Below, piece after piece: positions 1 to 61,268 of a stretch of 61,268 nt of DNA (its first letter is position 1; the number at the start of each line of letters is the position of its first letter). Made by a program: the position numbers and the translations under genes. The DNA is from SAR116 cluster alpha proteobacterium HIMB100 (GTDB lineage Bacteria; Pseudomonadota; Alphaproteobacteria; Puniceispirillales; Puniceispirillaceae), in assembly GCA_000238815.2 (NCBI GenBank), contig AFXB01000002.1, positions 1-61,268 of the forward strand. The letters run 5' to 3'. Below the pieces are notes generated by a model, which was given only the letters and a program-made list of their open reading frames with translations, was not told the DNA's origin and ran no database searches.

Positions 1-35
1 ATCCGTCTCTCCTAATTGGTGTAGTCGTGTTTTGC

Positions 36-2174
<2,139 letters not shown>

Positions 2175-2203
2175 GGGCTTAACTCCGCCTTTAGGTGCCT
2201 AAA

Positions 2204-2683
<480 letters not shown>

Positions 2684-3055
2684 TTACTTCGGCCGTTTGG
2701 CGCCATATTTGGACCGGCGCTGACGACGGTCAGCAACACCTTGTGTATCCAGTGTGCCGCGAATGATATGGTAACGAACACCAGGCAAATCCTTTACCCG
2801 GCCACCGCGGATAAGCACAACAGAGTGTTCCTGCAAATTATGCCCTTCGCCAGGAATGTAACTGGTCACTTCAAACCCGTTGGTTAAGCGAACACGCGCA
2901 ACTTTCCGCAAAGCTGAGTTCGGCTTCTTCGGTGTTGTTGTATAAACACGAGTGCACACACCACGCTTTTGCGGGCATGCTTCCATGGCTGGCACTTTGT
3001 TCCGTGATGTCGGACGTGTGCGCCCGTGACGGATCAACTGGTTAATTGTTGGCAT
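2684..3055 (-). CDS. rpsL: 30S ribosomal protein S12
   Basis: S12 lies at the decoding centre and controls accuracy. The 123-aa protein is standard length and starts [12 protein letters not shown]. The streptomycin hot spots are wild type: [11 protein letters not shown] carries Lys43, and [12 protein letters not shown] carries the second conserved Lys and the Asp that is often methylthiolated. It is preceded by a 311-nt gap after rpoC containing stem-loops, so it may have its own promoter or be reached by read-through. rpsG follows after 9 nt and then fusA. Confidence 0.98.
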
Positions 3056-3366
3056 AACTGGCCCTTTTGCTGCCTATCCCAAAAATAATAAAATAAAACA
3101 GCCGGTCCGGCGTCGCCGGCTTGACTGTCTCTCCCTCCCCTTCCGGGGAGATGTCTTCTGCCTTGTATATTTAACTCAGCGTCTAGGTTACCGGTTGTTT
3201 TGGACGTTTGATCCAGCCTGTACCCTACTACCTGTGCCAACAAGGTGAGCGGACTATAAGGGCGAAAGGGCGCCAGGGTCAAGTTTTATTTTGACCCTGA
3301 CGCCCCAATTTCTCAGCCCTTTGCGCGTATTTGCATCAATGGCTGGGCGCAATCTGTATTCTGCGG
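3056..3366. other. rpoC-rpsL intergenic region with stem-loops
   Basis: This is the only stretch over 300 nt without a gene. Reading on the minus strand from rpoC to rpsL it holds three structures. The first is the long hairpin at 3268-3305, described separately. The second is a perfect 6-bp hairpin with a GGAA loop at 3135-3150 (CTCCCC/GGGGAG). The third is a GC-rich GCCGG/CCGGC element at about 3101-3120, followed on the minus strand by a T-rich run (about 3079-3099). The third resembles an intrinsic terminator or leader structure just 5' of rpsL. No clear ORF or convincing -35/-10 pair was found. Confidence 0.6.
3266..3306 (-). terminator. Stem-loop terminator/attenuator after rpoC
   Basis: A 15-bp stem (3268-3282 with 3291-3305) encloses an 8-nt loop. 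On the minus strand the single non-Watson-Crick position is a G.U wobble, whereas on the plus strand it is an A.C mismatch. The helix is therefore optimised for the rpoC transcript. It lies about 60 nt past the rpoC stop and is followed by a short U-containing tail (UUUCGCCCUU), weaker than a textbook U tract. It could be a partial terminator that lowers S12/S7/EF-G transcription or an RNA-processing site. Confidence 0.65.
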
Positions 3367-6300
3367 CTATTCAGCCGATAATTCAGTCACCTCTGCATCT
3401 TCAAAACCCACCTCAGCAACAGGCGTTGCCTGTGATTCGGCTTCGGCGCGCTTTAAAGCAATTGTTTTATCTCTGTCAGACGCAATCGACCGCAGACGAT
3501 TCATCACAGAACCTGTTCCGGCAGGAATCAGGCGACCTACGATAACGTTCTCTTTCAAACCTTCAAGCCTGTCTTCACGGCCGGACACTGAAGCCTCAGT
3601 CAATACGCGTGTTGTTTCCTGGAAGGACGCAGCAGAGACAAATGAACGGGTCTGCAAGGACGCCTTCGTGATTCCGAGCAGAACAGGACGGGCCTTTGCC
3701 GGGGACAAACCTTCAGCCTCAGCTGTTTCATTTGCTTTTGCGAATTCTTCCCGCTCAACCTGCTCACCAACCAGCAAGGTGGTATCACCACCATCTTCTA
3801 CCTCAACCTTCTGCAGCATCTGGCGGACAATGGTTTCGATATGCTTATCGTTGATTTTCACGCCTTGCAGGCGATACACGTCCTGAATTTCTTTGACCAG
3901 ATATTCAGCCAGAGCCTCTACGCCCAGGATATTGAGAATATCATGTGGCACAGGTGAACCATCCAGCAACAGATCCCCTTTCCGCACTGTATCGCCTTCA
4001 TTCACTGCCAGTGAACGGCCTTTCGGCAACAGATATTCCACTGGCTCAGCAGTTTGATCTGTCGGGACGACACGGATCCGGCGCTTTGCTTTATAATCTG
4101 TGCCAAACTCTACCCGACCATCAGTCTCGCTGATCACCGCATAATCCTTTGGCCGCCGCGCTTCAAACAATTCAGCAACCCGTGGCAGACCCCCTGTAAT
4201 ATCGCGGGTCTTTGATGATTCGCGCGGAATACGTGCCACCACATCCCCAGCTTTTACCTCAGACCCATTTTCTACAGACAAAATCGCACCAACAGGCAGG
4301 AAGTACCGGGCTTCATTACCATTTGACAAGGTCAGCACCTCACCATCAGCATCACGCATCGTGATCCGCGGACGCAGATTTGCAGATTTGCCAGACTGCT
4401 TGCTCTCGATCACCTCGCGGCTGATGATACCGGTTGCCTCGTCCGCTACCTCGCGCACAGACACACCGTCGATCAGGTCGACATAATTTGCCACACCTTC
4501 AAGTTCGGTAATGATCGGGATTGTATATGGGTCCCATTCGATCAAAATGTCACCAGGATTAACAGCAGCGCCATCTTCAAAGAACAGCTTACCACCGTAA
4601 GGCAGACGATAACGGGCCCGCTCAGCATCCTGTTCATTGACAACGATCAGCTCAGCAGAGCGGCTCATCACAATTGGCTTACCATCTGCACCACGAACAA
4701 GGCTGATATCCTGTAGTTTTACTGTTCCAGCAACGGTTGCTTCGATATTGTTCGCTTCCGCCCCACGCTGAGCAGCACCACCCACATGGAAGGTCCGCAT
4801 GGTCAATTGTGTGCCAGGCTCACCGATAGACTGAGCGGCAATAACGCCAACAGCCTCACCAATATTGACTGGCGTGCCTCTGGCAAGATCGCGGCCGTAA
4901 CAGGTTCCACAAACCCCAACATTTGATTCACAGACCAGAACAGACCGGACATAGGCCTGATCATTGCCTGATTCCTCAATCCGCTCCAGATGATCTTCTG
5001 TCACCATCTGACCGGCAGCGACGATCACTTCATCTGTCTTCATGTCACGCAGATCAGCGGCCAATATTCTGCCCAGAATACGCTCTGACAACGGATCAAC
5101 AATCTCTGAGCCATTCATTGCGTGGCCAATGGTTATCCCTTGTGTTGTTCCGCAATCTACTTGCGTGATGATACAGTCCTGAGCGACGTCAACCAAACGA
5201 CGGGTCAGATACCCCGAATTTGCTGTTTTCAGCGCGGTATCCGCCAGACCTTTACGTGCACCATGTGTTGAGTTGAAATATTCCAGAACATCGAGGCCTT
5301 CTTTAAAGGAGGACTTAATCGGTGTTTCAATGATCTCACCAGATGGTTTTGCCATCAGGCCGCGCATCCCGGCAAGCTGCTTAATCTGAGCAGCAGAACC
5401 CCGCGCCCCTGAATGGGCCATCATCCAAACAGAATTGATCGGCTCACCTTTCTTTTCTGTTGAAATCCCCTTCATCATCTCGTCAGCGACCTGGTCAGAG
5501 CAGCGTGACCATACGTCAACCACTTTATTATATTTTTCACCCTGAGTGATGAACCCATCCAGATACTGGCGTTCAAATTCTTCAACCTGTGTCTCGGCAT
5601 CAGAAACAAATTTTGCCTTCAGCTCTGGTGTGGTCAGATCGGCAATACCAAAAGAGATCCCTGACTGACAGGCCTGTGTGAAGCCAAGCCCCATCAGACG
5701 GTCACAGAAAATCACAGTGTCTTTCTGGCCGCAATGTCGATAGATGTAGTCAATCACGTTAGACACTTCTTTTTTGGTCATCAACTTGTTGACCAGCGAG
5801 AAAGTGACATTCGGGTTATTCGGCAACAAATCAGCCAAACGGGCCCGACCAGGTGTGGTATCCATCACCCGGGTAACCGGCTGACCGTCTTCATCAAACG
5901 TAGAGACCCGCGCTTTCACTTTAGCGTGCAGGCTGACAGACCCATTATCAAGGGCCAGCAGAATTTCCTGAATATCGGCAAAGGCCATACCTTCACCTTT
6001 TTCCCCGTCCCGCTCCATAGACAGATAATACAAACCAAGAATGATATCCTGAGACGGCACAATAATCGGCTTGCCATTGGCAGGGCTAAGGATGTTGTTT
6101 GTTGACATCATCAATACCCGCGCTTCCAGCTGGGCTTCCAGTGACAACGGCACATGAACAGCCATCTGGTCACCGTCAAAGTCAGCATTAAATGCGGTAC
6201 AAACCAGCGGATGCAGCTGAATCGCTTTGCCTTCGACCAATACGGGCTCAAATGCCTGAATGCCCAAACGGTGCAGGGTTGGCGCCCGGTTCAGCATCAC

Positions 6301-7563
6301 CGGATGTTCACGGATAACCTGTTCAAGAATATCCCAAACCTCTGGACGCTCTTTTTCCACCATCCGCTTGGCCGCTTTGATGGTGCTGGCCAAACCATAC
6401 ATTTCCAGTTTGGAATAGATAAATGGCTTGAAAAGCTCCAGAGCCATCTTCTTGGGCAGACCACACTGATGCAGTTTCAGCTCGGGGCCAACCACAATCA
6501 CAGACCGGCCAGAATAATCAACCCGCTTACCCAAGAGGTTTTGGCGGAAGCGACCCTGCTTGCCTTTCAGCATATCAGACAGTGACTTCAAAGGCCGCTT
6601 ATTCACGCCAGAGATAATGCGACCACGCCGGCCATTATCAAACAGCGCATCCACAGCTTCCTGCAGCATCCGCTTTTCATTGCGAACAATAATGTCAGGG
6701 GCGCGTAATTCGATCAGGCGCTTCAGACGGTTATTTCTGTTAATGACCCGGCGATACAAATCATTCAGATCAGAGGTTGCAAACCGGCCGCCATCCAGCG
6801 GCACCAGCGGACGCAATTCAGGCGGAATAACCGGCACAACATCCAAAATCATCCACTCGGGACGGCAACCAGATTCACGGAAAGCATCAACCAACTTCAA
6901 CCGCTTCACCAGCTTTTTACGCTTCGCTTCTGAGCCAGTCTCGCGCAGCTCTTCACGAATGGTTTCACGTTCAGCATCCAGATCAAGCGCGCTCAAAATG
7001 ATTTTGATTGCTTCTGCCCCGATCGCTGCTTCAAACGCATCATCACCAAATTCATCCTGCGCGTCGTAATATTCTTCTTCAGACAGAAGCTGACCTTTTT
7101 CAAGTGACGTCAGACCAGGCTCTATAACAACAAAATTTTCAAAATACAGCACCTTTTCAAGGTCTTTAAGGGCCATATCCACCAACAGACCAATTCGGCT
7201 TGGCAGTGATTTCAGGAACCAAATATGCGCAACGGGTGCGGCGAGTTCAATGTGGCCCATCCGCTCGCGGCGGACCTTCGACAGCGTTACCTCAACACCG
7301 CATTTCTCGCAGATAATGCCGCGATACTTCATCCGCTTATATTTGCCACACAAGCATTCATAATCGCGGACCGGGCCAAAGATACGGGCGCAGAACAGCC
7401 CGTCTTTTTCTGGCTTAAAGGTACGATAATTGATGGTTTCCGGCTTCTTTATCTCGCCAAAAGACCAGGATCTGATCCGTTCTGGTGAGGCGATTGAAAT
7501 TTGAATTTTGTCGAAGCTCTGGGCAGCCTTTGGCTGGCCAAATGGATTCATCAAATCATTCAT
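3367..7563 (-). CDS. rpoC: DNA-directed RNA polymerase subunit beta'
   Basis: This is the catalytic clamp subunit of RNA polymerase. The 1398-aa length is typical for Alphaproteobacteria. Visible landmarks are the N-terminal zinc site ([13 protein letters not shown] then CEKCGVEV), the rudder/lid region with [20 protein letters not shown], the absolutely conserved catalytic loop [12 protein letters not shown] that binds the active-site Mg, the bridge-helix/trigger-loop area ([19 protein letters not shown]) and the second zinc cluster [15 protein letters not shown]. It follows rpoB after 68 nt on the same transcript. No inteins, insertions or frameshifts are visible. Confidence 0.99.
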
Positions 7564-7631
7564 GTTACGCTACTCCTAACGCGTTTTCATCATCAAGCAA
7601 CAGGCAGAGCTTTACCCTCTGCGCCCTGCAA

Positions 7632-10600
7632 TCAGACTTCAGTATCATGCAGCTCAACATTCAGACCCAAAGACCGAAGCTCTTTGATCAGAACATTGAA
7701 GGATTCCGGAATTCCGGCCTCAAAATCATCATCACCGCGGACAATTGCCTCATAGACTTTTGTCCGGCCAGAGACGTCATCTGACTTCACCGTTAACATT
7801 TCCTGCAAGGTATAGGCCGCCCCATAGGCTTCTAATGCCCAGACTTCCATTTCACCGAAGCGCTGGCCACCGAACTGGGCCTTACCCCCAAGTGGCTGTT
7901 GTGTGACAAGACTATATGGACCGATTGAACGGGCGTGGATTTTCTCATCAACCAGGTGATGAAGCTTCAGCATATAGATATAGCCAACAGTCACCGGCCG
8001 ATCGAATGCTTCACCGGTACGGCCGTCAATCAGCGTTTCCTGACCGGTAGCAGACAATCCGGCTTTATCCAGCAGCGTGACAACATCTGCTTCACGCGCA
8101 CCGTCAAACACTGGCGTGCCCATCGGCACACCACGGGCCAGAAGATTAGCCTGTTCGATGACCTGCTCATCATCCATGGCGCCCAGCTTGTCCTTATATT
8201 GGTCATCTGGATAGATGTCTTTTAACAGGCCATGCAGGGATTTCACCTCGCCACTGGCTTGTGCTGCTTCTGCCGCTTTACCGACCTGTTCACCCAGACC
8301 ACGCGCTGCCCAGCCCAGATGCGTTTCCAGAATCTGACCCACATTCATACGCGAAGGCACACCGAGCGGGTTGAGGACGATATCAACTGGTGTACCGTCA
8401 GCGAGATAGGGCATATCTTCTGCTGGCATGATACGCGAAATCACTCCTTTATTACCGTGACGGCCAGCCATTTTGTCGCCTGGCTGCAGCTTACGCTTCA
8501 CCGCAACAAACACTTTGACCATCTTCATTACGCCAGGCATCAGCTCGTCACCGCGCTGCAGCTTGTCCACCTTATCGCTGAAGCGGCCATCCAGTGCTTT
8601 GATCGCCTGTTCGAAATTGGCATTCTGTGCTTCAACTGATTTTTGAATCTTGTCATCCTGAACCGCTATCTGTGACAGCTGGTTGCGGCTGAAACTGTTC
8701 AGCAGGTCTTCGCTCAGGACGGTGTCTGTGGCCACATCTTTTGGACCGCTGGCGACCTTCTGGCCTTTCAGCAGAGAATGCATGCGGCTGGTGTAACCAC
8801 CTTCCAGAATCGCTTGTTCATCATCACGGTCTTTTGCAAGACGTTCAATTTCCGCCCGTTCAATCGCCCGGGCCCGTTCATCTTTTTCCAAGCCGCGACG
8901 AGAAAAAACACGCACTTCCACAACAGTCCCTGCCCCACCAGGCGGCACCCGTAAAGAGGTGTCACGCACATCTGAGGCTTTCTCGCCAAAGATGGCCCGC
9001 AGCAATTTTTCTTCTGGTGTCATTGGGGTTTCGCCCTTAGGCGTCACCTTACCAACCAGAATATCGCCTGCGCCAACCTCAGCACCAACATAAACAATGC
9101 CAGCCTCGTCCAGGTTTTTCAGAGCTTCTTCACCGACATTTGGGATATCGCGCGAAATTTCTTCCTGACCCAGTTTTGTATCCCTGGCCATCACCTCATA
9201 TTCTTCGATGTGAATAGAGGTGAACACATCATCACGAACGATCCGTTCGTTAATCAGGATAGAATCTTCGAAATTATATCCGTTCCACGGCATAAATGCG
9301 ACCAGCACATTCCGGCCCAGAGCCAGTTCACCATCTTCTGTGGAGGGCCCGTCAGCAATAATATCGCCCTTAGAGACATGGTCACCCACTTTCACCAGCG
9401 GCCGCTGGTTCACAGTGGTGTTCTGGTTTGAACGCTGGAATTTCAGCAAGGTGTAGATGTCAACTGGAGATGCTGTTGCGTCTCCGATATCATCTGTACG
9501 CACAACAATCCGTGTCGCATCAACCTGGTCAACAATACCATCACGCTTTGCTACAATCGTCACACCAGAATCCCGGGCCACGCGGGCTTCCATGCCTGTG
9601 CCGACGATAGGTGCTTCAGCCTTCAGCAAAGGCACCGCCTGACGCTGCATGTTCGAGCCCATCAGTGCGCGGTTCGCATCATCATTTTCCAGGAAAGGAA
9701 TCAGGGCTGCCGCCACAGACACGAGCTGCTTTGGTGAGACGTCCACATATTCGATGTCGGTCGGACGAGCCAAGCCGATTTCACCAGCCCGGCGCACCGG
9801 AATCAATTCGCCCACAAAGCCGCCCTTATCGTCAAGCTCAGCATTTGCCTGCGCAATTGTGTAACGGCCTTCCTCCATCGCTGAAATATAGCGATATTCA
9901 TCAGTCACCTTGCCATCCAAAACCTTGCGGTACGGCGTTTCAATAAATCCATACCGGTTGATTTGAGCATAGGTCGCCAGTGAGTTAATCAGACCAATAT
10001 TCGGGCCTTCAGGTGTCTCAATCGGACAAATCCGGCCGTAATGGGTGGGGTGCACATCACGCACCTCAAACCCAGCCCGCTCACGGGTCAGGCCACCTGG
10101 CCCAAGGGCGGACACACGCCGCTTATGTGTAATCTCAGACAGCGGATTTGTCTGGTCCATAAACTGTGACAGCTGAGATGAGCCGAAAAATTCACGCACG
10201 GCAGCAGCAGCTGGCTTTGCATTAATCAGGTCAGCAGGCATCACGGTATCAATTTCAACTGAACCCATCCGTTCGCGGATGGCCCGCTCCATCCGCAGAA
10301 GACCAACACGGTACTGGTTTTCCATCAGCTCGCCCACAGAGCGCACCCGACGGTTACCCAGATGGTCAATATCATCAACCTCACCACGCCCGTCTTTCAG
10401 ATCGACCAGTATCTTCAGAACTGACAAAACATCCTGTTTGCGCAGAACCCGGACTGAGTCTTCAACATCCATATCCAGCCGGCCGTTCATCTTCACCCGG
10501 CCAACCGCAGACAAATCATATTTTTCTGAATCAAAGAACAGGCTGGTAAACAGCTCATGAGCTGATTCCAATGTTGGTGGCTCACCCGGCCGCATCACAC

Positions 10601-11810
10601 GATAGATATCAACCAGAGCCTCTTCACGGCTGTTATTGCGGTCAGCAGCCAAAGTGTTACGCAGATGCGGCCCGATATTCACATTATCGATACCCAGCAC
10701 GGAAAATTCGCTGATATCATTATCGCGCAGCATATTCAGCATCTCTTCGGTGATCTCGTCACCTGCTTCAGCCAGCACTACACCTGTATTCATATCAACA
10801 AGGTCTGTCGCCGCGAACCGGCCCAGCATGTCTGATTCTTCCACCCGGATGTAGGACAGGCCAGCATCCTGGATCTTACGCATTGTCCGCGGGGTCAGTT
10901 TGGTTCCGGTTTCGGCAGCCACTTCGCCAGTTTCTGCGTTAATCAGGTCTCTGGTCAGCTTCACACCGGCATAGCTGGCGGCGTGGAACTGGCACTGCCA
11001 TCCATCACCATCACGGCTATATTCCACAGCCTCATAGAAGACAGACAAAATCTCTTCACGGCTCATGCCGGTGATGTCTGAAGGGTCAACCTCGCGTTCA
11101 GCAGAGGCTGCCTCAGCCACCATTTCAACGGATTCGGCATCGGGCAGGGCCATCAGAAATGTGGTTGCGGGCAACTTGCGCTTACGGTCAATACGAACAT
11201 TCAGGATATCTTTGGCATCATATTCAAAATCAAGCCATGAGCCACGATAAGGAATAATCCGGGCAGCAAACAGATATTTTCCAGAAGAATGTGTTTTGCC
11301 CTTGTCATGATCGAAAAACACACCAGGCGAGCGGTGCATCTGCGAAACAATTACGCGCTCAGTGCCATTGATGATGAAGGTCCCGTTATCGGTCATCAGC
11401 GGCATGTCGCCCATGTAAACATCTTGTTCTTTGATGTCGCGGATAGATTTGGAGCCGGTATCCTCATCAATCTCCCAAACCACAAGGCGCAAGGTAACTT
11501 TCAATGGAGAGGCAAAAGTCAGGCCGCGCTGCTGACATTCATCAACATCATATTTCGGCGCTTCCAGCTCATAGGATTCGAACTGCAAAATCGCCCGGCC
11601 AGCAAAGTCATGAATAGGGAATACAGAAGAAAACGCTTCCTGCAGACCGGTATTGGTTCTATCTGCCTTTGTTACACCAACCTGAAGGAACTGGTCATAA
11701 CTTGACCGTTGCACATCAATAAGATTGGGCATCTGCGCGACTTCAGACAAGTGACCAAAGGTGCGCCTCACGCGTTTACGACTATCCAGACTGCTCACAC
11801 GTTTTGCCAT
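7632..11810 (-). CDS. rpoB: DNA-directed RNA polymerase subunit beta
   Basis: This is the second large RNA polymerase subunit. The 1392-aa product has the family length and the start [19 protein letters not shown]. The rifampicin-binding cluster reads [20 protein letters not shown] followed by [13 protein letters not shown]. The positions equivalent to E. coli D516, H526 and S531 are wild type, so a rifampicin-sensitive enzyme is expected. The C-terminal [20 protein letters not shown] and [20 protein letters not shown] motifs are intact. A 188-nt gap with stem-loops separates it from rplL, matching the classical attenuation point that sets the ratio of L7/L12 to beta. Confidence 0.99.
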
Positions 11811-11883
11811 CAGCTAACCTCATTCATTTGAAAAGCTGGTGCGTCCCTAAATCCAGGCTCACCCCAGCAAAAAATCATTCTCG

Positions 11884-11962
11884 AAGGCGACAATTTTTTT
11901 GACCAAAAGTCAGGTCGCCTTAACAAACGCCGTGCACCGGACCTCTTAATGGGGCCCGGTGC
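11884..11962 (-). promoter_or_regulatory. Two stem-loops in the rplL-rpoB gap (attenuator-like)
   Basis: Reading the minus strand from rplL, the first hairpin (11934-11962) pairs GCACCGG with CCGGTGC. It extends by a G.U and two more pairs that form properly only in minus-strand RNA. The second hairpin (11884-11921) pairs AAGGCGAC with GTCGCCTT and contains an inner TGAC/GTCA helix plus a run of A. A short T run follows towards rpoB. In enterobacteria the rplL-rpoB gap carries a partial terminator and RNase III site, and a similar role is inferred here. Confidence 0.6.
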
Positions 11963-11998
11963 TCAGCTAATTCAGTCATGCAGACTGACCGACCTCAA

Positions 11999-12379
11999 TT
12001 ACTTGAGTTCGACAGTCGCGCCAGCTTCTTCAAGCTTGGCTTTCAGCTCTTCAGCTTCAGCTTTCGCTACACCTTCTTTCACAGGCTTTGGTGCACCTTC
12101 AACCAGGTCTTTGGCTTCTTTCAGACCCAGGCCTGTAATTGCACGAACTTCTTTAATCACGTTGATCTTTGATGCGCCTGCTGAGGCCAGAACGACGTCA
12201 AATTCGTCTTTTTCTGCTGCTGCTGCGCCACCAGTGTCACCACCGGCAACAGCGGCTACAGCCACCGGTGCGGCTGCTGCAGACACACCCCATTTATCTT
12301 CCAGCAATTTTGCCAGCTCAGCCGCTTCTAATACGGTCAGGGCAGACAGGTCTTCAGCAATTTTTTCGATATCAGCCAT
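11999..12379 (-). CDS. rplL: 50S ribosomal protein L7/L12
   Basis: L7/L12 forms the flexible stalk that recruits translational GTPases. The product is 126 aa. It has an N-terminal dimerisation helix region ([22 protein letters not shown]), an Ala/Gly-rich hinge at about residues 35-55 and the C-terminal factor-binding domain with [20 protein letters not shown], then [21 protein letters not shown]. It lies 46 nt after rplJ (L10), its ribosomal anchor, and the two are normally translated together. The start is supported by TAAGGAGAT just upstream. Confidence 0.98.
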
Positions 12380-12425
12380 TATAATCTCCTTATAGCTTTG
12401 TCTTTCTGATCAGTTCGGCATATGC

Positions 12426-12938
12426 CTACTGCAATTGATCTGCCCGTGCCTGAATGACACGTGCCAGCTTACCAGCCGGTGCTTGCGACACACGAGCCAG
12501 CTTTGCTGCCGGGGCATTAACGAGACCCACAAGCTTGGCCCGCAGCTCATCAAGTGATGGCAATGTGGCCAGAGCCTCGACACCGGCCTTGTCCAGCATC
12601 TTGCCGTCCAGTGCGCCGCCGACGATGGTCAGCTTGTCATTTTCCTTTGCAAAGTTAACAAGAACCTTGGCAGCAGACACCGGATCAGCTGATGTACCCA
12701 TCGCTGTTGGTCCAGTGAACATGTCTGTCATGTCCTCGTATCTTGTGCCTTGCAAAGCAATTTTGGTCAGTCTGTTTTTTGTTACCTTAAAGCCAGCCCC
12801 TGCTTCACGCATGCGTGCACGCAGATCGCTGCTTTCAGCAACGGTCAGGCCGACCTGATGGGTAACAACAACGCTTGTTGCCTCAGACAGGGTCGATTGC
12901 AGTGTTTCGATCAGTTCGGCTTTTTCGGTCCGGTTCAC
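12426..12938 (-). CDS. rplJ: 50S ribosomal protein L10
   Basis: L10 anchors the L7/L12 dimers on 23S rRNA and in many bacteria represses its own operon by binding the mRNA leader. The 170-aa protein contains ADSSDLR-type helices, FKVTKNRLTKIALQGTRYE and TGPTAMGTSADPVSAAKVL, typical of bacterial L10. The C-terminal spur has the short repeat LARVSQAPAGKLARVIQARA, consistent with the helix that binds L12. The start codon appears to be GTG, preceded by GGAG with 8-nt spacing. An ATG in the same stretch is out of frame. Confidence 0.97.
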   Translation of the reverse strand: MNRTEKAELIETLQSTLSEATSVVVTHQVGLTVAESSDLRARMREAGAGFKVTKNRLTKIALQGTRYEDMTDMFTGPTAMGTSADPVSAAKVLVNFAKENDKLTIVGGALDGKMLDKAGVEALATLPSLDELRAKLVGLVNAPAAKLARVSQAPAGKLARVIQARADQLQ

Positions 12939-13220
12939 CTGATCATCTCCACTTCACTACAGTGACAACGCGACATGCGCTCTCACCTGGTTTCACCCAG
13001 ATACAGACGTGCCAAGAAAGCGCTTCTGTATCCCTTGGCCTGCCCACAGAAAGTCAAAGCCTTTCAGCTTTTCCCCTTGTCTATGCAGGATATTAAGATT
13101 GCCAAAGTGCAATCCCCTGCAGTCTTGGACAGGTTGACGACGATTTGAACATTGGGCCAGATCGTCGCCCCTATTCGCCAGCCCTGTTCAGACCAGCAAA
13201 TTCATACCCCAGACCGGCGA
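12939..13220 (-). promoter_or_regulatory. rplJ leader region (rplA-rplJ gap)
   Basis: This 282-nt untranslated stretch separates rplA from rplJ on the minus strand and is where the L10-L12 leader is expected. Just after rplA a 7-bp hairpin (13138-13144 with 13161-13167, CGACGAT/ATCGTCG) could act as a terminator or processing site. It is followed by an A+T-rich segment around 13088-13102 (TAATAT on the minus strand) that might be part of a promoter, though no good -35 was found. The remaining sequence could fold as the L10-binding leader, which is inferred from position only. Confidence 0.45.
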
Positions 13221-13913
13221 TTAGCCAGCCAGAGTGTCATCAATAAACACACCAGGACCCATGGTTGAGCTCAGCGTGATTTTCTTGATATACGTTCCTT
13301 TAGCCCCAGATGGACGTGCTTTTTTAATCGCATCAATAAAGGCTGTCGCATTTTCAGCAATTTTGTCGGCAGCAAAGCTGGCCTTGCCGATACCTGCATG
13401 CACCACACCGGCCTTTTCGACACGGAACTGAACCTCACCCGCCTTTGCTGTCTTTACCGCCGCGGCCACATCAGGCGTAACAGTACCCAGCTTTGGATTT
13501 GGCATCAGACCACGGGGGCCCAGAACCTTGCCCAGACGACCAACAACGCCCATCATATCTGGGCTGGCAATCACCCGGTCAAAGCCTGATTCACCGTTTT
13601 GAATGGCTTCGGCTAATTCTTCAGCACCAACAAACTCAGCACCGGCCGCTTTTGCTTCGTCAGCCTTTGCGTCACGCGCAAATACAGCTACACGGACGTC
13701 TTTGCCAGTACCATTTGGCATTGCCACAGCCCCGCGGACCATCTGGTCAGCATGGCGGGGGTCAACGCCCAGATTAATCGCAATCTCGATGGTTTCATCA
13801 AATTTGGCTGTCGCGCCTGTTTTGATGATTTGAGCAGCCTCAGCCACGCTGTAGTCGCGTGAACGGTCGATGTCTGCTGCATACCCTTTTTGCTTTTTCG
13901 ATAGTTTTGCCAT
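13221..13913 (-). CDS. rplA: 50S ribosomal protein L1
   Basis: L1 forms the mobile L1 stalk near the E site and in other bacteria represses the L11 operon translationally. The 230-aa product shows the family motifs [52 protein letters not shown] and [20 protein letters not shown]. It ends [18 protein letters not shown]. It starts 2 nt after rplK stops, so the pair is translationally coupled. Confidence 0.98.
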
Positions 13914-13915
13914 GA

Positions 13916-14347
13916 TTATCCCTCCACAACTTCAAGGCCCATGGCCCGGGCTGAACCGCTGATCATGGCAACAGCGCCATCCATATCCACAGCGTTCAGG
14001 TCTTTCATTTTCTGCTCAGCAATCTCTTTCACTTGAGAGATAGTCACCTTACCAGCAACAGACCGGCCTGGCTCGCCCGATCCCTTTTGTAGGCCAGCAG
14101 CTTTTTTCAAGAAATAGCTGACAGGGGCTGTCTTGGTGGTGAAGGTAAATGACTTATCCTGATAGACGGTGATCACAACCGGCACAGGCATGTTCTTTTC
14201 AAGGCTGTCTGTTGCCGCGTTAAACGCTTTACAGAATTCCATGATATTCACACCGCGCTGACCCAGCGCAGGACCGACAGGCGGAGACGGGTTTGCCGCT
14301 CCCGCGGGAATGTTCAGCTTCAGATAGCCTTCAATTTTCTTTGCCAT
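13916..14347 (-). CDS. rplK: 50S ribosomal protein L11
   Basis: L11 is part of the GTPase-associated centre and is needed for stringent-response sensing by RelA. The 143-aa protein has the Pro-rich N-terminal domain ([20 protein letters not shown], then [17 protein letters not shown]), the linker [20 protein letters not shown], and the rRNA-binding C-terminal domain ending with [17 protein letters not shown]. It is preceded by nusG after a 99-nt gap and followed by rplA after 2 nt. Confidence 0.98.
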
Positions 14348-14446
14348 TTCTTCAAGACCCTTTGTTTTCCTTCTGCCATTTGGCAGATGCCTGATTAACA
14401 GTTGACTGTCCAGCGCACCGGACTGTTATTTTCTTTGACCTTTATG

Positions 14447-14980
14447 TCAGGTAGATTTTTCGACCTGGCTATATTCCAGCTCAACTGGTGTTGAGCGTCC
14501 AAAAATAGACACTGAAACCTTAAGCCGTTCTTTTTCATCATCAGCTTCTTCGACAATGCCATTGAAGCTTTCAAACGGCCCTTCGATAACCCGAACCTCT
14601 TCACCAATATCAAAGCTGATGGTTGTTCGTGGCCGCTCAACACCTTCATCCATCTGCTTTATCAATCGCTCAGCCTCAGCCTGGGTAATCGGAACCGGCT
14701 TGCCCTTGCCGCCAAGAAACCCGGTAACCCGGGGCTGGCTCTGGACCAACGACCATGTAGTGTCGGTCAGTTCCATATTCACCAGAATGTAACCAGGGAA
14801 GAATTTTCGCTCTGACTGAACCTTGGCCCCGCGGCGCACTTCAACCACCTCTTCTGTTGGCACCATCACATCGAGGATCTGCTCTTCAAGCCCGTGTGTT
14901 TCTGCCTGCTCCAGAATCGACTGGGCCATCTTCTTCTCAGAACCTGAAAAGACGTGGACTACATACCAGCGTTTCGCCAT
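14447..14980 (-). CDS. nusG: Transcription termination/antitermination factor NusG
   Basis: NusG bridges RNA polymerase with Rho or ribosomal protein S10. The 177-aa product has the NGN domain ([18 protein letters not shown] at residues 3-20, [20 protein letters not shown], then [20 protein letters not shown]) and a C-terminal KOW domain ([20 protein letters not shown] at about residues 126-145). The start is supported by AAGGTAGG about 7 nt upstream. It lies 38 nt downstream of secE in the usual order. Confidence 0.98.
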
Positions 14981-15018
14981 GCCAGACCTACCTTAAACTC
15001 CAAACCGCCTGTCAGCCC

Positions 15019-15216
15019 TCAGCCACCAAGGCCAAGAATAAACTGAACCAGGTTCGACAACACCATATCTGCAAGCAAGAAAAACAGTGCGGCAATTGTT
15101 GCCATTACAAAAACGGTAACTGTGGCCAGCCCGGTGTCACGGCGTGACGCCCAAGAAATGCGGGACACTTCTTGTCTGACTTGTCTGACAAATTGTGCAG
15201 GGGACACTTTCGCCAT
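15019..15216 (-). CDS. secE: Preprotein translocase subunit SecE
   Basis: SecE is the small essential subunit of the SecYEG inner-membrane channel. I chose the ATG at 15216, giving 65 aa, because MAKVSPAQFVRQVRQEVSRI is the canonical alphaproteobacterial N-terminus and AAGGA lies upstream. A longer in-frame extension of 20 codons lacks family support. The amphipathic helix with RQEVSRISWASRRD is followed by one transmembrane helix (about residues 29-53). It is the first gene of the operon. The gene upstream is divergent and unrelated; in many alphaproteobacteria tRNA-Trp would be here. Confidence 0.95.
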   Translation of the reverse strand: MAKVSPAQFVRQVRQEVSRISWASRRDTGLATVTVFVMATIAALFFLLADMVLSNLVQFILGLGG

Positions 15217-15329
15217 CACCAGAGCTTCCTTTAAAACCGGTTTTCCTGTTGCAAAACAGATGCAGACGCCCAGCACCGGCGTACCTAAACGGCGTATCCG
15301 CTGTGGTCGTTATTCTGAATCGATGCGGG

Positions 15330-15359
15330 TATTTAGCACGGAACGGCTTCAGGTATCAA
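15330..15359 (-). promoter_or_regulatory. Candidate promoter for secE operon
   Basis: On the minus strand TTGATA (15354-15359) is separated by 18 nt from TAAATA (15330-15335), about 114 nt upstream of the secE start. The -35 is close to the sigma-70 consensus, but the -10 matches only partly. No better pair was seen in the 257-nt divergent gap. Confidence 0.35.
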
Positions 15360-15473
15360 GCCCCAGATGAGACGAAATAACCGCTTTTTTACTTTTTTTG
15401 CCATAGCCGCATATGCCAGTCTGCGCCATACTGTAAGGAAGAACGGCCAGAACAGCAAGAAGCAGAACACTAA

Positions 15474-16379
15474 ATGTCACACCAAGTAACACAAGCACAT
15501 AACCCTGTCCCATCAGGCGCTGTTAGTTGGTGCGGATTAGGTGTTATGGGTACGGCGATGGCCCCTCGCCTTTTAGCGGCAACAGACAAGCTGGTTGGAT
15601 ACGATATCAACAAAGACGCAGGTCATAATCTGGGTTTTCATCGGGCAAGCAGGCTGGATGAGCTGAGCGCAACTGACATTCTGGTGACCATGCTGCCAGA
15701 TGGGCAGGCGGTCAAAGACGTCGCGGAAGCCGTTTTAAAGGCTGGGTTTTCAGGTTTGCTGGTTGATATGTCCTCCTGCCACCCGCAAGATAGTCGAGGC
15801 TTATCCAGCCTGCTTACTGAAAGAGGATGCCGGTTCATTGATGCCCCTGTATCGGGTGGCGTATCCAAAGCAAGGACAGGCGAGCTGATGATTATGGCTG
15901 GCGGAGCTGAAGCCGACATCCGGCAAGCCCGCCCATTGCTGGCGAATTTAGGCACGGTTCAGCCGGTCGGACCGGTTGGCGCAGGCCACGCGATGAAAGC
16001 CTTGAATAATTACGTCTCAGCTGCCGGGCTGCTGGCCAGCTTTCAGGCCCTAGCGACAGCAGAGACCGCCGGGATCCTGCCAGAAACCTTTGTGAAGATT
16101 ATCAACGGGTCGACAGGGCGCAACAATACCACTGAAGTGAAGCTGGAGAAATTTGTCCTGAATCACTCCTTCAATTCAGGTTTTGCACTTCAGCTGATGG
16201 CAAAAGACGTAACCATCGCCAGCCAGCTGATTGAGGCTGCTGGCTATGATGTTGAAGCCACACCAGCGCTGGTTTCTTGTTTGAATGCGGCCTCAGACAG
16301 CCTTGGTTTGCATGCCGATCATACTGAACTATACAAATATGTAACACGTCAGCTGACACAAGGGGGCAGCACAGAATGA
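15474..16379 (+). CDS. NAD(P)-dependent beta-hydroxyacid dehydrogenase (3-hydroxyisobutyrate dehydrogenase family)
   Basis: The family oxidises beta-hydroxyacids or reduces semialdehydes such as methylmalonate or tartronate semialdehyde. The 301-aa protein has a Rossmann motif GLGVMG at residues 21-26, the substrate-binding signature DAPVSGGVSKARTGELMIMA at about 123-142 and the catalytic Lys175 in GAGHAMKALNNY, with Asn179 nearby. It overlaps the downstream GMC oxidoreductase by 4 nt (ATGA), so the two act together. The substrate cannot be read from sequence. Tartronate semialdehyde reductase, 3-hydroxyisobutyrate dehydrogenase or a related 3-hydroxyacid enzyme are all possible. The RBS is weak and the N-terminus carries about 15 extra residues before the Rossmann strand. 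Confidence 0.85.
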   Translation: MSHQVTQAHNPVPSGAVSWCGLGVMGTAMAPRLLAATDKLVGYDINKDAGHNLGFHRASRLDELSATDILVTMLPDGQAVKDVAEAVLKAGFSGLLVDMSSCHPQDSRGLSSLLTERGCRFIDAPVSGGVSKARTGELMIMAGGAEADIRQARPLLANLGTVQPVGPVGAGHAMKALNNYVSAAGLLASFQALATAETAGILPETFVKIINGSTGRNNTTEVKLEKFVLNHSFNSGFALQLMAKDVTIASQLIEAAGYDVEATPALVSCLNAASDSLGLHADHTELYKYVTRQLTQGGSTE

Positions 16380-18004
16380 AACACCCGCAGACCCCTTCCC
16401 AGATAGAGGATATTGGGCAGTTTGATTATATTATCGTGGGTGCCGGAACAGCCGGATGCGCACTTGCTAACAGGCTGTCAGCGAATCCAAAATTTCGGGT
16501 TTTGCTGTTAGAAGCTGGCGGCAGCGATAATTATATCTGGACAAAAATTCCGGTGGGCTATCTGTATTGCATGGGCAACCCGCGCACAGATTGGGGCTTT
16601 AAGACTGCACCGGCAGATGGTCTGAATGGCCGATCTTTAAATTATCCGCGCGGCAGGGTATTGGGCGGCTGTTCATCTATCAACGGGATGATTTATATGC
16701 GTGGCCAGGCCGCTGATTATGATCACTGGCAGCAGTTGGGCAACCGCAATTGGGGCTGGGACGATGTTTTGCCCTATTTCAAAAAGTCAGAAGACCACTA
16801 TGCCGGTGCGGATGAGATGCATGGCGCCGGCGGGGAATGGCGCGTTGAAGAACAGCGCCTGTCATGGGAGATATTAGACAAATTTCGCGCCGCCTGTATT
16901 GCCGCCGGCATCCCGGCCACTGACGATTTTAACCGCGGCAATAATGAAGGGGTGGGCTATTTTCAGGTCAACCAGAAACGCGGCTGGCGGTGGAGCAGCT
17001 CCACCGCCTTTCTGCGCCCGGCCAAACGACGCAAAAATCTGACTATACTGACAGGCGCAACCGCTGAGCAGATCATCATGAACGGCAGGAAAGCCACAGG
17101 CCTCAGATTTCATCATCATAACCGATCAGCGATAGCGCATTGCGCGGGTGAAGTGATTTTATGTAGCGGCGCAATCGGCACGCCGCAGCTGTTGCAGCTA
17201 TCAGGAATCGGCGCGCCTGAGCTGTTGCAGCAACGAGGCGTCGAGGTTCGTCACGCGCTTAATGGGGTCGGACAGAACCTACAGGACCATTTGCAGATCA
17301 GGACCATTTACAAAGTAAAAGACGTGCGCACGCTGAATGATTTTGCCCATACCCTGAGCGGCAAAATGCGGATTGGGTTCGAATATCTGCTGAAACAATC
17401 TGGACCAATGTCGATGGCGCCCAGCCAGTTAGGTGCTTTCGTAAAATCAGATGCCGCCGTGGCGACACCAGACCTGCAATATCATGTGCAGCCTTTATCT
17501 CTTCCTGCCTTTGGGGAACCTTTGCACAGCTTTTCGGCATTTACAGCCTCAGTCTGTAACCTGCGGCCACAATCCCGCGGCACTGTTGAAATCACAAGTG
17601 CTGATCCCTTTGCCAAACCGCATATCGCGCCGCAATATTTATCTGCTGAGGCGGACCGGCTGGTGGCCGCAAAAGCCATTCGCCTCACCCGCAGGATTGT
17701 CAGCAAAGCCCCGCTTGCAGAGCATGTAACAGACGAGTTTCTGCCCGGTGCAGATATCCAGTCAGATGACCAGCTTGCCGCCAAAGCAGGCGATATCAGC
17801 ACCACCATTTTCCACCCTGTTGGCACAGCCAAGATGGGCATTGACGCGATGGCGGTTGTCAATGAAAGGCTGCAGGTTCATGGCATTTCAGGCTTGCGTG
17901 TTGCTGATGCCTCTGTGATGCCGACCATTACCTCTGGCAATACAAATTCGCCGACCCTGATGATTGCTGAAAAAGCGGCTGATATGATTCTGAACCGCAC
18001 ATAA
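16376..18004 (+). CDS. GMC-family FAD-dependent oxidoreductase (choline/alcohol dehydrogenase-like)
   Basis: Members oxidise alcohols such as choline, polyethylene glycol or sugars with FAD. The 542-aa length fits. The FAD-binding motif IIVGAGTAGCALANRLSA is at about residues 20-37, the GMC signature 1 PRGRVLGGCSSINGMIYMRG at about 95-114 and signature 2 GAIGTPQLLQLSGIG near residue 265. The C-terminal active-site His is in HPVGTAKMG and the conserved Asn in SGNTNSPTLMIAEKA. No signal peptide is seen, so it is probably cytosolic or membrane-associated. It is coupled to the upstream dehydrogenase by ATGA overlap, suggesting consecutive oxidation of one alcohol substrate. BetA identity is not supported by any bet neighbour. 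Confidence 0.85.
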   Translation: MKHPQTPSQIEDIGQFDYIIVGAGTAGCALANRLSANPKFRVLLLEAGGSDNYIWTKIPVGYLYCMGNPRTDWGFKTAPADGLNGRSLNYPRGRVLGGCSSINGMIYMRGQAADYDHWQQLGNRNWGWDDVLPYFKKSEDHYAGADEMHGAGGEWRVEEQRLSWEILDKFRAACIAAGIPATDDFNRGNNEGVGYFQVNQKRGWRWSSSTAFLRPAKRRKNLTILTGATAEQIIMNGRKATGLRFHHHNRSAIAHCAGEVILCSGAIGTPQLLQLSGIGAPELLQQRGVEVRHALNGVGQNLQDHLQIRTIYKVKDVRTLNDFAHTLSGKMRIGFEYLLKQSGPMSMAPSQLGAFVKSDAAVATPDLQYHVQPLSLPAFGEPLHSFSAFTASVCNLRPQSRGTVEITSADPFAKPHIAPQYLSAEADRLVAAKAIRLTRRIVSKAPLAEHVTDEFLPGADIQSDDQLAAKAGDISTTIFHPVGTAKMGIDAMAVVNERLQVHGISGLRVADASVMPTITSGNTNSPTLMIAEKAADMILNRT

Positions 18005-18015
18005 CAGCACGCCAG

Positions 18016-20988
18016 CTAGAGCCTGTCTGCCAGAATGGCTGCAACATGACGTGCATCGCGGCCTGTGCCATCAGCAATCTGACACCGGCAGGATGTCCCA
18101 TCTGCAACCACAACCGTGTCCGCCGACGCTTGCTCGACTTTCGGGAACAGCTTTGATGCGCCCATTTTCATAGAGATATCAAAAGTATCAGCCCCATACC
18201 CAAAGGCCCCGGCCATGCCGCAACAGCTGGTCTCTATCTGCTCAACCTCAAATCCGGCCAGCTCGGACAAAACAGTCTCAACAGGTTTAACCACATCAAA
18301 AGCTTTCTGATGACAATGGCCATGCAACAAGGCCTGCCCTCCTGATTTGCTCAGCTTCAGCTCTGGCTTGTCGCGCGCCAGCAGCTCTTCAAAGGTGAGC
18401 ACATGTTCAGCAACCGTCCTGGCAGCAGCAGAGGCCAACAGGGCTGGTACCTCATCACGCAGAGCCAGGGTACAAGACGGCTCCAGACCCACAACCGGGA
18501 TGCCCTGCTCTGCGAAAGGCAGATACGTATTCACCAGATGTTCTGCACGTTGCCGCGCTTTATCAACGAGCCCAGCAGATAAATAGGTTCGGCCGCAACA
18601 TAACGGGATACTGTTATCTGACGCAGGGATAAACACCTGATATCCCGCCGCATTCAGAACACGTAACGCAGCGCGCAGATTTTCAGGTTCAAAATAACGA
18701 TTGAAAGTATCGGCAAACAGAATCACCGGCTTTGCGCCCTCTGGTGCGCTATCCGCCTCAGCATCACGAAATGGATGCGGGGCCCATTTTGGCAAATCGC
18801 GCCGTGCTGTAAATCCTGTCAGTTTTTCCAACACAGATGAGAGTACGGGGATATGTCGCCGGGCTGACTGCAGCAGATTGACCAGCCCAGAACAACGAGC
18901 CGCCAGCGGGGCGTAAGCAGGCAAATAGGCAATCAAGCGGTCATGAAGAGACAATCCTTTATCTGCTGCACGCAGCGCAGTGACTTCAATTTTCATGCGG
19001 GCCATATCCACGCCGGTCGGGCATTCGCGCTTGCACCCTTTACAGGACACACATAATTTCATGGTTTCGGCCATTTCATCGCTGGCCATCGCTTCTGGCC
19101 CCAATTGGCCTGACAAAGCAAGACGCAGGGTATTGGCCCGGCCACGTGTGCTGTCCTTTTCATCACCAGTGGCGCGAAAAGACGGACACATCACACCACC
19201 TTCCAGCTTGCGGCACGCCCCGTTATTGTTACACATTTCCACTGCCCCTTGCAGACCACCTGCCGCCCCGGGCCATGCTGACCAGTCAAGCTGGGTTGGA
19301 AATTCATCAACAGAATAGCCAGGCGCGAAGCGAAACAAGTCACGCGAATCCATGTCTGGCGCATCAATGATTTTCCCCGGATTAAACAAGCCATTAGGGT
19401 CAAACATCGCCTTTACCTGACGGAACAGAGCCGCCATCTTTGGGCCAAACATCACCTCATTAAATTCTGACCTGACGATACCGTCGCCATGTTCACCTGA
19501 ATGAGAGCCACCATAATGCTGGACCAACGCAAAGGCCTCTTCAGCAATGGAGCGCATTTTTTCAACATCAGCGCCCATTTTCATATCCAGCACGGGACGC
19601 ACATGTAAACAGCCCACAGACGCATGCGCATACCAGGTGCCCCGCGTGCCATGCTTTTCGAAAATTTCAGTCAAACCCGCAGTGTAGTCAGCGAGATGTT
19701 TCAGCTCAACCGCACAATCCTCAACAAAGGATACCGGCTTGGCTGATTGTTTCATGCTCATCATGATGTTCAGGCCTGACTTGCGCATCTCAGCAACCCG
19801 CCCCTGAAGGCCAGGGTCAATAGCATCAATCACACCGCCAGTCCAGTCTGCCGCCTTGTCCCAGCCAAACCCTAAGTCAGACATCATCTCATGCAGGCGT
19901 TTCAGACGACGCAGATTTTCTGCCTCGTCTTCTTCGGCAAATTCAACAACCAGCAAAGCAGCAGGTGCGCCTCTTACGGCTTCTTCGACAATGGGTTTAA
20001 AAATCGGAATTGAACGGGCCAGCTCCAGCATGGTGTCGTCAATCAGTTCCACGGCGACCGGATCCAGGGTGACCAAATGCTGAGCAGCGTCCATCGCCTT
20101 ATAAAAGGTGGGAAAATGACAGATACCCATGATTTTTTTCGCAGGCAGCGGCGATAGTTTCAATTCGATCGCGGTTGAATAGGCCAGCGTGCCTTCTGAC
20201 CCCACCAGAAGATGCGCGAGATTCAGGCCGTCTCCGGCCTGCCCGCCAGGGCGCAATGCCATCGCATCAGGAATGAGCGCATCAATATTGTAGCCTCCAA
20301 CCCGCCGCAAAATCTGCGGAAAGCGAGTTAAAATCTCTTCTTGATTATCGCGGCCAAGCGCCTCCAGCTGCGGCCAGAGGTCAGCCAACATGCCGCTGAG
20401 GCCGTCACCATCTAATGCAGCAAAACGGCTGTCCGACCCATCTGCCATAATCGCATCAATCGCGGTCACGTTATCGCGCATAATCCCATACCGGATAGAT
20501 CGGCCTCCGCAAGAATTATTGCCTGTCATGCCACCAATTGTGGCCCGGCTGGAGGTGGATACATCGACCGGAAACCATAGCCCATGAGGTTTCAGCTGGC
20601 GGTTCAAATCATCCAAAACGATCCCTGGTTCAACCACACAACGCCTGTTTTCAACATCCAAAGACAATAGTCGCTTCAAATGTTTTGTATTATCAATCAC
20701 CAACGCATGATTAACCGTCTGACCGCATTGTGATGTCCCGCCTCCGCGCGGCAAAACGGACAAGCCATGGTCACGCGCAAACGCCAAAGCAACACGCACA
20801 TCATCAATCGTTTCAGGCACCACGACACCATGTGGCAGCATCTGATAAATAGACGCATCTGTTGCATAGCGGCCCCGCGAAAAGCGATCTGACATCAGGC
20901 GCGGTCCAAGTGAGCGTTGCAATGCTGATAAATCAGGGGCTGAAGACCGGGCGATGTCACGAGATGGAAAAGAGACTGTATCGGGCAT
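18016..20988 (-). CDS. FAD-linked oxidase with iron-sulfur CCG domains (D-2-hydroxyglutarate dehydrogenase/YdiJ-like)
   Basis: This is a fusion of a GlcD-type FAD domain with a GlpC/LutA-like iron-sulfur domain, about 990 aa, comparable to E. coli YdiJ (D-2-hydroxyglutarate dehydrogenase). The FAD_binding_4 motif PRGGGTSQCGQTV is near the N-terminus. The centre has the ferredoxin-type cluster CVSCKGCKRECPTGVD, and the C-terminal half has CCG motifs (CCGRTYLSAG and CCGMAGAFGYG). I prefer the ATG at 20988. An in-frame start at 21093 would add 35 residues without family support and would place a putative operator (21062-21077) inside the gene. No strong Shine-Dalgarno distinguishes them. The product probably feeds electrons from a 2-hydroxyacid to the respiratory chain, yielding for example 2-oxoglutarate. 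Confidence 0.85.
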   Translation of the reverse strand: MPDTVSFPSRDIARSSAPDLSALQRSLGPRLMSDRFSRGRYATDASIYQMLPHGVVVPETIDDVRVALAFARDHGLSVLPRGGGTSQCGQTVNHALVIDNTKHLKRLLSLDVENRRCVVEPGIVLDDLNRQLKPHGLWFPVDVSTSSRATIGGMTGNNSCGGRSIRYGIMRDNVTAIDAIMADGSDSRFAALDGDGLSGMLADLWPQLEALGRDNQEEILTRFPQILRRVGGYNIDALIPDAMALRPGGQAGDGLNLAHLLVGSEGTLAYSTAIELKLSPLPAKKIMGICHFPTFYKAMDAAQHLVTLDPVAVELIDDTMLELARSIPIFKPIVEEAVRGAPAALLVVEFAEEDEAENLRRLKRLHEMMSDLGFGWDKAADWTGGVIDAIDPGLQGRVAEMRKSGLNIMMSMKQSAKPVSFVEDCAVELKHLADYTAGLTEIFEKHGTRGTWYAHASVGCLHVRPVLDMKMGADVEKMRSIAEEAFALVQHYGGSHSGEHGDGIVRSEFNEVMFGPKMAALFRQVKAMFDPNGLFNPGKIIDAPDMDSRDLFRFAPGYSVDEFPTQLDWSAWPGAAGGLQGAVEMCNNNGACRKLEGGVMCPSFRATGDEKDSTRGRANTLRLALSGQLGPEAMASDEMAETMKLCVSCKGCKRECPTGVDMARMKIEVTALRAADKGLSLHDRLIAYLPAYAPLAARCSGLVNLLQSARRHIPVLSSVLEKLTGFTARRDLPKWAPHPFRDAEADSAPEGAKPVILFADTFNRYFEPENLRAALRVLNAAGYQVFIPASDNSIPLCCGRTYLSAGLVDKARQRAEHLVNTYLPFAEQGIPVVGLEPSCTLALRDEVPALLASAAARTVAEHVLTFEELLARDKPELKLSKSGGQALLHGHCHQKAFDVVKPVETVLSELAGFEVEQIETSCCGMAGAFGYGADTFDISMKMGASKLFPKVEQASADTVVVADGTSCRCQIADGTGRDARHVAAILADRL

Positions 20989-21061
20989 ATTCACTATCAA
21001 ATCATGGTTAGGATCAGAAGACAGGGGCTTATGTTGCCTGGCGGAATAGTCTTCCACAAAA

Positions 21062-21077
21062 CTTGGAATACCGAATA
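21062..21077. promoter_or_regulatory. Degenerate GntR-type operator copy
   Basis: CTTGGAATACCGAATA matches 13 of 16 positions of the site in front of the aldehyde dehydrogenase (23277-23292). It lies between the divergent YdiJ-like gene and the aminotransferase. This is weaker evidence than the three exact TTTGGTATAC copies elsewhere in the block. Confidence 0.4.
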
Positions 21078-21151
21078 CAATATGCCATAACAAAAGATGA
21101 GGCGATGCCTTTTTTCACGATCCAATTATTTCTAAACTGGCTTCCAAGGTC

Positions 21152-21168
21152 AGGTAAGACCGTTACCT
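21152..21168. promoter_or_regulatory. Inverted repeat AGGTAA-N5-TTACCT before the aminotransferase
   Basis: A perfect 6-5-6 inverted repeat is centred 32 nt before the aminotransferase ATG. It is a candidate operator overlapping the promoter or leader of the plus-strand unit. No other copy was noticed. Confidence 0.4.
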
Positions 21169-21191
21169 AAAGATGATAAGGATAAAGCGCT

Positions 21192-22370
21192 ATGGCAAGT
21201 TCCCCATATAAAGCTGGTAAACATTTTCTGCAGATTCCAGGGCCAAGTAACGTGCCTGATCGCATTTTGCGGGCGATGGATTATCCGACTATTGACCATC
21301 GGGGACCAGATTTTGCCAAGATCGGCGCTGCCTGTCTGGCCGGAATGAAAACCATTTTCAAAACCGACAGCCATGTCGTGATCTATCCGGCTTCAGGCAC
21401 AGGGGCATGGGAAGCGGCGTTGGTCAATCTGCTGGCTGAGGGGGATTTGGTGCTGATGGTGGAAACCGGGCATTTCGCGACCCTATGGCACAAAATGGCC
21501 AGCAATCTGGGCCTGGAAACTGAATTTTTGTCAACAGACTGGCGCCGCGGTGTTGACCCGCAAGCTGTTGAAGACCGGCTGCGCGCAGACACTGCCGGCA
21601 AAATCAAAGCTGTTTGTGTTGTGCATAATGAAACCTCAACAGGCTCAACCTCACGTATTGATGAGGTTCGCGCAGCTATGAATGCTGCTGGTCATGACGC
21701 ATTATTGATGGTGGACACTATTTCCTCGCTGGCCTCTATCGACTATCGTCATGATGAATGGAGTGTGGATGTAACTGTATCTGGCTCGCAAAAAGGGTTG
21801 ATGCTGCCGCCGGGGCTGTCGTTCAACGCCTTATCAGAACGCGCAATTGAAGAATCAAAGACAGGTGGCATGCGCCGGTCTTATTGGGATTGGCAGGATC
21901 AGATTGCCGCCAATGCATCCGGGGCCTTTCCGTTTACACCTGCGACAAACCTGCTTTATGGGCTGAAAGAAGCTATTGATATGCTGCATGAAGAGGGCCT
22001 TGACAATGTTTTTGCCCGTCATGACCGGCATGCAGAAGCCACACGTCAGGCCGTTCAAGCCTGGGGCTTAGAGGTATTGTGCCAAGAGCCGAAAAATTAC
22101 TCCAGCTCATTGACAGCTGTTCTGTTACCAGACGGACATGATGCTGATCAGTTCCGCGCCACGGTACTTGATAATTTTGACATGTCCCTGGGTAATGGCC
22201 TGTCAAAACTGGCCGGAAAAGTATTCCGCATCGGCCATCTGGGTGATTTCAATGACCTGATGATGCTGGGCACATTAAGTGGCGTTGAAATGGGACTGGG
22301 GCTGGCAGGTATTCCGCATCAGAATGGCGGGGTCGCCAAAGCCATGAGCTGTCTGTCTGCCACCAGTTAA
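21192..22370 (+). CDS. Class V aminotransferase, serine-glyoxylate/alanine-glyoxylate type
   Basis: This is a PLP enzyme transferring an amino group to glyoxylate or another 2-oxoacid. The 392-aa protein has IPGPSNVPDRILRAMDYPTI (residues 15-34), HRGPDF, the cofactor-contact region PASGTGAWEAAL (66-77), HNETSTG (145-151) and the Schiff-base Lys201 in SGSQKGLMLPPG. The C-terminal GNGLSKLAGKVFRIGHLGD is characteristic of the SgaA subgroup. Aspartate-glyoxylate aminotransferase of the beta-hydroxyaspartate cycle is in the same subgroup, but its partner enzymes are not seen here. The gene starts a plus-strand run with the crotonase, ALDH, dehydratase and regulator. It may dispose of glyoxylate or of an amino group from the pathway substrate. 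Confidence 0.85.
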   Translation: MASSPYKAGKHFLQIPGPSNVPDRILRAMDYPTIDHRGPDFAKIGAACLAGMKTIFKTDSHVVIYPASGTGAWEAALVNLLAEGDLVLMVETGHFATLWHKMASNLGLETEFLSTDWRRGVDPQAVEDRLRADTAGKIKAVCVVHNETSTGSTSRIDEVRAAMNAAGHDALLMVDTISSLASIDYRHDEWSVDVTVSGSQKGLMLPPGLSFNALSERAIEESKTGGMRRSYWDWQDQIAANASGAFPFTPATNLLYGLKEAIDMLHEEGLDNVFARHDRHAEATRQAVQAWGLEVLCQEPKNYSSSLTAVLLPDGHDADQFRATVLDNFDMSLGNGLSKLAGKVFRIGHLGDFNDLMMLGTLSGVEMGLGLAGIPHQNGGVAKAMSCLSATS

Positions 22371-22405
22371 GACACCGTGCATCTGACCAATCAGGAGGCC
22401 TTGTG

Positions 22406-23212
22406 ATGGCTGAGATGACCACATCTGAAGATGAGTTGATTTATCAGGCTGCTGACGGGATCGGCATCATTACTTTGAACCGGCCGCACCGGCGCAATGC
22501 GCTGACATTTGCGATGTATGAGCAGATCAAACAGATTTGCGCTCGAGCAGGTACCGCAGATGACCCCGACAAGCTGAAAGTAATCATTTTTAAAGGTGCA
22601 GGCGATGCCGCTTTTGCTGCGGGCACCGATATTTCTCAGTTTAAAACTTTTTCCAGCGGTGATGATGCCATCGCTTACGAAGAAATGATCGAAGCTGTCC
22701 TGCATGAGATTGAACAATGTGCGATCACCACAATCGCAGCGCTGAACGGTTTTGTGACAGGCGGCGGTGCGGCCATTGCTGCTGCTTGTGCGCTGCGTAT
22801 TGGCAGCCAGTCTGTACGTGTTGGTGTTCCAATAGCAAAAACCCTCGGCAATTGTCTGGCAATTGCCAATCTGAAACGATTCGTCGCTCTGATTGGCGAA
22901 GCACGAACCACACATATCCTGCTAACTGCCCAATTAATTGACGCAGAAGAAGCCAAGCTGGCTGGTTTCATTACCGAATTGCTGGATGATCAAGCAGCAG
23001 TTGAAGCGCGCGCGCTTGAGCTGGCAACGTCAATCACTGAATCTGCACCGCTGACGATAAAGGCCACTTTGACAGGCATTCGGCGCTTACGCGCAGCAAC
23101 ACAATTGCCAGATGATCATGATTTAATCACAATGTGTTTTGGCAGTGACGACTTTAAAGAGGGCGTATCGGCATTTTTCGAAAAGCGACCTGCTGATTGG
23201 TCTGGCAAGTAA
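22406..23212 (+). CDS. Crotonase (enoyl-CoA hydratase/isomerase) family protein lacking hydratase glutamates
   Basis: The crotonase fold acts on acyl-CoA thioesters. Family signs are GIITLNRPHRRNAL near the N-terminus and the oxyanion segments AFAAGTDISQF and FVTGGGAAIAAACALRIG. The two glutamates of true hydratases are absent: the usual GGG-x-E reads GGGAAIA and the usual QPE reads VPIAK. A different crotonase reaction (isomerisation, C-C cleavage or hydrolysis) is therefore more likely. The ATG at 22406 is preferred over the GTG at 22403, with AGGAGG 7 nt upstream. A second crotonase with the same loss lies at 33710-34522, next to a CoA transferase. Confidence 0.8.
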   Translation: MAEMTTSEDELIYQAADGIGIITLNRPHRRNALTFAMYEQIKQICARAGTADDPDKLKVIIFKGAGDAAFAAGTDISQFKTFSSGDDAIAYEEMIEAVLHEIEQCAITTIAALNGFVTGGGAAIAAACALRIGSQSVRVGVPIAKTLGNCLAIANLKRFVALIGEARTTHILLTAQLIDAEEAKLAGFITELLDDQAAVEARALELATSITESAPLTIKATLTGIRRLRAATQLPDDHDLITMCFGSDDFKEGVSAFFEKRPADWSGK

Positions 23213-23276
23213 GACCGCTTTTCCCGCCCTGAGACCCACTTTCAGTTTGCGATCTGCACCAAAACAGCCTAAGGTT

Positions 23277-23292
23277 TTTGGTATACCGTATA
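23277..23292. promoter_or_regulatory. Putative GntR operator in front of aldehyde dehydrogenase
   Basis: It contains TTTGGTATAC, shared exactly with sites at 31651 and 35780, extended here to TTTGGTATACCGTATA. It is in the 113-nt gap between the crotonase and ALDH genes, about 33 nt before the ALDH ATG. FCD-family GntR proteins commonly bind short palindromes with such a GTATAC core. Confidence 0.6.
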
Positions 23293-23325
23293 TCGAATTT
23301 TGGCTGTTTCGAGGAGAGCGCACTT

Positions 23326-24750
23326 ATGGATTACGCACATTACATTGACGGAAGCTGGGTTGATGACAGCGACTTTTCTGAAAATATAAACCCTGCAAAC
23401 ACTGAAGATATCGTTGGCCGGTTTGCCCGCGGAGATGCGGGGCGCGTTGATCAGGCTGTTGCCGCCGCCGCGGCCGCCCAGCCTGACTGGGCAGGGGCCA
23501 GCCCGCAAGTCCGTCATGATGTACTGGAAAAAGCAGGTGCGCTGATTATGTCGCGCAAAGATGAGCTCGGCCGCCTGCTGGCGCGCGAAGAAGGCAAGAC
23601 CCTGGCTGAGGCCGTCGGAGAGACCATTCGGGCAGCACAGATTTTCAAATTCTTTGCTGGTGAAGCTCTGCGCAACCTTGGCGATGCGGTTGCATCTGTG
23701 CGTCCGGGTGTTGATGTCATGATGGAACGAGAGGCAGTCGGAATCGTCGGCTTGATCACACCATGGAATTTTCCGATTGCGATTCCGGCCTGGAAAATCG
23801 CCCCTGCGCTGGCCTTTGGTAATGCAGTGGTTATGAAACCAGCTGAACTGACCCCCGCCTGTGCGTGGGAATTAGCAAAAATACTGGATGAAGCTGGCTG
23901 CCCAAAGGGCGTGTTTAATCTGGTGATGGGAGCCGGGTCTGTCATTGGGGCGCGAATTGCCGAACATCCCGACATTGATGCGGTCAGTTTCACCGGTTCT
24001 GTGCCCACCGGCCGCCAAATCGGCGTGACTTGTGCCAGCCTAGGCAAAAAAGTCCAGATGGAAATGGGGGGCAAAAACCCTATGGTGGTGATGGATGATG
24101 CTGACCTTCAGGTGGCCATCGGGGCCTGCCTGAATGGTGCCTTTTTCTCGACCGGTCAACGCTGTACAGCCTCTTCACGCCTGATTGTCACCAAAGGCAT
24201 TTATGATCAGTTTGTTGATGCCTTTACCGAGGCTGCAGATCAATTGGTGGTAGGTGACCCGCTGGATAGCGCCACCCAAATCGGCCCTGTTGTTGATGGC
24301 AAACAGCTGCAGCAGAATGTCGATTATGTCAAATTGGCAGCTGATGAAGGCTGTGACGTGCGGGGCGGTGATATCCAGAATGGCCCAGGCTTTTTCCAGA
24401 AACCTGCTGTATTTGCAAGAGCAACAAATGAAATGCGGGTTTCCCGTGAGGAAATTTTTGGTCCCTGTGCTTCGGTAATCAAGGCTGAAGATTATGATGA
24501 AGCTCTGCAGCTGGCCAATGATACTGATTTTGGCCTGTCTGCGGGCATTTGCACAACGTCACTGAAAAACGCCACCGATTTCCGCAAAAAATCAAAAGCA
24601 GGAATGGTGATGGTGAACCTGCCAACAGCAGGGGTGGATTATCATGTGCCGTTTGGCGGGCGTAAAGGGTCCAGCTATGGCCCGCGTGAACAAGGTGGCT
24701 ATGCCCGCGAATTCTATACAATCGTCAAAACCAGCTATATCAGCGCCTAG
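23326..24750 (+). CDS. NAD(P)-dependent aldehyde dehydrogenase, 2-oxoglutarate-semialdehyde dehydrogenase-like
   Basis: It oxidises an aldehyde to the acid. The 474-aa protein has ITPWNFP with the oxyanion Asn148, FTGSVPTG (222-229), the general base Glu246 in MEMGGKNP and the nucleophile Cys280 in STGQRCTASS. The C-terminal VPFGGRKGSSYGPREQGGYA resembles 2,5-dioxopentanoate (2-oxoglutarate semialdehyde) dehydrogenases of pentose and sugar-acid pathways. This fits the downstream dehydratase, whose product would be that semialdehyde. The start at 23326 is supported by GAGGAG upstream. A TTG start at 23278 would overlap the operator and add 16 unsupported residues. Confidence 0.85.
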   Translation: MDYAHYIDGSWVDDSDFSENINPANTEDIVGRFARGDAGRVDQAVAAAAAAQPDWAGASPQVRHDVLEKAGALIMSRKDELGRLLAREEGKTLAEAVGETIRAAQIFKFFAGEALRNLGDAVASVRPGVDVMMEREAVGIVGLITPWNFPIAIPAWKIAPALAFGNAVVMKPAELTPACAWELAKILDEAGCPKGVFNLVMGAGSVIGARIAEHPDIDAVSFTGSVPTGRQIGVTCASLGKKVQMEMGGKNPMVVMDDADLQVAIGACLNGAFFSTGQRCTASSRLIVTKGIYDQFVDAFTEAADQLVVGDPLDSATQIGPVVDGKQLQQNVDYVKLAADEGCDVRGGDIQNGPGFFQKPAVFARATNEMRVSREEIFGPCASVIKAEDYDEALQLANDTDFGLSAGICTTSLKNATDFRKKSKAGMVMVNLPTAGVDYHVPFGGRKGSSYGPREQGGYAREFYTIVKTSYISA

Positions 24751-24771
24751 TTGTATTAAGGGACAATAAAG

Positions 24772-25689
24772 ATGAGCAAGACAGTCTATCAGGGTATATG
24801 GCCTGTAGCCCCTACTCCGTTCACAGCAGATGGTGCAGTTGATTATGATGGTATGAAGCGTGTTCTGGATTGTATGATCGATCAAGGCGTGGATGGCATC
24901 TGCATTCTGGCGAATTTTTCAGAACAATTTCTGATTTCTGATGAGGAACGCGAACAGCTGACCAGGGTTTGTCTTGAGCATGCAGGCAGCCGCATTCCGA
25001 TAATTGTCACCATCAGCCATTTTGCAACTGATATAGTGGTTGCCCGGGCCCAATTGGCCAAACAGCTAGGCGCAGAAGCGGTGATGATGATGGCCCCCTA
25101 TCATGGCGCGCTGCTGAAGGGCACAGCTCAGCAGACTTATGAGCAGCTAGCCCGTGTGGGTGAAGTGGGCATCCCCATTATGATTCAGGACGCCCCTCTA
25201 TCTGGTGTTGAGCTACCTGTCGAGTTGTTGATCAAAGTTGCCAGCGATATTGACATGGTCAAAATGTTCAAGATTGAATGCGCAGGAGCAGCAGCAAAAT
25301 TACGCACCCTTGTTGAAGAAGGCGGGGCTGCCATTGAGGCCCCATTTGATGGGGAAGAAGCCATTACCCTGCTGGCGGATCTTGATGCTGGGGCGCGTGG
25401 GTCAATGACATCTGCTTTAATCCCTGACTTGATCCGGCCAATCATTTTTGCCCATTTAGAGGGCCGCCGGGACGAGGCTGTGCACAGTTACAGTGCCTTG
25501 CTGCCTGTGATAAACCACGAAAACAGACAATGCGGGTTCCGAGCAACAAAAGAAGCGATGGTTGAGGGAGGTGTGATTGCTTCAGCCTTCTGCCGTCACC
25601 CGATTGCGCCGCTTCACCCGCAAACCAAGGCGGGATTGCTGGAGCTGATGGCCCCACATGATCCGCTCGTCTTGCGCTGGGGGAAGTAG
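24772..25689 (+). CDS. DapA-superfamily lyase, L-2-keto-3-deoxyarabonate dehydratase-like
   Basis: This is a class I aldolase-fold enzyme forming a Schiff base with a 2-oxo acid. The 305-aa protein has the Schiff-base Lys167 in DMVKMFKIE. Asp140 (MIQDAPLSG) stands where true dihydrodipicolinate synthases have Tyr. ILANFSEQFLISDEER (45-60), FDGEEAITLLADLDAGA and INHENRQCG are features I associate with L-2-keto-3-deoxyarabonate dehydratases, which convert the deoxy-keto acid to 2-oxoglutarate semialdehyde. The preceding gene encodes the matching dehydrogenase, so the pair would deliver 2-oxoglutarate. It is not the lysine-biosynthesis DapA, because the GTTGE-type loop is absent. Confidence 0.8.
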   Translation: MSKTVYQGIWPVAPTPFTADGAVDYDGMKRVLDCMIDQGVDGICILANFSEQFLISDEEREQLTRVCLEHAGSRIPIIVTISHFATDIVVARAQLAKQLGAEAVMMMAPYHGALLKGTAQQTYEQLARVGEVGIPIMIQDAPLSGVELPVELLIKVASDIDMVKMFKIECAGAAAKLRTLVEEGGAAIEAPFDGEEAITLLADLDAGARGSMTSALIPDLIRPIIFAHLEGRRDEAVHSYSALLPVINHENRQCGFRATKEAMVEGGVIASAFCRHPIAPLHPQTKAGLLELMAPHDPLVLRWGK

Positions 25690-25694
25690 CTGTT

Positions 25695-26408
25695 ATGGTC
25701 CGCAACCCTTCATTAAGCAAATTGCTGGCTGACGGGCATATTCCGGTGAAGACACGCAAATCACTGGGAGAAGAGACCGCAGATACGTTGCGTGAATTGA
25801 TTTTGCTGGAAAAGCTGGCCCCTGGCACATCTATTCCTGAGCGCGACCTGGCAGAATTGCTGGGAATCAGCCGGACACCAATGCGAGAGGCGATGCGCCT
25901 GTTAGAAACAGAAGGGCTCATTGAATATACTGCGACACGCCGTCCATATGTGGCCAACCCGACTTTTGAGGATATCTGCCAGTATCTGGCCGTCATCGGC
26001 TCGCTAGAGGCCTTAGGCGGAGAACTGGCTTGCGCAGTCGCCACCGATGCGCAGTTAGATCATATCAGTAAGCTGAATGAAAACATGCAGAACACATCTG
26101 ATACAGAGGCCGCGCTCAGTTTTTTCGAACTTGATATGCAATTTCACCGCAGCATCGTTGAGGCCAGCGCAAATCTTCCGCTGATTGAAACCCATAAACA
26201 ATATAACCGGCGGCTGTTCCGTGCCCGTTTCGTATCATCACGTATGCGCCTGAAACGCACACAAACACTGGCCCAGCATCAACGCATAACAGATGCACTT
26301 TTGGCCAGAAAGGCTGAGGAAACAGCCTGGGAATTACGCGGCCATCTGCACAGCGCAGTAGAGAACATAAAGCTGGCCTTTGAGGCCGACCAACCGAACA
26401 GTGAATAA
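25695..26408 (+). CDS. GntR-family transcriptional regulator (FadR/FCD subfamily)
   Basis: It has an N-terminal winged helix (about residues 22-88: TLRELILLEKLAPGTSIPER, then LAELLGISRTPMREAMRLLE) and a C-terminal all-helical FCD effector domain. The FCD metal/effector residues appear in ELDMQFHRSIVEAS, QHQRITDALL and HLHSAVENI. It starts 6 nt after the dehydratase stop and is followed by the pdxA-like gene, so it is embedded in the operon it probably controls. Candidate operators are the TTTGGTATAC sites before the ALDH, tctC and CoA-transferase genes. The effector is probably the imported acid or a deoxy-keto acid intermediate. Confidence 0.9.
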   Translation: MVRNPSLSKLLADGHIPVKTRKSLGEETADTLRELILLEKLAPGTSIPERDLAELLGISRTPMREAMRLLETEGLIEYTATRRPYVANPTFEDICQYLAVIGSLEALGGELACAVATDAQLDHISKLNENMQNTSDTEAALSFFELDMQFHRSIVEASANLPLIETHKQYNRRLFRARFVSSRMRLKRTQTLAQHQRITDALLARKAEETAWELRGHLHSAVENIKLAFEADQPNSE

Positions 26409-26426
26409 AAGAAGGATAGGAAAGCA

Positions 26427-27422
26427 ATGAAGCCTAAGATTGGCATTATTCCAGGTGATCCGGGCGGCATTGGCCCTGAATTGATTGCAAAGCTGTTGAG
26501 CAAGCCAGACACTGCAGAGAAAGCGGATATTCTGCTGATTGGTGATGGCCATCTGTTCAGTCAGGGCATGCAGCAAGCAGATGCCCATTATGATATGCGT
26601 TCCTGTCAGCCCCTTGACGGGGACTGGACCGCCGGAGACGACTATGCCCATTTTGACCGTCAGACTATCACCGAAGATGAGGTTAGTATTGCGGACGTAA
26701 CCCTTGAAAACGGCAAATCTGCCCTAGCCAATTTAAATTGTGCGCTTGAGCTGGCCAGAGATGGCATTATCGATGCCATCACTTTTGGCCCCTTTAACAA
26801 AGCAGCACTGATTGAAGCTGGCTTAGGTCACGAAGATGAGCTGCATTATATGGCAGAATTTCTGGGTGTTGAGACCTATATCTCAGAGCTCAACACGTTA
26901 GAAGGATTATGGACAAGCCGTGTGTCCAGCCACATCGCGCTGAAGGAAGTGCCGGAATATATCACAGATCATCGTATTTCAGAGGCTGTGCATCTGATTG
27001 ATAAAACGTTGCGCCGTTCAGGCATGAATCGGCCACGCCTGTCTGTTGCTGCCTTGAACCCACATGCAGGCGATAACGGGAATTTTGGCCGTGAGGAAAT
27101 TGATGTGATTTCGCCAGCAGTCCAAAAACTGCAGTCTGAACAGGTGAATGTAGATGGGCCCTGGCCATCTGACACAGTCTTTTTGAGAGCAAAGGCAGGC
27201 GAGGTTGATGGCATCATCACCATGTATCATGACCAGGGCCAGATCGCGCTGAAGCTGATGGGCTTTGACCGGGGCGTCACGGTTCAGGGCGGCATTCCGT
27301 TTCCGGTAACAACACCAGCGCATGGAACAGCCTTTGATATCGCCGGTTCCGGTAAAGCAGATGTCAAAGCGATGACTGCTGCCTTTGATATTGCCTGTAA
27401 CATGGTCAGCAACTGGCAGTAA
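26427..27422 (+). CDS. PdxA2-like NAD-dependent (decarboxylating) dehydrogenase
   Basis: It is related to 4-hydroxythreonine-4-phosphate dehydrogenase. The 331-aa protein has IIPGDPGGIGPE (8-18), PFNKAAL, GHEDE and the three metal-binding histidines in SSHIAL (His169), NPHAGD (His213) and MYHDQG (His268). It ends with TPAHGTAFDIAGSGKAD. PdxA2 proteins act in catabolism of threonate/erythronate phosphates with a DUF1537 kinase, or oxidatively decarboxylate diol carboxylates as TphB does. No kinase is present, so an unphosphorylated hydroxyacid substrate is inferred. It lies in the GntR operon, 45 nt before the enolase-superfamily gene. Confidence 0.8.
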   Translation: MKPKIGIIPGDPGGIGPELIAKLLSKPDTAEKADILLIGDGHLFSQGMQQADAHYDMRSCQPLDGDWTAGDDYAHFDRQTITEDEVSIADVTLENGKSALANLNCALELARDGIIDAITFGPFNKAALIEAGLGHEDELHYMAEFLGVETYISELNTLEGLWTSRVSSHIALKEVPEYITDHRISEAVHLIDKTLRRSGMNRPRLSVAALNPHAGDNGNFGREEIDVISPAVQKLQSEQVNVDGPWPSDTVFLRAKAGEVDGIITMYHDQGQIALKLMGFDRGVTVQGGIPFPVTTPAHGTAFDIAGSGKADVKAMTAAFDIACNMVSNWQ

Positions 27423-27466
27423 ACACACCCACACCCCCTATTATGCGGGACACGAGGCACGAAGAG

Positions 27467-28594
27467 ATGAAAATTACCGCTATTCGGGCTTATGCACTGA
27501 ATGTGACAGCTGAATTGGATATCACTTCTGAGGTGAAAACAGCCGCACATCAGGTCTGTGTAGTGGAAATTGACACAGATGAAGGCATAACCGGGCACGG
27601 GTTGACCTCTATCGGGCCGTCAGTGCCGATAAAGGCCGCCATACTGTCTGTTGCTGCACCTGAACTGCTTGGGGATGACCCGCTGCGGCATGAGCAGATT
27701 TGGGATAAACTGTATTGGCTTTTGGTTCCGCGTGGCCAGTCTGGCGTGGGCATGCATGCAATCGCCGCAATTGATATTGCCTTGTGGGACATCAAAGGCA
27801 AGGCCCTGAACCAGCCGATTTGGAAGCTGCTGGGGGGGGCACGCGACAAATGTCCTGTTTATGCGACTTTTGGCTTTGGGTTTTACCGTACAGAAGAACT
27901 GGCTGAAGCTGCGCAAAACTGGCAGCAACGAGGTTTTCATCGGCTGAAAATGACGGTCGGGAACCAGGCCCTGAAGCGCAGGGATGAGCCTCGCCTATTA
28001 GCCGATGTGATTGCTGAGGATGCCATACGTGTGCAGACAGTGCGTGAGGCGGCAGGACCAAAAGCTGAATTATTTATAGACGCGAATTGCAGCCTTGATC
28101 TGTATCACGCCCGTGCCCTCTGCTCTATGATTGAATCCTATCATATTGAGTTTTTCGAAGAGCCGATCACACAAAATGACGTGCGGCAGATGGCTGAATT
28201 ACGGACCCAAACATCTATCCGCCTGGCCTGTGGTCAAAATGAAGGCCAGGCTTATCGGTTCAGAGATATGATGATCGCCGGAGCGGTAGATATCATCCAG
28301 CCAAATGTGGCCATTACCGGCGGCTTTACCCAATGTCAGAAGATAGCCGCCCTTGCGAACAGCTTTAACATCTCGGTTGATAATGGCGGGGCCTGGCCCT
28401 TTTTTAACCAGCATCTTCAGGCTGGCGTATCCAATGGCGGGCTGGTGGAATATCATTACAGCTCTGTTGAGGTGTGCAGCAAGATATATGACGGCCTGCC
28501 CGTTCCCAAAGATGGCTGGCTGGAGATGAGCAATAAACCTGGTCTGGGGTTCGATCTCAATACTGCAGCGCTTACCGCGTTTGAGATCGATTAA
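27467..28594 (+). CDS. Enolase-superfamily (mandelate racemase/muconate lactonizing) enzyme
   Basis: This family abstracts an alpha proton of a carboxylate, and many members are sugar-acid dehydratases. The 375-aa protein has the capping domain (about 1-125) and a barrel with metal ligand Asp205 (LFIDAN) and Glu231/232 (FFEEPI). The third-ligand region reads ACGQNEG (about 254-260). The usual KxK pair is K161-M-T, with Thr replacing the second Lys. The C-terminal acid/base region reads SVDNGGAWPFFNQH instead of a simple His loop, so the active site is atypical. The ATG at 27467 is chosen, with GAGG and GAAGAG upstream. The context suggests it makes the 2-keto-3-deoxy acid used by the dehydratase. 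Confidence 0.8.
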   Translation: MKITAIRAYALNVTAELDITSEVKTAAHQVCVVEIDTDEGITGHGLTSIGPSVPIKAAILSVAAPELLGDDPLRHEQIWDKLYWLLVPRGQSGVGMHAIAAIDIALWDIKGKALNQPIWKLLGGARDKCPVYATFGFGFYRTEELAEAAQNWQQRGFHRLKMTVGNQALKRRDEPRLLADVIAEDAIRVQTVREAAGPKAELFIDANCSLDLYHARALCSMIESYHIEFFEEPITQNDVRQMAELRTQTSIRLACGQNEGQAYRFRDMMIAGAVDIIQPNVAITGGFTQCQKIAALANSFNISVDNGGAWPFFNQHLQAGVSNGGLVEYHYSSVEVCSKIYDGLPVPKDGWLEMSNKPGLGFDLNTAALTAFEID

Positions 28595-28612
28595 CCCTCA
28601 GGTGCCCTTAAG

Positions 28613-30106
28613 TTATTTTTTGCCTGAATAAGCGCCTCTGGTTGCCATCTTGAACAATTGCGGACCGCACAGGCCCAGAAACGCCAGGAACAAGAAAAAC
28701 AGGGCCAGTGGCTGAGTGAAAATCTGCCACCACTCTCCATTAAAGATTTTCAGAGAGTTCTGCAGGTTTACCTCTACCATCTTGCCCAAAATCAGGCCGA
28801 CAGCGATAGGCGCAACGGCAAAGCCGAACCGGCGGGCAACAAAGCCAATCACCCCAAAAATCAACACAATCCAAATATCCAGCAGGGATGAATTCAGCGC
28901 ATAGGCCCCGATGACAGAGAGCGCGAATACAATCGGCCATAATATTGGTGTAGGAATTAACGAGATACGCGCAAAGATTTTCGCAGCATAAAGTCCCATC
29001 AATAAGAACATCACATTCGCAACAAACATAGAGCCAAAGATCTGATATACCGCTTCGACCTGTTCAGTGAACAGATAAGGGCCGGGACGCAGCCCATGAA
29101 CCATCAGACCAACAAGGATAATTGCAGTGGTGCCACTGCCGGGAATCCCCAGGACCATTGTTGGGACCATCGCGCCACCCGTCGCCGCATTATTGGCTGA
29201 CTCTGCACCCGCAATCCCCTCAATCGCGCCTTTGCCGAATTCATCTTTATTCTTGGACCATCGTTTGGCCTCTGAATAGCCAATCATTGAGGCAACAGTC
29301 GCCCCTTCCGCAGGGAGAATGCCAATAAAGGTGCCGATACCAGATGACCTGACAACCGTTTTCCAGATTTTCTTATAATCGGCTCTGCTTGGCAGCTGAA
29401 CCGCTTTCATTTTCACAAATTCAACGGCCTGATTGGCCAGCCTTGACTGAACCAGCAATTCCGACATCGCAAACAAGCCAATCATCACAGGCACAAAAGA
29501 CAGGCCTTCATATAATTCGTAATTTCCGAACATGAACCGTTCAATGGTGGTCACGCGTTCAGCCCCAATAGTAGACAACCAAACGCCAAACACACCACCA
29601 ATCAGATTCTTCACCGCACCACCTGAAGAAATACTGGCCAGCATAGACAGGCCAAAAATTGTCAGGGCAAAATATTCAGGCGGTCTAAATTCATAAGCGA
29701 CCCGTGCCAGCAAGGGCGCCGCAAAACACAGAACAATCACAGACACGATCCCGCCGAATGTTGAGGCGATTACAGCTATACCCAGCGCGCGTCCCGCCTC
29801 TCCGCGCTGCGCCAGAGGATACCCATCAAAGGTCGTCGCGGCAGCGGCGGATGTGCCTGGTGTATTGATCAAGATGGCTGTGATCGACCCTGCAAAGGTC
29901 GCTGAGACATAAATTGTGGCCAGTACTGCAATGGCGTGGACCGGATCCATTGTGAGCGTGAAGGGCAGGAGCAAGGCTGCACCTGTTGTTGCCCCGAGCC
30001 CCGGAAGAACGCCAATAACAATGCCGATGATTGTGGTGATAAAAATCAAAAACAACAGGTAAGGGTCAAAGAAAACTGAACCTAACGCAGATAAAGCTTC
30101 TAACAT
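28613..30106 (-). CDS. tctA: Tripartite tricarboxylate transporter, large permease TctA
   Basis: This is the large membrane subunit (about 12 TM segments) of a TTT carboxylate importer. The 497-aa product shows GVLPGLGATTGAALLLPFTL (about residues 34-53), the sequence NTPGTSAAAATTFDGYPLAQ and VLGIPGSGTTAIILVGL, all TctA hallmarks. The ATG at 30106 is preferred over a TTG two codons upstream because GGAG is better spaced. It is the last gene of tctC-tctB-tctA and converges on the enolase-superfamily gene, the likely consumer of the imported acid. Confidence 0.92.
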   Translation of the reverse strand: MLEALSALGSVFFDPYLLFLIFITTIIGIVIGVLPGLGATTGAALLLPFTLTMDPVHAIAVLATIYVSATFAGSITAILINTPGTSAAAATTFDGYPLAQRGEAGRALGIAVIASTFGGIVSVIVLCFAAPLLARVAYEFRPPEYFALTIFGLSMLASISSGGAVKNLIGGVFGVWLSTIGAERVTTIERFMFGNYELYEGLSFVPVMIGLFAMSELLVQSRLANQAVEFVKMKAVQLPSRADYKKIWKTVVRSSGIGTFIGILPAEGATVASMIGYSEAKRWSKNKDEFGKGAIEGIAGAESANNAATGGAMVPTMVLGIPGSGTTAIILVGLMVHGLRPGPYLFTEQVEAVYQIFGSMFVANVMFLLMGLYAAKIFARISLIPTPILWPIVFALSVIGAYALNSSLLDIWIVLIFGVIGFVARRFGFAVAPIAVGLILGKMVEVNLQNSLKIFNGEWWQIFTQPLALFFLFLAFLGLCGPQLFKMATRGAYSGKK

Positions 30107-30120
30107 CTTCAAAGAGCTCC

Positions 30121-30582
30121 TTAACCGTAATACCAGTTCATCAGAATTCCGCGTGGGAACCTGATTCGCAAAACATTGTCAAACAGAAGGAAAATTAGGA
30201 AGGGAGTCAAAATTGCGTTGCCCAGTGACACCAGCAGACGCCGCTCGCCCCACGCCAGAGACATCAAAAACATCACAACAGCGATCCCGATAAACATATC
30301 AGTTGATACCGTCAGACCATAAAAGACGACCAACAACGCCATGGACATCCATGTTGCCCGGCGGATAGGTTCAGGATAGCTTGGCGGGGTTTTGTAAAAC
30401 TGAACAGCAAGAATGGCTGTCAGTATCAGATTAAGTATCATTAAAAAAATCGGAAAAGACCGAGGCTGCATGCTGTCACCGACAATCATTGGCGGCGAGA
30501 TATCGAGCTGAAGAGCCAGATAAATAATCACCAGTGAAATCGCTGCAATCACTGCAGGTACAATTTGCGACTTGAACACCAT
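30121..30582 (-). CDS. tctB: Tripartite tricarboxylate transporter, small permease TctB
   Basis: This is a 153-aa membrane protein with four predicted TM segments (about residues 9-26, 45-62, 80-97 and 103-140). The PRSFPIFLMILNLI motif is typical of TctB/DUF1468. It lies between tctC and tctA with short gaps, and GGGGAAG precedes the start. It has no catalytic residues of its own; it pairs with TctA. Confidence 0.88.
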   Translation of the reverse strand: MVFKSQIVPAVIAAISLVIIYLALQLDISPPMIVGDSMQPRSFPIFLMILNLILTAILAVQFYKTPPSYPEPIRRATWMSMALLVVFYGLTVSTDMFIGIAVVMFLMSLAWGERRLLVSLGNAILTPFLIFLLFDNVLRIRFPRGILMNWYYG

Positions 30583-30650
30583 AGATTCTTCCCCGGAAAA
30601 AAGGCGCCCCCACCCATAAATCGGCGGGAGCGCTTAAAATTAATGTGGCA

Positions 30651-31628
30651 TTAGTTCACCAGACCCATTTCCTTCAGGGCCGGGCCAAATTCGCTGACCA
30701 TCATCTTTATCTGTTCACCCCATGGGCCAGATGCCTGTGGTGAGGTGTTATCAAGACCTGAATTGGCCAGATAAGCCTGGTACAGGGAATGACCCATTGC
30801 CTTTGTCATAGCGGCTTCCATCTCTGCACGACGCTCTTCGGCAACACCAGCATGTGTCACAAATCCGCGTGTGGTGGACAGCACCAGATCGATACCCATT
30901 GACTTGGCTGTCTTGGCAGCTGGGATTGGCTCCATGCCGTTTTCGCCCAAGATAACCAGCGGGCAGACGTCACCAGCTTCAACAGGTGCTGAGGCTTCAG
31001 ACAAGTTCAGAACACCTACATCAACTGCACCGGCAACCAGCTGTGTTGCCAGCTCACCGCCACCGCCGAACGGCACGTAATTTGGCATTGGCTGACCCAA
31101 ACGCTTTGCCCACAGATAAACAGTAATGTGGTCAATTGTTCCTGAAGATGTGCCGCCAAATGTTGGTGCATCACCATTTTTCATGCCATTCACGAAGTCT
31201 TCAGGGGTCTTGTATTTTGACTTCTTACAATTCACCATCAGAATTTGTGGATCATTTGTACCCCGCGCGATTGGCGCCATATCTTCAACAGTCAGCTTGG
31301 TCTTGCCAGCGGCCATAGAAATAGCGTGGCCAACAGTGAACGTCATCACTGTGTTACCATCAGCCGGACGTGTTGAGAAATAATTCATCGCTGCAGCACC
31401 GCCGCCGCCACGCTTATTCACAACAACCATATCCTGTTTCAAATGACGGCGTGTGCGAATCATCATCATACGTGAGTTCACATCTGTGCCGCCACCTGCG
31501 CCAGCATGTGTGATGACTTCAATCGCTGGCTTGTCGTCAGAAATCGCCGGTGTGGCTGTCATCATCATGGCACCGGCCATAATGGCTACACCAGACCCTA
31601 CAGTCGCGAGTAGTTTTGTCGTTTTCAT
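30651..31628 (-). CDS. tctC: Tripartite tricarboxylate transporter solute-binding protein TctC
   Basis: This is a periplasmic receptor for a carboxylate. The 325-aa protein begins with a signal peptide (KTTKLLATVGSGVAIMAGAM, cleavage near TATPAIS-D). The mature part has HAGAGGGTDVNSRMMMI, VNKRGGGGAAAMNYF and FGGGGELATQLVAGAVDVGV, matching Bug/TctC ligand loops. ATG 31628 with GGGAGGA upstream is chosen over a start 14 codons earlier. A TTTGGTATAC site sits 22 nt upstream, so expression probably depends on the GntR regulator. The ligand is inferred to be a sugar acid or dicarboxylate. Confidence 0.92.
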   Translation of the reverse strand: MKTTKLLATVGSGVAIMAGAMMMTATPAISDDKPAIEVITHAGAGGGTDVNSRMMMIRTRRHLKQDMVVVNKRGGGGAAAMNYFSTRPADGNTVMTFTVGHAISMAAGKTKLTVEDMAPIARGTNDPQILMVNCKKSKYKTPEDFVNGMKNGDAPTFGGTSSGTIDHITVYLWAKRLGQPMPNYVPFGGGGELATQLVAGAVDVGVLNLSEASAPVEAGDVCPLVILGENGMEPIPAAKTAKSMGIDLVLSTTRGFVTHAGVAEERRAEMEAAMTKAMGHSLYQAYLANSGLDNTSPQASGPWGEQIKMMVSEFGPALKEMGLVN

Positions 31629-31650
31629 GTGCGAATCCTCCCTTGGACAT

Positions 31651-31660
31651 TTTGGTATAC
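31651..31660. promoter_or_regulatory. Putative GntR operator in front of tctCBA
   Basis: This is an exact TTTGGTATAC, continuing ACAATT on the plus strand, so the minus strand reads AATTGTGTATACCAAA. It lies 22 nt before the tctC ATG, a position suited to repression. The divergent desaturase-like gene starts 184 nt to the right. Confidence 0.6.
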
Positions 31661-31737
31661 ACAATTCCATTTATGAATTAAGTAAACCGCGTTCTCTTGG
31701 TGTTGGCAAGCGATCACTTCTTTTCAAGGTGGTTTTT

Positions 31738-31754
31738 TTTTGCGTATAGCAAAA
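31738..31754. promoter_or_regulatory. Inverted repeat TTTTGC-GTATA-GCAAAA
   Basis: This is a perfect 6-5-6 inverted repeat in the divergent tctC/desaturase gap, about 90 nt before the desaturase-like gene. Its GTATA core resembles the GntR operator, but the arms differ, so it may bind a different regulator. Confidence 0.35.
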
Positions 31755-31843
31755 CCGCAATTTAGACTTGCACCTTTGATTAGTCCGGGTTCATCATTTA
31801 AACCCAGCTGCCGTTTCAAGAGAATTAAGGGCGTTACTTAGTC

Positions 31844-32818
31844 ATGAGCGGGCGTTCACAACAACAATGGAAACGAATAAAGGTTGACCCGGGTTTATTG
31901 CGTCCATTGATGCAACGTCAGGACGCACGTCCCATGCGTGATATGTTGTTCTGGCTGGGTCTGATGGGCCTTTTTATGGGTCTGACCATTTATTTATGGG
32001 GCAGCTGGTGGGCGGCACTTCCGCTTTATGCTTACGCTGTTCTCTACAGCACAGGCTCTCAATCACGAGAGCATGAGACTGGCCACGGGACGGCTTTTAA
32101 AAGCAAGGCCTATAATAAATTTTTCTTTGAGCTGACCAGTTTTATGGTTTTGCGTGAGAGCTTTTTGCGCACAAAAAGCCATGACACCCATCATCAGCAC
32201 ACAATTTTAACAGACAAAGATCCTGAAATTGTCACCCCTACCCCACCGAATTACCGCGCTCTGTTGTTGAATCTGTTTATGATTGAGCGGTCATTTAATG
32301 GGGTGAAAGATATCGCCATCCACAGCCTGAACAAGCTGACCGCAAAAGATCGAAAAAACGGGCTGACAGCTTTGCCTGATGGCGCCTTGACCAAAGCCAG
32401 ATTATGGGCAGCTATCCTGATTTCCATTTTCGGCTTAAGCTTATATCTGTCCACCTGGCTGCCGCTGATGTTGGTTGGTCCTGTACCCACAATGTTTGGG
32501 GGAACGCTGAGGCATATATTTGCGCTGTCACAGCATGTTGGGCTTGCCCAGAATGTTTATGATCACCGCATGAATACGCGCACCATTCATCTGGGCCCGG
32601 TGCTGGGCTTTTTATACATGAATATGCAGTATCACCTTGAACATCATCTCTACCCGAATGTGCCTTATTATCATCTGCCTGCTTTGCATGAGCTGATTAA
32701 AGATCAATGTCCCCCAGCCTATAACGGTCTTTCGCCCGTATTTGCCGAGATGCTGCCCGTATTATGGCGTCAACGCACAGAACCGGGCTATTTTATCGAG
32801 CGGCCCTTGCCGGCCTGA
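31844..32818 (+). CDS. Membrane fatty-acid-desaturase-like di-iron oxygenase (MocD-like)
   Basis: This is an integral-membrane non-haem di-iron enzyme. The 324-aa protein has TM segments near residues 33-50 and 54-70 and two near 200-230. The three histidine boxes are HETGH (77-81), HDTHHQH (113-119) and HLEHH (in QYHLEHHLYPNVPYYHLP). The family includes lipid desaturases, alkane hydroxylases and MocD of rhizopine catabolism. The last is attractive given the catabolic setting, but substrate is not decided by sequence. It stands alone between the divergent TTT operon and a convergent isomerase gene. Confidence 0.75.
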   Translation: MSGRSQQQWKRIKVDPGLLRPLMQRQDARPMRDMLFWLGLMGLFMGLTIYLWGSWWAALPLYAYAVLYSTGSQSREHETGHGTAFKSKAYNKFFFELTSFMVLRESFLRTKSHDTHHQHTILTDKDPEIVTPTPPNYRALLLNLFMIERSFNGVKDIAIHSLNKLTAKDRKNGLTALPDGALTKARLWAAILISIFGLSLYLSTWLPLMLVGPVPTMFGGTLRHIFALSQHVGLAQNVYDHRMNTRTIHLGPVLGFLYMNMQYHLEHHLYPNVPYYHLPALHELIKDQCPPAYNGLSPVFAEMLPVLWRQRTEPGYFIERPLPA

Positions 32819-32836
32819 CAGCGGTTTCGGCGCTGG

Positions 32837-33679
32837 TTAATCTATTTTCACGCCAGCTTCTTTCGCACGGGCCAGCATATAATCGCGCCCTGCCAGCATA
32901 TCATCCAAGGTGGTGAAGCCATTGGTATAATGGCCGGTATAGCCCAGGCCTTCTATTTTTTTGAACATGGCGCCAAAATCGATCGTACCCTCACCGGGAC
33001 GTTGGTGGATTTCATATGAGCCGTTATTGTCGGCCAGCCTTACTTCATGACATAGCGAGAAATCAACCGCATCAATGAAATTTGAAATCCCTACGCCAGG
33101 CAGGAAATGAGCATGATTTGCCGTGAAGGACCAGCGCAAAGCCGGGCTTTGAACTTCGGTCAAAAAATGCATCGTTTCAGCAGGTGTAACCGGCATATAG
33201 TTTACTTCAGCCAGAACCGGCTCCCAGTTCAGATTTTCAAGCAGCAGCAAAACCCCTTTTTTTTCTGCATATTCGGCCACCCGTTTCAAACGGTCAATCG
33301 CCGCTTGCATTCTGATAGTTCGGCAGGCGGTAAAATGATAGCCACCATGCACGACAATCCATTCAGCACCGACCTGGGGGGCGAGATCGATATAGGCTTT
33401 CATATAGGCATCAACAGCATCGCGGCAAAAAGGTGAGATTTCAGCAACATTCACACCTGACAAAGTGTGAAGCCCCAGTTTCAGCCCATGCTTTTCTTTT
33501 GCTGAACGCACGCGCTTGACCCGGTCAGCATCAAAACTTTCCAGCGCATTAGGGTGAATATCGGTCTGCACATCAATGAAATGAACATCATTCCGGGCCG
33601 CCCATTCAATCCCGTCTTCAACCGAAACGCGCCGGCCGATATCAATACCGATTCTTTGTTTCAATGTCAGTTTTGTCAT
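32837..33679 (-). CDS. Sugar phosphate isomerase/epimerase-like TIM-barrel protein (AP endonuclease 2 family)
   Basis: The 280-aa protein resembles xylose-isomerase-like barrels that isomerise keto sugars or dehydrate inosose. Metal-site candidates are VVHGGYHF, LLLENLNWEP with a conserved Glu, NHAHFLPG and HEVRLADNNGSYEIHQRPGE followed by GTIDF. Substrate is unknown. The gene is 30 nt downstream of the crotonase in the CoA-transferase operon, and GGGGGAC lies upstream of the start. Confidence 0.75.
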   Translation of the reverse strand: MTKLTLKQRIGIDIGRRVSVEDGIEWAARNDVHFIDVQTDIHPNALESFDADRVKRVRSAKEKHGLKLGLHTLSGVNVAEISPFCRDAVDAYMKAYIDLAPQVGAEWIVVHGGYHFTACRTIRMQAAIDRLKRVAEYAEKKGVLLLLENLNWEPVLAEVNYMPVTPAETMHFLTEVQSPALRWSFTANHAHFLPGVGISNFIDAVDFSLCHEVRLADNNGSYEIHQRPGEGTIDFGAMFKKIEGLGYTGHYTNGFTTLDDMLAGRDYMLARAKEAGVKID

Positions 33680-33709
33680 AGGTAAACGTCCCCCATTTTG
33701 TTTGCGGTC

Positions 33710-34522
33710 CTAGCGCCCTTTAAATTGTGGCTTTCGCTTTTCCATAAAGGCCCGACGCCCTTCAATATAATCTTCACTATCGAAACATGCTTTGACCAGA
33801 GCATCTATCCGGGGACGGTCACGTTCAGATTCTGCTTTTTGAATATCTGCTGTAATCGCCTTGACTGATGCCATGGTCATCGGCGCATTCTCTGCCATGC
33901 GTTTGACATAGTCGGCCACATAAGGCTCCAGCATGTGGCTGGGCAGAACCCGATTCACCAGCCCCATATCATAGGCTTCCTGGGCGGTGAACTGACGGGC
34001 GGTAAAGAAAATTTCCTTCACCATTGACGGACCCACAAGGGCCGACAGGCGAGCCACCCCGTCAAAGCCATATCCCAAACCTAATTTGGCTGCCGGAACT
34101 GCAAATCGTGATTTATCTTCACACAGACGGATATCACAACACACCGCAAGCCCCATACCACCGCCAATACAATATCCTGTAATCATGGCAATTGTCGGCT
34201 TGGGAAAATGAAAGACCGCGTTGTAAAATCGGGTCGAGGCCGCCGTATAGACAGCCACTTGATCTGCACTGGAGCGTTCCTTTTCGAATTTCGAAATATC
34301 CGCACCAGAGGCAAAGGCTTTGCCCCCGGCCCCGCGAATAACCAGAAGACGCACAGTATCATCTTCAGCCATTGCTTCAACCACATCAGCTGCTGCCTGA
34401 TACATGGCCAGCGAAACCGCATTGTGCCGTTCAGGATTATTAATCAACACATAGCCGGTATGGTCGATACAGCCAGCAAGAATTTTTCCATCTGCATAGC
34501 TATCAAGTGCCTTCAGATTCAT
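33710..34522 (-). CDS. Crotonase family protein lacking hydratase glutamates
   Basis: The 270-aa crotonase has the oxyanion elements AFASGADISKFE and GYCIGGGMGLAVCCDIRL. As in the copy at 22406, both catalytic Glu positions of hydratases are replaced: GGGMGLA instead of GGGxELA, and VPAAKLGLGYG instead of xPExKLG. It is probably not a water-adding hydratase. Its start overlaps the stop of the CoA-transferase gene by ATGA, so a CoA thioester made by that transferase is the likely substrate. Confidence 0.82.
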   Translation of the reverse strand: MNLKALDSYADGKILAGCIDHTGYVLINNPERHNAVSLAMYQAAADVVEAMAEDDTVRLLVIRGAGGKAFASGADISKFEKERSSADQVAVYTAASTRFYNAVFHFPKPTIAMITGYCIGGGMGLAVCCDIRLCEDKSRFAVPAAKLGLGYGFDGVARLSALVGPSMVKEIFFTARQFTAQEAYDMGLVNRVLPSHMLEPYVADYVKRMAENAPMTMASVKAITADIQKAESERDRPRIDALVKACFDSEDYIEGRRAFMEKRKPQFKGR

Positions 34523-35703
34523 ATCACACCCTCGTCAGAAAAGGCCTGGATGTCAGCTTCAGAATAGCCATATTCAGCCAGTATTTCGCGGCTATGCTCA
34601 CCCTTACCTGGCGGTGGACGCTGAATAGAGGGATCAGCGTTACTCATGATAATCGGCTGACCCACAACCTGTACAGGACCGCGTTCACTGCTCATCATAT
34701 CACGGGCAATCCCCAGATGCTGGACCTGCTCACTTTCAAAGACCTTGTCAATGGTGTTGATCTCACCACTCGGCACGCCAATTTTGTTGAGCCGCTCAAT
34801 CCAGTTCTGGCTGGTATCTTTGCCGAAATTATCATTAATGATCGCGCTTAGTGCGTCTCTGTTTTCGCTTCTGGCGAGTGGAGTGGCAAAAGCCTCATCA
34901 TCCAGCCGCTGATCCCCGATTTCATCTTTGAAGCGCAACCAGATATGCTGACCGGCCACAGCGATATTAATAAAACCATCACGGGTTTCAAACACGCCTG
35001 TGGGGATCGAGGTGGGGTGGTTGTTTCCTGCCTGCTGGGGAACATGACCATCCATCAGCCAACGCGTTGCCTGAAAATCCAGCATCGCTATCTGTGCCTG
35101 AAGCAGCGATGTTTGTACCCACTGGCCGTCACCGGTTTTCTCTCGCCCGATCAAAGCCAGCAACACGCCTTGGGCAGCAAAACCGCCTGCGGTAAGATCA
35201 GCTATCGGGATGCCAACACGCATCGGCCCTTCCCCCGGGGCGCCAGTTATTGACATTAACCCGCCCATCCCTTGCGCAATCTGGTCAAAGCCTGGTCGTT
35301 TTGATAACGGCCCGTCCTGACCAAAGCCAGAGATAGAAGCATAAACAATGCCCGGATTGAACGCCTTTATGGTCTCATAATCAATCCCCAGACGATGCTT
35401 CACGTCAGGACGATAATTTTCAACAATCACATCCGCACCTGCAGCCATTTTCAGAAAGATGGCTTTGCCTGCTTCTGATTTCAGGTCAAGGACCATAGAG
35501 CGTTTGTTACGCTGCAGATTTTGAAAGTCTGAGCTGTCACGCGTGCCGCCCATATCCGACCCAGCATCAGACGGGGTTTCGATTTTTATGACATTCGCCC
35601 CCCAATCAGCAAGCTGGCGAACACAGGTCGGCCCTGACCGAACGCGGGTCAGGTCAAGTACAGTAATGTGATCTAATATCGGGCAAGAGGATTCAAATCC
35701 CAT
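34519..35703 (-). CDS. Class III (CaiB/BaiF) CoA transferase
   Basis: It transfers CoA between carboxylic acids through an aspartyl-CoA anhydride. The 394-aa protein has LDLTRVRSGPTCVRQLADWG (residues 17-36), NVIKIETPSDAGSD, NYRPDVKHRLGIDY and the nucleophile Asp169 in GIPIADLTAGGFAAQG, at exactly the usual position. Partner acids cannot be inferred. It heads a minus-strand operon with the crotonase and TIM-barrel protein, activating a substrate for them. A TTTGGTATAC site lies 77 nt upstream. Confidence 0.9.
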   Translation of the reverse strand: MGFESSCPILDHITVLDLTRVRSGPTCVRQLADWGANVIKIETPSDAGSDMGGTRDSSDFQNLQRNKRSMVLDLKSEAGKAIFLKMAAGADVIVENYRPDVKHRLGIDYETIKAFNPGIVYASISGFGQDGPLSKRPGFDQIAQGMGGLMSITGAPGEGPMRVGIPIADLTAGGFAAQGVLLALIGREKTGDGQWVQTSLLQAQIAMLDFQATRWLMDGHVPQQAGNNHPTSIPTGVFETRDGFINIAVAGQHIWLRFKDEIGDQRLDDEAFATPLARSENRDALSAIINDNFGKDTSQNWIERLNKIGVPSGEINTIDKVFESEQVQHLGIARDMMSSERGPVQVVGQPIIMSNADPSIQRPPPGKGEHSREILAEYGYSEADIQAFSDEGVI

Positions 35704-35779
35704 AGAACAATCTTTCTTTTTAAATAAATGGCTGTGTCAGCAAACTAAAGACCTTACACAATCCGGAAACTAAAATATT

Positions 35780-35789
35780 GTATACCAAA
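35780..35789. promoter_or_regulatory. Putative GntR operator between CoA-transferase and sulfatase genes
   Basis: On the minus strand this is an exact TTTGGTATAC followed by AATATT; the plus strand reads ATTGTATACCAAAT. It lies 77 nt before the CoA-transferase gene and about 98 nt before the divergent sulfatase gene, so either or both could be controlled. Confidence 0.6.
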
Positions 35790-35886
35790 TTAAGACGTTT
35801 TAGAGTCAGACTGTCAACTGGCTTAGCATGACCCAAGCCCTCGCTTTTCTGCGCGGCGAGAAACAAAGAGATAGTAGCATTATTCC

Positions 35887-37404
35887 ATGAAAACGATTTT
35901 TATCCTGTTTGACAGCCTGAACCGGTCCGCCCTGTCCTGCTATGGTGGCACAATACAGACACCGCATTTCGACAGGCTGGCCAGCCGCGCAGCACTGTTT
36001 GACAATCATTTTGCGGGGTCTTTGCCCTGTATGCCCGCAAGACGGGATATGCAAACAGGACGATTGAATTTCCTGCATCGCAGCTGGGGACCGCTTGAGC
36101 CATTTGACGACAGCTTTGCTGATCGAATGAAAACTGCAGGTGTTTACAGCCACCTTGTGTCTGATCACTATCATTATTTTGAAGATGGCGGGGCCACTTA
36201 TCATACCCGCTATTCCAGCTGGGATTTCATCCGTGGGCAGGAATCAGACCCTCATATCGCGATGGTTGAACCGCCATTGGACAGATTCAGACAAGCTTAT
36301 CACCCTCTGCAATTTGAAGAACATCGTAATGGACACCGCCTGCAAGGGATGATCAACCGAGATGCGGTCAAACAAGAGGCAGATTATCCGGTTGTGAAAT
36401 GTATCGATTCAGCGCTGGCCTTTTTGGCTGAAAACCATGTCGCCAAAAATTGGTTTTTGCAGATGGAAACCTTTGATCCTCATGAACCGTTTACCGCCCC
36501 AAAAGCTTATCGCAACACCGATACAGGCTATCATGGTCCGACCCTGGATTGGCCACGCTATAAGCAGGTTGAGGAAACCGCTGAGGAAGTTGCCGAGCTT
36601 AAGGAAAACTATGCCGCACTGGTCAGGTTCTGTGACGCGCAATTAGGCCGTTTGTTGGCTGCTTTTGATGCGTATAATCTCTGGCAGGATACAGCTATTG
36701 TGCTGACAACTGATCATGGCTTTTTGCTGGGTGAACATGACTGGTGGGCAAAAAACAGGATGCCGTTTTTCAATGAAGTTGCCCATATCCCGTTGATGAT
36801 TTATCACCCTGAGATGAGCGTTGATGCGGGCAGCCATATCTCAGCGCTGACCCAAACTGTTGATTTAATGCCGACCTTTCTTGAACTGCAAGGCCTGCCT
36901 GCGGATGGATATATGACAGGCCGGTCACTGTTGCCGCTGCTGTTTGGCGCCGGTACAACCGGACGCGAGATCGCCCTTTTTGGCATTTTTGGAGGCGCGC
37001 TGAACGCCACTGATGGCCGATACAGCTATTTCCGCTATCCAGAGGATATGGAAACCACGGACCTGTTTGAATATACGTTGATGCCAATGCATAACCGCAG
37101 CTTGTTTGAGATAAGAGAGTTAGCACAGGCTGACCTTTATCGCGGTTTTTCCTTCACAAAAGGCGCACCTGTTCTGCAAATACCAGCCTTAAAAGATGCC
37201 AAACGTTCACCACGCCAGGGCGGATTTGCCCAAACCCAAACCTGTCTTTACGACCTGCACGCAGATCCAGGGCAGACCCGCCCCTTCAGAGATGCTGAAA
37301 TCGAATCCCACCTGATGGAAGCAATACGAGCGGAGATGTCTTCCCACGAAGCACCTGAAGAGATATATCTGCGGTTTGATATGAATGCTGGTGCTGCCTT
37401 ATAA
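35887..37404 (+). CDS. Sulfatase family hydrolase (type I, formylglycine motif)
   Basis: It hydrolyses sulfate esters, or in related members phosphonate or phosphate esters. The 505-aa protein has the metal Asp9 in FDSLNRSALSCYGG and the formylglycine motif C48-M-P-A-R (CxPxR) in SLPCMPARRDMQTGR. The second metal site is TTDHGFLLGEHDWWAKN. No signal peptide is visible, so it acts in the cytosol on an imported substrate. No formylglycine-generating enzyme is encoded in the window. It is divergent from the CoA-transferase operon and upstream of matB. Confidence 0.85.
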   Translation: MKTIFILFDSLNRSALSCYGGTIQTPHFDRLASRAALFDNHFAGSLPCMPARRDMQTGRLNFLHRSWGPLEPFDDSFADRMKTAGVYSHLVSDHYHYFEDGGATYHTRYSSWDFIRGQESDPHIAMVEPPLDRFRQAYHPLQFEEHRNGHRLQGMINRDAVKQEADYPVVKCIDSALAFLAENHVAKNWFLQMETFDPHEPFTAPKAYRNTDTGYHGPTLDWPRYKQVEETAEEVAELKENYAALVRFCDAQLGRLLAAFDAYNLWQDTAIVLTTDHGFLLGEHDWWAKNRMPFFNEVAHIPLMIYHPEMSVDAGSHISALTQTVDLMPTFLELQGLPADGYMTGRSLLPLLFGAGTTGREIALFGIFGGALNATDGRYSYFRYPEDMETTDLFEYTLMPMHNRSLFEIRELAQADLYRGFSFTKGAPVLQIPALKDAKRSPRQGGFAQTQTCLYDLHADPGQTRPFRDAEIESHLMEAIRAEMSSHEAPEEIYLRFDMNAGAAL

Positions 37405-37464
37405 GCACAATTACCCACCTTAAAATTTTGCGTTGATAACCTGAAAAAAGAAGAGAGCCTTGTG

Positions 37465-38970
37465 ATGAGTAACCATCTTTATGATGATGTGTTCGCCCCG
37501 ACTGAAAAATCAGAAAAACCGTTTCTGATCACACCAGAAGGCAGCCTGTCCTATGCTGCATTTCACAAGCGGGTAAACCAGCTGGCTCATGCGCTGGTGG
37601 CCAGTGGCATGAAAACCGGAGACAGGGTGGCGGTTCAGGCAGCAAAGTCTGTCTCACAGCTCGCCTTATATGTCGCCACAATAAAGGCCGGTGGTGTGTA
37701 TCTACCACTGAACACCAGCTATACCGCACATGAGCTGGATTATTTTATTTCCAATGCAGCGGCCCGTCTGGTTGTCGTCGATATGAAAGCCGAAGAAGCG
37801 GTAACACCCATAGCCGAGGCACAGGGCGCAAAATTGCTGACATTAAATGCAGATGAAAGCGGCACATTACCTGATCTGGCCGAAACTCAGCATGACCAAT
37901 TTGATCCGGTCGACAGAGGGTCTGAGGATTTGGCGGCCATATTATATACATCTGGCACAACTGGCCGGTCCAAAGGGGCCCAGCTATGTCATCGCAACCT
38001 GTTATCTAATACAGAAGTATTGCGGGAATTTTGGCGGTTTACAGCCGATGATGTGCTGCTTCATATGCTGCCGATTTACCATACACACGGCCTGTTTGTA
38101 GCGTGCAATCTGTTGGCCATGGTGGGCGGAAGCATGATTTTCCTGCCAAAATTTGACGCAGACAAAGCCCTGGCCTTCCTGCCGCAGGCCACCACAATGA
38201 TGGGTGTACCAACCTTCTATACCCGTCTGTTGGCAGATGAACGCTTCACCCGTGAGGCCAGCCAGCATATGCGTCTGTTTATTTCTGGATCGGCCCCGCT
38301 TCTTGCAGAGACCCATAAAAGTTTTGAAGCCAGAACAGGAAAGAAAATTCTGGAGCGTTATGGCATGACAGAAACCAATATGAGCACATCAAACCCCTAT
38401 GATGGAGACCGGATTGCAGGAACGGTTGGCTTACCCCTGCCTGGTGTGGAGTTGCGGATTGCTGATGCAAAAACAGGAGAGAGCCTGGCTGACGGAGAAA
38501 TTGGTATCATTGAGCTGAAAGGGGACAATGTCTTTACTGGCTATTGGCAAATGCCAGAAAAAACAGCTGAATCTTTCCGTGATGACGGGTTTTTCATCAC
38601 CGGCGATATGGCGCGCATTGACGAAAATGGCTATGTGGTGATTGTTGGCCGGGACAAGGATTTGATTATCTCTGGCGGCTTGAATGTCTATCCTAAGGAG
38701 ATTGAAAGCCTCATTGACGAGATAGACGGCGTCACCGAATCTGCGGTTATTGGCGTGCCGCACCCCGATTTCGGAGAGGCTGTTGTTGCTGTCATTGTTT
38801 CAGAAGATAATGACCTGAATGAAGACAAGGTCATGGCCTATGTCACGGACAAGCTGGCTAAATTTAAACAGCCAAAGGCTATATTCTTCGTTGAAGCCCT
38901 TCCCCGCAACACCATGGGCAAGGTACAGAAAGTCACTTTGCGCACTGAGCATAAAGGATTGTTTGTTTAA
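37465..38970 (+). CDS. matB: Malonyl-CoA synthetase (MatB-like acyl-adenylate synthetase)
   Basis: It is an ANL-superfamily ligase making malonyl-CoA from malonate, ATP and CoA. The 501-aa product has the P-loop ILYTSGTTGRSKGAQLCHRN, the A5 motif LERYGMTETNMSTSNPYDG, the A7 motif FFITGDMARIDENGYV and the A10 lysine in PRNTMGKVQK. GMTETNMSTSNPYDG and the short length fit MatB more than longer acyl-CoA synthetases. A related methylmalonate or short-diacid activity remains possible. ATG 37465 is chosen over the preceding GTG. No malonyl-CoA decarboxylase gene is adjacent. Confidence 0.82.
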   Translation: MSNHLYDDVFAPTEKSEKPFLITPEGSLSYAAFHKRVNQLAHALVASGMKTGDRVAVQAAKSVSQLALYVATIKAGGVYLPLNTSYTAHELDYFISNAAARLVVVDMKAEEAVTPIAEAQGAKLLTLNADESGTLPDLAETQHDQFDPVDRGSEDLAAILYTSGTTGRSKGAQLCHRNLLSNTEVLREFWRFTADDVLLHMLPIYHTHGLFVACNLLAMVGGSMIFLPKFDADKALAFLPQATTMMGVPTFYTRLLADERFTREASQHMRLFISGSAPLLAETHKSFEARTGKKILERYGMTETNMSTSNPYDGDRIAGTVGLPLPGVELRIADAKTGESLADGEIGIIELKGDNVFTGYWQMPEKTAESFRDDGFFITGDMARIDENGYVVIVGRDKDLIISGGLNVYPKEIESLIDEIDGVTESAVIGVPHPDFGEAVVAVIVSEDNDLNEDKVMAYVTDKLAKFKQPKAIFFVEALPRNTMGKVQKVTLRTEHKGLFV

Positions 38971-39027
38971 TCAAAGGCCGCCATATTGAGATATGCGCAG
39001 TTATCCTGAACCACTAAAGGAGATGAG

Positions 39028-39627
39028 ATGATGCTGAACGTTCCGCCATCAGAATCCGGGCCAACCATTGAAGATTATTGCGGGCTGCGTCCGGAAATTG
39101 ACGAGACCGCATATATTGCCAGTACAGCCGCAATTATGGGGGCGGTTCGTATCGGAGCTGATTGTTCGATTTGGCATAATGTAACCCTACGCGGTGATGC
39201 CAATTACATCACTATCGGCAAAGGCAGCAATATTCAGGATAACTCAGTGGTGCATATTGATTCAGGCGTTCTGCCCACCGTAATCGGAGACTATGTCACA
39301 GTGGGTCATGGCGCAATTGTGCATGCCTGTACATTACATGATCGCAGCTTTGTCGGGATGGGCGCAATTGTGCTGGATGGGGCCGTGGTAGAGAGCGGAG
39401 CAATGGTCGCTGCAGGTGCGTTGGTTCCGCCTGGAAAAATTGTCCCCTCTGGCCAGCTATGGGCAGGCAGTCCGGCAAAATTGATGCGCGAGATGGATGA
39501 AACAACACAGAATAAATTTCTGCAGACCGCACATAAATATGTTGAGTTCGGTCGTGCGGCCCGACTGGGCCTTGATGGGGGTCCCTATAATTTCAAACCG
39601 GTTCCCTTACCGCCATTGAATGACTAA
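39028..39627 (+). CDS. Gamma-carbonic-anhydrase-like hexapeptide-repeat protein
   Basis: The 199-aa protein is a left-handed beta-helix. Hexapeptide repeats run from about residue 34 to 135 (for example GAVRIGADCSIWHNVTLRGD). The potential zinc histidines are in NSVVHIDS and VTVGHGAIVHACTL. It resembles the PaaY/CaiE/gamma-CA group, whose members can be carbonic anhydrases or CoA-thioester hydrolases. It follows matB by 57 nt on the same strand, so a thioesterase or carboxylation-supporting role is conceivable. ATG codons at 39028 and 39031 are both possible; the AAAGGAG spacing slightly favours the second. Confidence 0.8.
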   Translation: MMLNVPPSESGPTIEDYCGLRPEIDETAYIASTAAIMGAVRIGADCSIWHNVTLRGDANYITIGKGSNIQDNSVVHIDSGVLPTVIGDYVTVGHGAIVHACTLHDRSFVGMGAIVLDGAVVESGAMVAAGALVPPGKIVPSGQLWAGSPAKLMREMDETTQNKFLQTAHKYVEFGRAARLGLDGGPYNFKPVPLPPLND

Positions 39628-39632
39628 AGGAC

Positions 39633-39803
39633 CTAGTTCTTCTCTGTTTGCGTACAGGGCGCCCCACATGGCGCACAGGCATTGCCCAAATCTGAAGGTG
39701 AACCAACATCTGTCAGCGCTGTGCTGGTCAGATGATCGCCAATCAGCAGAACTGAGCCAACCAGGACAATCAGCAGATAGATTTGTTTTGGCGAAATGGT
39801 CAT
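39633..39803 (-). CDS. Small single-TM cysteine-rich protein of the sulfur module
   Basis: The 56-aa product starts at an ATG with a perfect AGGAGG Shine-Dalgarno 8 nt upstream, 13 nt after the YeeE-like gene stops. Residues 8-23 form one hydrophobic helix (YLLIVLVGSVLLIG). The tail has a C43-x2-C46-x3-C50 arrangement (NACAPCGAPC). I recognise no family. Its position as the third gene after a rhodanese and a thiosulfate-type permease suggests a persulfide carrier or transporter accessory. A longer reading frame upstream overlaps the permease gene and is not supported. Confidence 0.6.
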   Translation of the reverse strand: MTISPKQIYLLIVLVGSVLLIGDHLTSTALTDVGSPSDLGNACAPCGAPCTQTEKN

Positions 39804-39816
39804 CTTATCAGCCTCC

Positions 39817-40959
39817 TTATTTTTCAAGACCGAACCGCGGGCGTAACTGTATTCCAGCCCAGCTGCCCGCCATCGCCAAAACAAACCACACCCACCCATG
39901 CAGAGAGCCTGAGGCGATACCGCCTAAAAAGGCGCCTATGTTGCAGCCGAAAGACAGACGCGCTCCAATGCCCATCAGCACCCCGCCAAGTGCCGCCGCC
40001 AAAAGCTGGCGCGCAGATGGCCAGGTCTGAGTGGTTAATTGACCAGATACAGCGGCGATCATCGCTGCACCAAGCACCATGCCAATATTCATCAGGCTGG
40101 ACACATCAGACAGTAAGGAATGTTTCAGCGCACGTGCAGGCCCCGCCCATTGCCAAAAGGTAAATTCAGCAACAGGCACCCCTAAATCCTGAGCCAGCTT
40201 TGCACCCCATAATGTAAAGCCGAAGGTCACGCCCCAAGGGTGGCCAGACAAAACAAACACTGCCCAGCATAACAGCGCGATGCTCACACAAGCCCACAGC
40301 AAACGTCGCGGCAAGTGCTGGCCACGACGACGGCCGAGGCTATAAAAGCCAACGCCAACAGCAGCGATCAGCGCAAGATTGACAAGCGTCCTTGCCCCAT
40401 CAGACAAACCACCGGCAATGGCCACCTGGCCAGCAGAGCCCCATTCGAGCGCTGATGGCAACAAAAATGACCCCAACACGGAACCAATGATGAAAAACGG
40501 CAACGCAATCATCATCCGGCCTGAGCCGCCACCGAAACTGAATAATACACCTGACCCACAGCCATTGGCCAATTGCATGCCGAGCCCGAACATAAAGGCG
40601 CCGACAAATAAAGATACAGATACTGGTGCAACCGAACCAGACGCATCCAGCCCCAGCATAGCCGCAGGGATAAAGACTACCGCACATAAGCCAATCAAGA
40701 GAAAATGAGCCGCCAATCCCATGACCTCACCACGGACCAAAGCATGGCGCCAGGCAGAGGCAAAACCATATTGAAAAGTCAGAAATACAGCACCTAAAAG
40801 GCCCCCAAGCCCAAAAAGACCAAGTCCGGTCAGGCCAGTATCAAGACTGACAAGACCGGCGATCATCACCGCAATACCGCCAAACAAAATGAGACTGCCT
40901 GTCTCAAAGCTCAGCTTTTGACGATAGGATGTTGGGATTGTCGATACGGTTTCAGGCAT
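39817..40959 (-). CDS. YeeE/YedE (TsuA-like) sulfur-compound transporter
   Basis: The 380-aa inner-membrane protein has about 9-10 hydrophobic segments and the duplicated Cys motifs of the family: GMQLANGCGSGVLFSFGGG with Cys134 and RLSFGCNIGAFLGGIASGSL with Cys339. Family member TsuA imports thiosulfate through conserved cysteines. ATG 40959 is preferred over 41007 because AAGGAC precedes it and the extra 16 residues are not conserved in type. It is downstream of a secreted rhodanese, which could present or process the sulfur compound. Confidence 0.87.
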   Translation of the reverse strand: MPETVSTIPTSYRQKLSFETGSLILFGGIAVMIAGLVSLDTGLTGLGLFGLGGLLGAVFLTFQYGFASAWRHALVRGEVMGLAAHFLLIGLCAVVFIPAAMLGLDASGSVAPVSVSLFVGAFMFGLGMQLANGCGSGVLFSFGGGSGRMMIALPFFIIGSVLGSFLLPSALEWGSAGQVAIAGGLSDGARTLVNLALIAAVGVGFYSLGRRRGQHLPRRLLWACVSIALLCWAVFVLSGHPWGVTFGFTLWGAKLAQDLGVPVAEFTFWQWAGPARALKHSLLSDVSSLMNIGMVLGAAMIAAVSGQLTTQTWPSARQLLAAALGGVLMGIGARLSFGCNIGAFLGGIASGSLHGWVWFVLAMAGSWAGIQLRPRFGLEK

Positions 40960-41052
40960 GTCAGAGGTCCTTATACTGTTCACAGACAATGGCGAGGGCT
41001 GGCACACTGCACGCGCATGCCAGCCGGTGTCACGCTAAGCAGACATTACCTT

Positions 41053-42018
41053 TTACCCCAGGATTGATTTAAAGAACCCTTTAATTTTATCGAGGTTCGA
41101 TTTACCCGTATCCAGAGGGTTGTCAGCATTAGCTGTCCATTCCACCATTGAGCCATCATAAAGCTTAACATCTTTGCGGCCCAGAACTTCTGAAAGTACA
41201 AACCAGTTTGTCGCAGCCCAGTGTCCGGTGTTGCAATAGCTGATTACAGGCTGACCAGCATCCACCGCAGCATATAAAGTCTGCAACTCGTCAACTGACT
41301 TCAGCTTGTTTGTTTCAACATCATAAGCTGTTTCCTGGAACAACATTTGCGCCCCTGGAATACGGCCGGGATTTGTGGCCTTCGGGTGTTTGGCTTCACC
41401 ATAAAATTGGGCTTCATTGCGTCCGTCAAGCAAGGTTGTTTTGCCTTTGCTCTCTACCAAAGCTGCCACCTGTTCGATTGACACATAACCTTGTGGCTGG
41501 AAGCGGGCGACAAAGTCACCTGGTACAGGGGCGACAGGTGCGCCGGTTTCGATTTGCCCCGGATAGGCCGCAACCCATGCTGCATAACCACCATTCAGAA
41601 TAGACACTTTGTCATGGCCAAAAACCTTAAACGTCCAATATGCACGCGCTGAAGAGCCAAAATCAGTTGAATTCACCCCTGCAGGGATCAAAACAACATG
41701 GCTGCCCGCAGATACACCCAACTTGCGCGCCAACGCTTCAAACTCAGCTTCAGTCGGCAAAAGCCCAACCACATCATCTCGGCCAACACGCCAGCCATCT
41801 TTAAGATAGTCTGAATGAAGTGATGAGGGGATGTGGCCGTCCAGATAGGTTTCATAACTGCCCTTATCGATTTCATTACGCAAATCGATCAGAACCACAT
41901 TTTCATTATCAAGATTACCAGCCACCCAGTCGACATCGACCAGAGGCTGTGCAGTTGCCGCTGTGGCTAAACCAGTCCAGAACAAAAGCACAGCACATAA
42001 ACGCTTTAAGAACACCAT
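41053..42018 (-). CDS. Periplasmic tandem-rhodanese sulfurtransferase
   Basis: It transfers sulfane sulfur from thiosulfate or 3-mercaptopyruvate. The 321-aa protein has a signal peptide (LKRLCAVLLFWTGLATAATA, cleavage near AQP), an inactive first rhodanese domain (about 25-155) and a second one with the catalytic Cys262 in ISYCNTGHWAAT, preceded by LLDGRNEAQFYGE. The CNTGHWA loop differs from the CGSGVTA loop of mercaptopyruvate sulfurtransferases and is nearer thiosulfate-type enzymes. AAAGGAGG supports the start. It heads the operon with the YeeE-like transporter and the small Cys protein. Confidence 0.88.
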   Translation of the reverse strand: MVFLKRLCAVLLFWTGLATAATAQPLVDVDWVAGNLDNENVVLIDLRNEIDKGSYETYLDGHIPSSLHSDYLKDGWRVGRDDVVGLLPTEAEFEALARKLGVSAGSHVVLIPAGVNSTDFGSSARAYWTFKVFGHDKVSILNGGYAAWVAAYPGQIETGAPVAPVPGDFVARFQPQGYVSIEQVAALVESKGKTTLLDGRNEAQFYGEAKHPKATNPGRIPGAQMLFQETAYDVETNKLKSVDELQTLYAAVDAGQPVISYCNTGHWAATNWFVLSEVLGRKDVKLYDGSMVEWTANADNPLDTGKSNLDKIKGFFKSILG

Positions 42019-42227
42019 ATTGACCTCCTTTGGTCAGCAAGAACAAATTTCAATCCTGCTCAGAATGAGAAGTAAACATCATGCTCTTTATATAAAATTT
42101 TTCCTAAATTACGCCATATTTGACCAAAAATAAGAATTTAATTTTTAAATTAAAACTGATTTAAAGGCAGATTATTCCATTTTCAGGAGATGTTCTGAAA
42201 ACAGAATTCCCCGATGCAGATAAGGGT
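42019..42227. promoter_or_regulatory. A+T-rich promoter region of the sulfur operon
   Basis: The 209-nt gap is strongly A+T-rich around 42084-42165, with a near-palindrome TTTAATTTTTAAATTAAA at about 42137-42154. It carries the leader of the rhodanese gene and the 3' end of the neighbouring oxidase unit. No gene is seen. It may contain an operator for a sulfane-sulfur-sensing repressor, but none is encoded nearby. Confidence 0.35.
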
Positions 42228-43544
42228 TCAGCTGCGCGCATAAAGCACAGCCTTCAGCTTATCTTTCAGCGCATAACTGGTATTAATAGCATTGATAAAC
42301 CACGGATAGCCGTCATAAAAGGGTATCGCTTTGGGCGGCTCGCCATAAAACCGGCTGGGCTGGTTACTTAACCCAAAGGCCATCTCGGCAGTTTTTTTGC
42401 CGAGCCAGCGCGCCCATACCGTCCCCGAACCCGCATAGCCCGCGGCATACCAGATATTGTCATGAGTAAAGATGCGCGGCAGCTGGCTGGTATTGAAGGC
42501 CACATTTCCCAGCCAGCAATAGTCTGTGTGCACATCCGCCAGTTCAGGAAATAATTCAGCCAGCTTGCGCCCCAGATACGCAACAGAACGCCCGGACGGT
42601 GTGAGACGATCAAAACTGCGTGCGCCCAGCAGAATACGTCGCCTATCTGGAGTTGGCCGAAAATAGCAATAAAGGGCTGCTGTATTGCCATACATACGCA
42701 ATGATGGCATCAGCTGCCTGATGCGGTCTGCTCCCAAATCTTCTGTAACCATGATACAGCTCTGGACTGGCACCAGACGACGGCGAAGAAACTGGCCAAA
42801 TGGACGGGTTGTGCCTGTATAGCCATTTGTTGCCACAATCACCTGGGCTGCACGAACACTTCCTTTTTCAGTATGGATTTTCTTGCCTGCCTTAGCATCT
42901 GTTTCGATAGAGTTAACAGGCGTATAGGCCGAGAACAGCACCCCAGCCCGTTTTGCTGCCTGCAACAGACCTTCATAAAATAAACCTGGGTGATAGCCGC
43001 CAATTTCTGCACGCACCACACCGCCAAAGAAGCGGTCCGTGTTGATTTCCTTATGCTGTTCTGACCGCGGCACGACCCAGCCTTCATGCCCGTCAATTCT
43101 GTTTAATGCATCAATATTACGGGCGAGGCTGTCATAATCCTTGGGGGTCATTGCACCGGTAAACCGGCCCGTCATCTGTAAATGACAGTCGATCTTTTCT
43201 TCTGCGCAGAAATGCGCCAGATCCAGCCGCGCTTCTATACCTTCAGCATAAACCCTGTCAGCGAATTCCCGGCCATACTGTTTTTCAAGAGTGCCATGAT
43301 CATGCCTGATATTACCGCTGCAAATCCCGCCATTACGTGTTGAGGCCCCCAGCCCCATCTGGCCCGCATCACAAACCAGAACTGATTTCCCCAGACGCGC
43401 AGCCGTTAAGGCAGCAGACAGGCCAGTAAAACCGCCCCCAACAACCAGCAAGTCAACATCGGTTACGGGCAGCTGCGTATCTTCATGGACCACTTCATCG
43501 GGCGCCATCTGCATCTGGTCCCACCAATAGGGTGTCAGCTTCAC
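42228..43544 (-). CDS. FAD-dependent oxidoreductase (DAO/PuuB-like amine oxidase)
   Basis: It oxidises a primary or secondary amine or amino acid. The 438-aa protein has the dinucleotide motif DLLVVGGGFTGLSAALTAAR, then GASTRNGGICSG and ATNGYTG, as in gamma-glutamylputrescine oxidases, and YAAGYAGSGTVWARWLGKK near the C-terminus. I propose the GTG at 43544 (VKLTPYWWDQM), preceded by AAAGG. Starting at 43616 would overlap the GNAT gene and lacks similarity. Substrate is unknown, and no gamma-glutamyl ligase is nearby. Confidence 0.82.
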   Translation of the reverse strand: MKLTPYWWDQMQMAPDEVVHEDTQLPVTDVDLLVVGGGFTGLSAALTAARLGKSVLVCDAGQMGLGASTRNGGICSGNIRHDHGTLEKQYGREFADRVYAEGIEARLDLAHFCAEEKIDCHLQMTGRFTGAMTPKDYDSLARNIDALNRIDGHEGWVVPRSEQHKEINTDRFFGGVVRAEIGGYHPGLFYEGLLQAAKRAGVLFSAYTPVNSIETDAKAGKKIHTEKGSVRAAQVIVATNGYTGTTRPFGQFLRRRLVPVQSCIMVTEDLGADRIRQLMPSLRMYGNTAALYCYFRPTPDRRRILLGARSFDRLTPSGRSVAYLGRKLAELFPELADVHTDYCWLGNVAFNTSQLPRIFTHDNIWYAAGYAGSGTVWARWLGKKTAEMAFGLSNQPSRFYGEPPKAIPFYDGYPWFINAINTSYALKDKLKAVLYARS

Positions 43545-43579
43545 AATAAAAGCCTTTCTGTTATCTGTTCTTTTTGTAT

Positions 43580-44086
43580 CTACAGCGAAAGCTGCATATA
43601 GACCACATCCAGCCACCGGCCGAACTTAAACCCCAGATCACGGGCAGTCCCGACAGACACAAATCCGCATGACCGATGCAGACCAATTGATCCTTGATTG
43701 TCTGAATCGCCGATAACCGCAAGAACCTGTTTATAGCGACGGGCTTTACAGCTTTCAATCAGTGCGGATAACAACACCTTCCCGACACCTTTGCGCAGAT
43801 GGTCGCGATGAACATAAATTGAATCCTCAACGGTAAAGCGATAAGCAGAACGGGTTTTATAGGGCCCGGCATAGGCATAGCCAATCACCTCATCAGAGGG
43901 GCCACAAGCCACCAAAACAGGAAACCCGCTGTTGATCAGCCCGAATAAACGCGAGCGCATCTCTTCTGTATCTGGAGGCATTTCTTCAAAGGTCGCTGTA
44001 CCTGTCAGTACGTGATGACTATAGATAGCCGCAATTGCCGCCAAGTCAGGCTCAGTACATGGTCTTATCAAGATTGCTTGGGTCAT
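43580..44086 (-). CDS. GNAT N-acetyltransferase (phosphinothricin acetyltransferase-like)
   Basis: The 168-aa enzyme uses acetyl-CoA. It has IRPCTEPDLAAIAAIYSHHV at the N-terminus, TATFEEMPPDTEEM, the acetyl-CoA pocket VHRDHLRKGVGKVLLSALIE and the C-terminal GFVSVGTARDLGFKFGRWLD. These match the PAT/YncA group that acetylates small amines such as methionine sulfoximine or phosphinothricin. It lies 35 nt upstream of the amine-oxidase-like gene, suggesting linked amine metabolism. Confidence 0.85.
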   Translation of the reverse strand: MTQAILIRPCTEPDLAAIAAIYSHHVLTGTATFEEMPPDTEEMRSRLFGLINSGFPVLVACGPSDEVIGYAYAGPYKTRSAYRFTVEDSIYVHRDHLRKGVGKVLLSALIESCKARRYKQVLAVIGDSDNQGSIGLHRSCGFVSVGTARDLGFKFGRWLDVVYMQLSL

Positions 44087-44183
44087 AGTGCCAGTCTACA
44101 AAACAATATAGGGCAAACCAAGACTTTGATTATTACCCGTGCTAGGTTTGGGTTTGTCTTATCTGCGCAGGAGCCTGACCAAC

Positions 44184-45287
44184 ATGACATGCAGCTTCAG
44201 ACAAACAGGGTTTTTCGTCAGCCTCGTGATGATAGCGGCCCTGATCGGAACAGCAGCCACAACGCAGGCCGAAGACAAAGTGCAACAAATTGGCCCGTCT
44301 CTGGCTCATCCCTGGGGTATGAGCTTTGTTGATGAGACCAGCTTACTGATTACCCAGCGCGGCGGACAGATGGTCAAGCTGAACTGGCAGACAGGCACAG
44401 TCACAAATATCGGCAATCTTCCTGAAGTCGTAGCCAGGCGGCAGGGCGGATTGTTGGATGTACTGACCAACAGAACACAAACCGGACAAACAGATGTTTA
44501 TGTCTGCTACAGCAAACAGGTTCCAGGTGGAACGACTACCGCTCTTGACCGGGCGGTTTTGGACACCAACCGGCTGACAAATCGTACCCCCCTGTTTGAA
44601 GCTAATGACATATCTGTACGTCCACTGCATTTCGGCTGTCGCATCGCCATCCATGAGGGCTATTTGTTCCTGACAATCGGGGAGCGCGGCCAACGTGACA
44701 ATGCGCAAGACTCTGCCTCTCATGCAGGGTCTGTGGTGCGGTTTCATCTGGATGGCCGCATCCCTGCAGATAATCCGGTATTTGAGGGTGACGCGCCTGG
44801 GCTGTTCACCAAAGGCCACCGCAATCCGCAGGGGATCGCCATACATCCCGCGACCGGTGATATCTGGGTGAATGAACATGGCCCGAAAGGCGGAGATGAG
44901 ATAAATATCTTGAAGGCCGGCGCAAATTATGGCTGGCCACTCGCCAGCTTCGGCGAGGAATATTTTGGCGGACCAGTGGGGACCGGACTGACCAGCTATC
45001 CGGGCACTATGGGCCCGGTCTGGCACTGGACCCCTTCTATTGCGCCGTCCGGTATGGCGTTTTATAACAGTGATATGTTTGCCGAGCTGACAGGCGGGCT
45101 GCTTGTAACCTCACTGAAATTCAGGCGGCTTTATCATGTGAAATTAGCTGATGGATTGCCTGTTGAGGAAGAGGTCATTCTGGACCGGCAAATCGGGCGC
45201 ATCCGCGATGTTGAAATTGCCCCTGACGGGTCTGTTCTGTTGCTCAGTGATGAGGCCAACGGCGGGCTTTACAGGCTGTATCGCTAA
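44184..45287 (+). CDS. PQQ-dependent aldose sugar dehydrogenase-like (YliI) secreted protein
   Basis: The 367-aa protein carries a signal peptide (about residues 1-28, ending GTAATTQA-ED) and a six-bladed beta-propeller of the GSDH type. Signs are LAHPWGMSFVDETSLLITQR, HFGCRIAIHEGYLFLTIGER, HRNPQGIAIHP, NEHGPKGGDEINI and the C-terminal IGRIRDVEIAPDGSVLLLSD. Homologues oxidise aldoses at a periplasmic PQQ site. No PQQ biosynthesis gene is in the window. The ATG at 44184 (AGGAG upstream) gives a proper signal peptide. It is convergent with a Gfo/Idh/MocA gene. Confidence 0.85.
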   Translation: MTCSFRQTGFFVSLVMIAALIGTAATTQAEDKVQQIGPSLAHPWGMSFVDETSLLITQRGGQMVKLNWQTGTVTNIGNLPEVVARRQGGLLDVLTNRTQTGQTDVYVCYSKQVPGGTTTALDRAVLDTNRLTNRTPLFEANDISVRPLHFGCRIAIHEGYLFLTIGERGQRDNAQDSASHAGSVVRFHLDGRIPADNPVFEGDAPGLFTKGHRNPQGIAIHPATGDIWVNEHGPKGGDEINILKAGANYGWPLASFGEEYFGGPVGTGLTSYPGTMGPVWHWTPSIAPSGMAFYNSDMFAELTGGLLVTSLKFRRLYHVKLADGLPVEEEVILDRQIGRIRDVEIAPDGSVLLLSDEANGGLYRLYR

Positions 45288-45307
45288 CAACAGACCAGCC
45301 CGTCTAA

Positions 45308-46498
45308 TCAGCCAACTGACACCCAGACAGAGCCTTGCTGATGAGAAGAAGCAGCCGCTTCAATAAAGCGGACGCCTTCTGCGCCATCTTCAACCAAAGG
45401 ACAGCTTATATAGTCATAAGGCAGGTCAATGCCATCTTTATGGGCGCTAATCGCAACAGCAAATTCAGTATATAAATTGGCCCAGGCTTCAATAATGCCC
45501 TCAGGAAAGCCGCGCCCAGAATGCACCAACCGTTCAGTAGCCACAGACAGACCATGGCCATGACCACGGCTGTAAATCTGATCAGGCTGGCCGAAGATAT
45601 TCACCTTCAGCTGATCACAGGCTTCCAAATCCCATTCCATCCCGCCTTTGCTGCCAAAAATCCGCAGACGCAAACCGCCCCTGTTGCCCGGGGCAAGGCG
45701 CGTGGCCATCAGCGTACCAGGGATACGGCCATCAAATCGGGTGGACATAAACACTGTATCTTCTAACGGCTTCGGCGCACCACAAACATGAAATTCTGCA
45801 CGCAGATCCGTCAACTTGTGGCCGCTCACGAAACTGGCCAGATGGGCGGCGTGTGTGCCAATATCCCCTGTGCAGCTGGTCGGGCCAGAGGCTTTCGGAT
45901 CAAGCCGCCATTTCACATGTGCAGCCTCTGCACTTTCTGGCGGGGTCATCCAGTCCTGCATAAATTCAACATGAATCTGGTTGATATCACCCAGCTGGCC
46001 AGAAGCAGCAATTTCACGGGCCTGGCGGACCATCGGAAAACAACTCATCACATAACCAACTGTGAAGGTAATGCCTGTATTGCCAGCCAATGTCACCAGC
46101 GCATCTGCCTCTGTTGCATCATTTGTCAGCGGCTTGTCGCACATGATATGAATGCCAGCTTCGGCAAATATTTTGGCTGCTGAATAATGCAGATGATTTG
46201 GCGTGGTGATCATCACAGCATCGATACCGTCTGACCGTCCGGCCTCTGCCTGCGCCATATCTGAAAAGCTGGTATAGCATCGTGCAGGGTCAAAATGCCA
46301 GTCCTGGCCTTTCTGCAGGGCCCGCACCGGGTCTGAGGACAGCGCGCCAGCAACAATGTCAAACCTGTCTGTTAAGCGAACAGCCATCGCCTGGGTCGCG
46401 GCAATACGCCCGCCGCCAACAATTCCCAAGCGCAGGCGGCGTGCCTGAGAGGGAAATGGTTTATCTGGTGTTACTGTGTCGTTTAGAATCATGCTCAT
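45308..46498 (-). CDS. Gfo/Idh/MocA family oxidoreductase
   Basis: The 396-aa NAD(P)-dependent dehydrogenase has a Rossmann domain (LGIVGGGRIAATQAMAV, residues 24-40), the TTPNHLHYSAAKIFAEAG segment, the active-site CDKPLTND motif (the usual EKP reads DKP) and SGPTSCTGDIGTHAAHLASF with the catalytic Asp/His pair. Members act on inositols, sugars and biliverdin-like substrates. It is the last gene of a three-gene operon, its start overlapping the preceding stop by 4 nt. It is long for the family because of an N-terminal extension of about 20 residues. Confidence 0.87.
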   Translation of the reverse strand: MSMILNDTVTPDKPFPSQARRLRLGIVGGGRIAATQAMAVRLTDRFDIVAGALSSDPVRALQKGQDWHFDPARCYTSFSDMAQAEAGRSDGIDAVMITTPNHLHYSAAKIFAEAGIHIMCDKPLTNDATEADALVTLAGNTGITFTVGYVMSCFPMVRQAREIAASGQLGDINQIHVEFMQDWMTPPESAEAAHVKWRLDPKASGPTSCTGDIGTHAAHLASFVSGHKLTDLRAEFHVCGAPKPLEDTVFMSTRFDGRIPGTLMATRLAPGNRGGLRLRIFGSKGGMEWDLEACDQLKVNIFGQPDQIYSRGHGHGLSVATERLVHSGRGFPEGIIEAWANLYTEFAVAISAHKDGIDLPYDYISCPLVEDGAEGVRFIEAAASSHQQGSVWVSVG

Positions 46499-47166
46499 AT
46501 CCGCTCTCCAATCTCGGGCGGGCTGGCGCCATCAGGCAACATTTCAACAGCCATAAACACAGACGGGGTGATGGTTTCAAACTGATGCCAGGGGTAATTT
46601 CCATCCTCATCATACATCGGCCGGTGTGTTGTGCCCGGGGCCATAGGCTCTTCCAAATATAATGTATTGATATCCCGCTCACGGCATTGCTGCATTTTCC
46701 CAAACCCGGCGATTTGTGTGTGTACCTCTTTAAATCCAGGCACAGGGCAAAAGGCATGATCTTTATGCAAACCCACATTTAAGGGTACAGAGCCTGAATG
46801 ATACATGGTCAAGCCCAGCTGGCCGATCCACACTTTTTTTGACATGTAATGAGATATGCCGCGCAGGCGCTCTTCCCTGCGCACCTCAAAAGCAGATGGC
46901 CAGACAGTTTTAATCTGGGCGAACAGCTCTTCATCTGAGGCAAAGCGGTCAAACCCCTCCACCACAACAGCCTTGCCAAGATGAACAAGTTCAGTATCAC
47001 AGAAAATCGCTGATTGCAGATGACCAAGGGTTTGCTGTTCGACCTGTATCGGCTGTTCAGACAAGTTCAGCACAATCGCCTTTCCAGTCAGCTGACAGCT
47101 GGTTTCATCTTCGAAAAGAGAGACGGTGAAAAATGGCTCTGCAAAATCAAGTTGTTTTATGCCCAT
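46495..47166 (-). CDS. Conserved-looking protein of unknown function, possibly cupin-like
   Basis: I do not recognise this 223-aa protein. It has no signal peptide or TM segment. The C-terminal half has features reminiscent of a cupin barrel: HTQIAGFGKMQQCRERD, EEPMAPGTTHRPMYDEDG and NYPWHQFETITPSVFMAVEM hold several His, Glu and Asp residues that could bind metal. An earlier H-x-D pair is in NVGLHKDHAF. It overlaps the upstream dehydrogenase gene by 10 nt and the downstream one by 4 nt, so it is tightly co-expressed. An isomerase, epimerase or lactonase acting on a keto-sugar between the two dehydrogenases is a reasonable but untested guess. Confidence 0.65.
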   Translation of the reverse strand: MGIKQLDFAEPFFTVSLFEDETSCQLTGKAIVLNLSEQPIQVEQQTLGHLQSAIFCDTELVHLGKAVVVEGFDRFASDEELFAQIKTVWPSAFEVRREERLRGISHYMSKKVWIGQLGLTMYHSGSVPLNVGLHKDHAFCPVPGFKEVHTQIAGFGKMQQCRERDINTLYLEEPMAPGTTHRPMYDEDGNYPWHQFETITPSVFMAVEMLPDGASPPEIGERI

Positions 47167-48341
47167 GTAACATCTCCTGATTCACGCTGTGCCGGAAAGA
47201 CCAGCGGCAAAGGGTCTGGACGGACGACCTTGCTGGCGACCTGTTCAACCTGCCCTGTCTGATGTGAGCGGGCAATAGCATCCATTACCTCAAAAATATG
47301 AAAAGCCAGTTCTGCAGATGCACGGGGTGCACGGCCTTCTGCAACAGCATAAGCCAGATCCAGCAATCCCAGACCACGAGCGTTATAATTATAGCCAAAA
47401 AGATTTTCGGCAACCTGCCAGTCATCACGACCAGTGGGGCGGGGCTGATGCGTCCAGCGTGAGGTCTGGCGGGTCCGGTACAACACCTCACCGTCAAAGA
47501 TGTTCGCCCCGTGAACCGGGTCTGGATCAGAAATACTGATGGTCCCCTCTTCGCCATATATTTCAAAGCGCGGCATGTCTGTATCCCAGATATCAAAGCT
47601 CATCGTCATGCTGCCAATTTCGCCAGAAGCAAAAGACAGCATTGACTGGCTGTGGGTATCAACCTCAACCTCCATCCATTCACCATGCCTTGGTCCGTTT
47701 TCAATCATTCGCTGGTCAAAGGCCCGATTGGACAAGCCAGACACACGGGCAATCGGGCCCAGCAAAAATACCATCGCCGTCAAGTAATACGGCCCCAAAT
47801 CCAGCAGCGGCCCGCCGCCTGTCTGGTAATAGAAATCAGGATTAGGATGATGACGTTCAACACCATGCGTGCCCACAAAGGCAGCCACAGAGGTCGGGCG
47901 GCCAATAATTCCATCATCAATCAGCTTTCGACAAGTCTGCCAGCGTCCGCCCAAAAATGTATCCGGCGCATTGCCCACCAAACAGCCCTTTTGCCGGGCC
48001 AAAGCCAAAATCGCTTCACCATCTTCATGACGAGTAACAAACGGTTTTTCAGAATAGACATGCTTACCTGCATGAAGCGCCTGCAACGTGATATCAGCAT
48101 GAGCAGCCGGGATCGTTAAATTCAGAACACAATCAATATCAGGATCAGAAACAATCTCATCAGGTGAACAGGCCCTGGCGATATGATACTGATCAGCTTT
48201 CGCCTGAGATTCAGCACTATCAAGGCTAGCACAGGCAACTATATCAATTTCGCTGAAGGTGGCACAATTCTGCAGATAAATATCGCTGATACGCCCACAA
48301 CCGATCAGTCCAACTTTCATACGATTCATCATAACACCCAA
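47157..48341 (-). CDS. Gfo/Idh/MocA family oxidoreductase
   Basis: The 394-aa protein has the NAD-binding motif MKVGLIGCGRISDIYLQNC (from residue 8, after a short MGVMMNR leader), AGKHVYSEKPFVTRHEDGEA with the catalytic Lys, and TGGGPLLDLGPYYLTAMVF with the Asp of the substrate site. Start choice among the clustered ATGs is uncertain because no strong SD is visible. It is the first gene of the operon with the unknown protein and the second dehydrogenase. Two dehydrogenases in one operon suggest an oxidation/reduction (epimerisation) pair on a polyol or sugar. Confidence 0.87.
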   Translation of the reverse strand: MGVMMNRMKVGLIGCGRISDIYLQNCATFSEIDIVACASLDSAESQAKADQYHIARACSPDEIVSDPDIDCVLNLTIPAAHADITLQALHAGKHVYSEKPFVTRHEDGEAILALARQKGCLVGNAPDTFLGGRWQTCRKLIDDGIIGRPTSVAAFVGTHGVERHHPNPDFYYQTGGGPLLDLGPYYLTAMVFLLGPIARVSGLSNRAFDQRMIENGPRHGEWMEVEVDTHSQSMLSFASGEIGSMTMSFDIWDTDMPRFEIYGEEGTISISDPDPVHGANIFDGEVLYRTRQTSRWTHQPRPTGRDDWQVAENLFGYNYNARGLGLLDLAYAVAEGRAPRASAELAFHIFEVMDAIARSHQTGQVEQVASKVVRPDPLPLVFPAQRESGDVTWA

Positions 48342-48425
48342 AAACCGGATTGAATTTACCGACCCAGTTTATAAATTTTTCTGACAAATGCCAGTCAATC
48401 CGGCATTGATAAAACAAGCCCGGGC

Positions 48426-49418
48426 TCAGCGTTTCCGGTAATGGGTAAAATTCCGCTGGTTACGGGATTGGATAAAGTCACCTGCCTGAATGGCGGGTGC
48501 AATGCCAGCTTGAGCGGTTTCAGAAAACACAGCCGGATCAATAACTGCGTCACTGGACGGATCACAAAAGATCGGGATGGAGAACCGGGCCTTATCTGTC
48601 TTATTGATTACCCGGTGAATGGTCGAAGCCAGCCTGCCCCCTGTCCAGTATGAGAGCATATCACCGATATTACAGACAAAGCTGTTTTCAACTGGCGGGG
48701 CTTCTATCCAGTCGCCTGATTTATTCTGCACCTGAAGCCCGCCTAAATTATCCTGACACAGGATCGTCAGCACACCAAAATCAGCATGAGCAGCCGCACC
48801 AAACCGTCTGGCCGTACGATCAGAAACAGTTGTTGGCGGATAATATACCAGCTGGCCCCGGCCAAGTGGGGTGTGATAAAAAGGTGTAAAGAAATCAGCT
48901 GACTTACCCAGCCCAACCGCAAGCGCCGCCAGCACCACTTCACTCAGCTTCAATACAGCGTGATAATAGGGCAAAAGGTCAGCTTTCAGAAACTGAGCTT
49001 CTTGATCAGGCCATTGATTTTTTGCGACCAGAGGCAGACTTATATCCATTCCATCTGATTCCCACCCCCAGAAAAAGATTTCCTTGGCATCAAATGTTTC
49101 TGCCCCTTGCAGAACCGCCCCACCTTTGGCCATCCAGCCACGCTGATCGCCGTTCACAGCTATCTTTTGTTTGACATCATCTGGCAGTTCAAAAAACCGG
49201 CGTGAGGCGGCCATTGCCTGCTCGCGCAGATCTTCAGAAACGCCATGATTACGCAGATAAAAAAAACCGATATCTGTTGCCGCAGACATCAGGGCTTTTG
49301 CAAAAAGATCAAAGTCAGAATTGTCCAGGCCTTTATGCACATCAAGGTCAGGCATATCAATGACCGGGATAGTGGTGAAATCTGCCACTTGAGCAGACGC
49401 ATAATCAAAATTAGACAT
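48426..49418 (-). CDS. 2-oxoglutarate/Fe(II)-dependent dioxygenase (isopenicillin N synthase family)
   Basis: The 330-aa protein has the N-terminal DIOX_N region (IPVIDMPDLDV and ATDIGFFYLRNHGVSEDL) and the C-terminal double-stranded helix. The facial triad is His211-x-Asp213 in AAHADFGVLTILCQD and His268 in STIHRVINK. Arg278-x-Ser280 (RFS) binds 2-oxoglutarate. It is the last gene of the DadA-TRAP-racemase operon. Hydroxylation or oxidative decarboxylation of an amino-acid-like compound is likely. The imported substrate is not identifiable. Confidence 0.87.
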   Translation of the reverse strand: MSNFDYASAQVADFTTIPVIDMPDLDVHKGLDNSDFDLFAKALMSAATDIGFFYLRNHGVSEDLREQAMAASRRFFELPDDVKQKIAVNGDQRGWMAKGGAVLQGAETFDAKEIFFWGWESDGMDISLPLVAKNQWPDQEAQFLKADLLPYYHAVLKLSEVVLAALAVGLGKSADFFTPFYHTPLGRGQLVYYPPTTVSDRTARRFGAAAHADFGVLTILCQDNLGGLQVQNKSGDWIEAPPVENSFVCNIGDMLSYWTGGRLASTIHRVINKTDKARFSIPIFCDPSSDAVIDPAVFSETAQAGIAPAIQAGDFIQSRNQRNFTHYRKR

Positions 49419-49459
49419 ATCAGAATGGTCCTTATTTGATTTCTGTTCCGCTCTTCAGG

Positions 49460-50143
49460 CTAAATCAGGAATTCCTGCCGCACAAGCCCTGGCGACAGGC
49501 TGTCCAAAATTGACAGTGTGTCAATGAGTTCTCCATCAAATTCAGCTCTTATCTCATCCTTGTAAGGAGTCAGGTTGGTACATTCCAAAATTATCGCTTT
49601 TACAGATTTATGTTTGGCCAAAATCTGAGCTGTCTGTGTTCTCAGCTCTGTCCGCACCAGCCCTTCATCCATATTCGGGCGGTCCTGTTTGATGGTCTGA
49701 TAAAGATGTCCTGTTTTATCAAGCCCTTCAATAGGACCTGAAAACCCGCCCAAGCTGGGTACATAGGCAGGTGCGGCAAGTGTATGTGCATCAAAGGTCA
49801 GGATCAAAATATCCTGATCTGAAAACCGCATCCGCAACGCAGGCAAAGCTGTCAGAGACGAGCTGACAAACTGGTGGCGCGTCTGCCTGCTCAGCTGGTC
49901 CTGAAAATAAATCATGAACCCGCAGGAGGTCGTAATCAGCGGTTCGGATGCGCTTTGCACAGCTTGTTCAAACTGGCTGAGATCAAAGCTTGCTGGTTTC
50001 TGGGTAACCACCGCATCAACGCTGGCCTCTGGAATGGTGTGGATACGCACAGGCTTTGCATAACTGCTTTCGCTGGCAATATCGCCTGGCAGTCGCGGAA
50101 AGCACGTATCTAACTTCAGGATAGCCAGGCTGGCAGCAGCCAT
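49460..50143 (-). CDS. Aspartate/glutamate racemase-superfamily protein
   Basis: The 227-aa protein has the two-cysteine arrangement of this superfamily: Cys74 in ITTSCGFMIYFQDQL and Cys188 in AIILECTNLTPYKDEI, supporting racemisation or isomerisation by thiol acid/base chemistry. Overall similarity is weak, and the N-terminal region (DTCFPRLPGD) does not match classical MurI. Hydantoin racemase or maleate-isomerase-like function is also possible. It starts 3 nt after dctM stops, linking it to the TRAP importer. Confidence 0.7.
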   Translation of the reverse strand: MAAASLAILKLDTCFPRLPGDIASESSYAKPVRIHTIPEASVDAVVTQKPASFDLSQFEQAVQSASEPLITTSCGFMIYFQDQLSRQTRHQFVSSSLTALPALRMRFSDQDILILTFDAHTLAAPAYVPSLGGFSGPIEGLDKTGHLYQTIKQDRPNMDEGLVRTELRTQTAQILAKHKSVKAIILECTNLTPYKDEIRAEFDGELIDTLSILDSLSPGLVRQEFLI

Positions 50144-50146
50144 AGA

Positions 50147-51457
50147 TCAGCTTCTGGACTGGCGGACAGTTTCGGGCAGCCAAGTGGCCAATTCCGGCCA
50201 GATGACCAGGATGACCACCATCAACACCATCAACCCGACCATCGGGATGGCGGTTTTCGCAATATAAGAAATCTCATGTTTGGTCATACCCTGAAGCACA
50301 AACAGATTGAACCCGATAGGGGGTGTTACCTGTGCCATTTCAACCACAACAACAATGAAAATGCCAAACCAGATCACATCAATGCCAGCTTGGCGGATCA
50401 TAGGCTCAACAATGGCCATGGTCAGCACAACAGATGAAATACCATCCAAAAACATGCCCAGGATGATATAAAACACCGTCAGTGCAGCAATCAGCACAAT
50501 AGGGGATAAATCCATATTATCGATAAATCCGGCCAATGCGCGTGGCAGACCTGTAAAGCCCATTGACAGGGATAAGAAGGATGCCCCCATCAAAATCAGG
50601 GCAATCATGGCTGAGGTGCGGGTTGCCCCCATCAGGCTCTGTGTAAAGGTCTCAAAGGTCAGAGATCTCTGGGAAGCGGCAAGCAGCAAGGCCCCGACCA
50701 CCCCGACGGCAGCAGCTTCTGTGGCGGTGGCCCAGCCGAAATACATAGAGCCGATCACGACCATTACCAGCAGAATGACCGGAATCAAAAACCGGCTGTC
50801 TTTTATCACCTGCATCAGGCTTTGGCGGGGGGCTTGTTGTGGTCGCTCTGACGGGCGCAGATAATACCAGCCCACAATGTAGCTCATAAATAAACCAGCT
50901 AAGACCAGCCCTGGGATCACACCTGCCATAAACAGCTTTGTAATCGATTCGTTAATGGTCACACCATAAACAATCAGTGTTAATGACGGCGGGATCATCA
51001 ACCCCAATGTTGCCGCTCCGGCCAAAGTGCCAATGATCATATATTCAGGATAGCCCCGGCGGCGCAGTTCAGGAATGGACATTTTGCCAACTGTAGTCAA
51101 TGTCGCCGCAGACGATCCAGAAACGGCAGCAAATAGCGTACAGCCTGCGATATTCGTATGAAGCAATCCGCCCGGCAGATTCCGCATCCATGGAGCAAGC
51201 CCCCGGAACATATCTTCTGACAACCGTGTTCGATAGAGGATTTCCCCCATCCAAATGAACAAAGGCAGCGCAGTCAACGTCCAGCTGGAGGCCCCTGTCC
51301 AAATCGTGGTGATCATCGCATCACCTGCTGGACGAGAGGTAAACAGCTCCATACCCACCCAGGCAACCCCGATCAGCGCAAGACCGACCCAGACTGAGCT
51401 GCCCAACAGAGCGAACAGGACAAACAGAAACAGGCCGGTTGCATAAATCTCTGTCAT
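50147..51457 (-). CDS. dctM: TRAP transporter large permease (DctM)
   Basis: The 436-aa protein has about 12 TM segments. Characteristic parts are FIWMGEILYRTRLSEDMFRG, the region AAVSGSSAATLTTVGKMSIP, LGLMIPPSLTLIVYGV and MAQVTPPIGFNLFVLQGM. ATG 51457 overlaps the dctQ stop (ATGA) and has GGAG upstream. A longer frame to 51625 is rejected because it lies inside dctQ. The transporter uses a sodium or proton gradient. Confidence 0.93.
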   Translation of the reverse strand: MTEIYATGLFLFVLFALLGSSVWVGLALIGVAWVGMELFTSRPAGDAMITTIWTGASSWTLTALPLFIWMGEILYRTRLSEDMFRGLAPWMRNLPGGLLHTNIAGCTLFAAVSGSSAATLTTVGKMSIPELRRRGYPEYMIIGTLAGAATLGLMIPPSLTLIVYGVTINESITKLFMAGVIPGLVLAGLFMSYIVGWYYLRPSERPQQAPRQSLMQVIKDSRFLIPVILLVMVVIGSMYFGWATATEAAAVGVVGALLLAASQRSLTFETFTQSLMGATRTSAMIALILMGASFLSLSMGFTGLPRALAGFIDNMDLSPIVLIAALTVFYIILGMFLDGISSVVLTMAIVEPMIRQAGIDVIWFGIFIVVVVEMAQVTPPIGFNLFVLQGMTKHEISYIAKTAIPMVGLMVLMVVILVIWPELATWLPETVRQSRS

Positions 51458-52167
51458 TCTATCTTCTCCGCCTTCACCGCACTCTGGCCAGTTACCAGAA
51501 GACGGATCAGATAATCCCATAAACAAATCGCCAGCAGGATTGTGCCGACAGACATGACCAGCTGTGGTACCCAGACAGGTGTATAAATCCACGCCCCGTC
51601 TGACTGACTGAGCGTATCTGCCCATTTGGCAGGTGATGTACCCAGAAGGCTGATAATATCAACAGCCAGCTGCGGAATCTGGTCCTGACCTTGGGTACGG
51701 TCATTCAACATTTCAGACATGAAGTTTGTTTTCACCGCATATCGTGCAAAATAGGTTGCCGTCAACGCGCCGATAAATAGAGCAACGACATCCAGCCAAA
51801 AGCGCGTAAAGCCATTCAGATTGAGAAAAATCGATACCCGAATATGGGCGCCGCGGCTGAAGGCATGAGCCAACGCAAAAAATGAGGTGGCGGCCATTGC
51901 ATAGCCCGCAAATTCTGTTGAACCTTCAAAAGTAAAGCCAACCCATCGGGCAATCATCTGCCAGATGATAATCACCAATATTGAAATCATTGCCACTGCC
52001 GCAACCAGGCCAGAGGCCATATATAACCGATCGAGCACAGACCAGACCAAAGCGAACACCGGCATCAGGCGGCTTTTAAAAATATAGCTGAGCACAGCAA
52101 CGAGGCTCGGCAAGCCGAACAACCAAAAGGCCAGAGACAGCCCTGCAATGTCATACCAGTCATTCAT
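51454..52167 (-). CDS. dctQ: TRAP transporter small permease (DctQ)
   Basis: The 237-aa membrane protein has 4-5 hydrophobic segments and the DctQ-typical IIIWQMIARWVGFTFEGSTE followed by FAGYAMAATSFFALAHAFSR and GAHIRVSIFLNLN. It is longer than usual (about 160-180 aa) because of an extra N-terminal TM segment and an insertion between the last two helices. It is coupled to dctM by a 4-nt overlap and lies 79 nt downstream of dctP. Confidence 0.9.
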   Translation of the reverse strand: MNDWYDIAGLSLAFWLFGLPSLVAVLSYIFKSRLMPVFALVWSVLDRLYMASGLVAAVAMISILVIIIWQMIARWVGFTFEGSTEFAGYAMAATSFFALAHAFSRGAHIRVSIFLNLNGFTRFWLDVVALFIGALTATYFARYAVKTNFMSEMLNDRTQGQDQIPQLAVDIISLLGTSPAKWADTLSQSDGAWIYTPVWVPQLVMSVGTILLAICLWDYLIRLLVTGQSAVKAEKIE

Positions 52168-52246
52168 GAGACAATAAAATCAAGCGATCAGATAAGGCCC
52201 GCCTCTAGCCAACAGCCAGAAGCAGGCCCCATCATCAGGTGCCTGC

Positions 52247-53218
52247 TTACATTTTCTTGTAAGCGTCAACGATAGCCTGGCCGTCTGCGCCAACAGACGC
52301 CAACCAGTCAGCCTGCATCTTCGCGCCGATGGCCTTCAGCTCTTTCAAGAAACCAGGACCGGCATCTTCAACCTTCATGCCATTTGCTTCCAGCTGTTCA
52401 AAATACCAGCTTGCCAATTCAGCAGATTTTGCCGAACAGGCCGCGCCAGTTTCATCAGCTGCCTTGTGCAGTGCTGAACGGATATCTTCACTCAGGCCTT
52501 CATAGATACCTTTGTTGATAATCACATAGTTACGCGGCAACCAAGCATTGACCTTATAGTAATGGGTCAGATGTTCCCACACCTTACGGTCATAACCGGT
52601 CGACCCGGATGAGATAAAGGCCTCTGCGACACCTGTAGCCAGTGCCTGGCTCAGTTCAGCAGCTTCCACCTGAACAGGCAGCATCCCTAATTCTTTGGCA
52701 AAAGTAGCAGTTGCAGAATTATATGAACGGAATTTAATGCCTTGTGTATCTGCACTGGAGGTCACTTCTTTTTTGAAATAGAAGCCCTGACCCGGCCACG
52801 GGCATGTATAGAGCGCAACTAGATTCAAATCTGCCAGTTGGGCATTGACCTTATCTTTTGCGGCTGCCCACAACTTGTTATTATCTTCATAAGATGTGGC
52901 CAAAAATGGCAGGTTGTCCCATCCCAAAAGCGGGGCTTCATTCGCATGCGCGGACATAAACCGCTCCCCGATAGGCGCCTGGCCAGTTTGCACAGCCCGC
53001 TTGATCTCGCCGCCTTTAAACAGTGAACCACCCGGATGTGTGGTGATTTCCAGCTTGCCGCCTGTATAAGCTTTCACTTTTTCAGCAAAGATCACGCCAT
53101 GCTCTGAATGAAAGTTCGTCGCAGCATAAGCCATGGGCATATCCCACTTTTCCGCAACGGCCGCTGATGAGGCCATCAATGCGCCAGCCACAAGCCCTAA
53201 TCCGATTTTCAATTTCAT
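52247..53218 (-). CDS. dctP: TRAP transporter solute-binding protein (DctP)
   Basis: The 323-aa periplasmic receptor has a signal peptide (KLKIGLGLVAGALMASSAAVA, cleavage before EKW). The mature part has NFHSEHGVIFAEKVKAYTGG, IKRAVQTGQAPIGERF and IKFRSYNSATATFAKELGML, the last holding the conserved ligand-carboxylate-binding Arg. AGGGAGGA precedes the start. It follows the DadA-like gene by 87 nt. The ligand is presumably the amino- or imino-acid oxidised by DadA, though most TRAP receptors bind any carboxylate. Confidence 0.92.
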   Translation of the reverse strand: MKLKIGLGLVAGALMASSAAVAEKWDMPMAYAATNFHSEHGVIFAEKVKAYTGGKLEITTHPGGSLFKGGEIKRAVQTGQAPIGERFMSAHANEAPLLGWDNLPFLATSYEDNNKLWAAAKDKVNAQLADLNLVALYTCPWPGQGFYFKKEVTSSADTQGIKFRSYNSATATFAKELGMLPVQVEAAELSQALATGVAEAFISSGSTGYDRKVWEHLTHYYKVNAWLPRNYVIINKGIYEGLSEDIRSALHKAADETGAACSAKSAELASWYFEQLEANGMKVEDAGPGFLKELKAIGAKMQADWLASVGADGQAIVDAYKKM

Positions 53219-53305
53219 GAATTCCTCCCTGTAGATTATTTTTCATTCTCATTATCTGCGTCATAAGCTGACGTCTGCACGTCCCCTCTTTTGCGCAAAT
53301 CAGGA

Positions 53306-54541
53306 TCAAAACCGGTCAGGCAAATAGGGCGCCATATCCAGATTGACCGGATCTGCGGTGAGAAGACCTGCCATAATTCGACCTGTTTTCGCCCCCCCTG
53401 TCAAGCCGAGATGCTGATGACCAAAAGCGGTGAAAATCGTCTTGTCTGGCGTGACCTCGCCCAGCATCGGCAATGAATCAGTCAGTGCTGGCCTGTGCCC
53501 CATCCATTCTTCATACCGCTCAAAAGCTAAATCAGCGAACAGCTTTTCCACTCTTGATTTCAGCATTTTACGAGGCGGTAATTGTGGTTTAGCGCGCAAG
53601 CCCCCAAATTCAACCACACCTGCACAACGGATACGGCCATTCATAGGAGTGACCGCAAATTTTCCTGCAGCAACCATCATCGGATTGACCGGATAGCGTT
53701 CCGGCTCTACCAGTTCCAGATGATAGCCACGCTCGCTTTCAAGGGGCACTTTCAGGCCGAGACCTTCCAGTAAGGGACGTGACCATGCACCAGCTGTCAG
53801 CACCAGCTTGTCCGCAGATAGGCGACCTTGCGATGTGCGCACTTCCGGCCTGCCGTCATTGGCCTGTGTGATGTCATCCACCTCAGCGATCACAAGGTCA
53901 CCGCCCTGATCTGTAAAATGTTCTGCGAGCGCTTTCACATATGCTCCAGGATCACTGACCATGCCATGATGCTTGCATCTGACCACAGTGTGAAATTTGT
54001 CCGCATAAAGCGGATCAGTCCGCGCGTACTCTGATCCCGTTTCCACAACGAATTCAAGGCCGAACTGTTCACGCAGAGTCCAGCTTGCCTTATCAGCAAC
54101 AAAGGCGGCCTCGCTGTCATAGCCAAAACAATAATCAGCATCTTGAATAAAGGCCTGTGCTGGTGTCCCTTCTGCCAGACTGCGATGTTGCTGCACAGTG
54201 TCATAAATCAAGGGCAGCATGCCTTTTGCATAATGCGCGACATCATGTGCATTACATTTACGAAGATAAGCAGACAAAAACGGAATCAGGCGCGGCAAAT
54301 ACCGCCAGCGAACAAAGAGCGGCGAGTCTTTATCCAAAACCATGAACGGGGCTTTTTTCCACAAACCTGGCGTGGTCACCGGGATGATTGCTCCTGCCGC
54401 CAACACACCTGCATTGCCAAAAGATGTGCCGCTGGCAGGCCCTGACTTGTCGACCAGCGTGACATGCTGCCCTGCTCGCTGCAGCCAGATAGCTGTCGAA
54501 ACCCCAACAATCCCTGCGCCCACAACCATAATATGTGCCAT
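53306..54541 (-). CDS. FAD-dependent D-amino-acid dehydrogenase-like oxidoreductase (DadA family)
   Basis: The 411-aa protein has the FAD motif MVVGAGIVGVSTAIWLQRAG (residues 5-24), SGTSFGNAGVLAAGAIIPVT and the C-terminal FTAFGHQHLGLTGGAKTGRI, typical of DadA and D-hydroxyproline dehydrogenases. It oxidises a D-amino or imino acid to the 2-oxo acid. AAGGAGAGG supports the start. It opens the operon dadA-like, dctPQM, racemase, 2OG oxygenase, consistent with racemisation and then oxidation of an imported amino acid. Confidence 0.85.
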   Translation of the reverse strand: MAHIMVVGAGIVGVSTAIWLQRAGQHVTLVDKSGPASGTSFGNAGVLAAGAIIPVTTPGLWKKAPFMVLDKDSPLFVRWRYLPRLIPFLSAYLRKCNAHDVAHYAKGMLPLIYDTVQQHRSLAEGTPAQAFIQDADYCFGYDSEAAFVADKASWTLREQFGLEFVVETGSEYARTDPLYADKFHTVVRCKHHGMVSDPGAYVKALAEHFTDQGGDLVIAEVDDITQANDGRPEVRTSQGRLSADKLVLTAGAWSRPLLEGLGLKVPLESERGYHLELVEPERYPVNPMMVAAGKFAVTPMNGRIRCAGVVEFGGLRAKPQLPPRKMLKSRVEKLFADLAFERYEEWMGHRPALTDSLPMLGEVTPDKTIFTAFGHQHLGLTGGAKTGRIMAGLLTADPVNLDMAPYLPDRF

Positions 54542-54607
54542 AACCTCTCCTTAGTCTTCTTCATAAGGCCACAGCTCTTAGGCTGACGAAAACAACGCTG
54601 TTCTGCA

Positions 54608-54641
54608 ATAAAAAAACCCCCGGCACATATATGCCGAGGGC
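54608..54641 (-). terminator. Rho-independent terminator of the SulP gene
   Basis: On the minus strand a stem CCUCGGCA/UGCCGGGG (54617-54640) is followed by seven or more T (54608-54616). The stem comes immediately after the SulP stop at 54684 and before the dadA-like gene, so the two units are transcriptionally separated. Confidence 0.88.
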
Positions 54642-54683
54642 GATCTCATTCATATCTTACTCAGACCAAAATTGAGCGTTTGC

Positions 54684-56294
54684 TCATCCTTCTGCAGCAC
54701 CAAACACCCCTAATTTTACATCATAATCAACTGCCAACTCGTAATCAGGATCATCATCACTATCGATCATCAACTGGCCAGAACGACGAAGCAGACGATG
54801 GCAATCTCTGGTCAGGTGGCGCAGCTTCACTTGTTTACCTGCCTCATGATATTTCTGCGCAATATCCTCAATGGCTTGCAGCGCAGACTGATCCACAACC
54901 TTGGAGGCAGCGAAATCGATCACCACTAGAACTGGATCATCTTTCACTCGGAACAATTCACGAAATCCCGCGGTTGACCCAAAAAACAGAGGGCCTCTTA
55001 TCTCATAAACCAGGGCCCCCGCCTCACGCACAGATGGCCGTGTTGACGCAGAAATCTGCTTGGCCGCATTCCAGGCGTAAACAAGAGCTGACAGAATAAC
55101 GCCAACAACAACCGCAATCGCCAGATCTGCCATCACTGTCACAATTGTCACCACAATGATGACCAGCGCATCTGCTTTCGGCACTTTGAACAGCGTTTTA
55201 AAAGATGACCAGGCAAATGTGCCAATCACCACCATAAACATCACCCCGACCAAGGCGGCAATGGGTATTTGTTCAATCAGTGATGATGCGGCAAGTATAA
55301 TTGCCAGCAAAAACAAAGCAGCAGCTATTCCGGCGATACGGGTGCGCCCTCCGGATTTCACATTGATCATCGACTGGCCAATCATCGCACAGCCGCCCAT
55401 GCCGCCAAAAAAGCCTGTAACAAAATTAGAGGCTCCTTGCGCAATACATTCTTGTGACGCCCCGCCACGCTGTTCTGTCATCTCGCCCACAAGGTTCAGG
55501 GTAAGCAGACTTTCGATCAAACCAATGGAAGACAAAATTAGTGCGTAAGGCAGAATGATCACCAAGGTTTCCCATGTCAGCGGAACCTGAGGCACGGCGA
55601 AAACGGGCAGCCCGCCAGACAGGCTGGCCAGATCACCAACACGTGTAACATCCAAATCCAGAAAGACCACCACAGCACTGATCCCCATAATGGCTGCAAG
55701 CGGCGCCGGAATCAGCTTGGTTAATCGCGGGGCCAGCCAGATAATGACCATCGTCAACCCAACCAAGGCTAATGTCATCATCAGCTCAGGGCCGCTGATC
55801 CAGCTCTTCTCTCCTGAGGCGGTAACCGTTTTGAACTGTTCCAGCTGGGCAAGACCGATCACAATCGCCAGACCATTTACAAATCCCAGCATTACCGGAT
55901 GCGGAACCATCCGGATAAACTTGCCCCACCGCAGAAAGCCCGCAGTCAGTTGCATGACGCCCATCAGCACAACAGTCGCAAACAAATAATCGACACCATG
56001 CTGGCTCACCAATGAGACCATCACCACTGCCAATGCACCTGTTGCCCCTGAGATCATTCCCGGCCGGCCACCGATCAGAGCTGTGATCAGCCCAACAAAG
56101 AAAGCAGCATACAGCCCCACCAGCGGTTCAACGCCTGCAACAAATGAAAAAGCCACTGCCTCTGGGACAAGCGCCAGCGCGACCGTTAGCCCAGAAAGCA
56201 AATCAATCACCATCTGCCGCTTAGAGAGATATTGCGGCATAGCTGTTGAGCCAGCGCCATAGAGATAGGTAGTCAAATGAGAAAATACAGTCAT
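54684..56294 (-). CDS. SulP family anion transporter with STAS domain
   Basis: The 536-aa protein imports sulfate, bicarbonate or a dicarboxylate. Its membrane part (about 25-420) has the family motifs VALALVPEAVAFSFVAGVEP, ISGATGALAVVMVSLV, FVTGFFGGMGGCAMIGQSMI and NVKSGGRTRIAG. The STAS domain occupies about residues 435-520 (LVVIDFAASKVVDQSALQAI). Start choice is uncertain: an internal ATG (MPQYLSKRQM, residue 19) is equally plausible, as no SD is seen. It is monocistronic, ending at a clear terminator. Sulfate is an attractive guess given the sulfatase, but BicA-type transport cannot be excluded. Confidence 0.88.
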   Translation of the reverse strand: MTVFSHLTTYLYGAGSTAMPQYLSKRQMVIDLLSGLTVALALVPEAVAFSFVAGVEPLVGLYAAFFVGLITALIGGRPGMISGATGALAVVMVSLVSQHGVDYLFATVVLMGVMQLTAGFLRWGKFIRMVPHPVMLGFVNGLAIVIGLAQLEQFKTVTASGEKSWISGPELMMTLALVGLTMVIIWLAPRLTKLIPAPLAAIMGISAVVVFLDLDVTRVGDLASLSGGLPVFAVPQVPLTWETLVIILPYALILSSIGLIESLLTLNLVGEMTEQRGGASQECIAQGASNFVTGFFGGMGGCAMIGQSMINVKSGGRTRIAGIAAALFLLAIILAASSLIEQIPIAALVGVMFMVVIGTFAWSSFKTLFKVPKADALVIIVVTIVTVMADLAIAVVVGVILSALVYAWNAAKQISASTRPSVREAGALVYEIRGPLFFGSTAGFRELFRVKDDPVLVVIDFAASKVVDQSALQAIEDIAQKYHEAGKQVKLRHLTRDCHRLLRRSGQLMIDSDDDPDYELAVDYDVKLGVFGAAEG

Positions 56295-56467
56295 AAATAA
56301 AATACAAATTCAGGTGATAAAGAACAGGAACAAACCATCCCAGAGGGCTGAATGAAACAACTTAAGGTTAAGGAGATGCCGTTCCCCAGCCTCCAGTTTC
56401 GGAGATCTGTGTTTGTGCTGTCCTATATACAGCAAATCACCCATTTCGCCAGCACAGACTGGTGAAA

Positions 56468-57361
56468 TTATCCAGTTTTATGCTGCCCTTCTCGCATCGC
56501 TGTGGCGAGCACGGCACGATTTTCGGGAATATTACCTGAAAAATGTTCAGCAAGATTTAAATCAGCCACCATATCCTGATGTACAGCAATTGCTGTGGGC
56601 AGATAATTTGACAGGCCCAACTCATCCAGCGTCTTTGCCACTTCTCGCAACTCTGCTGCTCTGCGCCGACCATGTCTTGCGACACGTTCCATCACATAAT
56701 CTGCAAGACCAGGCATATCCTCAATACCAAGTGTTTTTCCTGCTGAGGTCAGGATTTCTGTGTCCAGTCCCTGACCTTGTGCGGCTGTCACACATTCACA
56801 CACCAAACTTTCCACCCCTTTTATCAGGACAGACCGTAACATTTTAACCAAACTGGCCTCGCCAATCGCCTCTCCGCGCCAGTCATAATCAAAGCCCAAC
56901 ATATCCAACATCGGTGTCAGCCGTGCCTTGTCGGGACCAGCAATCAATACAGGGGTTTTGTGCCCCCGCGGAGGGATGGGGGCCATAATCGCCATATCCA
57001 CATAAGACGCTCCGGTTGCACGCACCTGTTGAGCAATTTGCTTTTTGGTATTTGGTGAAATTGAATTCGCATCGACGAAAATATGATGCTCTGAAAGATA
57101 AGGACAAAGCTGCTCAGCCGCCATCACTGCGTTATCTGCAGTAACGACCGATATGATAATATCTGCATCAGAGGCCAGATGTCTGCGTTCAGAAACAGGC
57201 TGAAGCCCAATTTTACCAGACAAATCCAGCGCGGCATCTTTGCCGACAGCCCGGACATCAAACCCAACTACCGGCTGGTCAGAAACAGCGTAAAGTGATT
57301 GTGCTATCGCCTGTCCTGCCTCGCCACATCCCAAAAGTCCCATTCTGTAAGAGTGAACCAT
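56468..57361 (-). CDS. 6-phosphogluconate-dehydrogenase-like NAD-binding protein with DUF1932 domain
   Basis: The 297-aa protein has an N-terminal Rossmann fold (MGLLGCGEAGQAIAQSLYAV, residues 7-26), VDANSISPNTKKQIAQQV and VDMAIMAPIPPRGHKTPVLI, and a helical C-terminal DUF1932 domain with VKMLRSVLIKGVESLVCECV. It resembles beta-hydroxyacid dehydrogenases. In aromatic-degradation clusters such proteins are often next to LigJ/LigK homologues, but the exact reaction is unknown to me. The start is 6 nt after the dienelactone hydrolase stop. Confidence 0.82.
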   Translation of the reverse strand: MVHSYRMGLLGCGEAGQAIAQSLYAVSDQPVVGFDVRAVGKDAALDLSGKIGLQPVSERRHLASDADIIISVVTADNAVMAAEQLCPYLSEHHIFVDANSISPNTKKQIAQQVRATGASYVDMAIMAPIPPRGHKTPVLIAGPDKARLTPMLDMLGFDYDWRGEAIGEASLVKMLRSVLIKGVESLVCECVTAAQGQGLDTEILTSAGKTLGIEDMPGLADYVMERVARHGRRRAAELREVAKTLDELGLSNYLPTAIAVHQDMVADLNLAEHFSGNIPENRAVLATAMREGQHKTG

Positions 57362-57367
57362 CTGATG

Positions 57368-58051
57368 TTACCTGCCGATATATTTGTTTAAAAAACTGTC
57401 TGTGCGCTGGCGTGCAAGATTTGCATGTTCAGCACTGAACTGCCCGCGTTGATCACAATTAAACCCGTGATCAGCATCATAAAGATGAGAGATGACCTCT
57501 GGCTGAGCAGAAATGAATTTTTCAACGCCATCCAACGGAATAGAGGCATCTTTTTTGCCAAAATGCGTCATGACCGGACAGGTCGGTGTCATTGAGGATA
57601 AGGCTGGCAACTCTCCACCATAATAACAAACCGCCGCATCAATGCTGCGTTCAGATGAAACAGGTGCGCGACAGGCCATCCGCCAGGCGAGCGAGCCGCC
57701 CCAGCAATAGCCAATTACGCCACAGCTCATCTCAGGGTCAGTTAAGTTCAGCACATCTGCAATATCAGTCTCTGCCCTGCCATCCACCTGATCTTTTAAC
57801 GCCCGGCCCCTGGCAATGCCTTGCGCTGTATATGCCAGCTCAACATCTGGCTCAGCCGCGTCAAAAAGCGCTGGCGAGAGCACGTGCCAGCCCTGTTCAG
57901 CAAAACGATCGCAAACAGAGCGGATGTGACTGTTCAGACCGAAAATCTCTTGCAAAATTACAAGTCCGCCGCGCACCTGTTCTTGCGGTTTTGCTTCATA
58001 GACAGATAAATATTTGCCGTCACGAGTGGTTAATGTGAGCCGTTTTCCCAT
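57368..58051 (-). CDS. Dienelactone hydrolase family protein
   Basis: The 227-aa alpha/beta hydrolase has the catalytic triad Cys116 (GVIGYCWGGSLAWR), Asp168 (FGKKDASIPLD) and His195 (YDADHGFNCD), and the EIFGLNSHIRSVCDRFA segment of DLH. Cys as nucleophile is typical. Classical substrates are dienelactones from chlorocatechol, though many homologues have other lactones or esters. It sits in the lower 4,5-cleavage operon 35 nt after ligJ, where a hydrolysis of a pyrone- or lactone-like intermediate would fit. Confidence 0.87.
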   Translation of the reverse strand: MGKRLTLTTRDGKYLSVYEAKPQEQVRGGLVILQEIFGLNSHIRSVCDRFAEQGWHVLSPALFDAAEPDVELAYTAQGIARGRALKDQVDGRAETDIADVLNLTDPEMSCGVIGYCWGGSLAWRMACRAPVSSERSIDAAVCYYGGELPALSSMTPTCPVMTHFGKKDASIPLDGVEKFISAQPEVISHLYDADHGFNCDQRGQFSAEHANLARQRTDSFLNKYIGR

Positions 58052-58086
58052 TTATACAGCCTCCGCTTACTTACTCAGCTGACGGG

Positions 58087-59097
58087 TTAAACAGCCAGCC
58101 TGCTGAAAACCTGTCTGGCGTTACTGAAAAAAATCTGTTCTCTCTGCCCATCACTCAGCTTCTGATTACCATCAATATAGCGTTTGGTATCATCATAATA
58201 ATGATTAGTGCGGGGGTCTATTCCCCTGACCGCCCCAATCATCTCAGAGGCAAATAAAATATTCTTGGTCGGAATAACCTCAAGCAGCAAATCAATGCCA
58301 TCCTGGTGATAGACGCAAGTATCAAAATAGATATTGTTCAGCACCCGTTCATCTAAATCGCCAAGGCCCTTATCCTGGGCAATACCGCGGAACCGGCCCC
58401 AATGATAGGGCACCGCACCTCCGCCATGCGGGATAATGATTTTCAGTTCTGGAAAATCGACAAACACATCTGAGAACATCAGATGCACAAAGGCTGTCGT
58501 ATCTGCGCCCAGATAATAGCTTGAGGTTGTATCCAGTGAATGATGACAGGCACCGGACACATGGATCATGGCCGGCACGTCCAATTCAACCATCTTTTCA
58601 TAAAACGGATACCAGTATCTGTCGCCAAGCCGTGCGTCTTTCCAGAAGCCACCAGACGGGTCAGGATTTAAATTACAGCCAATAAAGCCCATCTGGTTCA
58701 CACAGCGCTCAAGCTCAGCAATACTGGTTTCAATTCCTGTCTCAGGGCTTTGTGGCAACTGGCAGACAGGCGCAAAATTATCAGGAAATAAATCACAGAC
58801 CCGGCGGATCAGATCATTCTGCTGTTCTGTCCAGGCTTGTGATGTGCTGGCATTACCCACATGATGTCCCATCCAGCTGGCACGAGGTGAGAAAATCGTC
58901 AGGTCGGTCCCTCGTTCTTTTTGCAGCTTGAGCTGATTGGTCTCAATCGTGTCTCTGATTTCATCATCAGACACAGCAATCACACCTCTTTCAAAAAGAT
59001 GATTGGAGTTTGCTTTTAAACTCTCTTTCTGCTGATTGCGATAGGCTTCAACCGCAGGCGGTGTGGTCGTGTAATGGCCATGACAGTCAATAATCAT
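58087..59097 (-). CDS. ligJ: 4-oxalomesaconate hydratase (LigJ-like amidohydrolase-fold enzyme)
   Basis: It adds water to 4-oxalomesaconate, giving 4-carboxy-4-hydroxy-2-oxoadipate. The 336-aa protein has the zinc motif [13 protein letters not shown] (His6, His8), [59 protein letters not shown] and [20 protein letters not shown], all strongly LigJ-like. ATG 59097 overlaps the aldolase stop (ATGA), which fixes the start; an upstream ATG at 59115 is unlikely. The next step is LigK, encoded just upstream. Confidence 0.92.
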
Positions 59098-59825
59098 GTG
59101 ACCGTCTCTCTGCAATTTATGCCGTTAAACTCACCCAGCTCATCAAGACTGTCCACATATTCAAACCCTTCAGCTTCCAGACGGGTGCGCATGTTATACA
59201 GATCAAGACCAAGCTCTCCTTGAGCAAGCTTCTGTCTTTTTTCTTCTTCATTTTCGGTACGTGCTTCTGCTGCCGTCAGCGCAGTTTCCGCCATCGCGCG
59301 CGGCACAACACAAACCCCATCATCATCGCCAACAACCACATCTCCCGGAAACACCATCTGCCCGGCACAGATAATCGGCACATTTACCGCCCCAAGCGTG
59401 TTTTTCACTGTTCCTTTTGACGATACAGCCCGTGACCAGACCGGAAATGCCATATCTTTCAAATCTGCAACATCGCGCACACCTGCATCTATCACCAGCC
59501 CGACGACTCCCCGCGCCTGGGCAGATGTGGCGAGCAAATCCCCAAAAAAACCGTCTGTGTTTTCGCTTGTGCACCCGACCACCAGAACATCCCCCGGCTG
59601 GCATAGCTCGATTGCCACATGCACCATCCAGTTATCACCAGGCTGAGCCAGAATAGTGACAGCATTGCCAGCAATTTTTGCACCGGAGTAAATCGGTCGC
59701 ATATAGGGCTTCATAATCCCGATACGCCCCATTGCCTCATGCACTGTAGATGCACCCTGTCCCGCCAGACCTTCTACAAGGTCAAGTGGGGTGCGTTTGA
59801 TATTTTTTACAGCTACCGTTTTCAT
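59094..59825 (-). CDS. ligK: 4-carboxy-4-hydroxy-2-oxoadipate aldolase (LigK/ProA, RraA fold)
   Basis: It cleaves 4-carboxy-4-hydroxy-2-oxoadipate into pyruvate and oxaloacetate, and family members also decarboxylate oxaloacetate. The 243-aa protein has [60 protein letters not shown] and the Mg/pyruvate-binding [10 protein letters not shown], as in LigK rather than the RNase E regulator RraA (about 160 aa). It is coupled to ligJ by ATGA and is the first gene of ligK-ligJ-DLH-DUF1932. Confidence 0.92.
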
Positions 59826-59885
59826 TTCAGCCTCTTTTTAACTCCGCTTTCATTAAGACCGCTCTTTGTTCTGTAAAATCCGGCT

Positions 59886-59898
59886 GGATTATCAATCC
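59886..59898. promoter_or_regulatory. Inverted repeat GGATT-ATC-AATCC upstream of ligK
   Basis: A 5-3-5 inverted repeat lies in the 123-nt ligK-tautomerase gap, about 61 nt before the ligK start. It is a weak candidate operator; no regulator gene is adjacent. Confidence 0.25.
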
Positions 59899-59948
59899 CT
59901 ATCAACATCAAAGCTCGCCTATTGAAATTGACGGAAACAGATTTGCGA

Positions 59949-61052
59949 TCAAGCCTTGGCATGTCCTTCCCATACTGAAGCTGGTATAAAAACCTCACCT
60001 TTACTGATCAGCCGTGTCGTGCGCAGCAGCCCTGCCCGCAGGATATCAATGTCTGGACGATATGGATTTAGCTCCAGCTGCACATCTAAATGACCTGAGG
60101 GATGTTCAACCCGCATAGACTTCACATATCCCTCAGGAATATCTGCCAGATCATGTATCGCGCTGCCCTCAAACAAGGCCGCCGTTGCCACAGACACAGC
60201 CCCCAGAACACCAATCGCCTGATGACATACCGTAGGAATAAATGTTCTTGTGCATAAATGCCCGCTTTTGGCCGGGCTGGAAACAAGACACATTTTAGGC
60301 ACAGACTTATCGGTTACATCCCCTAGCCCCATGGCGTGCCCTGCCTGACATCTGATGATATCAAGGCGCTCTTTCAGCTCATCATTTGCATTCAGCTCAT
60401 CTGGGGTTTCCTGACCGCTTAACCCAAAATCCGCAGCCCTGAGACAGACAACAGGCATACCGTTATCAATACAAGTAACGCGAACGCCATCAATTTCATC
60501 AGTCAAAGACCCGGTCGGCATAAGCGCGCCACATAATGAGCCTGCCAGCTCATGATAATGACACATTACCGGGGCGGCAGTCCCCAGAACACCATTGATT
60601 TCTGCATCTCCCTGATAGACAGGCCTGCCATCTTCAACGCTGAACGCCAAATTACATTTTTTCTGGCTGTTGGTCATAAATACTGTGATATCTGCCTGTT
60701 CGCCCGCGACAGACAACATTCCGGATTCAAGCGCAAAGGCACCCACACCAGCAAGAATATTGCCACAATTCGGGCTGTCATCCAGCCTGTCTTCACCAAC
60801 CATGGCCTGAATGAATTGATAATCAACATCACATCCCTGATGAGCTGAGGGACTGACCACAGCAAGTTTTGAGGTCAGCGGATGCGCACCACCCAACCCG
60901 TCAATCTGGCGCGGATCACCATAGGCCCCCATTACCCATTTCAGCACAGCTTCGCGCAACACAGGACCAGCTGGTAAATCACTTTTCCTGAAATACACCC
61001 CTTTTGAACTGCCGCCTCTTAGCTGCATAAATGGTATTGCGGTCTGCACCAT
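59949..61052 (-). CDS. 4-oxalomesaconate tautomerase (GalD/PrpF family)
   Basis: It interconverts keto/enol or double-bond isomers of 4-oxalomesaconate for LigJ. The 367-aa protein has the PrpF-fold N-terminus IPFMQLRGGSSKGVYFRKSD, GGAHPLTSKLAVVSPS, DSPNCGNILAGVGAFALE with a catalytic-type Cys, and the C-terminal HPSGHLDVQLELN. It matches GalD/LigU more than aconitate isomerases, helped by ligJ and ligK next door. ATG 61052 with AGGA upstream is preferred over a TTG nine codons earlier. A 123-nt gap separates it from ligK, so it may be a separate unit. Confidence 0.85.
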   Translation of the reverse strand: MVQTAIPFMQLRGGSSKGVYFRKSDLPAGPVLREAVLKWVMGAYGDPRQIDGLGGAHPLTSKLAVVSPSAHQGCDVDYQFIQAMVGEDRLDDSPNCGNILAGVGAFALESGMLSVAGEQADITVFMTNSQKKCNLAFSVEDGRPVYQGDAEINGVLGTAAPVMCHYHELAGSLCGALMPTGSLTDEIDGVRVTCIDNGMPVVCLRAADFGLSGQETPDELNANDELKERLDIIRCQAGHAMGLGDVTDKSVPKMCLVSSPAKSGHLCTRTFIPTVCHQAIGVLGAVSVATAALFEGSAIHDLADIPEGYVKSMRVEHPSGHLDVQLELNPYRPDIDILRAGLLRTTRLISKGEVFIPASVWEGHAKA

Positions 61053-61112
61053 CTTTGTCCTGTCATTACCCAGTTTCAATATGTAAAGCCTATCATAAAG
61101 ACAGCATATAAA

Positions 61113-61153
61113 AAAAAGACCCTCTCAGTCACACTAACTAAGAAGGTCTTTTT
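61113..61153 (-). terminator. Strong terminator after tRNA-Trp
   Basis: On the minus strand, AAAAAGACC begins a stem of about 17 bp or more (GACCUUCUUAGU paired with ACUGAGAGGGUC, loop UAGUGUG) closing on UUUUUUU. All 12 central pairs form with two G.U wobbles in minus-strand RNA but would be mismatched on the plus strand. It lies 24 nt beyond the tRNA 3' end and before the tautomerase gene, so the tRNA transcript should end here. Confidence 0.9.
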
Positions 61154-61177
61154 GCTCTGTTTATCAACAGCTATATA

Positions 61178-61253
61178 TGGCAGGAGTGGAGGGGCTCGAA
61201 CCCCCAGCCCCCGGTTTTGGAGACCGGTGCTCTACCAATTGAGCTACACTCCT
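61178..61253 (-). tRNA. tRNA-Trp (anticodon CCA)
   Basis: The 76-nt cloverleaf on the minus strand begins AGGAGTG and ends CACTCCTGCCA, so CCA is encoded. The D arm is AGCTCAATTGGTAGAGC, the anticodon stem CCGGT/ACCGG with loop CTCCAAA (CCA anticodon), and the T arm has GGTTCGAGCCCC. It is on the same strand as the secE operon. In many alphaproteobacteria this tRNA immediately precedes secE, whereas here they are about 46 kb apart. Confidence 0.97.
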
Positions 61254-61268
61254 TAAAGCTCTTTTATC

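Follow-up and report, generated by a model that had tools for sequence, protein, structure and literature searches.

A conserved cysteine-tail membrane protein is the third component of a rhodanese–YeeE module in SAR116 and other bacteria

The window examined here, a stretch of 61,268 nucleotides from contig AFXB01000002.1 of the SAR116 cluster alphaproteobacterium HIMB100, carries on its minus strand, in this order, a gene for a secreted-type two-domain rhodanese (41053..42018), a gene for a permease of the YeeE/YedE fold (39817..40959), and a 56-aa ORF (39633..39803), referred to below as the third gene. The small ORF opens with an ATG at 39803-39801, and its stop ends at 39633. The permease stop codon, TAA, occupies 39817-39819 and is followed by 13 nt before this ATG, and the Shine-Dalgarno sequence AGGAGG of the small gene (39812..39817, minus strand) overlaps the permease stop at a distance of 8 nt from the ATG. 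A sequence-only reading of the window had described these three genes as an operon; its coordinates, gene order, and strand proved correct, and the perfect AGGAGG and 13-nt spacing that it reported are both seen in the sequence. A gene for a hexapeptide-repeat protein, running on the plus strand at 39028-39627, comes to within five bases of the end of the small gene, and the operon was therefore taken to end there.

The first gene product (321 aa) matched the rhodanese family PF00581 with 94.2 bits against a cut-off of 22.2, and no NCBIfam model scored above its own cut-off. A relative in the PDB is 1urh (E 1.4e-31), a 3-mercaptopyruvate sulfurtransferase with which the protein shares, as it does with PspE, the rhodanese fold and the active-site cysteine loop. 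This loop reads CNTGHWA, as it does in 41 of the 43 upstream rhodaneses compared, with CNTGWFA in the remaining two (L140 and L143). Sulfurtransferase activity is predicted from the family match, and secretion is predicted from a signal-like N-terminus; the secreted rhodanese named in the earlier reading therefore holds for the family and the active-site loop, with secretion putative. According to the available part of PMC2593051, PspE is periplasmic. It is, however, a single-domain protein, whereas the rhodanese described here has two domains, the CNTGHWA loop, and an operon shared with a permease and a Cys-tail peptide.

The permease (380 aa from the ATG at 40959, with a GTG upstream at 41007 as a possible alternative start) matched the YeeE/YedE superfamily PF04143 (Sulf_transp; 156.6 bits, cut-off 27). 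Its model (pLDDT 82) aligned with four YeeE entries at Z 32.0-34.0, the next entry reaching 6.1, and Foldseek gave E 1.7e-9 against 6leo. It had been called YeeE/TsuA-type, of which the YeeE fold stands and the TsuA half does not: scores against the TsuA equivalogs were far below their cut-offs (NF052577, 59.7 against 400 bits; NF041049, 15.7 against 645 bits), one relay cysteine is replaced by glycine, and no YeeD/TusA domain (PF01206) was found among the nine window proteins scanned with Pfam. A single TusA match in the genome lies on a different contig (C10:45964-46164). The relay cysteines of the permease from S. thermophila (StYeeE) run in the order C293, C91, C22 in the portion of PMC11073785 available. 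In a profile alignment, the first and outermost of these corresponds to Cys340 (39943..39945, P0002 numbering) and the second to Cys135 (40558..40560, same numbering), and the place of the third, which lies at the YeeD interface, is taken by Gly66 (40765..40767), all on the minus strand. The positions of Cys135 and Cys340 hold Cys in all 93 permeases aligned, with or without a small gene. At the Gly66 position, every non-gap row of this set (89 of 89) has Gly; because this also applies to the non-gap rows of permeases that lack a small gene (47 of 47), the glycine is no marker of the small partner.

The top NCBIfam score of the permease was to YedE/FdhT (NF033796), below the cut-off (119.4 bits against 350), and this genome encodes selD, which would suit a module that handles selenium rather than sulfur. 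Across the order, selD is also somewhat commoner where the permease is present (21 of 28 genomes) than where it is absent (67 of 108). However, no selD was found at E 1e-40 in 7 of the 28 permease genomes, including three that are 92-97% complete (G097, G099, and G123), and 67 genomes have selD but no permease. As the distribution of selD fails to track the module closely, the selenium link was rejected, and this reading is regarded as very improbable. A link to the Sox pathway was likewise discarded for this genome, in which no match to SoxY was found.

The small protein itself matched no Pfam family at E<=1, SoxY and TusA domains included, nor did it match anything in an NCBIfam scan or among PDB sequences. 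Hydropathy and modeling place a hydrophobic helix at residues 8-22 (39738..39782, minus strand), followed by Asp23. The AlphaFold2 model contains one helix (residues 5-25), in agreement with the single helix anticipated from the sequence, and a tail of low confidence beyond it. This C-terminal tail carries CAPCGAPC at residues 43-50 (39654..39677, minus strand), which is a C-x2-C-x3-C arrangement.

To follow the small gene across relatives, the permease was searched for in 136 genomes of the order to which the window belongs (E<=1e-20) and was present in 28. Among these genomes, 26 have a permease of at least 54% identity, and in each of them the small protein has a homologue encoded directly behind the permease. 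The other two loci (L027 and L028), with permeases only 38-39% identical, carry a diverged third gene with the motif APSGAHC. In named genome records, the close relatives belong to the SAR116 cluster and to other Alphaproteobacteria. These records yielded 26 permease loci, 14 of which were taken as duplicates of loci from the order; two (L034 and L035) also have the small gene. A BLAST-detectable homologue thus follows the permease in 28 of the 30 loci formed by the 28 of the order together with L034 and L035, the exceptions being L027 and L028.

An alignment and profile (A1) was built from 27 of the small proteins, with L004 excluded here and from the selection test because of unknown bases. 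Asp23, His24, Ser27, and Cys43 to Cys50 (CAPCGAPC, in 27 of 27 rows) are invariant, and all eight residues of the motif are constant despite varied synonymous codons. For every one of the 351 sequence pairs pN was lower than pS, and dN/dS ranged from 0.12 to 0.61 in the 25 pairs printed of the 47 with pS under 0.6. Searched against the 136 genomes, profile A1 gave 26 strong matches (E<=2.4e-20), all located at the permease, plus four weak partial matches; judged by the strong matches, orphan copies of the small gene are absent from the order. The possibility that the small frame is a chance ORF had some points in its favour, because it is short and because no gene is listed at this place in the S. 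meliloti, S. medicae, and Aestuarium records, the gene tables of which are incomplete. It is effectively ruled out by the invariant residues, purifying selection, and a fixed position across classes. The small ORF is therefore a real, conserved gene; the lack of conservation in relatives that would have spoken against it was looked for, and instead 26 genomes carry the gene with pN below pS.

The association of the third gene with its neighbours was assessed in 94 permease loci. These were scanned for an ORF of 40-260 aa that starts, relative to where the permease stop ends, between -43 and +74 nt and encodes, near its N-terminus, a 15-residue stretch with a mean hydropathy of at least 1.6, followed by at least one Cys; third genes without Cys are undetectable by design. 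A helix-plus-Cys third gene was found in 42 of 44 loci with a rhodanese directly upstream of the permease, compared with 3 of 50 loci without an adjacent upstream rhodanese. Of the two exceptions in the former set, one cannot be judged because the contig ends inside the permease (L050), and the other (L122/L148) showed no small ORF in the 5.3-kb same-strand stretch searched. Among the three positives beside permeases lacking an adjacent rhodanese, L124 and L141 look unrelated or spurious on reading and were dismissed, whereas L123 looks like a true relative, to judge by its sequence. Fisher's exact test gave p 2.5e-21 on 42/1 against 3/46, with L050 and L134 (rhodanese on the other strand) omitted, a value that is far too small because the loci are related: 28 of the 44 pair loci come from one family, that of the window's order, and L034, L035, and L050 are near relatives. 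Sampling covered 47 permease places, from which 17 without a locus were left out, and 39 places, of which 9 were without a locus (one of these, G233, is L143, which was already in the set). No rhodanese match upstream and no Cys-tail gene was found at the nine Bacillota permease loci. On a quick tree of the 93 permeases, 4 changes suffice to explain the distribution of the small gene, where shuffles needed about 31, and on this tree the small gene may have had a single origin.

A hand-chosen set of plasmid loci gave the same picture. Fourteen of 77 rhodanese-bearing records were opened, the permease lay beside the rhodanese in 10 (not in L181, L183, L184, or L191), and all 10 have the third gene, two of them being S. 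meliloti pSymB. These comparisons of genome context back the small gene as a component of the rhodanese–permease module, as had been proposed from the window alone, and it is thus a conserved, unnamed third component of that module, for which a function is proposed below.

Outside the order, the complete set of three genes with CAPCGAPC was found in another alphaproteobacterial family (G391 and G519, 2 of 10 genomes of that order) and in two genomes from other classes of the phylum (L158/G776 and L163/G639), so that the CxxCxxxC protein does occur beside yeeE well beyond the first genome. Profile A1 matched 39 of 385 genomes of a class sample at E<=0.1, of which 4 were convincing (three are rows of A1 and G391 is new); none of the 8 loci read among the other 35 weak genomes resembled a homologue. 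A profile of the form with one Cys (A5) matched 2 of the 385, namely G192, a row of A5, and G419 (E 4.9e-4). With so few genomes matched by either profile, the module is patchy in the class.

The same slot after the permease is filled elsewhere by proteins with quite different tails. Four loci (L119, L120, L153, and L154) encode an (NPCAA)n form with 8 to 28 tail Cys; four others (L027, L028, L144, and L178) have a single tail Cys within a sequence around GSG-x(2,4)-GG/GA-x-C; and an SMPCGLGG form is present in L140 and L143. On plasmids of the Rhizobiaceae (S. meliloti pSymB, S. medicae pSymA, Ciceribacter, and Neorhizobium) the proteins are 97-124 aa long with 4-11 Cys, whereas those on Rhodobacterales plasmids (Qingshengfaniella, Paracoccus, Marivivens, Haematobacter, and Aestuarium) have 54 aa and end in GGFCGALP plus one residue. 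Four of the Rhodobacterales forms are annotated as hypothetical (WP_168201363.1, WP_170851896.1, WP_197498092.1, and WP_165496732.1). The third-gene proteins thus range from 1 to 28 Cys, and the C-x2-C-x3-C motif highlighted in the sequence-only reading, although present and invariant in A1, is not the essential feature of the slot. Three diverged forms (L119, L189, and L185) matched no NCBIfam model and, in Pfam, gave only a sub-threshold match of L189 to TgpA_N (11.4 against 30 bits). Links between the tail classes by hhalign were weak (probabilities 49.7, 61.6, and 53.8; E 1.7e-4, 7.8e-5, and 1.3e-4, each a single comparison), so that the case for common descent is built mainly on position, topology, and the Asp.

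The range of cysteine content bears on whether these proteins act as a guard, that is, as a periplasmic thiol buffer or metal binder that shields the thiols of rhodanese and permease, a role that would be clearest where the tail holds as many as 28 Cys. The Cys-rich repeats in L119, L120, L153, L154, L182, L190, and Sinorhizobium would suit such a role, a CxxCxxxC motif could bind soft metals, and a gene for a siderophore-interacting protein lies just upstream in Haematobacter. However, forms with a single tail Cys (e.g. L027, L028, L144, L178, L185-L188, and L192) would be poor metal binders, which disfavours a metal site as the core function, and no metal gene recurs among the seven plasmid contexts that are annotated and contain the pair. 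The guard is accordingly considered improbable.

Across 52 small proteins whose anatomy was compared, the hydrophobic run is 15-17 residues long, with 21 in L185. All 52 have an Asp where the chain leaves the membrane (49 by script; L158, L163, and L185 as read from the sequence), and the N-terminal side of the helix is more positive than the C-terminal side in 50, the exceptions being L118 and L123. From this charge bias, the tail is predicted to be periplasmic (N-in/C-out), which would place it on the same side as the rhodanese and the outer relay Cys of the permease. The last Cys is 1-14 residues from the C-terminus in 50 of the 52 and 38 and 44 residues away in two Sinorhizobium forms. As just 1 of 43 testable pair loci failed the Cys-requiring scan, a tail Cys appears nearly universal. 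The predicted core of the third-gene proteins is therefore an N-in/C-out helix, an exit Asp, and a flexible tail in the periplasm with one Cys or more. We propose, on position, topology, and the Asp, a Cys-tail third-gene group defined by an N-terminal helix, the exit Asp, and at least one tail Cys in a protein encoded directly after a rhodanese-linked YeeE-fold permease; the small protein of the window has all of these features.

The constancy of the helix and exit Asp, the most constant features of the group, also suits a subunit with a structural or assembly role in the permease, in which helix and Asp would dock and the tail Cys would serve disulfides or quality control without carrying sulfur. 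The same reading gains from the permease/third-gene junction, which is a 4-nt stop-start overlap or a short gap in most loci and suggests translational coupling of the two. Set against this, the tail Cys is kept in 42 of 43 testable pair loci, single-Cys versions are incapable of an internal disulfide, and 47 of 50 permeases without an adjacent rhodanese manage without the small gene. A purely structural subunit is unlikely on balance, although it is the second choice after a sulfur-relaying arm and ahead of the thiol or metal guard.

The sulfur-relaying arm is the first choice because the rhodanese, the predicted tail, and the outer relay Cys would lie on one side of the membrane and one tail Cys is nearly constant; varying Cys number, moreover, is more in keeping with a carrier than with a metal or disulfide site of fixed make-up. 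The tie to the rhodanese–permease pair, the likely translational coupling to the permease, and the lack of a TusA/YeeD among the neighbours scanned also speak for it; against it count the weak profile links between tail classes, the pair locus without a small ORF (L122/L148), the Cys-tail gene of L123 beside a permease with no adjacent rhodanese, and the failing charge bias of L118 and L123. In this scheme, the third gene would encode a membrane-tethered periplasmic arm that handles sulfane sulfur between rhodanese and permease, a claim that includes the sense of an adaptor and that we judge to be evenly poised. The secreted rhodanese would charge its active-site Cys with sulfane sulfur from thiosulfate, a persulfide, or a polysulfide. 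The small protein would sit N-in/C-out beside the permease and accept this sulfur on a Cys of its flexible tail or, in a looser version, would at least keep rhodanese and permease together. The tail would then present sulfur at the outer mouth of the permease, with Cys340 and then Cys135 as the relay. We infer complex formation, sulfur loading of the tail, the substrate, and the import direction, the last of these taken by analogy from the YeeE family. The earlier suggestion that the small protein passes or guards persulfide is plausible in this light. A narrower claim, possible but tentative, is that the third-gene proteins are a family of membrane-tethered swinging-arm peptides in the periplasm, which would receive sulfane sulfur from a secreted rhodanese and feed a YeeE-type pore directly from outside. 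If true, the swinging arm would be a new kind of sulfur carrier in a channelled route from rhodanese through arm and Cys340 to Cys135, with the partner cysteine at the pore entrance rather than at the cytoplasmic exit, as in YeeE–YeeD, and with an arm capacity of 1 to 28 cysteines.

Comparison with known systems shows both likeness and departure. The YeeE/TsuA permease that takes up thiosulfate with YeeD/TsuB (S. thermophila; 6leo and 8k1r) has the same fold, with C293 and C91 retained here, and it too has a small Cys-bearing partner encoded beside it. In the available text of PMC11073785, YeeD is a TusA-type protein with a CPxP motif, and its docking site is close to C22 on the cytoplasmic face. 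In the module described here, by contrast, C22 is Gly, no adjacent YeeD was found, and the rhodanese and Cys-tail partners are predicted to lie outside; the small protein has a hydrophobic helix and CAPCGAPC in place of a CPxP in a TusA domain. The SoxT/YeeE-like proteins of sulfur oxidizers belong to the same permease family and have a role in sulfur import, according to excerpts of PMC11582611, but are encoded with sulfur-oxidation genes. The same excerpts assign one of the two YeeE-like SoxT proteins of Hyphomicrobium to signal transduction, which lends some substance to a reading in which the small protein carries no sulfur and instead senses sulfane sulfur or gates the permease. No regulator gene recurs in the seven annotated contexts, however, a LacI-type gene being found upstream in Paracoccus only, and a sensor or gate seems distinctly improbable.

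A functional parallel to the proposed arm is offered by SoxYZ, in which, according to the part of PMC6067878 available, periplasmic sulfur is carried on a Cys within a Gly-rich sequence at the C-terminus. The GGFCG tail of the Rhodobacterales forms resembles the GGCGG arm of SoxY, the motif role of which is given in the same part of that paper; the resemblance argues for a similar way of working only. The small protein, unlike SoxYZ, is membrane-tethered and without a SoxY domain, in a genome without a Sox carrier, and is not a member of that group. The YTD cluster (yeeE, tusA, dsrE-like, chp1, and chp2) is likewise a sulfur cluster centred on yeeE with conserved genes of unknown function, and its partners are TusA-like and DsrEFH-like in the accessible sections of PMC13047784; the 'small membrane protein' mentioned in those sections adjoins dsrOP homologues, not yeeE. 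Among the matches listed in a search of the open literature, no description of the third gene was found in the text available.

The import of sulfur into the cytoplasm is called poorly understood in the excerpts of PMC11582611. YeeD, the YeeE partner known from structures, acts inside the cell, whereas the link of a conserved third gene to a secreted rhodanese is a pointer to a partner outside. A possible function is thereby given to a number of short 'hypothetical proteins' and to ORFs absent from some records. As the third gene spans marine SAR116, the Rhodobacterales, and pSymB of S. meliloti, genetic testing is possible in a laboratory strain. In the last of these, thtR (SMb21549), a putative exported rhodanese that is likely the rhodanese of the pSymB operon, was up 29.3-fold in a tolC mutant in the available part of PMC2912261 and is among the proteins under positive Hfq control in that of PMC3484140.

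In Rhizobiaceae-type cassettes, the Cys-tail gene is followed by a possible fourth member, which encodes a His-rich protein that is either DUF6969 (PF22308) or resembles it. Identification of DUF6969 by Pfam match was limited to the S. medicae pSymA locus (L180, 6484–7071); the proteins at L179 (8594–9181) and L147 (5817–6422) and the ORFs at L182 and L190 were assigned as DUF6969-like or His-rich by reading of their sequences. On pSymA, the fourth gene is followed on the same strand by a gene for a sulfate ABC transporter substrate-binding protein (L180, 7221–8246), which hints at an additional link to sulfur metabolism. Downstream of a one-Cys cassette in genome G094, the region L113:8644–10401 holds an apparent MBL-fold (persulfide dioxygenase-like) gene and an apparent split PmpA/PmpB-like pair, both assigned by sequence reading.

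Only one testable rhodanese–permease pair had no Cys-tail gene nearby (L148 in genome G188; permease at 8174–7107, minus strand). On the quick tree of 93 permeases, it adjoins L121, a permease locus without a rhodanese.

Elsewhere in the window, the plus strand at 35887–38970 carries a gene for a sulfatase (PF00884) and, downstream of it, one for an AMP-binding enzyme. At the HIMB100 selD locus (L194; contig C1, 305139–306065), selD may be a fusion, because it lies inside an open frame of 745 residues; many selD genes in the same order as the window have a similar frame length.
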